Positions 1 through 43,760 of a stretch of 43,760 bases of DNA are shown piece by piece. Position numbers and translations under genes: made by a program. Under the pieces are notes generated by a model, which had not been told where the DNA came from, searched no databases, and was given only the letters and a program-made list of their open reading frames with translations. This DNA comes from Caulobacterales bacterium 32-69-10 (GTDB taxonomy: Bacteria; Pseudomonadota; Alphaproteobacteria; Caulobacterales; Caulobacteraceae), in NCBI GenBank assembly GCA_002280485.1, contig NCED01000034.1, forward strand, positions 1 through 43,760. Direction: 5' to 3'. How positions within the stretch are numbered: position 1 is the first letter of the stretch; each line of letters opens with the position of its first letter.

Positions 1-1
1 G

Positions 2-154
2 GCGGGCGTGCTGCATCTGACCAAATGCGCGGCGACCGATCTGGCGCAGCAGGGGCCCGCCGTCGTCCGCCTGTCATCGCTCACCGTCATTAAACGTCGC
101 AGGCCAGACGCCGTGTTGGCTTGGCGGGCGCGGCGGGCCTATATATCGCCCTAG
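2..154 (+). CDS. Possible 3' end of a gene cut by the window edge
   Basis: An open frame enters from the left edge and ends at TAG 152-154, giving 50 residues. Third positions are G/C-rich up to about base 80, as in real genes here. The first residues ([15 protein letters not shown]) loosely recall the helix after the YxxxK motif of short-chain dehydrogenases, but the following residues do not continue the family pattern, so a broken or unrelated gene is equally possible. The opposite strand also has a fairly G/C-rich third-position frame here, so the strand is not certain. Confidence 0.25.
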
Positions 155-210
155 ATGGAAGCCGCCTCGGCGGCACGCGTGTCCTGGCGCGCGTCAGAAG
201 GAGTAGCATC

Positions 211-420
211 ATGGGCGGATTGTCCCCCTGGCACTGGGTTTTGATTCTCGTGGTCGTGGTCGTGCTCTTCGGCGGCAAGGGTAAGCTGTCGGGCCTGATG
301 GGCGACGCCGCCCGCGGCATCAAGGAATTCAAGAACGGCCTCAAGGAAGACGACAAGCCGACGGCGGCGACCACGCCTCTGCCGACCGAGACCGTCGAGC
401 GCGAGCGCGACAAGGTCTGA
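211..420 (+). CDS. tatA: Sec-independent protein translocase subunit TatA
   Basis: TatA oligomerises in the inner membrane to form the conduit for folded, twin-arginine-signal proteins. The 69-residue product has the family architecture: a short N-terminus (MGGLSPWHW), one hydrophobic helix at about residues 8-21, an FG hinge at about 22-23, an amphipathic helix with the conserved [16 protein letters not shown] stretch, and an acidic, unstructured tail. An ATG at 211 is chosen because AGAAGGAG lies about 8 bases upstream; a longer in-frame extension to 121 has no such site. It is followed by tatB after a 64-base gap and by tatC, so all three subunits of the translocase are encoded together. 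Confidence 0.96.
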
Positions 421-484
421 TCTCCCGGGCGGCGGCCTTTCGGTCCGCCCCCTAACCGGCGTCCCCTGACCGAGGCTGTACAGC

Positions 485-1054
485 ATGCTGCCGGATTCCG
501 GCGCGATAGAACTCATCTTCCTGGCCGCCGTCGCGCTGATCGTGGTCGGTCCCAAGGACCTGCCTGTGCTGATGCGCAAGGTGGGCCAGTGGATCGGCAA
601 GATGCGTGGGCTGGCGGCGGAATTCCGTTCGAGCTTCGAGGAGTTGGCGCGCCAGTCCGAACTGGACGAGTTGCGCAAGGAGGTCGAGGCCCTGCGCAAT
701 GCCCGCGACCCCTTCAACGCCGTCCATCCGACGATCGAGGAAATCTCGACCGGCCTCTCCGAGGACCCCTTCGAGCAAGCGGTCGGCGCCCCGGCCGATC
801 CCCACGCCGAGCCGGACCGGGAATATCCGGCCGTGGGGCCCGGCTTCGGCCTGGAGCCATCCGACGCGCCCGCAGCCCCGCCCAAGCCCAAGCGCGCGCC
901 GCGCAAGAAGGCCGCCGCCGAGCCTGAGCCCGCGCCAGAGCCCACGCCTGAGGCGAAGCCGGCCCCCAAGCCGCGGCGTACGACCGCGGCCAAGGCCAAG
1001 GCCCCGGCCAAGCCCCGCGCCAAGCGGGCGGCGCCCGCGGAGTCCAAAGCGTGA
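485..1054 (+). CDS. tatB: Sec-independent protein translocase subunit TatB
   Basis: TatB partners TatC in the twin-arginine signal-peptide receptor. The 189-residue protein starts with a transmembrane helix at about residues 8-22, followed by the conserved VGPKDLPVLMRKVGQW hinge and amphipathic helix, then a charged helical part to about residue 75. The last roughly 75 residues are a low-complexity Ala/Pro/Lys/Glu tail, longer than in E. coli but common in alphaproteobacteria. The stop overlaps the tatC start by four bases (GTGA, 1051-1054), indicating translational coupling. The C-terminal tail is biased in composition but its third-position G/C use matches the rest of the gene. Confidence 0.95.
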   Translation: MLPDSGAIELIFLAAVALIVVGPKDLPVLMRKVGQWIGKMRGLAAEFRSSFEELARQSELDELRKEVEALRNARDPFNAVHPTIEEISTGLSEDPFEQAVGAPADPHAEPDREYPAVGPGFGLEPSDAPAAPPKPKRAPRKKAAAEPEPAPEPTPEAKPAPKPRRTTAAKAKAPAKPRAKRAAPAESKA

Positions 1055-1926
1055 GTGAAGACCTGGACGAGATCGAGTCCTCCCGCGCGCCCCTGCTCGA
1101 GCACCTGGTCGAGCTGCGCAAGCGGCTGATCATCTCCGTCGCCGCCTTCATGGTCGGCTTCATCATCTGCTTCGCCTTCGCCGAGCCGATCTACCTGGCG
1201 CTGCTGCGTCCGTTCGAGATGGCCAGCCGCATGCTGGCCGCGGAGAAGACCGGCGGCCAGCACGGGCCGATCGACCTTCTGCTGGTGGTGATGGGGTTGA
1301 AGGAGCCGCCGGTGGCGGCCGAGAATCTGCGGCTGGTGTTCACCGCGCCGCTGGAGTTCTTCTTCACCAAGATGAAGCTGGCCGGCTTCGGGGCCGTGAT
1401 CCTGGCCTTCCCGATCCTGGCCTCGCAGCTGTACCGCTTCGTCGCGCCCGGCCTCTACAAGAAGGAGAAGCGGGCCTTCCTGCCGTTCCTCCTCGCTTCG
1501 CCGGTGCTCTTCGCCATGGGCGCGGCGCTGGTCTATTACGTCATGCTGCCGTTCGTGCTGTGGTTCTCCCTGTCCCAGCAGATCGTCACCGCCAACATCT
1601 CCGTCGAGCTGCTGCCCAAGGTCTCGGACTACCTCGACCTCGTCACCAAGCTGCTGCTGGCTTTCGGCCTGTGCTTCCAACTGCCGGTCGTGCTGTCCCT
1701 GGCGGGCCTGGCCGGCCTGATCTCGTCCGAGACCCTGGCCAAGGGGCGCCGCTACGCCATTCTCGGCATCGTGGTGGTCGCCGCCTTCGTCACCCCGCCC
1801 GACCCCTTCACCCAGATCCTGCTGTCGGTGCCGATCTACGGTCTCTACGAGATCTCGATCTGGTGCGTCCGGCTCATGGAGATGCGGCGCAAGAAGGAAG
1901 AGTCGCGGGACGTCGTCCCGACGTAG
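1051..1926 (+). CDS. tatC: Sec-independent protein translocase subunit TatC
   Basis: TatC is the polytopic core of the Tat receptor and binds the twin-arginine signal peptide. The 291-residue product begins at a GTG coupled to the tatB stop. It shows the N-terminal LLEHLVELRKRLI motif, six predicted membrane helices, and the cytosolic loop FVAPGLYKKEKR holding the glutamate that contacts the signal peptide. The helix-four region reads FGLCFQLP where E. coli has a glutamate (FEVP); I believe glutamine is usual in alphaproteobacteria. It is about 30 residues longer than E. coli TatC because the first periplasmic loop (about residues 55-95) is extended. It is the last gene of the tat operon; a REP-like palindrome follows. 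Confidence 0.96.
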   Translation: MSEDLDEIESSRAPLLEHLVELRKRLIISVAAFMVGFIICFAFAEPIYLALLRPFEMASRMLAAEKTGGQHGPIDLLLVVMGLKEPPVAAENLRLVFTAPLEFFFTKMKLAGFGAVILAFPILASQLYRFVAPGLYKKEKRAFLPFLLASPVLFAMGAALVYYVMLPFVLWFSLSQQIVTANISVELLPKVSDYLDLVTKLLLAFGLCFQLPVVLSLAGLAGLISSETLAKGRRYAILGIVVVAAFVTPPDPFTQILLSVPIYGLYEISIWCVRLMEMRRKKEESRDVVPT

Positions 1927-1940
1927 CGGGCGCCGAAAGC

Positions 1941-2028
1941 CTTCGTCCTTCGACAGGCTCGGGATGAGGGCGTTCTACTGACACGCCATCCTAAGTCGGC
2001 CTCATCCTGAGCTTGTCGAAGGACGAGG
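1941..2028. repeat. REP-like intergenic inverted repeat
   Basis: Two arms of about 28 bases face each other: 1941-1969 (contains CTTCGACAGGCTCGGGATGA) and 2000-2028 (contains TCATCCTGAGCTTGTCGAAG). They differ at a few positions and are separated by about 30 bases. Elements built on CTTCGACAAGCTCAGGATGA are familiar intergenic repeats of Caulobacterales and Sphingomonadales genomes. It sits between tatC and serS and could fold in RNA, perhaps limiting read-through. There is no T-run, so it is not a classical terminator. Confidence 0.75.
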
Positions 2029-2112
2029 CCATCGCACCACGCCAGCAGGGTTGGCGCCCTCCGCGGCGCGCCTTAAGAGGAGCCGCACCTCACCTTGGGC
2101 GGCCCTTTTCCG

Positions 2113-3555
2113 ATGCATGACGTCAAAGCCATTCGCGATGATCCCGGCGCCTATGAGCGCGCCTGGCGCTCGCGGGGCATGGCGGATTCGGCCGGGATCG
2201 TCGAAGCCGTGCTCGACGCCGACCGGTCCCTGCGCGCCGCCCAGACGGCCCTGCAGACCCTGCAGTCGCGCCGGAACGACGCCTCCAAGCTGATCGGCGC
2301 GGCCAAGGGCCGGAAGGACGAGGCCGCGGCCGCCGCCCTCATGGCCGAGGTCGAGGCCATCAAGGCCGAGATCGCGGTCCGCTTCGAGGAGGAGGGGGCT
2401 TACGGCCGTCAGGTGAAGGATCTCCTCGCCGGCCTGCCCAACATCCCCGCCGCCGACGTCCCCGAGGGGCCGGACGAGAGCGGCAATGTCGAGGTGCGCC
2501 GCTGGGGCGAGCCCTCGGCCATCGCCTCGCCCGCAGACCACGTCACCCTCGGCGAGCGCCTGGGCATGGACTTCGAGTCCGCCACCCGCATGTCCGGCGC
2601 CCGCTTCGTGGCCCTGAAGGGCCAGATGGCCCGGCTGGAGCGGGCGGTCGGCCAGTTCATGCTCGACCTGCAAACCGTCGAGCACGGCTATCTGGAAGTG
2701 TCGCCGCCGCTGCTGGTCCGCGACGAGGCGGTGTTCGGCACCGGCCAGCTGCCCAAGTTCAAGGACGACCTGTTCAGCGTCGGCCACCTCGACTGGGACG
2801 AGATCTACGACGCCCACGCCGCCGAGTTGACGCAGCGCCTGCAGCGGATGTCGGCCGGCCTGTCCGAGGACGCGATCGCCAAGCTGAACTTCGAGGCCGC
2901 CACCGGAATCCTTGACCGCATCCGCTCCGGCGGCTTTGTCGAGCGCAAGTGGCTGATCCCCACCGCCGAGGTCTCGCTGACCAACCTTGTGCGCGAGCAG
3001 ATCAGTCCGGAGGAGCAGCTGCCCCTGCGCCTGACCGCCCTGACCCCCTGTTTCCGCTCGGAAGCTGGCGCGAGCGGCAGAGACACTCGCGGCATGATCC
3101 GCCAGCACCAGTTCCACAAGGTCGAGCTCGTCTCGATCACCGCCCCGGAAGACAGCGAGGCGGAGCACGAGCGGATGACTGAGTGCGCCGAGGCCGTGCT
3201 GAAGCGGCTGGAGCTGCCGTTCCGCACCATGCTGCTGTGCACCGGCGACATGGGCTTTTCGGCCCGCAAGACCTACGACCTCGAGGTGTGGCTGCCGTCT
3301 CAGGAAACCTACCGCGAGATCAGCTCGATCTCGAACTGCGGGGACTTCCAGGCCCGCCGCATGGACGCGCGGTCCAAGCAGGCGGGCGAAAAAGGCTCTC
3401 GCTTCGTCCACACCCTGAATGGCTCTGGCCTCGCGGTCGGCCGGACGGTGGTGGCGATCATGGAGAACTATCAGGACGAGGGCGGCCGCATCTATGTGCC
3501 CCAGCCCCTGCAGCCCTACCTGCGCGGCATGACCCACCTGGAGCCGATGGCGTGA
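2113..3555 (+). CDS. serS: Serine--tRNA ligase
   Basis: Class II aminoacyl-tRNA synthetase that charges tRNA-Ser (and tRNA-Sec where present). The 480-residue protein has the N-terminal antiparallel coiled-coil arm (about residues 25-110) that reads the long variable arm of tRNA-Ser. The catalytic core has motif 2 ([20 protein letters not shown]) and motif 3 ([18 protein letters not shown]). The start at 2113 ([18 protein letters not shown]) fits the usual N-terminus; an upstream in-frame ATG at 2095 would add six atypical residues. It is about 50 residues longer than typical bacterial SerRS because of an insertion between [15 protein letters not shown] and [13 protein letters not shown]. It precedes surE. 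Confidence 0.97.
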
Positions 3556-3565
3556 GCAAGATTTT

Positions 3566-3702
3566 CGTCATCCTCGGGCGGAGGCCCGAAGGGCCGCAGA
3601 CCCGAGGACCCAGCAGCTCCGCCCTGTCCGACGCACGCCCCGCTTTCAGATCTGTGCTTGCTGGGTCCTCGGGTCTCCGCTGCGCTACGCCCGAGGATGA
3701 CG
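3566..3702. repeat. Long palindromic intergenic element upstream of surE
   Basis: Nested inverted repeat. Outer arms are CGTCATCCTCGGGCG at 3566-3580 and the matching CGCCCGAGGATGACG at 3688-3702. Inner arms AGACCCGAGGACCCAGCA (3598-3615) and its exact complement at 3659-3676 form an 18-bp perfect stem. The element fills nearly the whole serS-surE gap and ends five bases before the surE ATG, so any Shine-Dalgarno for surE (GAGG at about 3693) comes from the repeat. No coding capacity was seen. It resembles dispersed non-coding palindromes of Caulobacterales. Confidence 0.8.
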
Positions 3703-3707
3703 GGTAA

Positions 3708-4505
3708 ATGCGCATTCTCCTCACCAATGACGACGGGATCGCGGCCGAGGGCATAGCGGTGCTGGAGCGGATCGCGCGGGCCCTGTCCGACGACGTGTGG
3801 GTCTGCGCCCCCGAGGTGGAGCAGTCCGGCGCCAGCCGCGCCCTGACCCTGTCGATGCCCGTCCGGGTGCGAAAGCTCGCCGAGCGGCGCTTCGCCGTCT
3901 CGGGCACGCCGACCGACTGCGTCATGCTGGGCGTCTCGGATCTGGTCGAGGGCAAGCGTCCCGACCTCGTCCTCTCCGGCGTCAACCACGGCCAGAACAT
4001 CGGCGAGGACGTGACCATGTCGGGCACGGTGGCCGGGGCGATCCAGGGCATGGTGCTGGGCATCCCGTCGATCGCCCTGTCGCAGGCCCTGCTGCGCTTC
4101 CACGACGACTACCAGCCGGTGTTCGACGCCGCCGAGGCCTTCGCCCCCGGGCTTATCCAGCGCCTGCTGGAGGCCGGCTGGCCCAGGGACGTGCTGATGA
4201 ACATCAACTTCCCCGACCTGCCGGCGGCCGAGGTCAAGGAAGTGGAGCTGACGGTGCAGGGCCGCCGCGAAGTGAGCCACATGAACGCGGAGAAGCGCAG
4301 CGATCGGCGCGGGCGCGACTACTACTGGATGGGCTTCGACGACATTCCGATGGACCCGGTGAAGGGCGCCGACATCACCGCCATCGCGCAGGGGCGCATC
4401 TCGGTGACGCCCCTGCACATCGACCTGACCCACCGGCCGGCGCTGCAGGCGCTGAAGGGCCTGATCGGCGGCGTTCCGCCCCGCCTGGAAAAAGCGGCCG
4501 GCTGA
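3708..4505 (+). CDS. surE: 5'/3'-nucleotidase SurE
   Basis: Metal-dependent nucleoside monophosphatase and exopolyphosphatase of the SurE family. The 265-residue protein opens with the signature [10 protein letters not shown], whose tandem aspartates bind the metal, followed by the SGAS motif (about residue 42) and the GVNHGQN motif (about residue 95) that complete the metal and phosphate site. Length is normal. Two bases separate its stop from the pcm start, matching the widely conserved surE-pcm pairing in stress-survival loci. The start lies directly at the edge of a palindromic repeat and has only a weak, distant ribosome-binding sequence. Confidence 0.96.
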
Positions 4506-4507
4506 GC

Positions 4508-5170
4508 ATGGCCGCCAGCCCCGCCCCGGAGACCGAGGAGACCCGCCGGGCCAAGCTGGTGCTGGGCTTGCGCTCGGGCGGCGTGACCGACCCCAAGGTG
4601 CTGGGCGCCATCGAGGCGACGCCGCGCGACCTGTTCGTGCCCAAGCTGTTCCAGGAGCGGGCGTGGGAGGATTCGGCGCTGCCCATCGCCTGCGGCCAGA
4701 CCATCAGCCAGCCCTTGATCGTCGGCCTGATGACCCAGGCCCTGATGGTCGAGAGCCGCTCGCGCATCCTCGAGATCGGCACAGGCTCGGGCTACCAGAC
4801 GGCGGTGCTCGCCCGCCTCGCCCGCTATGTCTATTCGGTCGAGCGCTACCGCACCTTGCTGGGCGACGCCGAGGCGCGGCTGAAGAGCCTCGGGATCATG
4901 AACGCCATCACCCGTTTCGGCGACGGCGGCGAGGGCTGGCCCGACCAGGCCCCGTTCGACCGCATTATGGTCACAGCCGCCATGGACCATGCGCCGGACA
5001 AGCTGCTCACCCAGCTGAAGCCTTCGGGGGTGCTGGTCGCGCCGGTCGGCAAGGGGCCCGTCCAGATGCTGCGTCGTTACGTCGGGGACGGTAAGGGGCA
5101 GTTCCGCAAGGACGACCTGGGCGAGGTCCGCTTCGTCCCCCTGCTGCCGGGCGTCGCGCAGGAACTTTAA
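4508..5170 (+). CDS. pcm: Protein-L-isoaspartate O-methyltransferase
   Basis: Repairs age-damaged proteins by methylating L-isoaspartyl residues with S-adenosylmethionine. The 220-residue product has the PIMT fingerprint: an upstream substrate-binding segment CGQTISQP (about residues 62-69), the SAM motif I ILEIGTGSGYQTAVLARL (about residues 86-103), and DRIMVTAA for motif II. The start at 4508 gives the usual family length; the frame stays open far upstream inside surE, but that part is a shadow. It is translationally close to surE and is followed by the nlpD-like gene, the same order as surE-pcm-nlpD in gammaproteobacteria. Confidence 0.95.
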   Translation: MAASPAPETEETRRAKLVLGLRSGGVTDPKVLGAIEATPRDLFVPKLFQERAWEDSALPIACGQTISQPLIVGLMTQALMVESRSRILEIGTGSGYQTAVLARLARYVYSVERYRTLLGDAEARLKSLGIMNAITRFGDGGEGWPDQAPFDRIMVTAAMDHAPDKLLTQLKPSGVLVAPVGKGPVQMLRRYVGDGKGQFRKDDLGEVRFVPLLPGVAQEL

Positions 5171-5298
5171 GGCCGGCCTCAATTATGGACGGCTGTTAAC
5201 CAAACGTGAGGCTGGGCTATGGTCCTGCTGAGACCACCAGCAGAAACTAGGACGTTGGGCCGGGGGCGATTCTCTAGCGACCTCAGTTTGGGAAGCGG

Positions 5299-6579
5299 AT
5301 GACAGCCTTGAGAGTAAAGACCATCAGCATAGCGGCCGTGGCCTTGGCGCTCGGCCTGTCCGCATGCACGACCGGACCGCGGTATTCGGTGCGCCCCGAC
5401 GCGCCCCCGCCTGCGCCTGTCCAGCCCGCGCCGCCTCCGCCGCCGCCTCCCCCACCGCCCCCTCCGCCGCCGCGTGACCCGGAGGTTCCCTTGGGCGCGC
5501 CGTCCACGCCGGTGGAGAGCCAGCCCCTCGGTCCGGCGACGGGCGGGCCGCGCAACTATCCACGCACGCCGGTGACGCCGCCGCCGCAAAGCCAGAACCA
5601 GGGCCGCAACCCGAACCCGATCGCGCCGGCCGCCGCCAACGATTCCAACCCCAGCCCCTGGACCCAGCCGGTCTCCGCCGACGCCGTCCCCGGCCAGGTG
5701 ACGGTCGGGCGGGGCGAGACCCTGTTCGACGTGGCCGAGCGGGTGCGCACGCCGGTGCGGGCGATCATCGAGATCAACGGCCTGCAGCCGCCCTACAACC
5801 TGACCCCGGGCACGACTCTGCGCATCCCGCCGCCGCTGTTCTATACGGTGGGGCAGGGGGACACCCTGTTCGGCATCGCCCGGCGCTTCAACATCGACCC
5901 GCGGTCCCTGGCCAACCTCAACAGCATCCAGCTCGAGACCGCCCTGGGGATCGGCCAGCGTGTCGCCCTGCCGTCCCTGGCCCGTGACCAGGGGGTGAAT
6001 CCCCAGGCTCGCGGCGCCTCGCCGCCGGGATCGGCCAGGACCGCCCTGGCCTCGAATTCGTCCGGGCCGTCTGGAGCCCGCCCGGCGGCGGCCTCCCCCA
6101 GGACCGGCACGCCCGCGCCCCTGCCGCCCGCTCCCGCAGCCGCTGCGCCGCCCAGCGAAAGCCAGGTCGCCGTCGCCGGGCGGGGCAAGTTCACCTGGCC
6201 CGTGCGGGGCGAGGTCCTGTCGGGTTACGGGCCCAAGGGGCCGGGCCAGCGCAACGACGGCCTGAACATCGCCGCCCCCGCGGGGGCCAGCGTGCGCGCC
6301 TCCGCCGCCGGCCAAGTGGTGTTCGCGGGCGAACTGCCCGGCTTCGGCAACCTGGTGTTGCTCAAGCACGCCAATGGTTTCGTCACCGCCTACGCCCACC
6401 TGTCCAAGACGGGGGTGAAGATGCGCGACACTGTCGCCCAGGGTCAGGAGGTCGGCCTCGCCGGCCAGACCGGCCTCGTCGACCGGCCTCAGCTCCATTT
6501 CGAGATCCGTTACGCCGCCAACCCCCGCGCCAAGGCGGTTCCGGTCGACCCGGCCATGCTGCTGCCGCGGGCGGGGTAG
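5299..6579 (+). CDS. nlpD: NlpD-like LysM/LytM (degenerate M23) lipoprotein
   Basis: Probable envelope lipoprotein that controls amidases or autolysins at division. A lipoprotein signal ends in LSAC (Cys about residue 23). Residues about 34-60 are a Pro-rich linker with a run of 14 prolines. Two LysM motifs follow (VTVGRGETLFDVAERV and YTVGQGDTLFGIARRF), then a Pro/Ala linker, then a C-terminal M23/LytM fold (WPVRGEVLSGYG...). The zinc ligands are missing: NDGLNIAAP replaces HxGxD, and QLHFEIR replaces HLHFEIR. It is therefore predicted to be catalytically dead, like other NlpD/EnvC-type activators. The surE-pcm context supports nlpD; DipM or another Caulobacter LytM factor is the alternative name. 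Confidence 0.85.
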   Translation: MTALRVKTISIAAVALALGLSACTTGPRYSVRPDAPPPAPVQPAPPPPPPPPPPPPPPRDPEVPLGAPSTPVESQPLGPATGGPRNYPRTPVTPPPQSQNQGRNPNPIAPAAANDSNPSPWTQPVSADAVPGQVTVGRGETLFDVAERVRTPVRAIIEINGLQPPYNLTPGTTLRIPPPLFYTVGQGDTLFGIARRFNIDPRSLANLNSIQLETALGIGQRVALPSLARDQGVNPQARGASPPGSARTALASNSSGPSGARPAAASPRTGTPAPLPPAPAAAAPPSESQVAVAGRGKFTWPVRGEVLSGYGPKGPGQRNDGLNIAAPAGASVRASAAGQVVFAGELPGFGNLVLLKHANGFVTAYAHLSKTGVKMRDTVAQGQEVGLAGQTGLVDRPQLHFEIRYAANPRAKAVPVDPAMLLPRAG

Positions 6580-6585
6580 GGCCGG

Positions 6586-7437
6586 TCAGACCGGCAGCGC
6601 CCGGCCCTGTTCTCCCGCCAGGTCGCGGATGAACTGGAACGCCACGCGCCCCGAGCGACCGCCGCGGCTCTGCGCCCACTGCAAGGACTTCAGCTCGATC
6701 CCCGCCGACTGCAGGTCGAAGCGCTCCGCATAGGCGTGCACCGCCGCCAGGTAGGAGGGCTGGTCCATCGGCGGGAAGCCGATCCACAGGCCGAAGCGGT
6801 CAGAGGCCGAGATGGTCTCCTCGGCCTCCTCGGCGGTTGCCAGCAGGCCCTTGGACTCGTCGTGGCCACGGGGCATCAGGTGGCGCCGGTTCGAGGTGGC
6901 CACGAAGATCACGTTCGCCGGCGGGCCGGCGACGCCGCCCTCCAGAGCCGACTTCAGCGACTTGGCGGCGGACGCGCCTTCCTCGAACGACAGGTCGTCG
7001 CACAGCACCACGAAACGTTCGGGCCGGTCGCGCAGCCGGGCGAACAGGCCGGGCAGGGCGTCGATGGCGTCGCGGTCGATCTCGACCATGCGCAGGCCGG
7101 GCGCCTCGTGGAGGGAGAGCGCCATGAAGGCCGCCTTGACCAGCGAGCTCTTGCCGGCCCCGCGCGAGCCCCACAGCAGGGCGTGGTTGGCGGGCAGGGC
7201 GCCGGCGAAGCGGCGCAGGTTCTGCACGAAGCGCTGCTTCTGCTGGTCGATGCCGACCAGGAGGTCGAGGGCCAGGCCATAGTCGGGGGCGGCGGTGAAC
7301 TCGCCGGTCGCCGGTTCGTAGTGGAACAGGCGGCCGCGGCTGAAGTCGGGTGCGGCGGGCGCCGGCGGGGCCAAGCGCTCCAGGGCCGCGGCGATGCGCT
7401 TGAGCAGGTCGTGAGTGGGGTCGGGGATGTCGTTCAC
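6586..7437 (-). CDS. DUF815-family AAA+ ATPase
   Basis: Member of the DUF815 P-loop ATPase family, whose role is not established. The 283-residue protein has an N-terminal helix, a domain beginning LVGIDQQKQRFVQNLRRF, Walker A GSRGAGKSSLV (about residues 110-120), Walker B VVLCDDLSFEE (about 163-173), and sensor-type NVIFVATSNRRHLMP. The end reads SGRVAFQFIRDLAG, as is usual for the family. The start is a GTG at 7435-7437. It is convergent with nlpD (six bases between stops) and divergent from yajC across 160 bases that must hold both promoters. Confidence 0.85.
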   Translation of the reverse strand: MNDIPDPTHDLLKRIAAALERLAPPAPAAPDFSRGRLFHYEPATGEFTAAPDYGLALDLLVGIDQQKQRFVQNLRRFAGALPANHALLWGSRGAGKSSLVKAAFMALSLHEAPGLRMVEIDRDAIDALPGLFARLRDRPERFVVLCDDLSFEEGASAAKSLKSALEGGVAGPPANVIFVATSNRRHLMPRGHDESKGLLATAEEAEETISASDRFGLWIGFPPMDQPSYLAAVHAYAERFDLQSAGIELKSLQWAQSRGGRSGRVAFQFIRDLAGEQGRALPV

Positions 7438-7597
7438 CCGGGCTTCCTAGCCGCGCCCGGCCGTCATTGCAAAACCCCCGCGCCGTCCGGCCGCCGGCCG
7501 GTAACACGATGGTCAGGGCGACTCCGTTGCAAACCCGCCGGTCAGCGCATAGCTTCCGCGGCTTCCGAGGGGCCCTGCGCCCGAAAGAGAGCCGCCG

Positions 7598-7945
7598 ATG
7601 TTCGCCACCCCCGCCTTCGCCCAGACCGCCGCCGCCGGGGGCGCCGCCGGCGGCTTCGACTTCCTCAGCATGCTGCTGCCGGTCGCCCTGATCGGCCTGT
7701 TCTACTTCATGATCCTGCGGCCTCAGCAGGCGCGGATGAAGCAGCACCGCGCCATGATCGAAGCGGTCAAGCGGGGCGACACGGTCGTCTTGTCGGGCGG
7801 CATCGTCGGCAAGGTGACCACCGTCGGCGACACGGAGGTTTCGGTCGAAATCGCCCCCAACACGGTGGTGAAGGTGGTCAAGTCGACCCTGTCGGAAGTG
7901 CGCACCCGCGGCGAGCCGGCCCCGGCCAACGACGCCAAGTCCTGA
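7598..7945 (+). CDS. yajC: Preprotein translocase subunit YajC
   Basis: Small single-span membrane protein that accompanies SecDF in the holo-translocon. The 115-residue product has an Ala/Gly-rich N-terminus, one transmembrane helix at about residues 24-44 (MLLPVALIGLFYFMILRPQQ), and the cytoplasmic YajC domain with the typical LRPQQARMKQHRAMI and VKRGDTVVLSGGIVGKVT motifs. It heads a yajC-secD-secF operon, with secD starting 31 bases after its stop. Confidence 0.96.
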   Translation: MFATPAFAQTAAAGGAAGGFDFLSMLLPVALIGLFYFMILRPQQARMKQHRAMIEAVKRGDTVVLSGGIVGKVTTVGDTEVSVEIAPNTVVKVVKSTLSEVRTRGEPAPANDAKS

Positions 7946-7976
7946 TTTCCGTTCGAGTGCGGGCGGAGGCCTCCTT

Positions 7977-9563
7977 ATGATTCAGATGCGGCGCTGGAAG
8001 GTTCTGCTCGTCGTCATCTCGACGCTGCTCAGCATCATGTGGGCCCTGCCCAACATGCTGCCCGCTTCGGTCACGGCCTCGTGGCCGTCGTGGATGAACC
8101 AGCGCCTCAACCTTGGCCTTGACCTGCAGGGGGGCTCGTACCTCCTGCTCGAGGTCGACACCACCGCGCTCAAGACCGAGACGCTGAACAACCTCGTCGA
8201 GGAGGTCCGCCGCGACCTCCAGACGGCGCGCATTCCCTTCACGGGGTTGGGCCAGCGCGCCGGCGGCGTGGCCGTCCGCATCACCGATCCGGCCCAGGCC
8301 GAGGCGGCCTATCAGGCGATCAACAAGCTGGCCCAGCCCTTGGCCGGCGCGCCGGCGGGCCGCGACATCAACGTCAGCCGCAGCGGCCAGGACATCACCA
8401 TCACCCGGGTGGCCGAGGCTGACGCCGCCGCCGCCACCGAGGCTGTCGCCCGCTCCATCGAGGTCATCCGCCGGCGCATCGACAGCCTGGGCACCCGCGA
8501 GCCGTCCATCGTGCGCCAGGGCGCCAGCCGCATCGTGGTCCAGGCCCCGGGCGAGAGCGACCCTGAGCGCCTCAAGCGCGTCATCGGCCAGACCGCCAAA
8601 CTATCCTTCCAGATGGTCGACGAGGCCGTCACGCCCGAAGAGATCGCCGCCGGCCGCATCCCGCCCTCCGACATGCTGCTGCAGTCGCAGGACCAGGGAC
8701 CCCTGGTGGTGCAGCGCCGGGTGATCGTCTCCGGCGAGATGCTCGTCAACGCCGCCCCGTCCTACGACCAGTACAATCAGCCGGTCGTGTCGTTCCGCTT
8801 CAACGGCCAGGGCTCGCGGCGCTTCGGCGACGCCTCGACCGCCAACGTCGGCAAACGCTTCGCCATCGTCCTCGACGACAAGATCATCTCGGCCCCGGTG
8901 ATCAACGAGCCGATCACGGGCGGTTCCGGCCAGATCAGCGGCAACTTCACCACCGAAAGCGCCAACGAACTGGCGGTCCTGCTCAAGGCCGGCGCCCTGC
9001 CGGCCAAGCTGAACGTGGAGGAGCAGCGCACCGTCGGCGCCGAACTGGGCCAGGACGCCGTCGTCGCCGGTCAGCTGTCGACTGTCGTCGGCGCCATCTC
9101 GATCGTCATCTTCATGATCCTGGCCTACGGCTTCCTGTTCGGCGGCATCTCGGTCGTCGCCCTGGCCATAAACGGCGTGATGATCGTGGCGGCCATGTCG
9201 GTGTTCCAGGCTACCCTGACCCTGCCGGGCATCGCCGGCCTGATCCTGACCCTGGCCGTGGCCATCGACGCCAACGTGCTGATCTACGAGCGGATGCGCG
9301 AGGAGGCCAAGGCCGGCAAGTCGATCATCACGGCCATGGACGCCGGCTTCAGCCGCGCCATGCTGACCATCATCGACGCCAACGTCACCGCCCTGGTGGC
9401 CGCGGGCATCATGTTCGTGTTCGGCGCCGGCCCGGTGCGCGGCTTCGCCTGGACCCTGTCGATCGGGGTGTTCACCTCGGTGTTCACCGCCGTCATGGTC
9501 ACCCAGGTGCTGCTGGCCTGGTGGTTCAAGGCCGCGCGCCCCAAGAAACTTCCGATCGTATGA
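7977..9563 (+). CDS. secD: Protein translocase subunit SecD
   Basis: SecD uses the proton motive force to help pull proteins through SecYEG on the periplasmic side. The 528-residue protein has a first membrane helix, the conserved LNLGLDLQGGSYLLLEV motif (about residues 44-60), the large periplasmic P1 head (about 60-350), and five C-terminal helices including AVAIDANVLIYERMREE. GGAGG-like sequence (GGAGGCC) precedes the ATG at 7977; an ATG three codons later is possible. The stop overlaps the secF start by four bases (ATGA). Confidence 0.97.
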   Translation: MIQMRRWKVLLVVISTLLSIMWALPNMLPASVTASWPSWMNQRLNLGLDLQGGSYLLLEVDTTALKTETLNNLVEEVRRDLQTARIPFTGLGQRAGGVAVRITDPAQAEAAYQAINKLAQPLAGAPAGRDINVSRSGQDITITRVAEADAAAATEAVARSIEVIRRRIDSLGTREPSIVRQGASRIVVQAPGESDPERLKRVIGQTAKLSFQMVDEAVTPEEIAAGRIPPSDMLLQSQDQGPLVVQRRVIVSGEMLVNAAPSYDQYNQPVVSFRFNGQGSRRFGDASTANVGKRFAIVLDDKIISAPVINEPITGGSGQISGNFTTESANELAVLLKAGALPAKLNVEEQRTVGAELGQDAVVAGQLSTVVGAISIVIFMILAYGFLFGGISVVALAINGVMIVAAMSVFQATLTLPGIAGLILTLAVAIDANVLIYERMREEAKAGKSIITAMDAGFSRAMLTIIDANVTALVAAGIMFVFGAGPVRGFAWTLSIGVFTSVFTAVMVTQVLLAWWFKAARPKKLPIV

Positions 9564-10519
9564 GCATGTCCATGTGGCCCCTGATCAGACTGCTCCCCGC
9601 CAAGACCAACTTCCGCTACGTCAGGTACGCGAAGGTCCTCAACCCCATCTCGATCCTGCTGGTCATCGGCTCGCTCTACGCCGCGATCTTCAACCCGGGC
9701 CTGAACTTCGGCATCGACTTCAAGGGCGGCACGATCCTCGAGCTGACCACGCCCGGCCGTCTGGTCGATCTCGGCGCGGCCCGCGAGAGCATGGGCTCGC
9801 TGGGGCTGGGCGACGTGCAGGTGCAGGCCTTCGGCGACGGCCGGTCGGCCCAGGTCCGCTTCCAGACCCCCGACAACGCCAATCCGGCCCAGCTGGTCGA
9901 TCGGGTCCGCGGCGTCCTGCGCACCGCTCTGGGCCAGGACGTCCGCTTCACGCGCACCGACGTGGTGGGCCCCAAGGTCTCGGGCGAGCTGTTCCGCTCC
10001 GGCCTGATGGCCCTGGGCTTCGCCATTGTCCTGATGATGGCCTACATCTGGTTCCGCTTCGAGTTCCGCTTCGGGCTCGGGGCCGTGGCGGGCCTGTTCC
10101 ACGACGTGATCCTGACCTTCGGGGTCCTGGCGATCAGCCAGCTCGAGTTTTCGCTCACCACGATCGCAGCCATCCTGACCATCATCGGCTATTCGATGAA
10201 CGACACCGTCGTCGTGTTCGACCGGATCCGGGAGAACCTCGTCAAGTACAAGCGGATGCCGATGGCCGACCTGATCGACCTGTCGGTCAACGAGACCTTT
10301 TCCCGGACCATGATCACCGGCCCGACCGCCATCATGGCCCTGGTCGGCCTCGCCGTGTTCGGCGGCGAGACCCTCTACGGCTTCTCGATCATCATCATCT
10401 TCGGCCTGGTCTGCGGCACCTATTCGTCGATCTACGTCGGCGCGCCCCTGCTGCTGCTGTTCAACAAGCGGCCCGACAAGGTCGAGATCTCCCCCAACCC
10501 CGTCATCCCGAAGCCCTAG
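9560..10519 (+). CDS. secF: Protein translocase subunit SecF
   Basis: Partner of SecD in protein export. The product is 319 residues with six membrane helices, the family motif FGIDFKGGTILEL near residue 52, a short periplasmic domain, and SMNDTVVVFDRIRENL (about residues 215-230), which corresponds to the SecD IDANVLIYERMRE motif. The ATG at 9560 overlaps the secD TGA and gives the expected N-terminus; longer in-frame starts lie inside secD and are not needed. The Mth938-domain gene starts two bases after its stop. Confidence 0.96.
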   Translation: MSMSMWPLIRLLPAKTNFRYVRYAKVLNPISILLVIGSLYAAIFNPGLNFGIDFKGGTILELTTPGRLVDLGAARESMGSLGLGDVQVQAFGDGRSAQVRFQTPDNANPAQLVDRVRGVLRTALGQDVRFTRTDVVGPKVSGELFRSGLMALGFAIVLMMAYIWFRFEFRFGLGAVAGLFHDVILTFGVLAISQLEFSLTTIAAILTIIGYSMNDTVVVFDRIRENLVKYKRMPMADLIDLSVNETFSRTMITGPTAIMALVGLAVFGGETLYGFSIIIIFGLVCGTYSSIYVGAPLLLLFNKRPDKVEISPNPVIPKP

Positions 10520-10521
10520 GC

Positions 10522-10878
10522 GTGCGCAGGCCCCCGGCCATCGAGGCCTACGGGGCCGGCGGCTTCCGCACCGAGGCGGGCCGGGTCGAGGGCTCGATCC
10601 TGATCCTGGACGATGTGGTTCATCCCTGGCCGGTGGCCAGCCTCGCGGACCTCACGCCCGCCCACTTCGACACCGTCCTGGCGGCGGGCCCGGCCGTCGC
10701 GGAGTTCGCGCTCCTCGGTCTCGGCCCCGCCATGGCCCCGCCGCCCCGCGCGGTGCGCGAGGCGCTTGCCGCCGCCCGCATCGGGCTTGAGGTGATGGAC
10801 ACCGCCTCGGCCGTGCGCCTCTACAACGTGCTGGCCAAGGAAGGCCGCCGCATCGCCGCCGCCCTGATCGCCATCTAA
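10522..10878 (+). CDS. Mth938-domain (NDUFAF3-like) protein
   Basis: Small alpha/beta protein of the Mth938/DUF498 family, whose mitochondrial member NDUFAF3 assists complex I assembly. The 118-residue sequence fits from MRRPPAIEAYGAGGFR through SILILDDVVHPWPV, LLGLGPAMAPPP and the C-terminal GLEVMDTASAVRLYNVLAKE. The GTG start at 10522 is chosen because it lies two bases after secF and matches the family N-terminus. Co-occurrence with secDF-yajC is common in alphaproteobacteria and fits a job in membrane-protein biogenesis. The bacterial function is inferred, not proven. Confidence 0.85.
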   Translation: MRRPPAIEAYGAGGFRTEAGRVEGSILILDDVVHPWPVASLADLTPAHFDTVLAAGPAVAEFALLGLGPAMAPPPRAVREALAAARIGLEVMDTASAVRLYNVLAKEGRRIAAALIAI

Positions 10879-10960
10879 GCGGAATTGCTACCCGCCCCCG
10901 AACCGACGTAGGGTTCCCGCTTCACGGGCGGGGGCCCGGGCAAGGCAACGGGGGCCGAAA

Positions 10961-11587
10961 ATGGCTGGTCTGCTTCTGAATTTCCGCAACACGATCCTCT
11001 TGAGCCTCGCCATCGCGGTGCTCTTCGTGATCGGCTACGGCGTCCATTCCAACTTCGGCATCATCTTCTGGGAGGCCACCTTCCGGTGGATCCACGTCAG
11101 CCTGGGCATCCTGTGGATCGGCCTGCTGTACTATTTCAACTTCGTCCAGATCCGGAAGATGCCGGACATCCCGGCCGAGCTGAAGCCGGCGATCTCGAAG
11201 TACATCGCGCCCGAGGCCCTGTTCTGGTTCCGCTATGCGGCCTTGGGGACCTGGGTGGCCGGCATCATCCTGGCCATCCTGCGCTCCTACACCAAGACCG
11301 ACTTCTTCCTGGAGACGGTCACCCTCGGCTTCGCCGGCGGCTACAACCCCGGCGTGGACATCTCCTATTCGATGATCGGCGTCGGCATGTGGCTGGCGAC
11401 CATCATGTTCCTGAACGTGTGGGTGTTCATCTGGCCGAACCAGAAGATCGCCCTCGGGATCGTCGAGGCCGACGCCGACGCCAAGGCCAAGGCCGGCCGC
11501 ACGGCCACCCTGTTCTCGCGCACCAACACCCTGCTGTCCCTGCCCATGCTGACCACCATGGCCATGAACCAGACCCTGTTCGGCTAA
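10961..11587 (+). CDS. PuuD N-terminal-like (urate oxidase N-domain) membrane protein
   Basis: Four or five hydrophobic helices dominate this 208-residue protein, beginning MAGLLLNFRNTILLSLAIAV. Histidine- and tryptophan-containing segments such as FRWIHVSLGILWIGLLYYFN and NVWVFIWPNQ recall the membrane domain of PuuD-type urate hydroxylases (DUF989). No C-terminal cytochrome c domain with CxxCH is present, so it corresponds to the membrane part only. Enzymatic activity cannot be claimed. It has its own short upstream region (10879-10960) and a strong terminator immediately after it, so it is probably monocistronic. Confidence 0.7.
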   Translation: MAGLLLNFRNTILLSLAIAVLFVIGYGVHSNFGIIFWEATFRWIHVSLGILWIGLLYYFNFVQIRKMPDIPAELKPAISKYIAPEALFWFRYAALGTWVAGIILAILRSYTKTDFFLETVTLGFAGGYNPGVDISYSMIGVGMWLATIMFLNVWVFIWPNQKIALGIVEADADAKAKAGRTATLFSRTNTLLSLPMLTTMAMNQTLFG

Positions 11588-11608
11588 GCCGGAAGCCTCT
11601 ACTCGGAA

Positions 11609-11637
11609 GGGCCCGCCCGGTTCGGCGGGCCCTTTTT
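11609..11637 (+). terminator. Rho-independent terminator after the PuuD-N-like gene
   Basis: A perfect 9-bp stem GGGCCCGCC (11609-11617) and GGCGGGCCC (11624-11632) with a six-base loop is followed directly by five Ts. It lies 21 bases after the stop at 11587 and 13 bases before the next gene. Confidence 0.93.
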
Positions 11638-11649
11638 CGTTTGAGCCTG

Positions 11650-12372
11650 ATGACAGAAACCCTAGACGCCCTCGTCCGGCGGGTGGACCCCGACCGGTGG
11701 CTGGCCGCCCGCTTCGCCGGTTCGCGGCGCGGCGACCTCGCGAGCCTCTACGCCCTCAACCACGAGCTGGCCCGGGTGGCCGAGACCGTCACCACCCCGA
11801 TGCTGGGCGAGATCCGCCTGGCCTGGTGGGGCGAGCAGATCGAGGCGATGACCGCCGCCCATCCGGTGATCCAGGCCCTGCGCGGCGTCGCCGGCCTGGA
11901 CGGCGAGCGGCTCGCCGCCATGGTCCAGGGTCGCGGACCCGATCTCGAGCCGGAGCCGTTCGCGGACGAGGACGCGCTGACCGCCTACATCGACGGCACG
12001 GCGGGCGCCGTGATGGCCGCCGCCGCTCGCCTGCTTGATCCCGCGACCGACCCCGCCACGGTGCGCGGCGCGGCCCGGGCCTGGGGCTGGGCCGGCCTGT
12101 GGCGCGCCGGGCCCGCCTGGGCCGCCCGAGGCCGACGCTGGACCCCGCTGAACTGGGGCGAGGCCGAAGAAACCGAGATCGCCGCCCACGTCGCCCACCG
12201 CGTCGAGGCGGCGCTGAAGGAAGCCCAGACCGAGCTGAAGGCCCTGCCCGTCGCCGCCTTCCCCGCCGTCGCCTACGCGACCCTGGCGCGGCAGTACGCG
12301 GCCGGCGCCAGGCCTAACGATTTGCAGAAGCGGGCGAGGCTGCTGGCGGCCGTCGTGCGGGGGAAGATCTAG
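11650..12372 (+). CDS. Squalene/phytoene-synthase-fold protein, NDUFAF6-like, probably non-catalytic
   Basis: The 240-residue sequence matches the trans-isoprenoid head-to-head synthase family in its opening (LAARFAGSRRGDLASLYALNHELARV) and in LAWWGEQIEAM. It is shorter than true squalene or phytoene synthases (about 280-300). The Asp-rich metal motifs are missing: the first reads HELARVAE instead of DxxxD, and the second region reads GWAGLWRAGP with no NxxRD-type motif. This is the pattern of NDUFAF6-like proteins linked to respiratory complex I assembly in mitochondria. The ATG at 11650 is the start that gives the family N-terminus; the longer frame crosses a terminator. Confidence 0.75.
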   Translation: MTETLDALVRRVDPDRWLAARFAGSRRGDLASLYALNHELARVAETVTTPMLGEIRLAWWGEQIEAMTAAHPVIQALRGVAGLDGERLAAMVQGRGPDLEPEPFADEDALTAYIDGTAGAVMAAAARLLDPATDPATVRGAARAWGWAGLWRAGPAWAARGRRWTPLNWGEAEETEIAAHVAHRVEAALKEAQTELKALPVAAFPAVAYATLARQYAAGARPNDLQKRARLLAAVVRGKI

Positions 12373-12392
12373 CGCCGAGGCGGCCGCACCCC

Positions 12393-13769
12393 TCAGGCCG
12401 CCAGCCACCCCTCCAGATCCGTCATCGCGCGCTCCGACATCAGCCGCTTCTTGGCCCGGCCGCGGTCGGTGGGGTTGAGCTTCTTGCCGTCCTCGCTGCG
12501 CTTGGGCCCTTCGAGGGGCGGCAGGAGGCCATAGTTGATGTTCATCGGCTGGAACGAGCCGGAGCCGCCCTCCAGGTGGCCGCCGGTGATGTGGCCGATC
12601 AGGGCGCCAAGGGCCGTAGATGGGGGCGGCGGCGCCAGGGTGCGCCCCAGCGCCTCGGCGGCGGCGAAGCGGCCGGCCAGCAGCCCCACCGCCGCGCTTT
12701 CCACATAGCCCTCGACCCCGGTGATCTGGCCGGCGAAGCGCAGGCGCGGATCGGCCTTCAGCCGCAGGGCGCCGTCGAGCAGGCGCGGCGAGTTGAGGAA
12801 GGTGTTGCGGTGCAGCCCGCCCAGGCGGGCGAACTCGGCCTTCTCCAGTCCCGGAATGGTGCGGAACACCTCGGTCTGGGCGCCGTGCTTCAGCTTGGTC
12901 TGGAAGCCGACCAGATTGTAGAGCGTGCCGAGCGCATTGTCCTGGCGCAGCTGGACCACCGCATAGGGCTTCTCGTCGGGCTTGTGCGGATTGGTCAGGC
13001 CGACCGGCTTCATGGGGCCGAAGCGCAGGGTCTCTCGGCCCCGCTCGGCCATCACCTCGATCGGCAGGCAGCCGTCGAAGTAGGGCGTGTCCTTCTCCCA
13101 CTCCTTGAAATCGCCCTTGGGGCCGTCGAGCAGGGCCTGGATGAAGGCCTCGTACTGGGCCTTGTCCATGGGGCAGTTGATGTAGGCGGCCGCATCGCCG
13201 CCGGGGCCGGCCTTGTCGTAGCGCGACTGGCGCCAGGCCGCGGTCATGTCGATGGACTCGGCGTGCACGATCGGCGCGATGGCGTCGAAGAAGGCCAGGC
13301 TCTCCTCGCCGGTCAGGGTCAGGATGGCGGCGGTCAGGGCGGGAGAGGTGAGGGGGCCGGTCGAGACGATCACCCGCTCCCACTCGGCCGGCGGCAGTCC
13401 GGCGACCTCGGCCCGGTCGATTGTGATGTTGGGGTGCGCCTCCAGCTTCGCGGTCACCGCGTCGGAAAAGCCGTCCCGGTCCACCGCCAGGGCGCCGCCG
13501 GCCGGCACCTGGTTGGCGTCGCCCGAAGCCATGATCAGCGAGTTGCACCGCCGCATCTCGGCGTGCAGCAGGCCGACGGCGTTGTACTGCCAGTCGTCCG
13601 AGCGGAACGAGTTGGAGCAGACCAGCTCGGCGAAACCGCCGGTGTGGTGGGCGGGGGTGGACACCACGGGCCGCATCTCGTGCAGCACCACGGGGACGCC
13701 GGCCTCGGCGATTTGCCAGGCCGCTTCCGATCCGGCGAGGCCGGCGCCGATGACGTGAACAGGATTCAT
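12393..13769 (-). CDS. trmFO: Methylenetetrahydrofolate--tRNA-(uracil-5-)-methyltransferase TrmFO
   Basis: Folate- and FAD-dependent enzyme that makes ribothymidine at position 54 of tRNA. The 458-residue protein has the FAD dinucleotide motif [18 protein letters not shown] near the N-terminus, VVLHEMRP, and the family hallmarks [40 protein letters not shown] and GLLAGRFAA. The start at 13769 ([10 protein letters not shown]) is chosen; an upstream extension of about 103 codons lacks homologous character. It is convergent with the NDUFAF6-like gene and divergent from the next membrane protein. Confidence 0.95.
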
Positions 13770-13887
13770 GGCGCGTCTATTAGCTGGCCGGCCCGACCCT
13801 TGCGAGGCCCGGGGCGAAGTTGGCGTGTCCGACCCGTTGTGGAACGCCCGTGTGGGGCGCAGGGTCGGTTCAGTAGAAGGGTTGAGT

Positions 13888-14769
13888 ATGTCCAGGCCCG
13901 GTGAGACCGCCGGCGAGGCCGTCAGTTCGGCTTTCGCCTTCGCCCAGGACGCGGCGCGGCGGCTGTGGGGCGTGCAGGCGCTCGCCGCCTTCGGCGTCGC
14001 CGTCGTCTTCGCCGCCCTGCGCGGCCGGATGAGCGCGTCCGAGGCCGCCGACCTGTGGCGGGTCGGCTGGTGGACCATATTGGTCAGCGCCGCCCCCCTG
14101 TGGGCCGGTCTTTATCGCCTGGAGCTGGGCGGAAAGGCGCTGCGCACCCTGGGCCCCGCCGGCCTCCAGTTCGGTTTGGCCGAGATCCGCCTCATCGTCC
14201 TGGCCGCCGCCTTCGTGGCCGCGTCCGCCTTCGTGTGGCTGCCCGTGGTGGCGGTATCGGCCCTGATCTTCGTCCTGTTCCGGTTCGCCGGCGCCGCGAC
14301 CCTGGCCCATGTCGGCGAGGTGCAGGTCTCGTTCCTGATCGTCCTGGCCCTCTGGCTGGGCGTGCTCGGCGTCTTCGCCTGGATCTGCGCCCGCTGCGCC
14401 TTCGCCCCCGCCGCCACGGTAGGCAAGCGGCGGCTGGTGTTGCGCGAAGCCTGGGACCTCGGCCGCGGCCGGACCCTGGCGGTGCTGGGCGGCTGGCTGC
14501 TGGTCCAGGCCCCCACCGTGCTGGTCGTGGTCCTCCTGGCGCTGCTGGATGAGGTCGCGCGGCATGACCCGATGTGGGGCGCCCGGGGCCGCTGGCCCCT
14601 CGCCGACGCGGCCGTCGGCGGCTTGGTGCTGGGACTGGTCATGGCCTTCGTCCAGGCGCCTTTGACCGTGGGCGTGCTGGGCTATCTTTACCGCGCCCGG
14701 CGCGAGCGCTACCGGGCCCTGTCCGCCGTCACGCCCCGTCGCTTCCGGCCGGAGCTTTTGGCCGGTTGA
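13888..14769 (+). CDS. Hypothetical multi-pass membrane protein
   Basis: I do not recognise a named family. The 293-residue product (from [16 protein letters not shown]) has about six hydrophobic spans: around residues 25-42, 60-78, 97-125, 140-163, 187-207 and 230-255. The N-terminal [18 protein letters not shown] helix and the final [16 protein letters not shown] recall integral membrane proteins of the glycerophosphodiester-phosphodiesterase membrane-domain type. The start at 13888 follows AGAAGGG; a frame extension to 13768 overlaps the trmFO start. The next gene encodes a protein of similar size and topology, suggesting an old duplication. Confidence 0.65.
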
Positions 14770-14806
14770 GACGCTAAAGCTGGAACATGCCGATGATTCT
14801 CAGCCG

Positions 14807-15691
14807 ATGAGCTTTTCCGCGACCGAAGGCGCCTTCGAAGGCTTCCGCCTCACCGGCCGCCACCCCCTGGGCGTCCTGTCCTGGGCGGCGGTGATGCTGG
14901 CCGCGAACCTGCTGGTCGGCCTGGCCATCGGCGGCATCGCCGGACCGCAGTGGGCCGAGTTCGAACAGCTCGCCGCCACGACCAGCCCCGACACCGCCCA
15001 GATGAGCGCCCTGCTGCCCAAGGTGCTCCCGGCCGCCCTGATCTCCATGCTGGTGCAGGTGGTGGCCGCCTCCGTGGTCAACGCCTCGGTGCTGCGCGCG
15101 CTGCTGCGTCCCGAGGGCCGGGTCACCATCGGCTTCGGCAAGGACGAGCTGAGGGTGATCGGCCTGCTCCTGGCCTTCTTCGGGGTCAGCTTCCTGGCCA
15201 CCCTCATCCTCGGCGTCGCCATGGGCCTGCTGGGCCCGATGCTCGGCGCCGTGATCGTCAACCTGTCCACCATCGTCAGCTTCGCGGTGACGGTGATGCT
15301 GTTCATCCGCTTTTCCCTAGCCGGCCCCATGACCATCGCCGAGCACCGCTTCCGCTTCCGCGCCTCGTGGAAGGCGACCAAGGGCTGGTCCCTGGCCCTG
15401 CTCGGCTCGGAGGCGCTGGGGGCCTCCCTGGCTCTGGTCGTGGTGCTGCTGGCCCACATCATCTTCGTGGCCCTGGCCGGCATAGCGGTCATCGCCACCG
15501 GCGGGGCCCTGACCGATCTTGGCGCCATGTTCAGCCCCGACTTCAGCTCGCCCGAGAACCTCGGCCGGCCGCTGCCGCTGCTCTACGTCGCCTTCCTGTC
15601 GGTGCTTTACGCCATCGCCCTGGCCATACTGAACGGCCCGCCCATCGAGCTGTACCGCTCGCTGCGCCGCGAGGGAAAGCTGGGCGACTGA
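14807..15691 (+). CDS. Hypothetical multi-pass membrane protein (paralogue of the preceding gene)
   Basis: This 294-residue protein begins MSFSATEGAFEGFRLTGRHPLGVLSWAAV and has about six membrane helices. Its layout parallels that of the gene before it: a short amphipathic N-terminus naming a background helix, paired hydrophobic spans, a mid-protein charged stretch (HRFRFRASWKATKGWSLALL, compare [20 protein letters not shown] in the neighbour), and a final span before LYRSLRREGK. That shared W-x-x-x-x-G-x-x-L pattern supports paralogy. Function is unknown. The 290 bases that follow hold no gene that I can support; they are somewhat less GC-rich and must contain the promoter of the UrcA gene. 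Confidence 0.65.
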   Translation: MSFSATEGAFEGFRLTGRHPLGVLSWAAVMLAANLLVGLAIGGIAGPQWAEFEQLAATTSPDTAQMSALLPKVLPAALISMLVQVVAASVVNASVLRALLRPEGRVTIGFGKDELRVIGLLLAFFGVSFLATLILGVAMGLLGPMLGAVIVNLSTIVSFAVTVMLFIRFSLAGPMTIAEHRFRFRASWKATKGWSLALLGSEALGASLALVVVLLAHIIFVALAGIAVIATGGALTDLGAMFSPDFSSPENLGRPLPLLYVAFLSVLYAIALAILNGPPIELYRSLRREGKLGD

Positions 15692-15981
15692 TCAGGTCGC
15701 CCTCGGGGGCGTTCGTCTCCCCTCATCAAGCTGAAGAGAATCCGGCGGCGCGGAGCACGCATCACGGTAGTGTGCCCAGGTGTAGGAACGGATCAGGCTG
15801 CGCTTTTCGCAAGTGCGAGGGGTCGTATTCGCGCGCTGCACCCTGCATCTCAAATAAGCAACCGGACTGCTGAAGTTTTAGTCTACTTACAGCGCCAGGA
15901 ATTCACATCGACATTGCGGCGTCGAGACGCTATTTTACCTGCGAAAGCGCCGATGAAATGGCGCGCGCAAGGGAGTGCAAT

Positions 15982-16326
15982 ATGCATATGCTTGGGAAGG
16001 TGGCGCTCGTCGCCGCGGTGACCTGTTCCGCTCTGTCGGCCGGCGAAGCGCTGGCGCGGGACAGCGAACGCGCGCCCACCGCCATCCGTCTTTCGACGGC
16101 CGCCGTCGATTTCCAGGACAGCGCGGCGGTGCGCAGCTTCTACAAGCGCCTTGAGAACGCGGCGTGGAAGGCCTGCGACAGCCAGATCCCCGATCTCACC
16201 CTGCGCCGCGAAGACGTGCGCTGCGTCAAGGCGACGATACAGCAGGCGGTGGCGTCCCTGGACAAGCCGCTGGTCACCGCCCGGCACCAGTCCAGGTCCG
16301 CCCAGGCCTACGCCCGGGGCTACTAA
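15982..16326 (+). CDS. UrcA-family exported protein
   Basis: Small secreted protein of the UrcA family, common in Caulobacterales and Sphingomonadales and of unknown function. The 114-residue precursor has a signal peptide (MHMLGKVALVAAVTCSALSA, cleavage likely after EALA). The mature part has the family pattern: beta strand ending AVDFQDSAAVRSFYKRLENAAWKAC, then a second cysteine in VRCVKATIQQAVASLDKP. The two cysteines probably form a disulfide. AAGGGAG precedes the ATG at 15982. It ends six bases from the uvrA stop, convergent. Confidence 0.8.
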   Translation: MHMLGKVALVAAVTCSALSAGEALARDSERAPTAIRLSTAAVDFQDSAAVRSFYKRLENAAWKACDSQIPDLTLRREDVRCVKATIQQAVASLDKPLVTARHQSRSAQAYARGY

Positions 16327-16332
16327 GCCGGG

Positions 16333-19047
<2,715 letters not shown>

Positions 19048-19126
19048 CTGGCGATCGCTCGAAGGGGTTTGCCCGGGCGGGGGCGGCAGCCGCCTTATGT
19101 AATGCGCACAGCGGGCGATTCAGCAA

Positions 19127-19141
19127 GAACATTTGGCGAAC
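19127..19141 (-). promoter_or_regulatory. LexA (SOS) box upstream of uvrA
   Basis: The plus strand reads GAACATTTGGCGAAC, which is GTTC-N7-GTTC on the uvrA strand. This is exactly the direct-repeat LexA operator known from alphaproteobacteria. It lies 80 bases before the uvrA ATG, a natural place to overlap the promoter, and predicts DNA-damage induction. Confidence 0.88.
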
Positions 19142-19189
19142 GCGTTCGCGACGCCGCGAAACCTGCCTGTTCCGGAGGCGGTCGTCTTG

Positions 19190-19325
19190 TCCCTCCCCCT
19201 TGTGGGGAGGGTGGCCCGCGTAGCGGGTCGGGTGGGGGGAAGTGTCCGGCGAACGTCGCGGTTCCGCCCCACCCCGCTCGCGGGCCTGACGCCCGCGAGT
19301 CGCCCTCCCCATGAAGGGGAGGGAT
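19190..19325. repeat. Dispersed palindromic element, copy 1
   Basis: About 136 bases bounded by mini-hairpins: CCCTCCCCCTTGTGGGGAGG at the left and a CCCTCCCC-ATGA-AGGGGAGGG type arm at the right. The core contains GCGAACGTCGCGGTTCCGCC. A closely similar element lies at 22841-22960 in the opposite orientation. It occupies the gap between the uvrA promoter and the flbY stop. No coding potential. Confidence 0.82.
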
Positions 19326-19332
19326 TATGAAC

Positions 19333-19770
19333 CTACGCGGTCTTGTTCAGCGTGATCGCCGAGGCGTCCGACGCCGGCACGCGGGCCGTGGCGCCATAGG
19401 GCGCGCGGGCGGCGCGAGTGGCGGCCACTTCCTCGGCTATGGCCTGGACCAGGCCTTCGCTCACCGTCTTGGCCGCGGTCACCGCCCGGCCGTGGCGGGC
19501 CAGCACCGCCTCGAAGGTCTGGGTGGCCTGGATCAGGCGGCCCCGGGCCGCCGGGTCGGCGCCGGCGATCATGGAGGGGTCGGCTTTGATCCGCACCGAC
19601 TCGTGCCGATAGACATTGGCCAGCCGCACCGTCTCCTCGGTGGACCCCGCCACGTCCTGCGGACGGTGCGCCTCGAAGGCGGCGGCCTCGGCGGCGAGCA
19701 GGTCGGTCAGGCGCTGGGTCAGGTTGGCGAGCTGCTGGACGCGGTCGTCCGGGCCGGAGGCGTCGATCAT
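19333..19770 (-). CDS. flbY: Flagellar protein, FlbY/FlgN-like
   Basis: Mostly helical 145-residue protein (VQQLANLTQRLTDLLAAEAAAFEAHRPQDV, then RHESVRIKADPSMIAG) with the length, helical pattern and position expected of the Caulobacter flagellar protein FlbY, which resembles FlgN-type chaperones. The assignment rests chiefly on its place as third gene of flgI-rod protein-flbY: its ATG overlaps the stop of the rod-binding gene by four bases (ATGA). A FlgN-like chaperone for hook-associated proteins is a reasonable guess, not shown. Its end is followed within seven bases by a dispersed palindromic element. Confidence 0.65.
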   Translation of the reverse strand: MIDASGPDDRVQQLANLTQRLTDLLAAEAAAFEAHRPQDVAGSTEETVRLANVYRHESVRIKADPSMIAGADPAARGRLIQATQTFEAVLARHGRAVTAAKTVSEGLVQAIAEEVAATRAARAPYGATARVPASDASAITLNKTA

Positions 19771-20090
19771 AGGGGGGCTCCATCGGTCAGCCCCTGCATC
19801 TTCAGGAGCTCGTGGTTGAGTTGCTTGGAAAGCCCGATCCCGCCGGCGGCGCCGATCTGCTTTGAGAAGGCCTCGGTGAGGAAGGACTTGAACGCCTCCT
19901 CGCCCTCGCCGCCGCCGAACTGGCCGGTGGGCACGGTCTTGAACATCTCGCCCAGCATCACCTGCAGGAAGGACTCCTCGAACTCGCGCGAGACCTTCTT
20001 GACCCGCGCCAGCTGCTCGGCCGTGGCGACCGGCCGGACAGGGGGCTGGATGGGGAGGGCGGGGGCCTCGATCGTCATGTCGCCTGCCAT
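19767..20090 (-). CDS. cheL: Rod-binding protein (FlgJ N-domain; CheL-like)
   Basis: Corresponds to the N-terminal rod-capping domain of FlgJ, without a muramidase domain, as in alphaproteobacteria where it is often named CheL. The 107-residue product shows the domain core VSREFEESFLQVMLGEMFKT, GGGEGEEAFKSFLTEAFSKQ and GIGLSKQLNHELLKMQG. It probably caps or chaperones the growing rod in the periplasm. The ATG at 20090 shares its A with the flgI TGA (TGATG), implying coupling; an ATG four codons later is an alternative. Its stop overlaps the flbY start. Confidence 0.85.
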   Translation of the reverse strand: MAGDMTIEAPALPIQPPVRPVATAEQLARVKKVSREFEESFLQVMLGEMFKTVPTGQFGGGEGEEAFKSFLTEAFSKQIGAAGGIGLSKQLNHELLKMQGLTDGAPL

Positions 20091-21199
20091 CACATCACCT
20101 GGATTTCGGCCTGAAGGGCGCCGGCGGCCTTGATGGTCTGCAGGATCGAGATCATGTCGCGCGGATTGACGCCCAGGGCGTTCAGCCCCTGGACCAGCGA
20201 GGCCAGAGAGGCGCCGCCGTCGAGCACCATCAGCTTCTTGCCCTGCTCCTCGTCGACGCTGAGATTGGTCGAGGGCACGATGGCGGTCTGGCCCTGGCTG
20301 AACGGCGCGGGCTGGCTGACCTGCGGGGTCTCCTGCACGGTGATGGTCAGGTTGCCCTGGGCGATGGCGACGGTGGACACCCGCACGTCCGATCCCATCA
20401 CCACCACGCCGGCCACCTCGTCGATCACCACCTTGGCCGGGCTGTCGGGCTCGACCTCCAGCTGTTCGAGGGTGGTGATGAAGCCGACCTGGTTGGCGCC
20501 GGCCGGCGTGCGCACCGTGACGATGGTCGGATTGTCGGCGCTGGCGCTGCCCGGGAAGCGGGCGTTGATAACGTCGGCGATGCGCAGGGCGGTGGTGAAG
20601 TCCGGATTGCGCAGGGTCAGCCGCATCTGGCCGAGGTTGGCGAGCTGAAAGCCGAGTTCGCGCTCGACCACCGCGCCGGCGGCGATGCGGCCCGCGGTCG
20701 GAACCCCGCGGGTGATCGACGAGCCGGAGGCGCCGGTGGCCGAGACCGCGCCGGTCTGCACCGTGCCCTGCCCGACGGCATAGGCCTCGCCGTCGGCGCC
20801 CAGCAGGGGCGTGACCAGCAAGGTGCCGCCCAGCAGGCTCTTGGCGTCGCCCAGGGCCGAGACCGAGGCGTCGATCTGCGAGCCGGCGGCGGCGAAGGCT
20901 GGCAGGCGTGCGGTGACCATCACCGCCGCCACGTTCTTGGTGTCGACCGCCGCGCCGCGGGTCTGCACCCCCAGCCGCTCCAGCATTGAGGCCAGGCTCT
21001 CCTTGGTGAAGGGGGCGTTGCGCAGGGAATCGCCCGTGCCGTTCAGGCCGACCACCAGGCCGTAGCCGACCAGCTGGTTCTCCCGTACGCCTTCGAACGA
21101 GACGATGTCCTTGATCCGTGACCGCGCCGAGGCGGGTCCGGCGGCGAGCGCCAGGACGGCGGCGAGGCTGAGGCAGGCGAACAAACGCTGGGCAAGCAT
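20090..21199 (-). CDS. flgI: Flagellar P-ring protein FlgI
   Basis: Forms the P-ring around the flagellar rod in the peptidoglycan layer. The 369-residue precursor has a Sec signal peptide (LFACLSLAAVLALAAGPASA) and the family hallmarks RIKDIVSFEGVRENQLVGYG, GLNGTGDSL, NVAAVMVTARLP, and the C-terminal SLASLVQGLNALGVNPRDMI. It heads a three-gene minus-strand operon. The upstream region shows a sigma54-type promoter with IHF-like and enhancer-like sites, as expected for a late flagellar gene in Caulobacter, and is shared with divergent fliX. Confidence 0.97.
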   Translation of the reverse strand: MLAQRLFACLSLAAVLALAAGPASARSRIKDIVSFEGVRENQLVGYGLVVGLNGTGDSLRNAPFTKESLASMLERLGVQTRGAAVDTKNVAAVMVTARLPAFAAAGSQIDASVSALGDAKSLLGGTLLVTPLLGADGEAYAVGQGTVQTGAVSATGASGSSITRGVPTAGRIAAGAVVERELGFQLANLGQMRLTLRNPDFTTALRIADVINARFPGSASADNPTIVTVRTPAGANQVGFITTLEQLEVEPDSPAKVVIDEVAGVVVMGSDVRVSTVAIAQGNLTITVQETPQVSQPAPFSQGQTAIVPSTNLSVDEEQGKKLMVLDGGASLASLVQGLNALGVNPRDMISILQTIKAAGALQAEIQVM

Positions 21200-21235
21200 A
21201 CGGGCGCGCCTTCATTAAAGATCACCGGCCCCCGA

Positions 21236-21251
21236 TGCGAACTTCGTGCCA
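21236..21251 (-). promoter_or_regulatory. Sigma54-type promoter for flgI
   Basis: Read on the minus strand: TGGCAC-GAAGT-TCGCA, matching the -24/-12 consensus TGGCAC-N5-TTGCA at all but one base. The -12 element is about 37 bases before the flgI ATG, leaving a normal leader. It fits flgI being a sigma54-dependent flagellar gene. Confidence 0.75.
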
Positions 21252-21277
21252 GTCCGGCGCATAAAATAATATAATAA

Positions 21278-21290
21278 AATCAATGCTATA
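21278..21290 (+). promoter_or_regulatory. IHF-like site between flgI promoter and enhancer
   Basis: AATCAATGCTATA matches the IHF consensus WATCAANNNNTTR with one mismatch. It lies inside a strikingly AT-rich stretch (21260-21294) in an otherwise very GC-rich region, between the sigma54 promoter and the enhancer-like palindrome. That is the usual layout for IHF-assisted looping. Confidence 0.5.
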
Positions 21291-21320
21291 TTTGACCCGA
21301 TCGCCCTCCGGCGACCTGAT

Positions 21321-21337
21321 CGGGCAGAATCTGCCGG
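21321..21337. promoter_or_regulatory. Enhancer-like palindrome (possible FlbD ftr site)
   Basis: CGGGCAG-AAT-CTGCCGG is an inverted repeat with one mismatch, about 70 bases upstream of the flgI -24 element. Its CGGCAR-type half-sites and position suggest the enhancer (ftr) bound by FlbD in Caulobacter. The assignment is by resemblance only. Confidence 0.5.
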
Positions 21338-21342
21338 GCCCG

Positions 21343-21390
21343 TTAACCCTTCGCCAAGGGAGTCGGGGCGAATCTTGCCGTCATGGTTAA
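21343..21390 (+). promoter_or_regulatory. CtrA half-sites upstream of fliX
   Basis: TTAACCCT (21343-21350) is one base off the CtrA half-site TTAACCAT, and ATGGTTAA (21383-21390) is its exact complement. They lie 59-66 and 19-26 bases before the fliX ATG. fliX is CtrA-controlled in Caulobacter, so these are credible operators. Confidence 0.6.
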
Positions 21391-21408
21391 CGCGTGCGGT
21401 GAACTCCT

Positions 21409-21840
21409 ATGAAGGTGACCGGACCAGGTGGAGCCGGGGCCGTGTCCGGCGCCGGCGGCGTCAAGCGCGGTGGGGAAGCGGGGTTCGCGCCTTCGGGCGT
21501 GGGCGGCGCCCGCGAGGCCGCGCCCACCGCCATGACCTCGGCCACCGCCGCCGTGGCCTCCCTGGATGCGCTCCTGGCCCTGCAGGAGACCTACAATCCG
21601 CTGGAGCGTCGCCGCCGGGCGGTGACCCGCGCCGGCCGCATGCTCGACATGCTCGATGAGATGAAGCTGGCCATCCTCGATGGGGATGTCTCCGGCGACG
21701 CCCTCGAGCGCCTGCGGGGCGCGGCCAGCGAGGCGCGTTCGGGCACCGACGATCCGCGCCTGGAGGCCGTGCTAGACGAGATCGAAACCCGCGCCGCGGT
21801 CGAGCTGGCCAAGCGCGACATGGCCAGGATCGCCGCCTGA
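21409..21840 (+). CDS. fliX: Flagellar assembly regulator FliX
   Basis: In Caulobacter, FliX couples completion of the early basal body to activation of the sigma54 regulator FlbD. The 143-residue product begins MKVTGPGGAGAVSG and has a Gly/Ala-rich N-terminus, then the conserved helical block from LDALLALQETYNPLERRRRA through RAGRMLDMLDEMKLAILDG to the acidic C-terminus. It is divergent from flgI, the classic Caulobacter arrangement, and dksA follows it. This gene is the strongest taxonomic marker in the window. Confidence 0.93.
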   Translation: MKVTGPGGAGAVSGAGGVKRGGEAGFAPSGVGGAREAAPTAMTSATAAVASLDALLALQETYNPLERRRRAVTRAGRMLDMLDEMKLAILDGDVSGDALERLRGAASEARSGTDDPRLEAVLDEIETRAAVELAKRDMARIAA

Positions 21841-21885
21841 ATCGGCTCCGCGACCTTGCGCCGCTCTATTGTTACGCGAGCTTCG

Positions 21886-21914
21886 TTGAACGATTCAAAC
21901 AAGGTGGCTATAAG
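21886..21914 (+). promoter_or_regulatory. Vegetative promoter of dksA
   Basis: TTGAACG (21886-21892) and GCTATAAG (21907-21914), 14 bases apart, match the Caulobacter housekeeping consensus TTGACGS-N10-14-GCTANAWC. It lies 53 bases before the dksA ATG, so dksA is not dependent on fliX transcription. Confidence 0.6.
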
Positions 21915-21966
21915 CACCTCGCGCTACAGGGAGCGCGTAATATTACACCAGCGTGAGGGCGTCGTT

Positions 21967-22344
21967 ATGCAGACGACCGCGTCAGTAGTTCAGGTCGAAA
22001 CGCCTGATATTCCTGAAGGGTACCGTCCCGGGGAAGACGAACCGTTCATGAATGAGCGGCAGCTGGAGTATTTCCGCCGTAAGCTCCTCGGCTGGAAAGA
22101 CGATATTCTGCGCGAATCTCGCGAAACGCTGAGCCATCTGCAGGCTGAGACCGAGAATCACCCCGATATTCTCGATCGTTCCTCGTCAGAGACGGATCGG
22201 GCTCTGGAACTGCGCACCCGAGACCGCCAGCGCAAGTTGATCTCCAAGATCGACGAAGCCCTGCGGCGGATCGAAGACGGCTCCTACGGCTATTGGGCGC
22301 AAGAGCGTCATGAGCGCCGCGAGCGGGTCCACCGGGACGACTGA
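21967..22344 (+). CDS. dksA: DksA-type RNA polymerase-binding protein lacking its zinc finger
   Basis: DksA enters the RNA polymerase secondary channel and works with ppGpp. The start (MQTTASVVQVETPDIPEGYR) and the coiled coil, including FMNERQLEYFRRKLLGWKDD, ESRETLSHLQAETENHPD, and DRSSSETDRALELRTRDRQR with the tip, fit the alphaproteobacterial family closely. After IEDGSYGY (Y109) the chain goes to W110 and AQERHERRERVHRDD. Family members have about 24 residues there, beginning CEETGEP, that with the Cys pairs build the zinc finger. All four cysteines are absent, and the protein has 125 instead of about 150 residues. The reading frame is kept, so either a real in-frame deletion of about 72 bases or an assembly error is possible. 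Confidence 0.92.
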   Translation: MQTTASVVQVETPDIPEGYRPGEDEPFMNERQLEYFRRKLLGWKDDILRESRETLSHLQAETENHPDILDRSSSETDRALELRTRDRQRKLISKIDEALRRIEDGSYGYWAQERHERRERVHRDD

Positions 22345-22422
22345 GGCTCCCGGCTTAGCTTTACATCGCGGCCCCATAAGGATTTCCTGCCCCAGGCCAT
22401 AACGCCAATGGGAGGATAATCC

Positions 22423-22836
22423 ATGCGTCTGCTCTTCGCCGCCGCCGTACTCGCCCTCGTCGCCGGGACGGCTCAGGCCGAGACCGTGAAGTTCCACGCC
22501 ATGCTGAACGGGGCTTCCGAAGTGCCGGCCAACACCGAGAAGGGCACGGGGATGGCCATGGCCACCCTCGACACCGCCACCAAGGTGCTCACCTACGAAA
22601 TCACCTATTCCGGCCTGACCGGCCCGGCCGTCGCCGCCCACTTCCACGGCCCCGCCGCGCCCACCGCCAACGCCCCGCCGACCGTGCCGCTGAACCCGCC
22701 GGCCAGCCCGATCAAGGGCACGGCGACCCTGACCGACGCCCAGATCGCCGACCTCGAGGCCGGCCGCTGGTACGTCAACATTCACACCGCCGCCCACGGC
22801 CCCGGCGAAATCCGCGGCCAGGTGACCAAGCAGTAG
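22423..22836 (+). CDS. CHRD-domain exported protein
   Basis: CHRD domains are found in chordin and in many bacterial secreted proteins; the bacterial role is unclear. The 137-residue precursor has a signal peptide (LLFAAAVLALVAGTAQA) and a complete CHRD domain: FHAMLNGASEVPANTEKGTG, LTYEITYSGLTGPAVAAHFH, and the C-terminal WYVNIHTAAHGPGEIRGQV. GGGAGGATAATCC before the ATG is a good ribosome-binding site. It is monocistronic in appearance, with a dispersed palindromic element right after its stop. Confidence 0.9.
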   Translation: MRLLFAAAVLALVAGTAQAETVKFHAMLNGASEVPANTEKGTGMAMATLDTATKVLTYEITYSGLTGPAVAAHFHGPAAPTANAPPTVPLNPPASPIKGTATLTDAQIADLEAGRWYVNIHTAAHGPGEIRGQVTKQ

Positions 22837-22840
22837 GCCG

Positions 22841-22960
22841 GAGGGCGACTCGCGGGCGTCCGGCGCGCGAGCGGGGTGGGGCGGAACCGCGACGTTCGCT
22901 GATCACTTCCCCCCACCCGACGCCCTTCGGGCGCCACCCTCCCCACAAGGGGGAGGGATA
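22841..22960. repeat. Dispersed palindromic element, copy 2 (inverted)
   Basis: Reads as the reverse complement of the element at 19190-19325, sharing GGCGACTCGCGGGCGTC, GCGGGGTGGGGCGGAACCGC and the terminal CCCTCCCCACAAGGGGGAGG hairpin. Some internal bases differ (GATCA against a CCGGA equivalent; ACGCCCTTCGGGCG against a CCCGCTACGCGGGCC equivalent), with compensating changes that keep the small stems. It fills the CHRD-gltX gap. Confidence 0.82.
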
Positions 22961-23020
22961 AGCTTGACACGCCCTGTCCCGCGTCGGACCTAGCCGCCTT
23001 CGCGAGAGAGGCCCACTTCC

Positions 23021-24346
23021 ATGACCGCCAAGGTCCGCTTCGCCCCGTCCCCCACCGGACGGATCCATGTCGGCAATATCCGCGCGGCGGTGACGAACTG
23101 GCTGTTCGCCCGGTCCCGGGGCGGCGTCTTCATCCTGCGCATCGACGACACCGACCTGGCCCGCTCCACGGCCGAGTACGAGCGCGGCATCGAGACCGAC
23201 CTGACCTGGCTGGGCCTGACCTGGGACGAGAAGTACAGCCAGTCGGCCCGCTTCGACCTCTACCGCGACGCCGCCGAAAAGCTGAAGGCGGCCGGCCGGC
23301 TCTATCCCGCCTACGAGACCCAGGAAGAGCTCGACCGGCGCCGCAAGGTCCAGCTCTCGCGCGGCCAGCCGCCGATCTACGACCGCGCCGCGCTTCGCCT
23401 GACCGACGCCGAGAAGGCGGCCCTCGAGGCCGAGGGCCGCCAGCCGCACTGGCGCTTCAAGCTCGACGGCCGGCGCGTGCACTGGCTGGACGGCATCCGC
23501 GGCGACAACGAGGTGGACACCACCTCCCTGTCCGATCCGGTGCTGATCCGCGAGGACGGCGCCTTCCTCTACACCCTGCCGTCCGTGGTCGACGACGTGG
23601 AGATGGGGATCACCGATGTGATCCGCGGCGAAGACCACGTCACCAACACCGGCGTCCAGGTTGAGCTGTTCGAGGCCCTGGGCGCCGCCGTGCCGGCCTT
23701 CGCCCACTTCTCCCTGCTCACCGACGCCGACGGCGGGGCCCTGTCCAAGCGGCTGGGCTCCCTGTCGATCCAGGACCTGCGCGAACAGGGCTATGAGCCC
23801 CTGGCCGTGGTCAGCCACATGGCCAAGCTGGGCGCCTCCGACGCTATCGAGGCGGCCCCGTCGATGCAGGCCCTGGTCGAGAGCTTCGACCTCGGCAAGT
23901 ACGGCCGCGCCCCGGCCCGCTACGACATCGCCGACCTCGCCCGCCTCAACGCCGGCGTGCTGCACGCCATGCCCTACGCCGAGGCGCAACCCCGCCTGGC
24001 CGCGATCGACGCCGACGCGGGCGAGGGGTTCTGGAACGCCATCCGCGCCAACCTGAAGACCTTCGGGGAGGCCGCGGACTGGGTGCATGTGGTGCGCGGA
24101 CCCGTCACACCGGTGACCGAGGATCTGGGGTTCCTGGCCAAGGCCGCGGCCCTGCTGCCCGACAGCCTCGACTGGGCCGCCTGGACCAATGCGGTGAAGC
24201 AGGAAACGGGAGCCAAGGGCCGTGGCCTGTTCATGCCGTTGCGCCAGGCCCTCACCGGCCTGGACCACGGGCCCGACATGGCGTCTTTGCTGCCGCTGAT
24301 CGGCCGCGACCGCGCATTAAGGCTATTGGCGGGCGAAACTGCCTGA
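23021..24346 (+). CDS. gltX: Glutamate--tRNA ligase
   Basis: Class I synthetase that charges tRNA-Glu (and, in organisms with the GatCAB route, possibly tRNA-Gln). The 441-residue protein has the HIGH-type signature [17 protein letters not shown] near the N-terminus, then the Rossmann core with [18 protein letters not shown], a KMSKS-type loop [12 protein letters not shown] (about residues 240-251), and a helical anticodon-binding part. Length is normal for the shorter of the two GltX types usual in alphaproteobacteria. Start ATG at 23021 gives the standard [11 protein letters not shown]. Confidence 0.95.
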
Positions 24347-24486
24347 ATTTTGTCCACAGGCTGTGGGAACATTCTGCCGGGTGCACGGATTGATTCAGCA
24401 CCCCGCCAGAACGGCGATTGCATTCAGACTCGGCCTCCAGCGCGGACCGCGCCGGCCAGGCCGCGCCGCAGTCGAAGCGTTGTTTC

Positions 24487-24744
24487 ATGTTGCATTGGAT
24501 TCCCGCCCCCGCCGTCGCCTTCCTGGGCGCCCGTTCCGAGTCTCAGCCCGCCCTGCCGGGTGATCCGCGCCGCTGCGCCCAGAGCCTGAGGGCCATGCAC
24601 GCCCTGATGCTGGCCTATGCCGCGCAGCGCCGCCGCGCCGCCGCCGATCCCGGCGATTCCGCCTACTGGAAAGCGGCCGAAGCCCACACCCTCAGCAAGG
24701 CCAGGGCCCTGCGCGCCGACGTGGCGTTCGGGCGGCTGCCGTAG
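24487..24744 (+). CDS. Hypothetical small protein
   Basis: No family recognised. The frame from ATG 24487 encodes 85 residues (MLHWIPAPAVAFLGARSESQ...), mostly helical in appearance, with a conserved-looking SLRAMHALMLAYAAQRRRAA segment and an Ala/Lys-rich end. Third positions are strongly G/C, as in true genes here, which supports coding. Longer forms starting at 24418 are possible but lack that bias. It lies between gltX and a palindromic repeat on the same strand as gltX. Confidence 0.5.
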   Translation: MLHWIPAPAVAFLGARSESQPALPGDPRRCAQSLRAMHALMLAYAAQRRRAAADPGDSAYWKAAEAHTLSKARALRADVAFGRLP

Positions 24745-24862
24745 GCCCCCTCAGTCGGCTTCGCCGACAGCTCCCCCGCTTCGCAGGGGAGCAGGACATA
24801 CGCCCTGTTCTCCTCCCCTGCGAAGCGGGGGAGGTGGCGCGCCGAAGGCCGCCGGAGGGGGC
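24745..24862. repeat. Palindromic intergenic element
   Basis: Inverted repeat with CTCCCCCGCTTCGCAGGGGA on the left and TCCCCTGCGAAGCGGGGGAG on the right. Outer arms are GCCCCCTC and GGAGGGGGC. It is a different sequence family from the elements at 19190 and 22841. It separates the small protein gene from the LOG-family gene. Confidence 0.78.
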
Positions 24863-24889
24863 AAGTATTAGCGGCTAGCGAAGTAGCGC

Positions 24890-25501
24890 CTACGCCTTCG
24901 CCGCCACTTCCCCGTCGTCGACGGGGGCATGCTCGATCATGTCGCGGATCAGCGGCAGGACGTCCGCAACCCTGGCCGCCTTGCCCCACGACCCCGGCAG
25001 CCACGGCGGCGACATGGCCTCGCCCACCGAATGGTCGACGAGGGAGAAGAACGGCTCCCAGAACCCCTTCAGGTTCAGGAACACGATAGGCTTGCTGTGC
25101 AGGTGCAGGCGGCGCCACGAGATCAGCTCCACCACCTCCTCCAGGGTCCCGATGCCGCCCGGAAAGACGGCGAAGGCGTCCGACTGGTCAAACATGATCC
25201 GCTTGCGCTCGTGCATGTTGCGCACGATCACCGTCTCGACGTCGTCGTAGACCCGCTCGCGGTCCTGCAGGAAGGCGGGCATGATGCCTAGCACCTGGCC
25301 GCCGGCCTCGTGCGCGCCCCGGGCCGCCGCGCCCATCAGCCCGACGCCGCCGCCGCCGTAGACCAGCCGCACGCCCGCCGTCGCCAGGGCGGCGCCGAAC
25401 TCGGCCGCCGCCTGCAGGTAGGCCGGGTCCACCGCGCCGGAAGAGCCGCAGAACAGGCACACCGAACGCAGCTTGGGGGCCGGCGACGAGGCCTCGTCCA
25501 T
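24890..25501 (-). CDS. LOG-family protein (TIGR00730-type)
   Basis: Rossmann-fold family that includes cytokinin riboside 5'-monophosphate phosphoribohydrolases and nucleotide phosphoribohydrolases. The 203-residue product shows CLFCGSSGAVDPAYLQAA, LVYGGGGVGLMGAAA, NMHERKRIMFDQSDAF and the catalytic PGGIGTLEEV motif. The ATG at 25501 is preferred over a TTG at 25561 because CAGGAG lies 9-10 bases before it. Substrate cannot be read from sequence. It is divergent from the lipoprotein gene across about 95 bases. Confidence 0.9.
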   Translation of the reverse strand: MDEASSPAPKLRSVCLFCGSSGAVDPAYLQAAAEFGAALATAGVRLVYGGGGVGLMGAAARGAHEAGGQVLGIMPAFLQDRERVYDDVETVIVRNMHERKRIMFDQSDAFAVFPGGIGTLEEVVELISWRRLHLHSKPIVFLNLKGFWEPFFSLVDHSVGEAMSPPWLPGSWGKAARVADVLPLIRDMIEHAPVDDGEVAAKA

Positions 25502-25596
25502 GCGGATGAACTCCTGAGCTGAAGGACGCGGCCGGGCAGGCGCGTCCACTTCGTCTAGCAAAGATCGGGGCGCATGGGTTTAAAACAAGCTGGCCC

Positions 25597-26427
25597 ATGA
25601 CCCGCTTCGCCCCCGCCATCCCCGCCCTCGCCCTCGCCGCCACCCTCGCGGCCTGCGGACCGCCTGCTCCGCCGCAGGCCGCCGCCGGGACAGAGACCCC
25701 CGACGGCGCGCCGGATGCGGGCTATGTCGCCCCGCCGGAGATCGTCTCCGGCGTCCGCCGGCCGCAGGGCCTGGCGCTCAGCGGAACCGCGCCGGCCGGC
25801 GCCGAGGTGCAGCTGGTGGCCCCGGACGGCAAGGGCGGGATGGCGACCGCCGACGACAAGGGCGCATGGTCGCTGATCGTGCCTGCCCCGATGGCGGCCC
25901 CGGCGATGTACGCCCTGTCCGCCCGCATCGGCGAGCGGGTGGTCCGGGCCGAGGGCGCCGTCCTGGCCGTGCCGGCGCCCGGCCCGCCGGTGGTGCTGGC
26001 CCGGGCGGGCTTCGCGGCCCTGCCGCTGGAAGGGCCCTTGCCGCGGCTACAGGTGACGGCGCTCGACTATGACGCGGGCGGCGGCGCCGCCGTGGCCGGG
26101 GTCGGGCCGGCCCGGGCGCGGGTGCGGCTCAGCATCGACGGGGTCGAGGCCGGCCTCGACCAGTCCGACGCCCGGGGCCGCTTCGCCGTCATCGGCGCCA
26201 ACCGCCCGCTGGAGCCCGGCGCCCGGCGCCTGCGGGTGGAGGCGGACGGCGGCGCCCAGGCTTTGACTGCCGACGTCCTGGCCCAGGTGTCGCCGGTTGC
26301 GCCCCTGAACGGCTCCGCCTTCCGCGCCGTGCGCCAGGACGGCGGCTGGCGGGTCGATTGGGCCCGCGCCGGCGGCGGGGTGCAGAGCACGTTCGTCTTC
26401 GATGTTCCGCCGGAGCCCGCCCCTTGA
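25597..26427 (+). CDS. Hypothetical lipoprotein
   Basis: A lipobox LAAC (Cys at about residue 20) follows a typical signal peptide, so the protein should be membrane-anchored and exposed to the periplasm. The 276-residue product has a Pro/Ala-rich linker after the Cys and two beta-rich modules resembling Ig-like or bacterial big-type folds (GLALSGTAPAGAEVQLVAPD and ARVRLSIDGVEAGLDQSDAR, each followed by a G-x-F/W strand). Function is unknown. Its TGA overlaps the TTG start of the ABC exporter (TTGA), so the two are probably co-translated. Confidence 0.75.
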   Translation: MTRFAPAIPALALAATLAACGPPAPPQAAAGTETPDGAPDAGYVAPPEIVSGVRRPQGLALSGTAPAGAEVQLVAPDGKGGMATADDKGAWSLIVPAPMAAPAMYALSARIGERVVRAEGAVLAVPAPGPPVVLARAGFAALPLEGPLPRLQVTALDYDAGGGAAVAGVGPARARVRLSIDGVEAGLDQSDARGRFAVIGANRPLEPGARRLRVEADGGAQALTADVLAQVSPVAPLNGSAFRAVRQDGGWRVDWARAGGGVQSTFVFDVPPEPAP

Positions 26428-28367
26428 GGCGCCCGCGCCAGCGGGACGCCGCCGCCGACCCCGCCGCCCCCGCGCCGCAGCCGTGGAAGGCTCTGCGCCG
26501 GATCGGCGGCCTCGTCGCCCGCTCCGGCGCGCCTCAGCTGCGCCTGCGCATGGCCGCGGCCCTGGCCCTGACCCTGGGCGGCAAGGCGACGGGGGTGATG
26601 GCGCCCCTGCTGCTCGGCAAGGCGGTCAACTCCCTCGTGTCGCGGCCGGACGTGCCGGTGGCGGCCCAGGCGGGCGCGACCTTCGCCGCCCTGGCGATCG
26701 GCTGGACCCTGATCCGCTTCATCTCGACCGCCGCGCCCCAGCTACGCGACATCCTGTTCGGCGTGGTCACCCAGGCCGCATGGCGGCGGGCGTCCGCCGA
26801 AGCCTTCGGCCACGCCCTGTCCCTGTCGATCGACTTCCACCAGACAAAGCGCACCGGAACCCTGGCCCGCACCGTCGATCGCGGCGCCCGGGCGGTGGAC
26901 TATCTGCTGCGCATCCTGGTCTTCAACCTGGCCCCCACGGCGCTGGAGCTGATCTTCGCCGCCGCCGTCCTGGCCAAGGCCTACGACTGGCGCTTCGCCG
27001 CCGTCGCCGTCGCCACGGTGGTGGTCTACGCCGGCTTCACCTTCGCCATCTCCAACTGGCGCATCCATCATCGGCGCGAGCTCAACGAAGCCGACTCCGA
27101 GGCCTCGGGCCGGGCGGTCGACGCCCTGCTCAACTACGAGACGGTCAAGGCCTTCGGGGCCGAGGGCCGCACGGTCGAAGGCTATGACGAGGCGCTGGTC
27201 CGCTACTCCCGCGCCTCGGTGAAGGCCAACACCTCCCTGGCCCTGCTCAACATGGCCCAGGGCGCGATCCAGGCCATCGGCCTTGGCGTCATGGCCCTGC
27301 TGGCCGGGATGGAGGCCCTGGCCGGCCGCATGGGGCCGGGCGATGTGACCGCCTCGATCCTGATCATGACCTCGCTGTACATGCCGCTGAACTTCCTCGG
27401 CTTCGCCTATCGCGAGGTGCGCCAGTCCTTCATCGACATGGAGGCCATGACCGCCTTGCTCGACCAGACGGCCGAGGTCGACGACCTGCCGGGGGCGCCG
27501 GACCTGACCCTGCCGCAGCCGCACGGGGCGGCGGTGACCTTCGACAACGTCTCCTATCGCCACACCGCCCGGGTGGAAGGCCTGCGCGAGGTCAGCTTCC
27601 ATGCCCCGCCGGGGACGACCGTGGGCCTAGTGGGGCCCTCCGGGGCGGGCAAGACCACCCTGGTCCGCCTGGCGCTGAGGCTGATCGACCCGCAGGAGGG
27701 CAGGGTGCTGATCGACGGCCAGGACCTGCGCGCGGTGCGCCAGGAATCGGTGCGCCGCGCCGTCGCCCTGGTCCCCCAGGACGTGGCCCTGTTCAACGAG
27801 ACCCTCGGGGCCAACATCGGTTTCGGCAAGCCGGGGGCGACCGACGAAGAAGTCTGGACCGCCGCCGAGGCGGCTGAACTGGGCGAGTTCATCCGGGCCC
27901 TGCCCGAGGGGCTGCAGACCCGGGGCGGCGAGCGCGGCCTCAAGCTGTCCGGCGGCGAGCGTCAGAGGGTGGGACTGGCGCGGGCCCTGTTGGCCGACCC
28001 GCGCGTGCTGATCCTCGACGAGGCGACCAGCGCCCTGGACAGCCGCACCGAGGCGGCGATCCAGGCGACCCTGCGCAAGGTGCGGGCCGGGCGCACCACC
28101 CTGATCGTGGCCCACAGGCTGTCCACCGTGGCCGACGCCGACGAGATCCTGGTGCTGCGGGCCGGCCGCATCGTCGAGCGCGGCGCCCACGCCGCCCTCA
28201 TCGGCCGCGACGGCGAGTACGCGGCCCTGTGGCGTAAGCAGACGCGGGAAAGCGAAGCGCGGGCGCAGCGGTCTCGAACCCGGTGTAGTCGAAACTGTCC
28301 ATCTCCACCGCATTGGCGTACATCCGCCGCAGCAGAGATAGGAACACCTCGCGCTCGGCATCGGTGA
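26424..28367 (+). CDS. Atm1-type ABC exporter (ABCB7/HMT1 family)
   Basis: Half-size exporter with N-terminal six-helix domain and C-terminal ATPase, resembling mitochondrial Atm1 and bacterial relatives that move glutathione conjugates. Features: KATGVMAPLLLGKAVNSLVS, FGVVTQAAWRRASAEAFGHA, LSLSIDFHQTKRTGTLARTV, Walker A GPSGAGKTT, signature LSGGERQRVGLARALL, Walker B VLILDEATSALDS and H-loop IVAHRLST. The TTG at 26424 (coupled to the lipoprotein stop) gives 647 residues. The family normally ends near LWRKQTRESEA; here about 40 further residues of non-family sequence run into the opposite-strand MarR gene until a stop at 28365-28367. The natural stop seems lost. Confidence 0.92.
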   Translation: MRRPRQRDAAADPAAPAPQPWKALRRIGGLVARSGAPQLRLRMAAALALTLGGKATGVMAPLLLGKAVNSLVSRPDVPVAAQAGATFAALAIGWTLIRFISTAAPQLRDILFGVVTQAAWRRASAEAFGHALSLSIDFHQTKRTGTLARTVDRGARAVDYLLRILVFNLAPTALELIFAAAVLAKAYDWRFAAVAVATVVVYAGFTFAISNWRIHHRRELNEADSEASGRAVDALLNYETVKAFGAEGRTVEGYDEALVRYSRASVKANTSLALLNMAQGAIQAIGLGVMALLAGMEALAGRMGPGDVTASILIMTSLYMPLNFLGFAYREVRQSFIDMEAMTALLDQTAEVDDLPGAPDLTLPQPHGAAVTFDNVSYRHTARVEGLREVSFHAPPGTTVGLVGPSGAGKTTLVRLALRLIDPQEGRVLIDGQDLRAVRQESVRRAVALVPQDVALFNETLGANIGFGKPGATDEEVWTAAEAAELGEFIRALPEGLQTRGGERGLKLSGGERQRVGLARALLADPRVLILDEATSALDSRTEAAIQATLRKVRAGRTTLIVAHRLSTVADADEILVLRAGRIVERGAHAALIGRDGEYAALWRKQTRESEARAQRSRTRCSRNCPSPPHWRTSAAAEIGTPRARHR

Positions 28368-28775
28368 AGCCGGCCAGAAGTTGCTGTTCCCGGCGCAGGG
28401 CGACCTTGATCGCCCGGTCGTGCAGGGCCCTGCCCGCGGGGGTCAGAACCACCGTCCGTTTGCGTCCGTCGCCGGGGTCTGTTGCGGTGCCTACATATCC
28501 CAGGCGCTCGAGAACCTGGATGCTTCTACTTGCAGCAGCCTTGTCCAGGTCCATGAGTGCGCAGATTGCATTGGCAGTCGTCTGCGGGTTGTGCGCGAGA
28601 ACGAAAGAATCCGCCATTCTATTATGCCTATCCCGAACAACTTCAGGTAGACTCGCGACCCACCCCGGGAAATCTTGTTGGCGATGCTTGAAATGAAGAA
28701 CGGAAAGTACCGGGCCCGGTCGATGGTCTTGCTTGGAACCCGAACTCTAGCGGTCGTGGCGCCGTGTTGTGTCAT
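28198..28775 (-). pseudogene. MarR-family regulator broken by a frameshift
   Basis: Two minus-strand frames together make one MarR protein. The first, from ATG 28775, gives MTQHGATTARVRVPS...RARYFPFFISSIANKISRGG...GIGIIEWRILSF; the second continues LAHNPQTTANAICALMDLDK, AAASRSIQVLERLGYVG, DPGDGRKRTVVLTPAGRAL. The switch is near 28599-28604, where one missing base (for example restoring TCG-GTT-CTC, EWRILSVLAHNP) would rejoin the winged helix. Without it the second frame has a start-like ATG at 28617 but lacks the dimerisation helix. The last residues run 170 bases into the convergent ABC gene. It may be a pseudogene or a sequencing error. Confidence 0.85.
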
Positions 28776-28777
28776 TT

Positions 28778-28799
28778 GTGTCCATCCCTATGCGGACAC
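28778..28799. promoter_or_regulatory. Inverted repeat, possible MarR operator
   Basis: GTGTCC-N10-GGACAC, a perfect 6-bp inverted repeat whose centre-to-centre spacing is about one and a half helix turns, lies 3 bases before the MarR start codon. Autoregulation by such sites is typical of MarR proteins. Short arms keep this tentative. Confidence 0.4.
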
Positions 28800-28854
28800 C
28801 TTGTAGCAACCCAGAAACAGATTCCAGAAAAAAGTCACATTCGTCGGGAACGCG

Positions 28855-29193
28855 TCAGATTGCCGCCGCGCCCCGCTCGCCGGTCCGCACGCGCAGGGCT
28901 TCCAGCACCTCGACGACGAAAATCTTCCCCGCGCCGATCTGGCCGTTGTTGGCCGCCTGGGCCACCGCGGCGACCACCGCCTCGGCCTGGCTGTCGCCTA
29001 CGACCGCCTCGATTTTGACCTTAGGGAGAAAAGCGACCTGATATTCGGCGCCGCGGTAGATTTCGGTATGGCCCTTCTGCCGGCCATAGCCCTTGACCTC
29101 CGAGACGGTCATGCCCTCGACCCCGATATCCGACAGGGCCTTGCGCACCGCCTCGAGGGCGAAGGGCTTCACGATCGCGATCACCATCTTCAT
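28855..29193 (-). CDS. glnK: Nitrogen regulatory protein P-II (GlnK-type)
   Basis: Trimeric signal protein that reports nitrogen status and gates the ammonium channel. The 112-residue product is complete: MKMVIAIVKPFALEAVRKAL, VKGYGRQKGHTEIYRGAEYQ (T-loop with the uridylylation tyrosine Y51), FLPKVKIEAVV, and IGAGKIFVVEV (B/C-loops). AAAGGAGGATC precedes its ATG. Linkage to amtB indicates GlnK rather than GlnB, though the gene order (amtB first) is the reverse of the common glnK-amtB. Confidence 0.93.
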   Translation of the reverse strand: MKMVIAIVKPFALEAVRKALSDIGVEGMTVSEVKGYGRQKGHTEIYRGAEYQVAFLPKVKIEAVVGDSQAEAVVAAVAQAANNGQIGAGKIFVVEVLEALRVRTGERGAAAI

Positions 29194-29215
29194 CGGTAGA
29201 TCCTCCTTTGGGGGT

Positions 29216-30517
29216 TCAGGGCTGGTATCCGCGCTCGCCGTGGTAGGTGAAGTCGAGGCCTTCCTCGATTTCGGCGTCCTGGGCCCTCAGCCCGACCAGC
29301 CGCCTGGTGACGACGATGATGGCCAGGCTGGCGATCGCCGACCAGGCGCACACGGCGATGACGCCGATCAGCTGGGTCAGCGCCTGGGTGGCCATGGTTT
29401 CGCCGGCCGCATAGCCGGCCCCGCCGAGCGCGGGCGTCGCCAGCACCGCCACCAGCAGCGTCCCGAGAATGCCGCCCACCCCGTGGACGGCAAAGACGTC
29501 GAGGGAATCGTCCACCTTCAGTCTGTGCTTCACCAGGTCCACGGCGATGAAGCACACCACTGAGCCGCAGGTTCCCAGGATCAAGCCGCCGATAGGGCCG
29601 ACAAAGCCGGACGCGGGCGTCACCGTGGCCAGGCCCGCCACCACGCCGGTGACGAGTCCCACCATGCTCGGCCGCCCGAACCGCTTCCACTCCAGCACGG
29701 CCCAGACCAGGCCGCCGATCGAGGCCGACAGGTGGGTGGCCGCCAGGGCCATGCCGGCGCTGCCGTCGGCGGTCAGGGCGCTGCCGGCGTTGAAGCCGTA
29801 CCAGCCGACCCACAGCATGCCGGCGCCCATCATGGTCATGCCCGGATTGTGCGGCGGCCGCAGTTCGCGGGGGAAGCCATCGCGGGGGCCCAGCACATGG
29901 GCGAACAAGAGGGCCGATATGCCCGCCGTGGCGTGCACCACCAGGCCTCCGGCGTAGTCCATCACATGCCGCTGGGCCAGCCAGCCGCCGCCCCACACCC
30001 AGTGGGTCACGGGCGCATAGACCAGGATCAGCCAGGCGGCGCTGAACAGCACCACGGCCTGGAAGCGCACACGCTCCACATAGGCGCCGACGATCAGGGC
30101 CGGGGTGATGATCGCGAAGGTCATCTGGAACATGAAGAAGACCGTCTCGGGCAGGGTCCCCGACACGCTGTCCCGCGTCACGCCGCGCAGGAAGGCCTTG
30201 GACAGACCGCCGACCAGCGCATTGCCGGCCTCGAAGGCGAGGGAATAGCCGACCGCCAGCCACAGCACCGAGGCCAGGCACGCGATGGCCACGCACTGCA
30301 TCATCACCGACAGCACATTCTTGGCGCGCACCAGGCCGGCGTAGAACAGGGCCAGCCCCGGCAGGGTCATGAACAGCACCAGGGCCGTGGCGGTCAGCAC
30401 CCAGGCGGTGTTGGCGGGATCGGCGGCGGGCGCCTGGGCCATGGCGGCGGCGGGAGCAACCAGAGCGGCCACGCCCGACCAAACCGGCGCAAACCGCCGC
30501 AACACACCCACCCGCAT
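29216..30517 (-). CDS. amtB: Ammonium transporter AmtB
   Basis: Trimeric ammonium channel with eleven membrane helices. The 433-residue precursor has a signal-like N-terminus (LVAPAAAMA) and family motifs NTAWVLTATALVLFMTLPGL, FYAGLVRAKN, DYAGGLVVHATAGISALLF (first pore histidine), WYGFNAGSAL, and DVFAVHGVGGILGTLL (second pore histidine). GlnK follows 22 bases after its stop. I see no clear sigma54/NtrC signature in the 245 bases upstream (30518-30762), which also separate it from the small membrane peptide gene. Confidence 0.95.
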   Translation of the reverse strand: MRVGVLRRFAPVWSGVAALVAPAAAMAQAPAADPANTAWVLTATALVLFMTLPGLALFYAGLVRAKNVLSVMMQCVAIACLASVLWLAVGYSLAFEAGNALVGGLSKAFLRGVTRDSVSGTLPETVFFMFQMTFAIITPALIVGAYVERVRFQAVVLFSAAWLILVYAPVTHWVWGGGWLAQRHVMDYAGGLVVHATAGISALLFAHVLGPRDGFPRELRPPHNPGMTMMGAGMLWVGWYGFNAGSALTADGSAGMALAATHLSASIGGLVWAVLEWKRFGRPSMVGLVTGVVAGLATVTPASGFVGPIGGLILGTCGSVVCFIAVDLVKHRLKVDDSLDVFAVHGVGGILGTLLVAVLATPALGGAGYAAGETMATQALTQLIGVIAVCAWSAIASLAIIVVTRRLVGLRAQDAEIEEGLDFTYHGERGYQP

Positions 30518-30762
30518 CGTCGCTCCCCCCGGGACCCGGCTTTCTCCCGCGCCGGTCTCTGGAGGCTGATCATAGACTGGGCGCCCCTGCTCAAGGCAAG
30601 GGCGACGGCGCTCGAATTCTGTTCAGACTCTTAGCGTTCGTAGAGCCGTCCAATCTTCAGGGCGGACGGCTGGTCGGGCGGCGGCGGTTCAACCCGCCGC
30701 ACTCATCACGAAACCTTTCGCCGGGCCCGCAGTTGATGGTGCGTCAGAAGCAGGAGGCGGCC

Positions 30763-30912
30763 ATGGAAATGTGGGCTTTTGTGATCATCGGCGGGCCGCT
30801 GCTGCTGGCGCTCGCCTTCGTGTTCGGTCGGAGCCGAAGCCGCAAGGCGGACAAGGAGGTCGATCCGACGACCCCTTCCGACGATCCCGCGAAGGGAATG
30901 CACCGACGCTAG
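30763..30912 (+). CDS. Small single-span membrane protein (49 aa)
   Basis: No family recognised. From ATG 30763 to TAG 30910-30912: MEMWAFVIIGGPLLLALAFV, then FGRSRSRKADKEVDPTTPSD to the end. One hydrophobic helix at the N-terminus is followed by an Arg/Lys-rich segment and a hydrophilic tail. An excellent AGGAGG (30752-30757) sits five bases before the ATG and the third positions are largely G/C, which supports translation. It is too short for routine gene calling and may be missed in annotations. Confidence 0.72.
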   Translation: MEMWAFVIIGGPLLLALAFVFGRSRSRKADKEVDPTTPSDDPAKGMHRR

Positions 30913-31043
30913 CCTACACGATGCTTCGCCATTCCATTCGTCGAGCCCTGCAACTAGGGCGAACATGGGCAGGGCAAATGGGCGGACTTCGCTGCCCCAA
31001 TTGGCGGGTGAAAATAATAAGGCGGGTTGCGCGCTGGAATGGG

Positions 31044-31118
31044 TGGTAGGCCGGGTGGGGGTCGAACCCACGACCATTCGATTAAAAGTCGAATGCTCTA
31101 CCACTGAGCTACCGGCCC
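31044..31118 (-). tRNA. tRNA-Lys (UUU)
   Basis: Reads GGGCCGGTAGCTCAGTGGTA at the 5' end, has the anticodon loop CTTTTAA with anticodon UUU (31084-31086), the T arm GTGGG-TTCGACC-CCCAC, and a 3' acceptor strand CCGGCCT with discriminator A and an encoded CCA. The acceptor pairs as seven base pairs, the first being G-U. It is on the same strand as queA-tgt, 38 bases after the tgt stop, so it may be transcribed with them or from its own promoter. Confidence 0.97.
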
Positions 31119-31131
31119 CAGCTGCGGCGCC

Positions 31132-31153
31132 TGTCTAGCGGCTGAGTCGTGAA
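31132..31153 (-). promoter_or_regulatory. Possible promoter of tRNA-Lys
   Basis: On the minus strand TTCACG (31153-31148) and GCTAGACA (31139-31132) resemble the Caulobacter -35 TTGACG and -10 GCTANAWC elements. The spacing of 8 bases is shorter than the usual 10-14, so confidence is low. It is placed just before the tRNA. Confidence 0.25.
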
Positions 31154-31156
31154 CTG

Positions 31157-32278
31157 TCAGCCCTCGTCCTTCGCCTGTCTCGCCGCAAAGTCGCGCCGGA
31201 AGGCGTCCAGGCGGTGTTCGGTGATGGCGTCGCGCATCGCCGCCATCATCGATTGGAAGAAGGCGAGGTTGTGCCAGGACAGCAGCACCTGGCCCAGCAG
31301 CTCCTCCGACTTGAACAGGTGGTGCAGATAGGCGCGGCTGTAGTCGCGGCTGGCGGGGCAGGGGGTCTCAGGGTCCAGCGGCTCTTCGTCTTCGGCGAAA
31401 CGGGCGTTCTTCAGGTTCAGCGGCCCGTCCCAGGTCCAGGCCTGGCCGTGGCGGCCCGAGCGGGTCGGCAGCACGCAGTCGAACATGTCGACGCCGCGAT
31501 AGACGGCCTCGACGATGTCCATCGGCTTGCCCACGCCCATCAGATAGCGCGGCCGGTCGGCCGGCAGCATGGCCGGGGCGTAGTCCAGCACCTCGACCAT
31601 GGCCTCGTGGCCCTCGCCGACCGCGAGGCCGCCCAGCGCATAGCCGTCAAAACCGATCTCGGTCAGCCGGTCGGCCGATTCCCGGCGCAGGTTGTGGAAG
31701 GTGGAGCCCTGCTGGATGCCGAACAGAGCCTGGCCCTCGCGCTCGCCGAACGCCGCCTTGCTGCGCGCGCCCCAGCGGGCCGACAGTTCCATGGCCTGGC
31801 GGGCCCGGGGCTCCTCGGCCGGCCACGACACGCACTCGTCGAGCTGCATGACGATGTCCGAGCCGATCCGGTCGGCCTGGATCTCGATCGACCGCTCCGG
31901 CGTCAGCACATGGCGCGAGCCGTCGATGTGGCTCTGGAAGGCCACCGCCTCCTCAGTGACCTTGGCGATCTTGGACAGGGACATGACCTGGAAGCCGCCG
32001 GAGTCGGTCAGGATCGGCCGGCTCCAGCCCATGAACCGGTGCAGCCCGCCCAGCCGTTCGATCCGCTCTGGGCCCGGCCGCAGCATCAGGTGGTAGGTGT
32101 TGCCGAGGATGATGTCGGCCCCGGTGGCGGCCACCTGGTCCACCGTCAGCCCCTTGACCGTGCCGGCCGTGCCCACGGGCATGAAGGCCGGGGTGCGGAT
32201 CCGCCCCCGCGGCGTCTCGATCACCCCCGTGCGGGCGGCGCCGTCGATGGCGTTGATGAGGAACGGGAAGGTTGTCAT
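31157..32278 (-). CDS. tgt: Queuine tRNA-ribosyltransferase
   Basis: Exchanges guanine 34 of GUN-anticodon tRNAs for preQ1 in queuosine synthesis. The 373-residue TIM-barrel protein shows [20 protein letters not shown], the catalytic region [45 protein letters not shown] and [16 protein letters not shown]. The zinc-site region reads [20 protein letters not shown]: only one of the three cysteines of the classic CxCxxC is present, though the later histidine remains (SWHNL). The start at 32278 overlaps the queA stop by four bases, so queA and tgt are coupled. Confidence 0.96.
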
Positions 32279-33342
32279 TGGGCGAACCATAGGCTGGCGT
32301 CGCCATAGCTGTAGAACCGGTAGCCGCTGTCGACCGCATGGCGGTAGGCCGACTGCACCGTCTCCAGCCCCGCCAGCGCCGCGACCAGCATCAGCAGGGT
32401 CGATTGCGGCAGGTGGAAGTTGGAGACCAGGCCGCCGGCGGCGCGGAAGCGGTAGCCGGGGGTGATGAAGATGTCGGTCTCGCCGGCGAAGGGGCGCACG
32501 ACCCCGTCCTCGCCGGTCGCCGATTCCAGCAGGCGCAGAGACGTGGTGCCGACGCAGACGATGCGGCCGCCGCGAGCGCGGGCCGCGTTCAGGGCGTCGG
32601 CCGTCTCCTCGGACACCACGCCCACTTCGGCGTGCATCCGATGCTCGCCGATGTCCTCGGTCTTGACCGGCAGGAAGGTGCCGGCGCCGACATGGAGCGT
32701 GACGAAGCGACGCTCGATCCCCCCGGCCTCCAGCCGCGCCAGCAGCTCGGGGGTGAAATGCAGGCCTGCCGTGGGGGCGGCCACCGAGCCGTCCTCGCGC
32801 GCGTAGACGGTCTGGTAGTCGGCCAGGTCGCGGTCGTCCTCGGCCCGCTTGGCGGCGATATAGGGAGGCAGGGGCATCGACCCCAGGTCGCGGATCGCGT
32901 CGTCCAGCGCCGGCCCGGCCAGGTCGAAGGACAGGGTAACCTCGCCGCCCTCGCCCTTGCCCTCGACCGTGGCGTCGAGACCCGAGAGCAGGCAGGCGGT
33001 CTGCGAGCCGAACCGCACCCGGTCGCCCGGCTTCAGCCGTTTGCCCGGCCGCATGAAGGCGGTCCACCGCGACGGGGACAGGCGCTTGTGTAGCGTGGCC
33101 TCGACCTTGACCGAGAACGTTTCGCGCACCCGCTCGCCGAACAGGCGGGCCGGGATCACCCGGGTGTCGTTGAAGACCAGCACGTCGCCGGGGGACAGCA
33201 GGTCGGTTAGCTCGGAGACGATTCGGTCCTCGAAAGCGTCCACGCCGCGCACCACCAGCAGGCGGGCGCTGTCGCGCGGAGACGCCGGCCGCAGGGCGAT
33301 ACGGTCGTCGGGCAGGTCGAAGTCGAAATCGGAAAGGCGCAT
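32275..33342 (-). CDS. queA: S-adenosylmethionine:tRNA ribosyltransferase-isomerase QueA
   Basis: Transfers the ribosyl moiety of SAM to preQ1-tRNA to give epoxyqueuosine. The 355-residue product starts [20 protein letters not shown] and carries the family blocks [23 protein letters not shown]-type (here [13 protein letters not shown]), [20 protein letters not shown], and [17 protein letters not shown]. The ATG at 33342 is chosen; a GTG at 33360 would add six residues. It is the first gene of the queA-tgt operon. tRNA-Lys lies downstream. Confidence 0.96.
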
Positions 33343-33423
33343 CGGGCGCCCACACGTCACGGGCGCCCCTCCCAGTCAAGGAGCCGGCTTGACGGTTTAG
33401 CGTGTTCGCGTATCGTTCCGGGC

Positions 33424-34014
33424 ATGCTGACCCTCTATCACGCCCCCCAGTCCCGCTCTTCGCGCTTCGTCTGGCTGCTGGAGGAGATCGGCGAGCCCTA
33501 TGAGGTCGAGTACATCTCGATCGGCAGCCGCCCGGGCGGGCCGGACGCCAGGAACCCGCATCCGCACAAGAAGGCGCCGGCCCTCGTGCACGACGGAGAA
33601 CTGATCCACGAGTCGGCGGCCATCGCCCTCTACCTGGCCGACGCCTTCCCCGCCGCCGGCCTCGGCCCGAAGGTCGGCGAGGCGGGGCGGGGGACCTATC
33701 TGACCTGGCTGGCCTACTACGCCGGGGTGATCGAGCCGGCGATGGTGGCCAAGGCCACCGCCTGGGAGAGCCCGCCCGGCATGACCGGCTGGGCGCCGTT
33801 CGCCGAGGTGACGCCGCGCATCACCGCCCAGCTGGAGGCGGGGCCGTGGTTCCTCGGCGAGCGGTTTACGGTGATGGACATCCTGGTCGGCAGCTTGCTG
33901 CAGTGGGCGGGGCGGATGTTCCCGGACACCCCGGCCTATGAGGCCTACAAGGCCCGCATCGCCGAGCGGCCCGCCCTCGCCCGCGCCATGGCCAAGGACG
34001 TCGCCCCGGCATGA
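33424..34014 (+). CDS. Glutathione S-transferase family protein
   Basis: Two-domain GST fold. The N-terminal thioredoxin-like part begins [20 protein letters not shown], where the Ser after the first strand is the likely glutathione-activating residue; [20 protein letters not shown] carries the cis-proline and ES glutathione-binding motif. The C-terminal helical domain contains [16 protein letters not shown] with the N-capping-box Asp. Length 196 is slightly short but complete. Substrate unknown. Its stop overlaps the DUF4169 start (ATGA). Confidence 0.9.
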
Positions 34015-34187
34015 CCACGCCGATCAACCTCAACAAGGCGAGGAAGGCCCGCGCCAAGGTGGAGGCGCAGGCCCAGGCGGCGCAGAACCGGGTGAAGTTC
34101 GGCCGCACCAAGGTAGAGAAGGCGGCCGAAGCGCTGAAGGCGGCCCAGCGCCAGGCCATGCTCGACGGCGCCAAGCGCGAGCGCTGA
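34011..34187 (+). CDS. DUF4169 family small protein
   Basis: Highly basic, helical 58-residue protein: [20 protein letters not shown] at the start and NRVKFGRTKVEKAAEALKAA in the middle, the pattern of the DUF4169 family. Members are widespread in alphaproteobacteria, often next to an RHH gene, as here. Function is unknown. It starts inside the GST stop (ATGA overlap) and is followed 30 bases later by the RHH gene. It is under 60 codons. Confidence 0.85.
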   Translation: MTTPINLNKARKARAKVEAQAQAAQNRVKFGRTKVEKAAEALKAAQRQAMLDGAKRER

Positions 34188-34217
34188 CCTTTCGCGCGAA
34201 CGCCTGTACGGTTCGCC

Positions 34218-34427
34218 ATGCCCGCTCTGCGTAAGCGCTCCGTCTCCCTCGCCGGCCACGCCACATCCCTGGCGCTCGAGCCCGAATTCTGGGCCGTCCT
34301 GGAGGAGAGGGCGGCGACTGAGGGCCTGAGCCTGGCCGCGCTGTTGATCCGCCTGGACGAGGGGCGCGGCGAGCGGCCGCTGGCTTCGGCCTGCCGCGTC
34401 GCGGCTCTGCAATGGGCGCGCGGTTGA
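34218..34427 (+). CDS. Ribbon-helix-helix domain protein
   Basis: 69 residues with the RHH_4-type pattern: KRSVSLAGHATSLALEPEFW forms the strand and first-helix start, followed by LEERAATEGLSLAALLIRLD and a closing helix [13 protein letters not shown]. Such proteins may bind DNA as dimers; no target is known. Its end overlaps the rarD ATG by 16 bases, or by 4 if rarD starts at the TTG at 34424. Confidence 0.85.
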   Translation: MPALRKRSVSLAGHATSLALEPEFWAVLEERAATEGLSLAALLIRLDEGRGERPLASACRVAALQWARG

Positions 34428-35311
34428 CCGATCCGTCTCATCGTCCAGTGGACCACGCCGCCCTGATCGCCGGGGTGTGCAGCTTCACCCTGTGGGGCCT
34501 CTTCCCCCTGTTCTTCCAGGCGGTGGGCCGGGCGGGCGCCGCCTCCGGCGAGGTGGTGGTGTGGCGGATCCTGGCCTCCCTGCCGGTTTGCGCCCTGATT
34601 GTGTTGCTGGCGCGTGAGGGCGGGGCGGTCCGCGAGTTGCTGCGCGACCGCAGGCGGCTGGCCGCGCTTGGCCTGTCCGGGGCGATGATCGGGATCAACT
34701 GGGGCGTCTACGTCTGGGCGGTCCAGCACGGCCAGGTGCTCGCCACCAGCCTCGGCTACTACATTAATCCGCTACTCAACATGGCGGTCGGGGCCTGGCT
34801 GTTCCGCGAGCGGCTCAGCCTCAGCGCCAGGGCGGCCCTCGCCCTCGCCATCGTCGGCGTCGCCCTGCAGGCCGTGGCGATCGGCGGCGCGCCGTGGATC
34901 GCCCTGATCCTCGCGTCGAGCTTCTGCGCCTATGGCGTGATCCGCAAACAGGTCCCGGTGGCGCCTCAGACCGGCCTCATGGTCGAGACCGCGCTGCTGG
35001 CCGTCCCCTGCATGGGGTTCCTCGTCTGGCAGGCCGGCCACGGCGGCGGCGCCTTCGGCCGCGATCCCCTGGCGACGGCGCTGCTCCTGGCCTCGGGGCC
35101 GGTGACGGTCGTCCCGTTGCTGGCCTTTTCGGTGGCGGCCCGGCGACTGACCCTGACCCTGCTCGGCTTTCTGCAGTTCATCCAGCCGACGATCGTGTTC
35201 TTCCTCGGCACTGTGAGCGGAGAGCCCTTGTCGCCGCTGAAGCTGGCGTCCTTCGGCTTCATCTGGCTTGGCGTCGCCGTATTCGTCGGCGGCGCCTGGC
35301 GCAGGCGCTAG
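34412..35311 (+). CDS. rarD: EamA-family transporter RarD
   Basis: Ten-helix member of the drug/metabolite transporter superfamily; RarD was named for chloramphenicol-related phenotypes and its substrate is not settled. The 299-residue product shows [71 protein letters not shown] and [20 protein letters not shown], all characteristic. Start ATG 34412 (overlapping the RHH gene) or TTG 34424. It converges with prmA, the stops overlapping as CTAG. Confidence 0.9.
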
Positions 35312-36177
35312 CCGCCCCGCCGCAGCACCAGGGCGCTCCAGGCGTCGCGGCGGATGCGGTCGGCCAGGCGAAAACCCCGGTTGAAGTAGGCGGTCCGAAC
35401 GAACCGCTCCTGGGTGCGCAGCAGGCCCGACAGAATGACGTAGCCGCCGGGCCTGACCGCCCGCCGGATCGGCTCGGCCAGGCTGACCAGGGGGCGGGCG
35501 AGGATGTTGGCGAAGACGAGGTCGTAGGGCGCGTGGGCGGCGACCAGCCGGCTCCCCAGCCCCGAGGCGTGGACGAAGCGGGCGTCGACGGCGTTGACGG
35601 CCGCGTTCTCGTTGGAGATTCGCACCGAGATGCGGTCGATGTCGGTGCCGATGGCGGTGGTCGCCCCGCAGCGCGCCGCCGCGATGGCCAGGACGCCGGT
35701 GCCGGCGCCGACGTCCAGCACCTTCCTGAAGCGCTTGCGCTTGAGCAGGCGGTCGTAGGCGAGGAGGCACCCGACGGTGGTGCCGTGGTGGCCGGTGCCG
35801 AAGGCCGCGCCCGCCTCGATGCGCAGGTTGACCGCGTTGGGCGGCACCCGGCCGCGGTCGTGCATGCCGTAGACGAAGAAGCGGCCGGCGCGCACAGGCG
35901 GCAGGCCCGACAGGGCCATGGCCAGCCAGTCGGCGTCGGCGAGGACCTCGGTGACGGTCTTCAGCCCCGCAAAGCCGGCCAACACCTCGCGCAGGCGGTC
36001 GGCCTCGGCGTCCTGGGTCGGGAAGGCGTCGATGCGCCACAGGCCCTTGTCCTCGTCCTCCTCCAGGATGGAGTAGGTGGCGCCTTCGAGCAGGCCATCG
36101 GCGTCGATGGCGGCGGCGGCGGCTTCGGCCTCGGCGCGGGGGCCGCGGGCGACGATCTGGACGGCGTCTTGGGTCAT
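35308..36177 (-). CDS. prmA: Ribosomal protein L11 methyltransferase PrmA
   Basis: SAM-dependent trimethylation of ribosomal protein L11. The 289-residue protein has an N-terminal substrate domain, [20 protein letters not shown], motif [21 protein letters not shown], and the catalytic [19 protein letters not shown]. Its ATG at 36177 is divergent from the response regulator gene across about 93 bases that also carry a direct-repeat motif. Confidence 0.93.
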
Positions 36178-36244
36178 GGGCGCTGTCTAGCCCGCCGGCC
36201 GCCGGGGCGGAAGCGGCCGTCACGGAAACGAGGCTTGAGCTTTA

Positions 36245-36259
36245 GCCACACTTCGTCAC
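36245..36259 (+). promoter_or_regulatory. Direct-repeat motif before the response regulator gene
   Basis: GCCAC-ACTTC-GTCAC, two pentamers with a 10-bp period as for OmpR-type regulators. The surrounding 17 bases (AG-C-CACACTT-C-GTCACG, 36244-36260) match those at 38372-38388 at all but two positions. It lies 12 bases before the ATG at 36271, so if that is the true start the transcript would be almost leaderless; an ATG at 36289 is an alternative. Confidence 0.55.
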
Positions 36260-36270
36260 GATAAGCCCCC

Positions 36271-37017
36271 ATGGCCAGCTCCGACCTCATGGCCCAGTCT
36301 CTGGACCGGGCCCCCGAAATCCTCATCGTCGAGGACGATCCCGGCGTGCGGGTGCTGTTGGCCCGCACCCTGCGCGAGAACGGGCTGAACGTCACCGCCG
36401 CCCCCGCCGCCACCGAGATGTGGCGGGCGCTGAAGACCAACCAGTTCGACCTGATCCTGCTCGACATCATGCTGCCGGGCACCAACGGCCTGGATCTGTG
36501 CCGGCAGATCCGCAAGGACAGCGCCGTGCCGATCATCATGGTCAGCGCCCGCGGCGAGGAGATCGACCGGGTGCTGGGGCTGGAGATCGGCGCCGACGAC
36601 TACATCGCCAAGCCGTTCAGCACCAAGGAGCTGCTGGCCCGGGTGCGCGCCGTGCTGCGCCGCACCGTCTCCGGCCCCATCGGCGCCGCCCCGCCGCGGG
36701 AGACCCTGCAGTTCGAGGGCTGGACCGTCGACCTGCGCCGCCGCACCCTGCAGTCGGCCGAGGGCGCCGAGGTCGAGCTGTCGGGCGCCGAGTACGACCT
36801 GCTGCTGAGCTTCCTCGACAACCCCCAGCGCATCATCGGCCGCGACCGGCTGCTGGAGCTGTCGCGCTCCCGCATCTCCGACGCCTCGGACCGCAGCATC
36901 GACGTGCTGGTCAGCCGGCTGCGGCGCAAGCTGTCCGGCCAGGAGGGGGGCGAGGCCCTGATCCGCACGGTGAGGGGGGCCGGATACATGTTCACCGCCG
37001 CGGTCGACCGGGCATGA
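36271..37017 (+). CDS. OmpR-family response regulator
   Basis: Two-domain transcription factor. The receiver (residues about 17-132) has the acidic pair in ILIVEDDPGVRVLLA, the phospho-acceptor D65 in LILLDIMLPG, conserved Ser in IIMVSARG and Lys in IAKPF. The C-terminal winged helix (about 145-245) includes VELSGAEYDLLLSFLDNPQR and SIDVLVSRLRRKL with RTVRGAGYMF. The kinase gene overlaps its stop (ATGA). A possible self-recognised direct repeat lies just upstream, suggesting autoregulation. Confidence 0.95.
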   Translation: MASSDLMAQSLDRAPEILIVEDDPGVRVLLARTLRENGLNVTAAPAATEMWRALKTNQFDLILLDIMLPGTNGLDLCRQIRKDSAVPIIMVSARGEEIDRVLGLEIGADDYIAKPFSTKELLARVRAVLRRTVSGPIGAAPPRETLQFEGWTVDLRRRTLQSAEGAEVELSGAEYDLLLSFLDNPQRIIGRDRLLELSRSRISDASDRSIDVLVSRLRRKLSGQEGGEALIRTVRGAGYMFTAAVDRA

Positions 37018-38360
37018 TGCATGTGACGCTGTGGCCCAACGGCCTGATCGGCCGGGTCACCGCCGTCATTCTGATCGCTATCGTGCTGGAGTTCATCGGC
37101 TCCATCCTGCTGCACGACCAGATCGACCGCTACACCCTGAGCGAGGACCACGCCCGCCGGGTCGCCGAACTGCTGGTGGTGGGCGAGCGGCTGCTGCGTG
37201 ACGCCCCGCCGGAGCAGACGCCCACCATCCTGCGCGACCTGTCGACCCAGCACCTGAGCGTGGAGATCACCCCGGACCCGGTGGTGGAGCCGGCCAGGCC
37301 CAATTCCCTGCTGGCCAATATGCGCGGCCAGATCGGGCGGTGGGAGCCGTCGCTGCGGGGCAAGCTGCTGCGGCTGTCGACGGCGCCGTCGACCGAGCTG
37401 GCGGGGCGGCAGGACCTGGTCGGCTCCATGGCCCTGTCGGACGGCCGCTGGCTGCGCTTCCGCTCGCGCGACGTGTGGGGCCACTGGCCGCAGCTGTACC
37501 GCACCATCGGCGCCGCCACGATCCTGGCCGGCGGGGTGCTGCTGGCCGCCGCCATGGTGGTCCACACCCTGGGCTCGCCGCTGCGGGGCCTGGCCGAGGC
37601 GGCCGACCGGGTCGGCCACGGCTCTCCGGTCATGGTGCTGGAGCGGGGGCCCCGCGACCTGAGGCAGGTGTCGCGGGCGTTCAACGCCATGCAGGCCCGC
37701 ATCAGCGGCCTGATCGCCGACCGCACGCAAGCGCTCGCCGCCGTCGGCCACGACCTGCGCACGCCCCTGACCCGCATGCGACTGCGCACCGGCTTCATGG
37801 TCGACCCCGAGCTGCGCGAGGCGATGGAGAGCGACATCGGCGAGATGGAGGCCATGCTGGACAGCGTGCTGGCCTATCTGGCCGGCGACAACGACACCGA
37901 GCCGCAGCGGCGCATCGACCTGACCGCCCTGATCTCGACCCTGGTCGACGCCGACGCGGACCTGGGCCGCGACGTCTCCTACGAGGGGCCGGACCATGTG
38001 CTGGTCCAGGCCCGGCCCCTGGCCCTGAAGCGGGCCCTGAGCAATCTGATCGAGAACGGCCTGAAATACGGCGAGCGGGTGCGGGTGCAGCTGATCCCCG
38101 ACGGCGAGGAGGTGCGGATCGTGGTCGACGACGACGGCCCGGGGATTCCGGAGGACGAGCTGGCCCATGTGGTCACCCCGTTCTTCCGCCTGGACGAGGC
38201 GCGCATGCGCAACACCGGCGGCCTGGGCCTGGGCCTGGCCATCGTGTCCAACGCCGTGGCGCGCGAGGGCGGGCGGCTGTGCCTGAGCAACCGGCCCGAG
38301 GGCGGGCTGCGGGCCGAGGTCCGCCTGCCGGTCAAGGCCCCCTGCGCCGGGGCCGCCTGA
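37014..38360 (+). CDS. Sensor histidine kinase (EnvZ-type)
   Basis: Membrane kinase for the preceding regulator. The 448-residue product has helix 1 at about residues 9-27, a periplasmic region of about 130 residues with no recognised ligand domain, helix 2 at about 165-188, a HAMP segment (GSPLRGLAEAADRVGHGSPV), the H-box AAVGHDLRTPLTRMRLR with H246, and the ATPase part with N-box SNLIENGLKYGE, G1 VVDDDGPGIP, F-box PFFRLD and G2 GGLGLGLAIV. All key residues are present. Start may also be the next ATG at 37017. The input signal is unknown; a carbonic anhydrase gene follows 154 bases downstream. Confidence 0.94.
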   Translation: MMHVTLWPNGLIGRVTAVILIAIVLEFIGSILLHDQIDRYTLSEDHARRVAELLVVGERLLRDAPPEQTPTILRDLSTQHLSVEITPDPVVEPARPNSLLANMRGQIGRWEPSLRGKLLRLSTAPSTELAGRQDLVGSMALSDGRWLRFRSRDVWGHWPQLYRTIGAATILAGGVLLAAAMVVHTLGSPLRGLAEAADRVGHGSPVMVLERGPRDLRQVSRAFNAMQARISGLIADRTQALAAVGHDLRTPLTRMRLRTGFMVDPELREAMESDIGEMEAMLDSVLAYLAGDNDTEPQRRIDLTALISTLVDADADLGRDVSYEGPDHVLVQARPLALKRALSNLIENGLKYGERVRVQLIPDGEEVRIVVDDDGPGIPEDELAHVVTPFFRLDEARMRNTGGLGLGLAIVSNAVAREGGRLCLSNRPEGGLRAEVRLPVKAPCAGAA

Positions 38361-38372
38361 AAAGGATGACGA

Positions 38373-38387
38373 GTCACACTTTGTCAC
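38373..38387 (+). promoter_or_regulatory. Direct-repeat motif before the first carbonic anhydrase
   Basis: GTCAC-ACTTT-GTCAC, a perfect direct repeat with 10-bp period. It is nearly identical to the motif before the response regulator gene (17 bases, two differences, both pyrimidine swaps). It lies 128 bases before the carbonic anhydrase ATG and just after the kinase stop. Confidence 0.55.
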
Positions 38388-38514
38388 GCCCGTGATGCGC
38401 TGCGGCAAAAGGGCTGCCCCATCTTCCAGTCTGACAAGTTGGTCGGCCTGGTGCACGTTGCGACCCTCTCGTGGGGACGTCGTCGGCCGGGCCTGAGCCT
38501 AAGGAGCTGACGCA

Positions 38515-39207
38515 ATGGACCATTTCCTCGACCGGATCGCCCGTCTGAAGGACCAGGCCCTGCCGGCGCAGCAGGCCCTGTACGAACGGCTGGCCACCCA
38601 TGGCCAGAGCCCCAAGGCGCTGATGATCTCCTGCGCCGACAGCCGCGTGGCCCCCGAGCTGATCACCAGCGCCGATCCGGGCGAGCTGTTCGTGTGCCGC
38701 AACGCCGGCAACATCGTGCCCCCGTTCAGCCAGGCCAATGGCGGCGTCTCCTCGACCGTCGAATACGCGATCCTGGTGCTGGGCGTGCGCGACATCGTGG
38801 TCTGCGGCCACTCGGACTGCGGGGCGATGAAGGCCTTCCTCACCCCCGAGAAGATGGCCGACATGCCCAATGTCGCCGCCTGGCTGCGCCACAGCCACGC
38901 CGCCAACAGCGTCGTCTGCTCGGCCTATCCGGACCTGGAAGGCAATGAGCGCGTGCGCGCCCTGGCGCTGGAGAACGTCATCGCCCAGATCAACCACCTG
39001 CGCACCCACCCGTCGGTCGCCGCGGCCCTGGCCAAGGGCGAGCTGACCCTGCACGGCTGGTTCTTCGACATCCAGACCCGCAGCATCCTGGCCCTCGACG
39101 GCGCCACCGGGGTGTTCCACCCCGTCATCCACAACAGCTCGCTGCCCGTCGCCCAGCATGGCCGGCAGCCGGCCGTGACCGAGTTCGCCATGGTCGCCGC
39201 CGAATAG
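38515..39207 (+). CDS. Beta-class carbonic anhydrase (first copy)
   Basis: Zinc enzyme interconverting CO2 and bicarbonate. The 230-residue protein has the complete beta-class zinc set: C40 and the D42/R44 pair in SCADSRV, H99 and C102 in CGHSDCGAMK. RNAGNIVPP follows the first motif as usual. CTAAGGAGC precedes the ATG. It is followed by a second, divergent paralogue after a strong hairpin. The context suggests control by the adjacent two-component system, an inference from the shared motif. Confidence 0.95.
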   Translation: MDHFLDRIARLKDQALPAQQALYERLATHGQSPKALMISCADSRVAPELITSADPGELFVCRNAGNIVPPFSQANGGVSSTVEYAILVLGVRDIVVCGHSDCGAMKAFLTPEKMADMPNVAAWLRHSHAANSVVCSAYPDLEGNERVRALALENVIAQINHLRTHPSVAAALAKGELTLHGWFFDIQTRSILALDGATGVFHPVIHNSSLPVAQHGRQPAVTEFAMVAAE

Positions 39208-39310
39208 GCGGCGCTGAAACCGGGCCGGCGCCTCTTTCCATCCCTTGAGGCCGCCGGTTCGCGGACGGGACAAGCCCTCGGCCAGCCCGCCATTGGGGCC
39301 CCCGTCCTTA

Positions 39311-39362
39311 CCGCCCGATCGGTTCGTGGTCGCAGCCCACAAAGCCGATCGGGCGGATTTTA
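39311..39362 (+). terminator. Strong hairpin between the two carbonic anhydrase genes
   Basis: A perfect 12-bp stem, CCGCCCGATCGG (39311-39322) with CCGATCGGGCGG (39345-39356), encloses a 22-base loop that can itself pair (GTGG with CCAC) and is followed by ATTTTAT. It may be a terminator for the first gene or an attenuator before the second; the T-run is short. Confidence 0.65.
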
Positions 39363-39405
39363 TAGGGCCCCTCCAAGCCTCATCCCTCGAATCGAGCAGC
39401 TCGCC

Positions 39406-40092
39406 ATGCCCAAGTTCGCCGCCGGCGTCGTCAAGTTCCAGCAGGAGGTCTTCCCTCAGCAGGCCGCCCTGTTCGAGAAGCTGGCCCACGGCCAGACCCC
39501 CGAGGCCTTGTTCATCACCTGCTCCGACAGCCGGATCGAGACGGGGATGCTGACGCAGAGCCTGCCCGGGGACCTGTTCGTGGTGCGCAACGCCGGCAAC
39601 ATCGTGCCGCCGCACTTTCACGGCGCGGGCGCCACCACCTCGGCGATCGAATTCGCCTGCGTGGCCCTGAACGTGCCGCACATCGTGGTCTGCGGCCACA
39701 CCCAGTGCGGCGCCATGAAGGGGGCGATGAACCTCGACGGCCTGGACACCCTGCCGCATGTGCGGGACTGGCTGTCCTATTCCAAGGCCGCCGTCGACAT
39801 CACCAACGAACTCGGCAAGGACCTGAACGACCACGACCGCAACCTGATGCTGCTGGAGCAGAACGTCATCCTGCAGCTGCAGCACCTGAGGACCCACCCG
39901 GCGGTGGCGGTGCGCCTGGCGCGCGGCGACCTGAGGCTGCACGGCTGGGTCTATGACATCGCCGACGGCGAGGTCTACGCCTACAACGAGGAGACGGGCG
40001 GCTTCGAGCCGGTGAGCAAGCGCTACGCCGCCGAGGTGGCCAAGCACCTGGCCCTGCATACTCACGACGGGCACACCATCGCGGCCGAGTAG
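39406..40092 (+). CDS. Beta-class carbonic anhydrase (second copy)
   Basis: 228 residues, also catalytically complete: C39, D41 and R43 in TCSDSRIE; H98 and C101 in CGHTQCGAMKG. It shares the family layout with its neighbour but differs widely in sequence (PQQAALFEKLAHGQTPEALF against PAQQALYERLATHGQSPKAL), so the pair is an old duplication or separate acquisition. HAMP-like or membrane segments are absent; both are probably cytoplasmic. Confidence 0.95.
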   Translation: MPKFAAGVVKFQQEVFPQQAALFEKLAHGQTPEALFITCSDSRIETGMLTQSLPGDLFVVRNAGNIVPPHFHGAGATTSAIEFACVALNVPHIVVCGHTQCGAMKGAMNLDGLDTLPHVRDWLSYSKAAVDITNELGKDLNDHDRNLMLLEQNVILQLQHLRTHPAVAVRLARGDLRLHGWVYDIADGEVYAYNEETGGFEPVSKRYAAEVAKHLALHTHDGHTIAAE

Positions 40093-40186
40093 CCCCGGCG
40101 CCGGCGCCCGCCCGATTTGATCCGCCTCAAGGCGCCGCGCCCGGCGCCCGGCCAGCCTTCCCCCGAAGAAGGTTGGGAGGCTTGCC

Positions 40187-40393
40187 GTGACACCATCGAC
40201 AGTCGTGATCAGGCTGGCGGGCGCCGCCCTGGCGGTCGCCTCGGCGGTGCTGGTGGTCGTCGGGTTTTGCGGCATAGGGCCGCCTCTGGGCGTGCAGAAC
40301 TTTGGGCTGGTGCTCGGGGTGATCTGCGGCGGCGCCTCGGCCGTCCTGTTCATCATCGCCGACGACCCGAAGACGGCCCAGCCCAAGGCCTAG
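40187..40393 (+). CDS. Small two-span membrane protein
   Basis: 68 residues starting at GTG 40187: two hydrophobic helices (VVIRLAGAALAVASAVLVVV and FGLVLGVICGGASAVLFIIA) joined by GFCGIGPPLGVQN, with a short hydrophilic end. GGGAGG (40175-40180) is six bases upstream. Family not recognised. It is downstream of the second carbonic anhydrase on the same strand and may be co-transcribed with it. Confidence 0.7.
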   Translation: MTPSTVVIRLAGAALAVASAVLVVVGFCGIGPPLGVQNFGLVLGVICGGASAVLFIIADDPKTAQPKA

Positions 40394-40462
40394 CCGGACG
40401 GCGCGGGCCGTTCAGCGAGCGGGGCCGTTCAGCGGCCGGGGCCGGGCCCCTGTCTGGAAAGT

Positions 40463-41290
40463 TCACGGCGCGGCGGTTTCACCCCAGCCGGGCGGCGCGC
40501 CATGAGCGCCGGCGGGGAGGCGAGGGCCCGGCGCCGGGCCTGTCTGCCAGCCCGTCTCCCAGCCCGTCTCCCCACCTGCCTGCAAGTCCGGGCCTGGATG
40601 CGCCCGTGCGCCGGCGCCGCGGGTCGGCGCGGGGGGCGGCGGATCGCCGGGCGGCGCGCTCTGCGGCGGCGCGGCGCCCTGGAGGGCGCCCTCTGGGCGG
40701 TCCTGGGAGGCGGCCCAGTCCGGCGACAGGCCCAGGTCCCGGCAGATGCGGGCCACGACCTCGTCGAACGGCCGGTCGCCCAGGTCGTCGCAGAAATCCT
40801 CCTCCCGCAGCCGCTCCGTGGCCTCGTCGGACAGGTGCTCGATCTCCTCGGGGTCGGCGTGTTCGTCGCGGATCGCCCGCTCGACCAGGCGATAGGCCTG
40901 GCTGCGCCGCGCGTCGGCGCGCGCGGCCCGGGCCCGGGTCTCGGCCCGGCCGAGATCCGGCAACTCCTGCAACAGCCGCGTCTGCAGCATCAGGGTCTGC
41001 CGCACGGCGCGGGCGACCCGCGCATAGACGAGGCCGGGATCGCCCCGGACGCCGCCCGGGGCGGCGGCCATCACGTGATTTTCCGGCACGACATAGGATG
41101 CGGAGCCGCTCTCCAAGGCCGCCAGCGCCCACCGCTCCGTCGCCTCGGCGATGTTCATCCCCATCTCGGCCAGCCGGTCCAGCATCTGCAGCTGCCGCTC
41201 GACGCGGGCGTGTGCAGCGGCGTGCGGATCGCGCAGGGCCGGATCGGGGGGGGGCGCGTCAGGGGCGTGGGCGGGGGTGGCGGGGCGCAT
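40463..41290 (-). CDS. Hypothetical protein
   Basis: Not recognised. The 275-residue form from ATG 41290 (MRPATPAHAPDAPPPDPALR) has a Pro-rich start, a helical middle (HARVERQLQMLDRLAEMGMN, then VARAVRQTLMLQTRLLQELP), an acidic helical part (DPEEIEHLSDEATERLREED) and a Pro/Gly-rich tail with near-repeats GETGWETGWQTG. Only the middle looks structured. A frame extension to 41431 seems unneeded. It marks the last ordinary chromosomal-style gene before the restriction-modification island. Confidence 0.6.
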   Translation of the reverse strand: MRPATPAHAPDAPPPDPALRDPHAAAHARVERQLQMLDRLAEMGMNIAEATERWALAALESGSASYVVPENHVMAAAPGGVRGDPGLVYARVARAVRQTLMLQTRLLQELPDLGRAETRARAARADARRSQAYRLVERAIRDEHADPEEIEHLSDEATERLREEDFCDDLGDRPFDEVVARICRDLGLSPDWAASQDRPEGALQGAAPPQSAPPGDPPPPAPTRGAGARAHPGPDLQAGGETGWETGWQTGPAPGPRLPAGAHGAPPGWGETAAP

Positions 41291-41516
41291 GACCAAAAGC
41301 GAGCGGTGGTTCGGCCGAAGCGTCAAGGTTCGGTAGCGAAACGGCGCCTCGACCACGAACGGCTCCGAAAGATGCCGAGGGGCGGTTGACGCATCGCAGG
41401 CGTTGTTGCCGGAGGCGCGCTCGATCATCACGTATCATCAGGAAGCAGGGCGCGCTTATGCTTGTCAGCACGAGCCTCTCGGACGACACGGCAGTTCCAA
41501 ATTTCGCGGAGGCTTA

Positions 41517-41939
41517 GTGGGGGACAAGATAACGCCAGAGCAGCGTTCTGCAGTCATGCGGCGCATCCGCTCCAAGGACACTGCGCCCGAACTGGCGGTG
41601 CGGCGACTGCTCCACCGCATGGGCTATCGCTTCCGGCTCCACGCCGGCGACCTCAAGGGCAAGCCTGACGTGGTCTTCCGGAGGCGGCGGGCGGTGATTT
41701 TCGTTCACGGGTGCTATTGGCACGGCCACGACTGTCGAGTAGCTGGGAAGCCCGCCCAGTCGAACACGGGCTATTGGGGACCGAAAATTCAGCGGACCCG
41801 CGAACGGGACGAATCAACACGCGCCGCGCTTGAAGCGGCTGGTTGGCGCGTTCTGATTATTCGTGAGTGCGAGGGCGCCGACCTGGAGGCGACCGCCCTT
41901 CGGCTCAGGGAATTCCTCGGGCCGCCGAAGGAGAGCTAA
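41517..41939 (+). CDS. vsr: Very short patch repair endonuclease Vsr
   Basis: Nicks DNA at T:G mismatches that arise when 5-methylcytosine deaminates. The 140-residue form from GTG 41517 has GGAGG four bases upstream and places the catalytic aspartate at D51 (GKPDVVF), the same number as in E. coli Vsr. Other key residues are seen in IFVHGCYWHGHDC (zinc and active-site His/Cys) and in WRVLIIRECEGAD. A longer form from 41403 is unlikely. It is followed by the methyltransferase gene, the usual pairing. Base composition is less GC-rich than in flanking genes. Confidence 0.93.
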   Translation: MGDKITPEQRSAVMRRIRSKDTAPELAVRRLLHRMGYRFRLHAGDLKGKPDVVFRRRRAVIFVHGCYWHGHDCRVAGKPAQSNTGYWGPKIQRTRERDESTRAALEAAGWRVLIIRECEGADLEATALRLREFLGPPKES

Positions 41940-42070
41940 CGGCCTGGTGGTCATTCCACTTGAACATGTCGAACGAGTTGTGTTCTTCTCTTGTTCTGGT
42001 GGTGCTGCTGTGCTGGAGAGTGTCCACTCCCCGGGGCAAAGCAGTCCTAGGGCGGGTGAATCGAAAGAGC

Positions 42071-43066
42071 ATGGCGACTGCAATTGACCTCTTCGCTGGA
42101 GCGGGCGGCCTGAGCCTCGGCATGGAGGCGGCCGGAATTGAGGCCGTGTTCGCTGTCGAGATAATGCCTGACGCCGTCTCTACCTATCGCGCGACTTTCC
42201 CCGACACGCAGGTTCATGCAGCCGACATTCGGGAAGTGGATTTTCGTCGCTGGGCTGGAGTGGACGTGGTTGCCGGCGGGCCTCCATGCCAGCCATTTTC
42301 AGTCGGGGGCCTTCGCCGCGGCCGAGACGATGGCCGCGACTTTCTCCCCGAGTTCGTTCGCGTGGTGCTTGAGGTGCGTCCCCGCGCCTTTGTTATGGAG
42401 AATGTTCCAGGGCTAATCTCCTTTGGCCCATACCTTCGGTCGGTTCTCGCGCCTTTGTTCGACCTCTATGCGATTTCGGAACCTCAGGTATTGAACGCCG
42501 CCGATTATGGCGTTCCGCAAAGCCGCAAGCGCCTGATTATCGCGGGGAGCCGTGATAGCGCTGCGTTCCGCCTCCCGCCGGGCGCGCCCGGTCTCCGCGT
42601 CCCCGCAGGGATGGTCCTCACCCGCGAGCCTCGCGGTGAGCCAAATCCGTCGAAGATTGTTTACGCGAAGCGGCCAGATCTCCGGCCAAACCCCTATCAG
42701 GGCCATCTTTTCAACGGCGGCGGCCGAGCCATCGAACTCGACAGGCCTTCGCCCACAATCCTGGCGGCGGCCGGCGGTAACAAGACCCATTTCATCGACC
42801 TAGACAACCGGGTTCCAGCCTACCATCGCCACCTCAAGAACGGCGGCGCGCCTTATGTGGGTGAGATGCCGGGCGCGCGTCGACTGACGGTGATGGAAAG
42901 CGCGGCGCTGCAATCCTTCCCCGACCATGTCCGATTCAGCGGGTCGCGTAGCTCGCAGTACACGCAGATCGGCAACGCGGTGCCTCCCCGGTTCGCCAAG
43001 GCCATCGGCGAAGAGCTGATGGAACAAGTGCTTGGGCGGTCACGCCGTAAGCGCGTGGCGGCCTAG
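42071..43066 (+). CDS. DNA (cytosine-5-)-methyltransferase
   Basis: C5-cytosine methylase of a restriction-modification system. The 331-residue protein from ATG 42071 has all core motifs: motif I DLFAGAGGLSLGMEAAGI, motif IV GGPPCQPFSVGG with catalytic C73, motif VI MENVPG, motif VIII QSRKRLIIAG, motif IX RRLTVMESAALQSFPD, and motif X QIGNAVPPRFAKAI. The target-recognition region between VIII and IX is short. Upstream in-frame starts (41867 or GTG 42056) are possible. It overlaps the endonuclease gene tail to tail by 27 bases. The specificity cannot be read directly. Confidence 0.93.
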   Translation: MATAIDLFAGAGGLSLGMEAAGIEAVFAVEIMPDAVSTYRATFPDTQVHAADIREVDFRRWAGVDVVAGGPPCQPFSVGGLRRGRDDGRDFLPEFVRVVLEVRPRAFVMENVPGLISFGPYLRSVLAPLFDLYAISEPQVLNAADYGVPQSRKRLIIAGSRDSAAFRLPPGAPGLRVPAGMVLTREPRGEPNPSKIVYAKRPDLRPNPYQGHLFNGGGRAIELDRPSPTILAAAGGNKTHFIDLDNRVPAYHRHLKNGGAPYVGEMPGARRLTVMESAALQSFPDHVRFSGSRSSQYTQIGNAVPPRFAKAIGEELMEQVLGRSRRKRVAA

Positions 43067-43760
43067 CAGCTCCACATACGCGTTCACCCGGTTGATATCG
43101 GGCTGCTTCCGCTCGATGTGGTCATAGAGGAGCCGCAGGGCGACCTCGCGGGCTGGCTTCTTCATGAGAGCCGCCAGGGAGCGCAGGAAGACGCGTACGT
43201 CGATGACAGTCACATCGATGGTGGTTGTCTGGAGAGCCTCTGAGAGTCCGTCGAGGTTATCCACGTAAGCGAGGATGTGAGCCCTCGGGAGGTCGGCATT
43301 TCGGGCCGCTTGGATGGCCTGGGCGAGCTTACCCCGCCAGTCGCTGGCGGAGACCTCAAACGCCTCCTCGATGCGGTTGCCCTTCATAACTTGCACGTCC
43401 GCCGCCGTCCCGGCGCTGGCGTCCGCCGCGTTGATGTTCTTGGTGCGCACCGCGAGTCCGCCAACCCCACCTTGGCCGAACTCGTCGATCAGCGCTTCCA
43501 GGAAGGCGGCAACGGCGAACTGCTCGTGCGCTCCCCCGGAAGGCGTCGCGAGGAGGGCATCCAGCAAACCGACCACTCTGGCGAAGGTCAGCTCCGCCCT
43601 TGCGAGCTGCGGCATGGGGCGGACTGGGCGCGCCGTAAGCGCGACCGTTGCCGATAAGAGATCTAGGAGCCGCTCGCGATCGCCCGGGCTCGCCCTGTTC
43701 ATCCACCGCAGTAGGTCATCGAAGGCCGCGACGTTGCCCCGCGCGAGGATTGGGCTGTTT
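43040..43760 (-). CDS. Probable restriction endonuclease (SacI-like), cut by the window edge
   Basis: The frame is open to the right edge: before the ATG at 43702 the sequence continues NSPILARGNVAAFDDLLRW, so at least 239 residues are visible and the N-terminus is missing. The region LAVRTKNINAADASAGTAAD, followed by VQVMKGNRIEEAFEVSASDW, looks like a nuclease core in which D and E of a PD-(D/E)xK-type site could lie, and recalls the SacI family (GAGCTC) whose partner is also a C5 methylase. This identification is from memory of the pattern and is not certain. Gene position opposite a C5 methylase and next to Vsr strongly suggests the restriction subunit. Confidence 0.55.
   Translation of the reverse strand, partial: NSPILARGNVAAFDDLLRWMNRASPGDRERLLDLLSATVALTARPVRPMPQLARAELTFARVVGLLDALLATPSGGAHEQFAVAAFLEALIDEFGQGGVGGLAVRTKNINAADASAGTAADVQVMKGNRIEEAFEVSASDWRGKLAQAIQAARNADLPRAHILAYVDNLDGLSEALQTTTIDVTVIDVRVFLRSLAALMKKPAREVALRLLYDHIERKQPDINRVNAYVELLGRHALTA

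Follow-up and report, generated by a model that had tools for sequence, protein, structure and literature searches.

A 69-base gap in a Caulobacteraceae dksA gene, accompanied by a private uvrA gap on the same contig, is more likely an assembly flaw or recent damage than a new kind of regulator

Introduction

DksA of Escherichia coli carries a four-cysteine zinc finger. A motif of this kind is described for DksA1 of Pseudomonas aeruginosa, and DksA2 of that species is reported with two cysteines and no zinc (PMC9213440). According to PMC9239242, DksA2 maintains its globular fold without zinc, and the zinc site is absent from Rhodobacter sphaeroides RSP2654 and Sinorhizobium meliloti SMc00469, yet both function like DksA and retain its other functionally important features. 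The same source describes for TraR a globular part contacting the rim helices and beta-prime Si3 of RNA polymerase, and a C-terminal helix contacting beta Si1. Before starvation, Caulobacter cells without dksA grow almost as the wild type does; afterwards they show an outgrowth lag (PMC11034885).

Here, we characterize a dksA gene on a Caulobacteraceae contig whose product is short by a single internal block. The analyzed stretch of DNA, referred to as the window, comprises 43,760 bases, contains no N and appears to be one whole contig.

Results

The dksA gene is located on the forward strand at 21967..22344 and was assigned via its open reading frame and the scores of its product, which reaches 105.8 bits against PF21157 (DksA_N, cut-off 27) and 97.9 bits against the NCBIfam equivalog TIGR02420, the latter below its cut-off of 115.5. 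PF01258, the finger-fold domain, was not found in it among families reported at E <= 10. The start was set at the ATG at 21967, whereas the list of open reading frames begins at an upstream TTG. The resulting product has 125 amino acids compared with 148-149 in its closest relatives, and ends in RIEDGSYGY, a tryptophan and AQERHERRERVHRDD. Protein alignment places this single tryptophan where relatives, as in P0005, have the 24 residues CEETGEPIGLARLEARPIATLSLE; 24 residues are gone and one tryptophan is created at the join, yielding a net loss of 23 amino acids or 69 bases, in frame. Alignment of the window gene with six relatives via MAFFT revealed a single gap of 69 columns, flanked by TATTG (22291-22295) on one side and GGCGCAAGAG (22296 on) on the other, and the join TATTG^GGCG on the forward strand (22291..22299, break at 22295^22296) has zero bases of ambiguity or shift against these relatives.

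Sequences on either side are intact. Both the coiled coil (residues 30-104; 22054..22278, forward strand) and the C-terminal segment (22297..22341, forward strand) are preserved in alignment with relatives and in the structural model, and across shared residues the protein is 96% identical to P0001. The first-pass annotation had described an in-frame deletion of about 72 bases, removing a block of about 24 residues ahead of the tryptophan and sparing the coiled coil and the C-terminal helix. The alignments bear out the in-frame gap, the absent block of 24 residues and the two spared parts, the helix being intact by sequence and predicted at residues 107-123; the length of the deletion is corrected to 69 bases. 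The tip (residues 67-72; 22165-22182) reads DILDRS, thus DxxDxS and not DxxDxA. This tip is common to six of 240 fetched DksA-family proteins (P0001-P0004, P0006 and P0007, with four of the 240 unscored), and since all six keep the finger, the deletion is not what altered the tip. DxxDxA tips are found in all 113 dksA open reading frames recovered from relatives' loci, DILDRS in none of them.

We then compared the lost segment across relatives. It is kept in 113 of 113 relative open reading frames, counted as one per locus for 113 of the 118 loci examined, some of which overlap the same genome; the remaining five loci yielded no dksA reading frame. Judged by these alignments, the gap in the window gene is not a chance difference. 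According to the summary tables of the genome searches, window DksA was matched in 379 of 390 Caulobacteraceae genomes and PF01258 in 376 of 388. The 12 genomes without PF01258 comprise the 11 without any dksA match and G097, and G097 does not qualify as a finger-less genome: Ns interrupt two of its three copies, and the third is distant and divergent. In a protein search focused on the join region, each of the best 120 of 8000 scored proteins carries PF01258, as do 119 of the best 120 proteins listed in a search with the whole protein. The exception, P0114, is the one among 240 DksA-family proteins without a finger, and it was rejected as a finger-less relative: with 113 amino acids and the ending GDYGSWQE, it simply stops at that point. 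Clustering of the protein database at 90% can hide short cluster members, as illustrated by window DksA itself, which is not listed although window UvrA (P0121) is. The first-pass annotation had held that a relative's sequence with the missing bases would speak against its reading. P0001, the 96% identical protein, carries the missing residues, which, on comparison of the sequences, makes the deletion the derived state and says nothing on whether it is real.

Another, complete dksA at a different place in the genome might cover the function and free the window copy, in line with the two to four PF01258 matches present in some Caulobacteraceae. By reading of the search table, however, exactly one dksA match (E <= 1e-5) is present in 376 of 379 matched Caulobacteraceae genomes, the others being G097, G116 and G226, and we regard such a backup copy as highly improbable. 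In G226, dksA appears in two overlapping pieces (L123, L126), as if frameshifted.

Cysteine content was scored in the same set of relatives. The first-pass annotation had counted all four cysteines of a zinc finger among the losses, but the lost 24-residue segment holds exactly one cysteine in 113 of 113 relative reading frames. The four metal positions read C-T-S-A in 110 of the 111 frames scored and C-T-T-A in the other one; the remaining two of the 113, with FGYC, were missed by the metal-position pattern. A four-cysteine finger of the form C-x2-C-x17-C-x2-C occurs in none of these 111 intact relatives. As relatives have a one-cysteine version, the deletion, to judge from their residues, is not the loss of a zinc-binding four-cysteine finger and removes no zinc module. 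The claim that a whole zinc finger had gone therefore stands for the finger-fold module only, in a lineage that differs in this respect from E. coli DksA with its four cysteines. A general loss of zinc proteins on the contig was also considered and rejected: by reading, CxDSR and HxxC motifs are kept in two carbonic-anhydrase-like reading frames of the window.

Comparison with solved and predicted structures places window DksA among known systems. AlphaFold predicts helices at residues 30-64, 71-104 and 107-123 of the short protein with moderate confidence (mean pLDDT 73.7, pTM 0.60), and a Foldseek search with this model has E. coli DksA (1tjl) as its top match (E 4.6e-4, TMq 0.59). For full-length P0001, the model shows a short helix at 119-123 and strand residues in between, with low confidence in this part. 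With E. coli DksA (1tjl, 5vsw), the window protein has the coiled coil in common (44% identity over 89 columns). Its coiled coil and C-terminal segment are also alike to those of Caulobacteraceae DksAs (P0001 and others of 148-149 amino acids, as the closest matches listed), which have the 24-residue one-cysteine module where window DksA has one tryptophan. Absence of the four-cysteine site is shared by the window lineage and the zinc-free proteins P. aeruginosa DksA2 (4ijj), SMc00469 and RSP2654. DksA2 nevertheless keeps its globular fold, whereas window DksA is without the finger-fold module; the two match in sequence (E 1.4e-8) and weakly in fold (E 0.056).

These comparisons bear on the idea that the short protein works. 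A coiled coil and a C-terminal helix might suffice for a reduced secondary-channel activity kept under selection; the preserved reading frame, the predicted helices with E. coli DksA as the top Foldseek match, and the lack of a four-cysteine metal site in relatives as well are all compatible with this. It is set against a deletion found in 0 of 113 relative reading frames, against contact residues for the rim helices and beta-prime Si3 that reside in the globular part of TraR (PMC9239242), and against a gap in uvrA, described below, that it leaves unexplained. We therefore consider a working finger-less DksA unlikely, and the stronger proposal, a natural DksA that lacks its whole globular body and acts via coiled coil and C-terminal helix alone, among relatives without a zinc site and with a DxxDxS tip, very unlikely. 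If the gap were real, the coiled coil and C-terminal helix would be kept, but not the body, which by analogy with TraR seats the protein at the secondary-channel rim of RNA polymerase; by the same analogy, the short DksA would be poorly seated.

A second private gap was identified in uvrA, 3 kb from dksA on the reverse strand (16333..19047). Its product has 904 amino acids and, in alignment with six full-length relatives, is missing 66 residues between APHD and EACQGDG that are present and almost unchanged in all six. DNA alignment locates the join at 16998^16999 (reverse strand), where 198 bases are lost with the reading frame preserved and a single base may represent microhomology; the two joins are 5.3 kb apart. 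Searching with relatives' proteins via tblastn gave a break or gap at the uvrA join in all seven references spanning it. In a search focused on the gap, 119 of the best 120 proteins listed (of 7999 scored) contain the lost motif and measure 962-997 amino acids; the sole listed protein without it, ranked first, is the window's own P0121 (904 amino acids). The lost stretch aligns unbroken to the solved UvrA structure 2r6f, a Geobacillus protein, and presumably contains the Q-loop as well as the second zinc module's first cysteine. With these elements gone, window UvrA should, by its sequence, be inactive. Elsewhere in the protein, the first zinc module (residues near 260-290) has the sequence CPVSG, as it does in the six aligned relatives, and so lacks the second cysteine expected from E. 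coli UvrA. The interval between uvrA and the flagellar genes (19048-19332) spans ~0.3 kb, compared with ~2 to 8 kb in seven fetched loci that have both.

The rest of the contig was analyzed gene by gene. Forty-three open reading frames had been picked automatically, some in wrong frames, and coordinates were then set for 30 genes; the comparison covered the window apart from ~14.1-16.3, 28.8, 30.7, 33.4-34.4 and 37-43.7 kb. None of the 30 compared genes has an internal stop. Among the 27 genes with at least two relatives, private deletions of at least 3 amino acids, as flagged by an automatic scan, are the 23 residues in dksA, 4 and 3 residues in a gene near 11.6 kb, 3 in gltX and 3 in a gene near 25.6 kb, such that, dksA and uvrA aside, private deletions in the 25 others do not exceed 4 amino acids. 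The scan left the uvrA gap unflagged, since three of nine references were partial frames at contig ends without residues there, and it might likewise miss gaps in other genes with partial references. Three genes show private insertions: dksA (4 amino acids, by reading at its variable start), a gene near 10.96 kb (5) and the one near 25.6 kb (4). Larger tblastn gaps occur in variable genes, namely serS (up to 58), a lipoprotein-like gene (51) and a tatB-like gene (up to 35); those of serS and the tatB-like gene are not private where at least two relatives were compared, and the lipoprotein-like gene had one relative. The lost dksA segment was not found relocated within the window (best E 0.11 among the matches listed), and for the lost uvrA segment the best listed match in the window (4e-4, 38% identity over 55 amino acids) was taken as chance. 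Towards the contig end, 41403-43759 holds three adjoining reading frames, the last one cut by the end, that by eye we presume to encode a Vsr-type mismatch endonuclease, a DNA cytosine methyltransferase and possibly a restriction enzyme.

Two deletions private to this contig, when none of the 25 other genes compared has a private gap above 4 amino acids, point to a single cause at the level of the contig, and such a cause can explain the clean 198-base gap in uvrA together with that in dksA. A faulty join, or a deletion in a read or library of a metagenome assembly, would produce both gaps. The contig is presumably a metagenome record whose gaps stem from assembly or library, not from the cell. 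An artefact is further suggested by the position of both gaps in conserved coding sequence 5.3 kb apart on one contig, by their absence from every relative examined, and by the lack of decay elsewhere among the genes compared. On the other side, neither gap disturbs the reading frame (a chance of ~1 in 9 for random lengths), the joins lack any overlap from which a collapse could have arisen (dksA without ambiguity, uvrA with one base), and no N marks the window. A specific version, in which the assembler breaks at the DNA most shared among relatives, is not supported for dksA: identity among relatives is 0.789 in the lost segment and 0.795 over the gene, and 49 of 104 windows reach at least the same conservation. 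In uvrA it finds weak support (0.884 against 0.824, with 124 of 907 windows at least as conserved). Overall, we favour an artefact over a real loss of function and give about an even chance that the 69-base gap in dksA is a contig artefact and not a feature of a working gene.

The same clean in-frame join without an N would also fit a real and recent deletion in a single strain that inactivates or cripples DksA, with uvrA broken independently. Without its globular body, DksA would be unseated from RNA polymerase and the strain would behave as a dksA mutant; in Caulobacter, dksA is dispensable (PMC11034885). The nearly unchanged remaining residues (96% identity to P0001) are as expected for a young event. 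Such a loss nonetheless requires two independent damaging deletions ~5 kb apart with the other compared genes undecayed, and a second carrier was not seen among the listed matches, though clustering at 90% could hide one. Real loss of function is accordingly a serious but somewhat doubtful possibility.

Discussion

A DksA freed of its finger, as first proposed for this locus, keeps its basis in so far as the module is removed from the sequence; the private in-frame deletion of uvrA on the same contig indicates artefact or gene damage and weakens the proposal. An assembly flaw or a recently broken copy is thus more likely than a new kind of regulator, and, pending a check of the reads, the dksA gap is best regarded as recent damage or as an artefact of the contig. 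At face value, this contig would suggest that a globular domain is dispensable for DksA. The similar gap in uvrA illustrates why losses seen on a single contig call first for support from reads. Should the dksA gap prove real, it would provide a natural test of which parts of DksA are required in a lineage that is already zinc-free.
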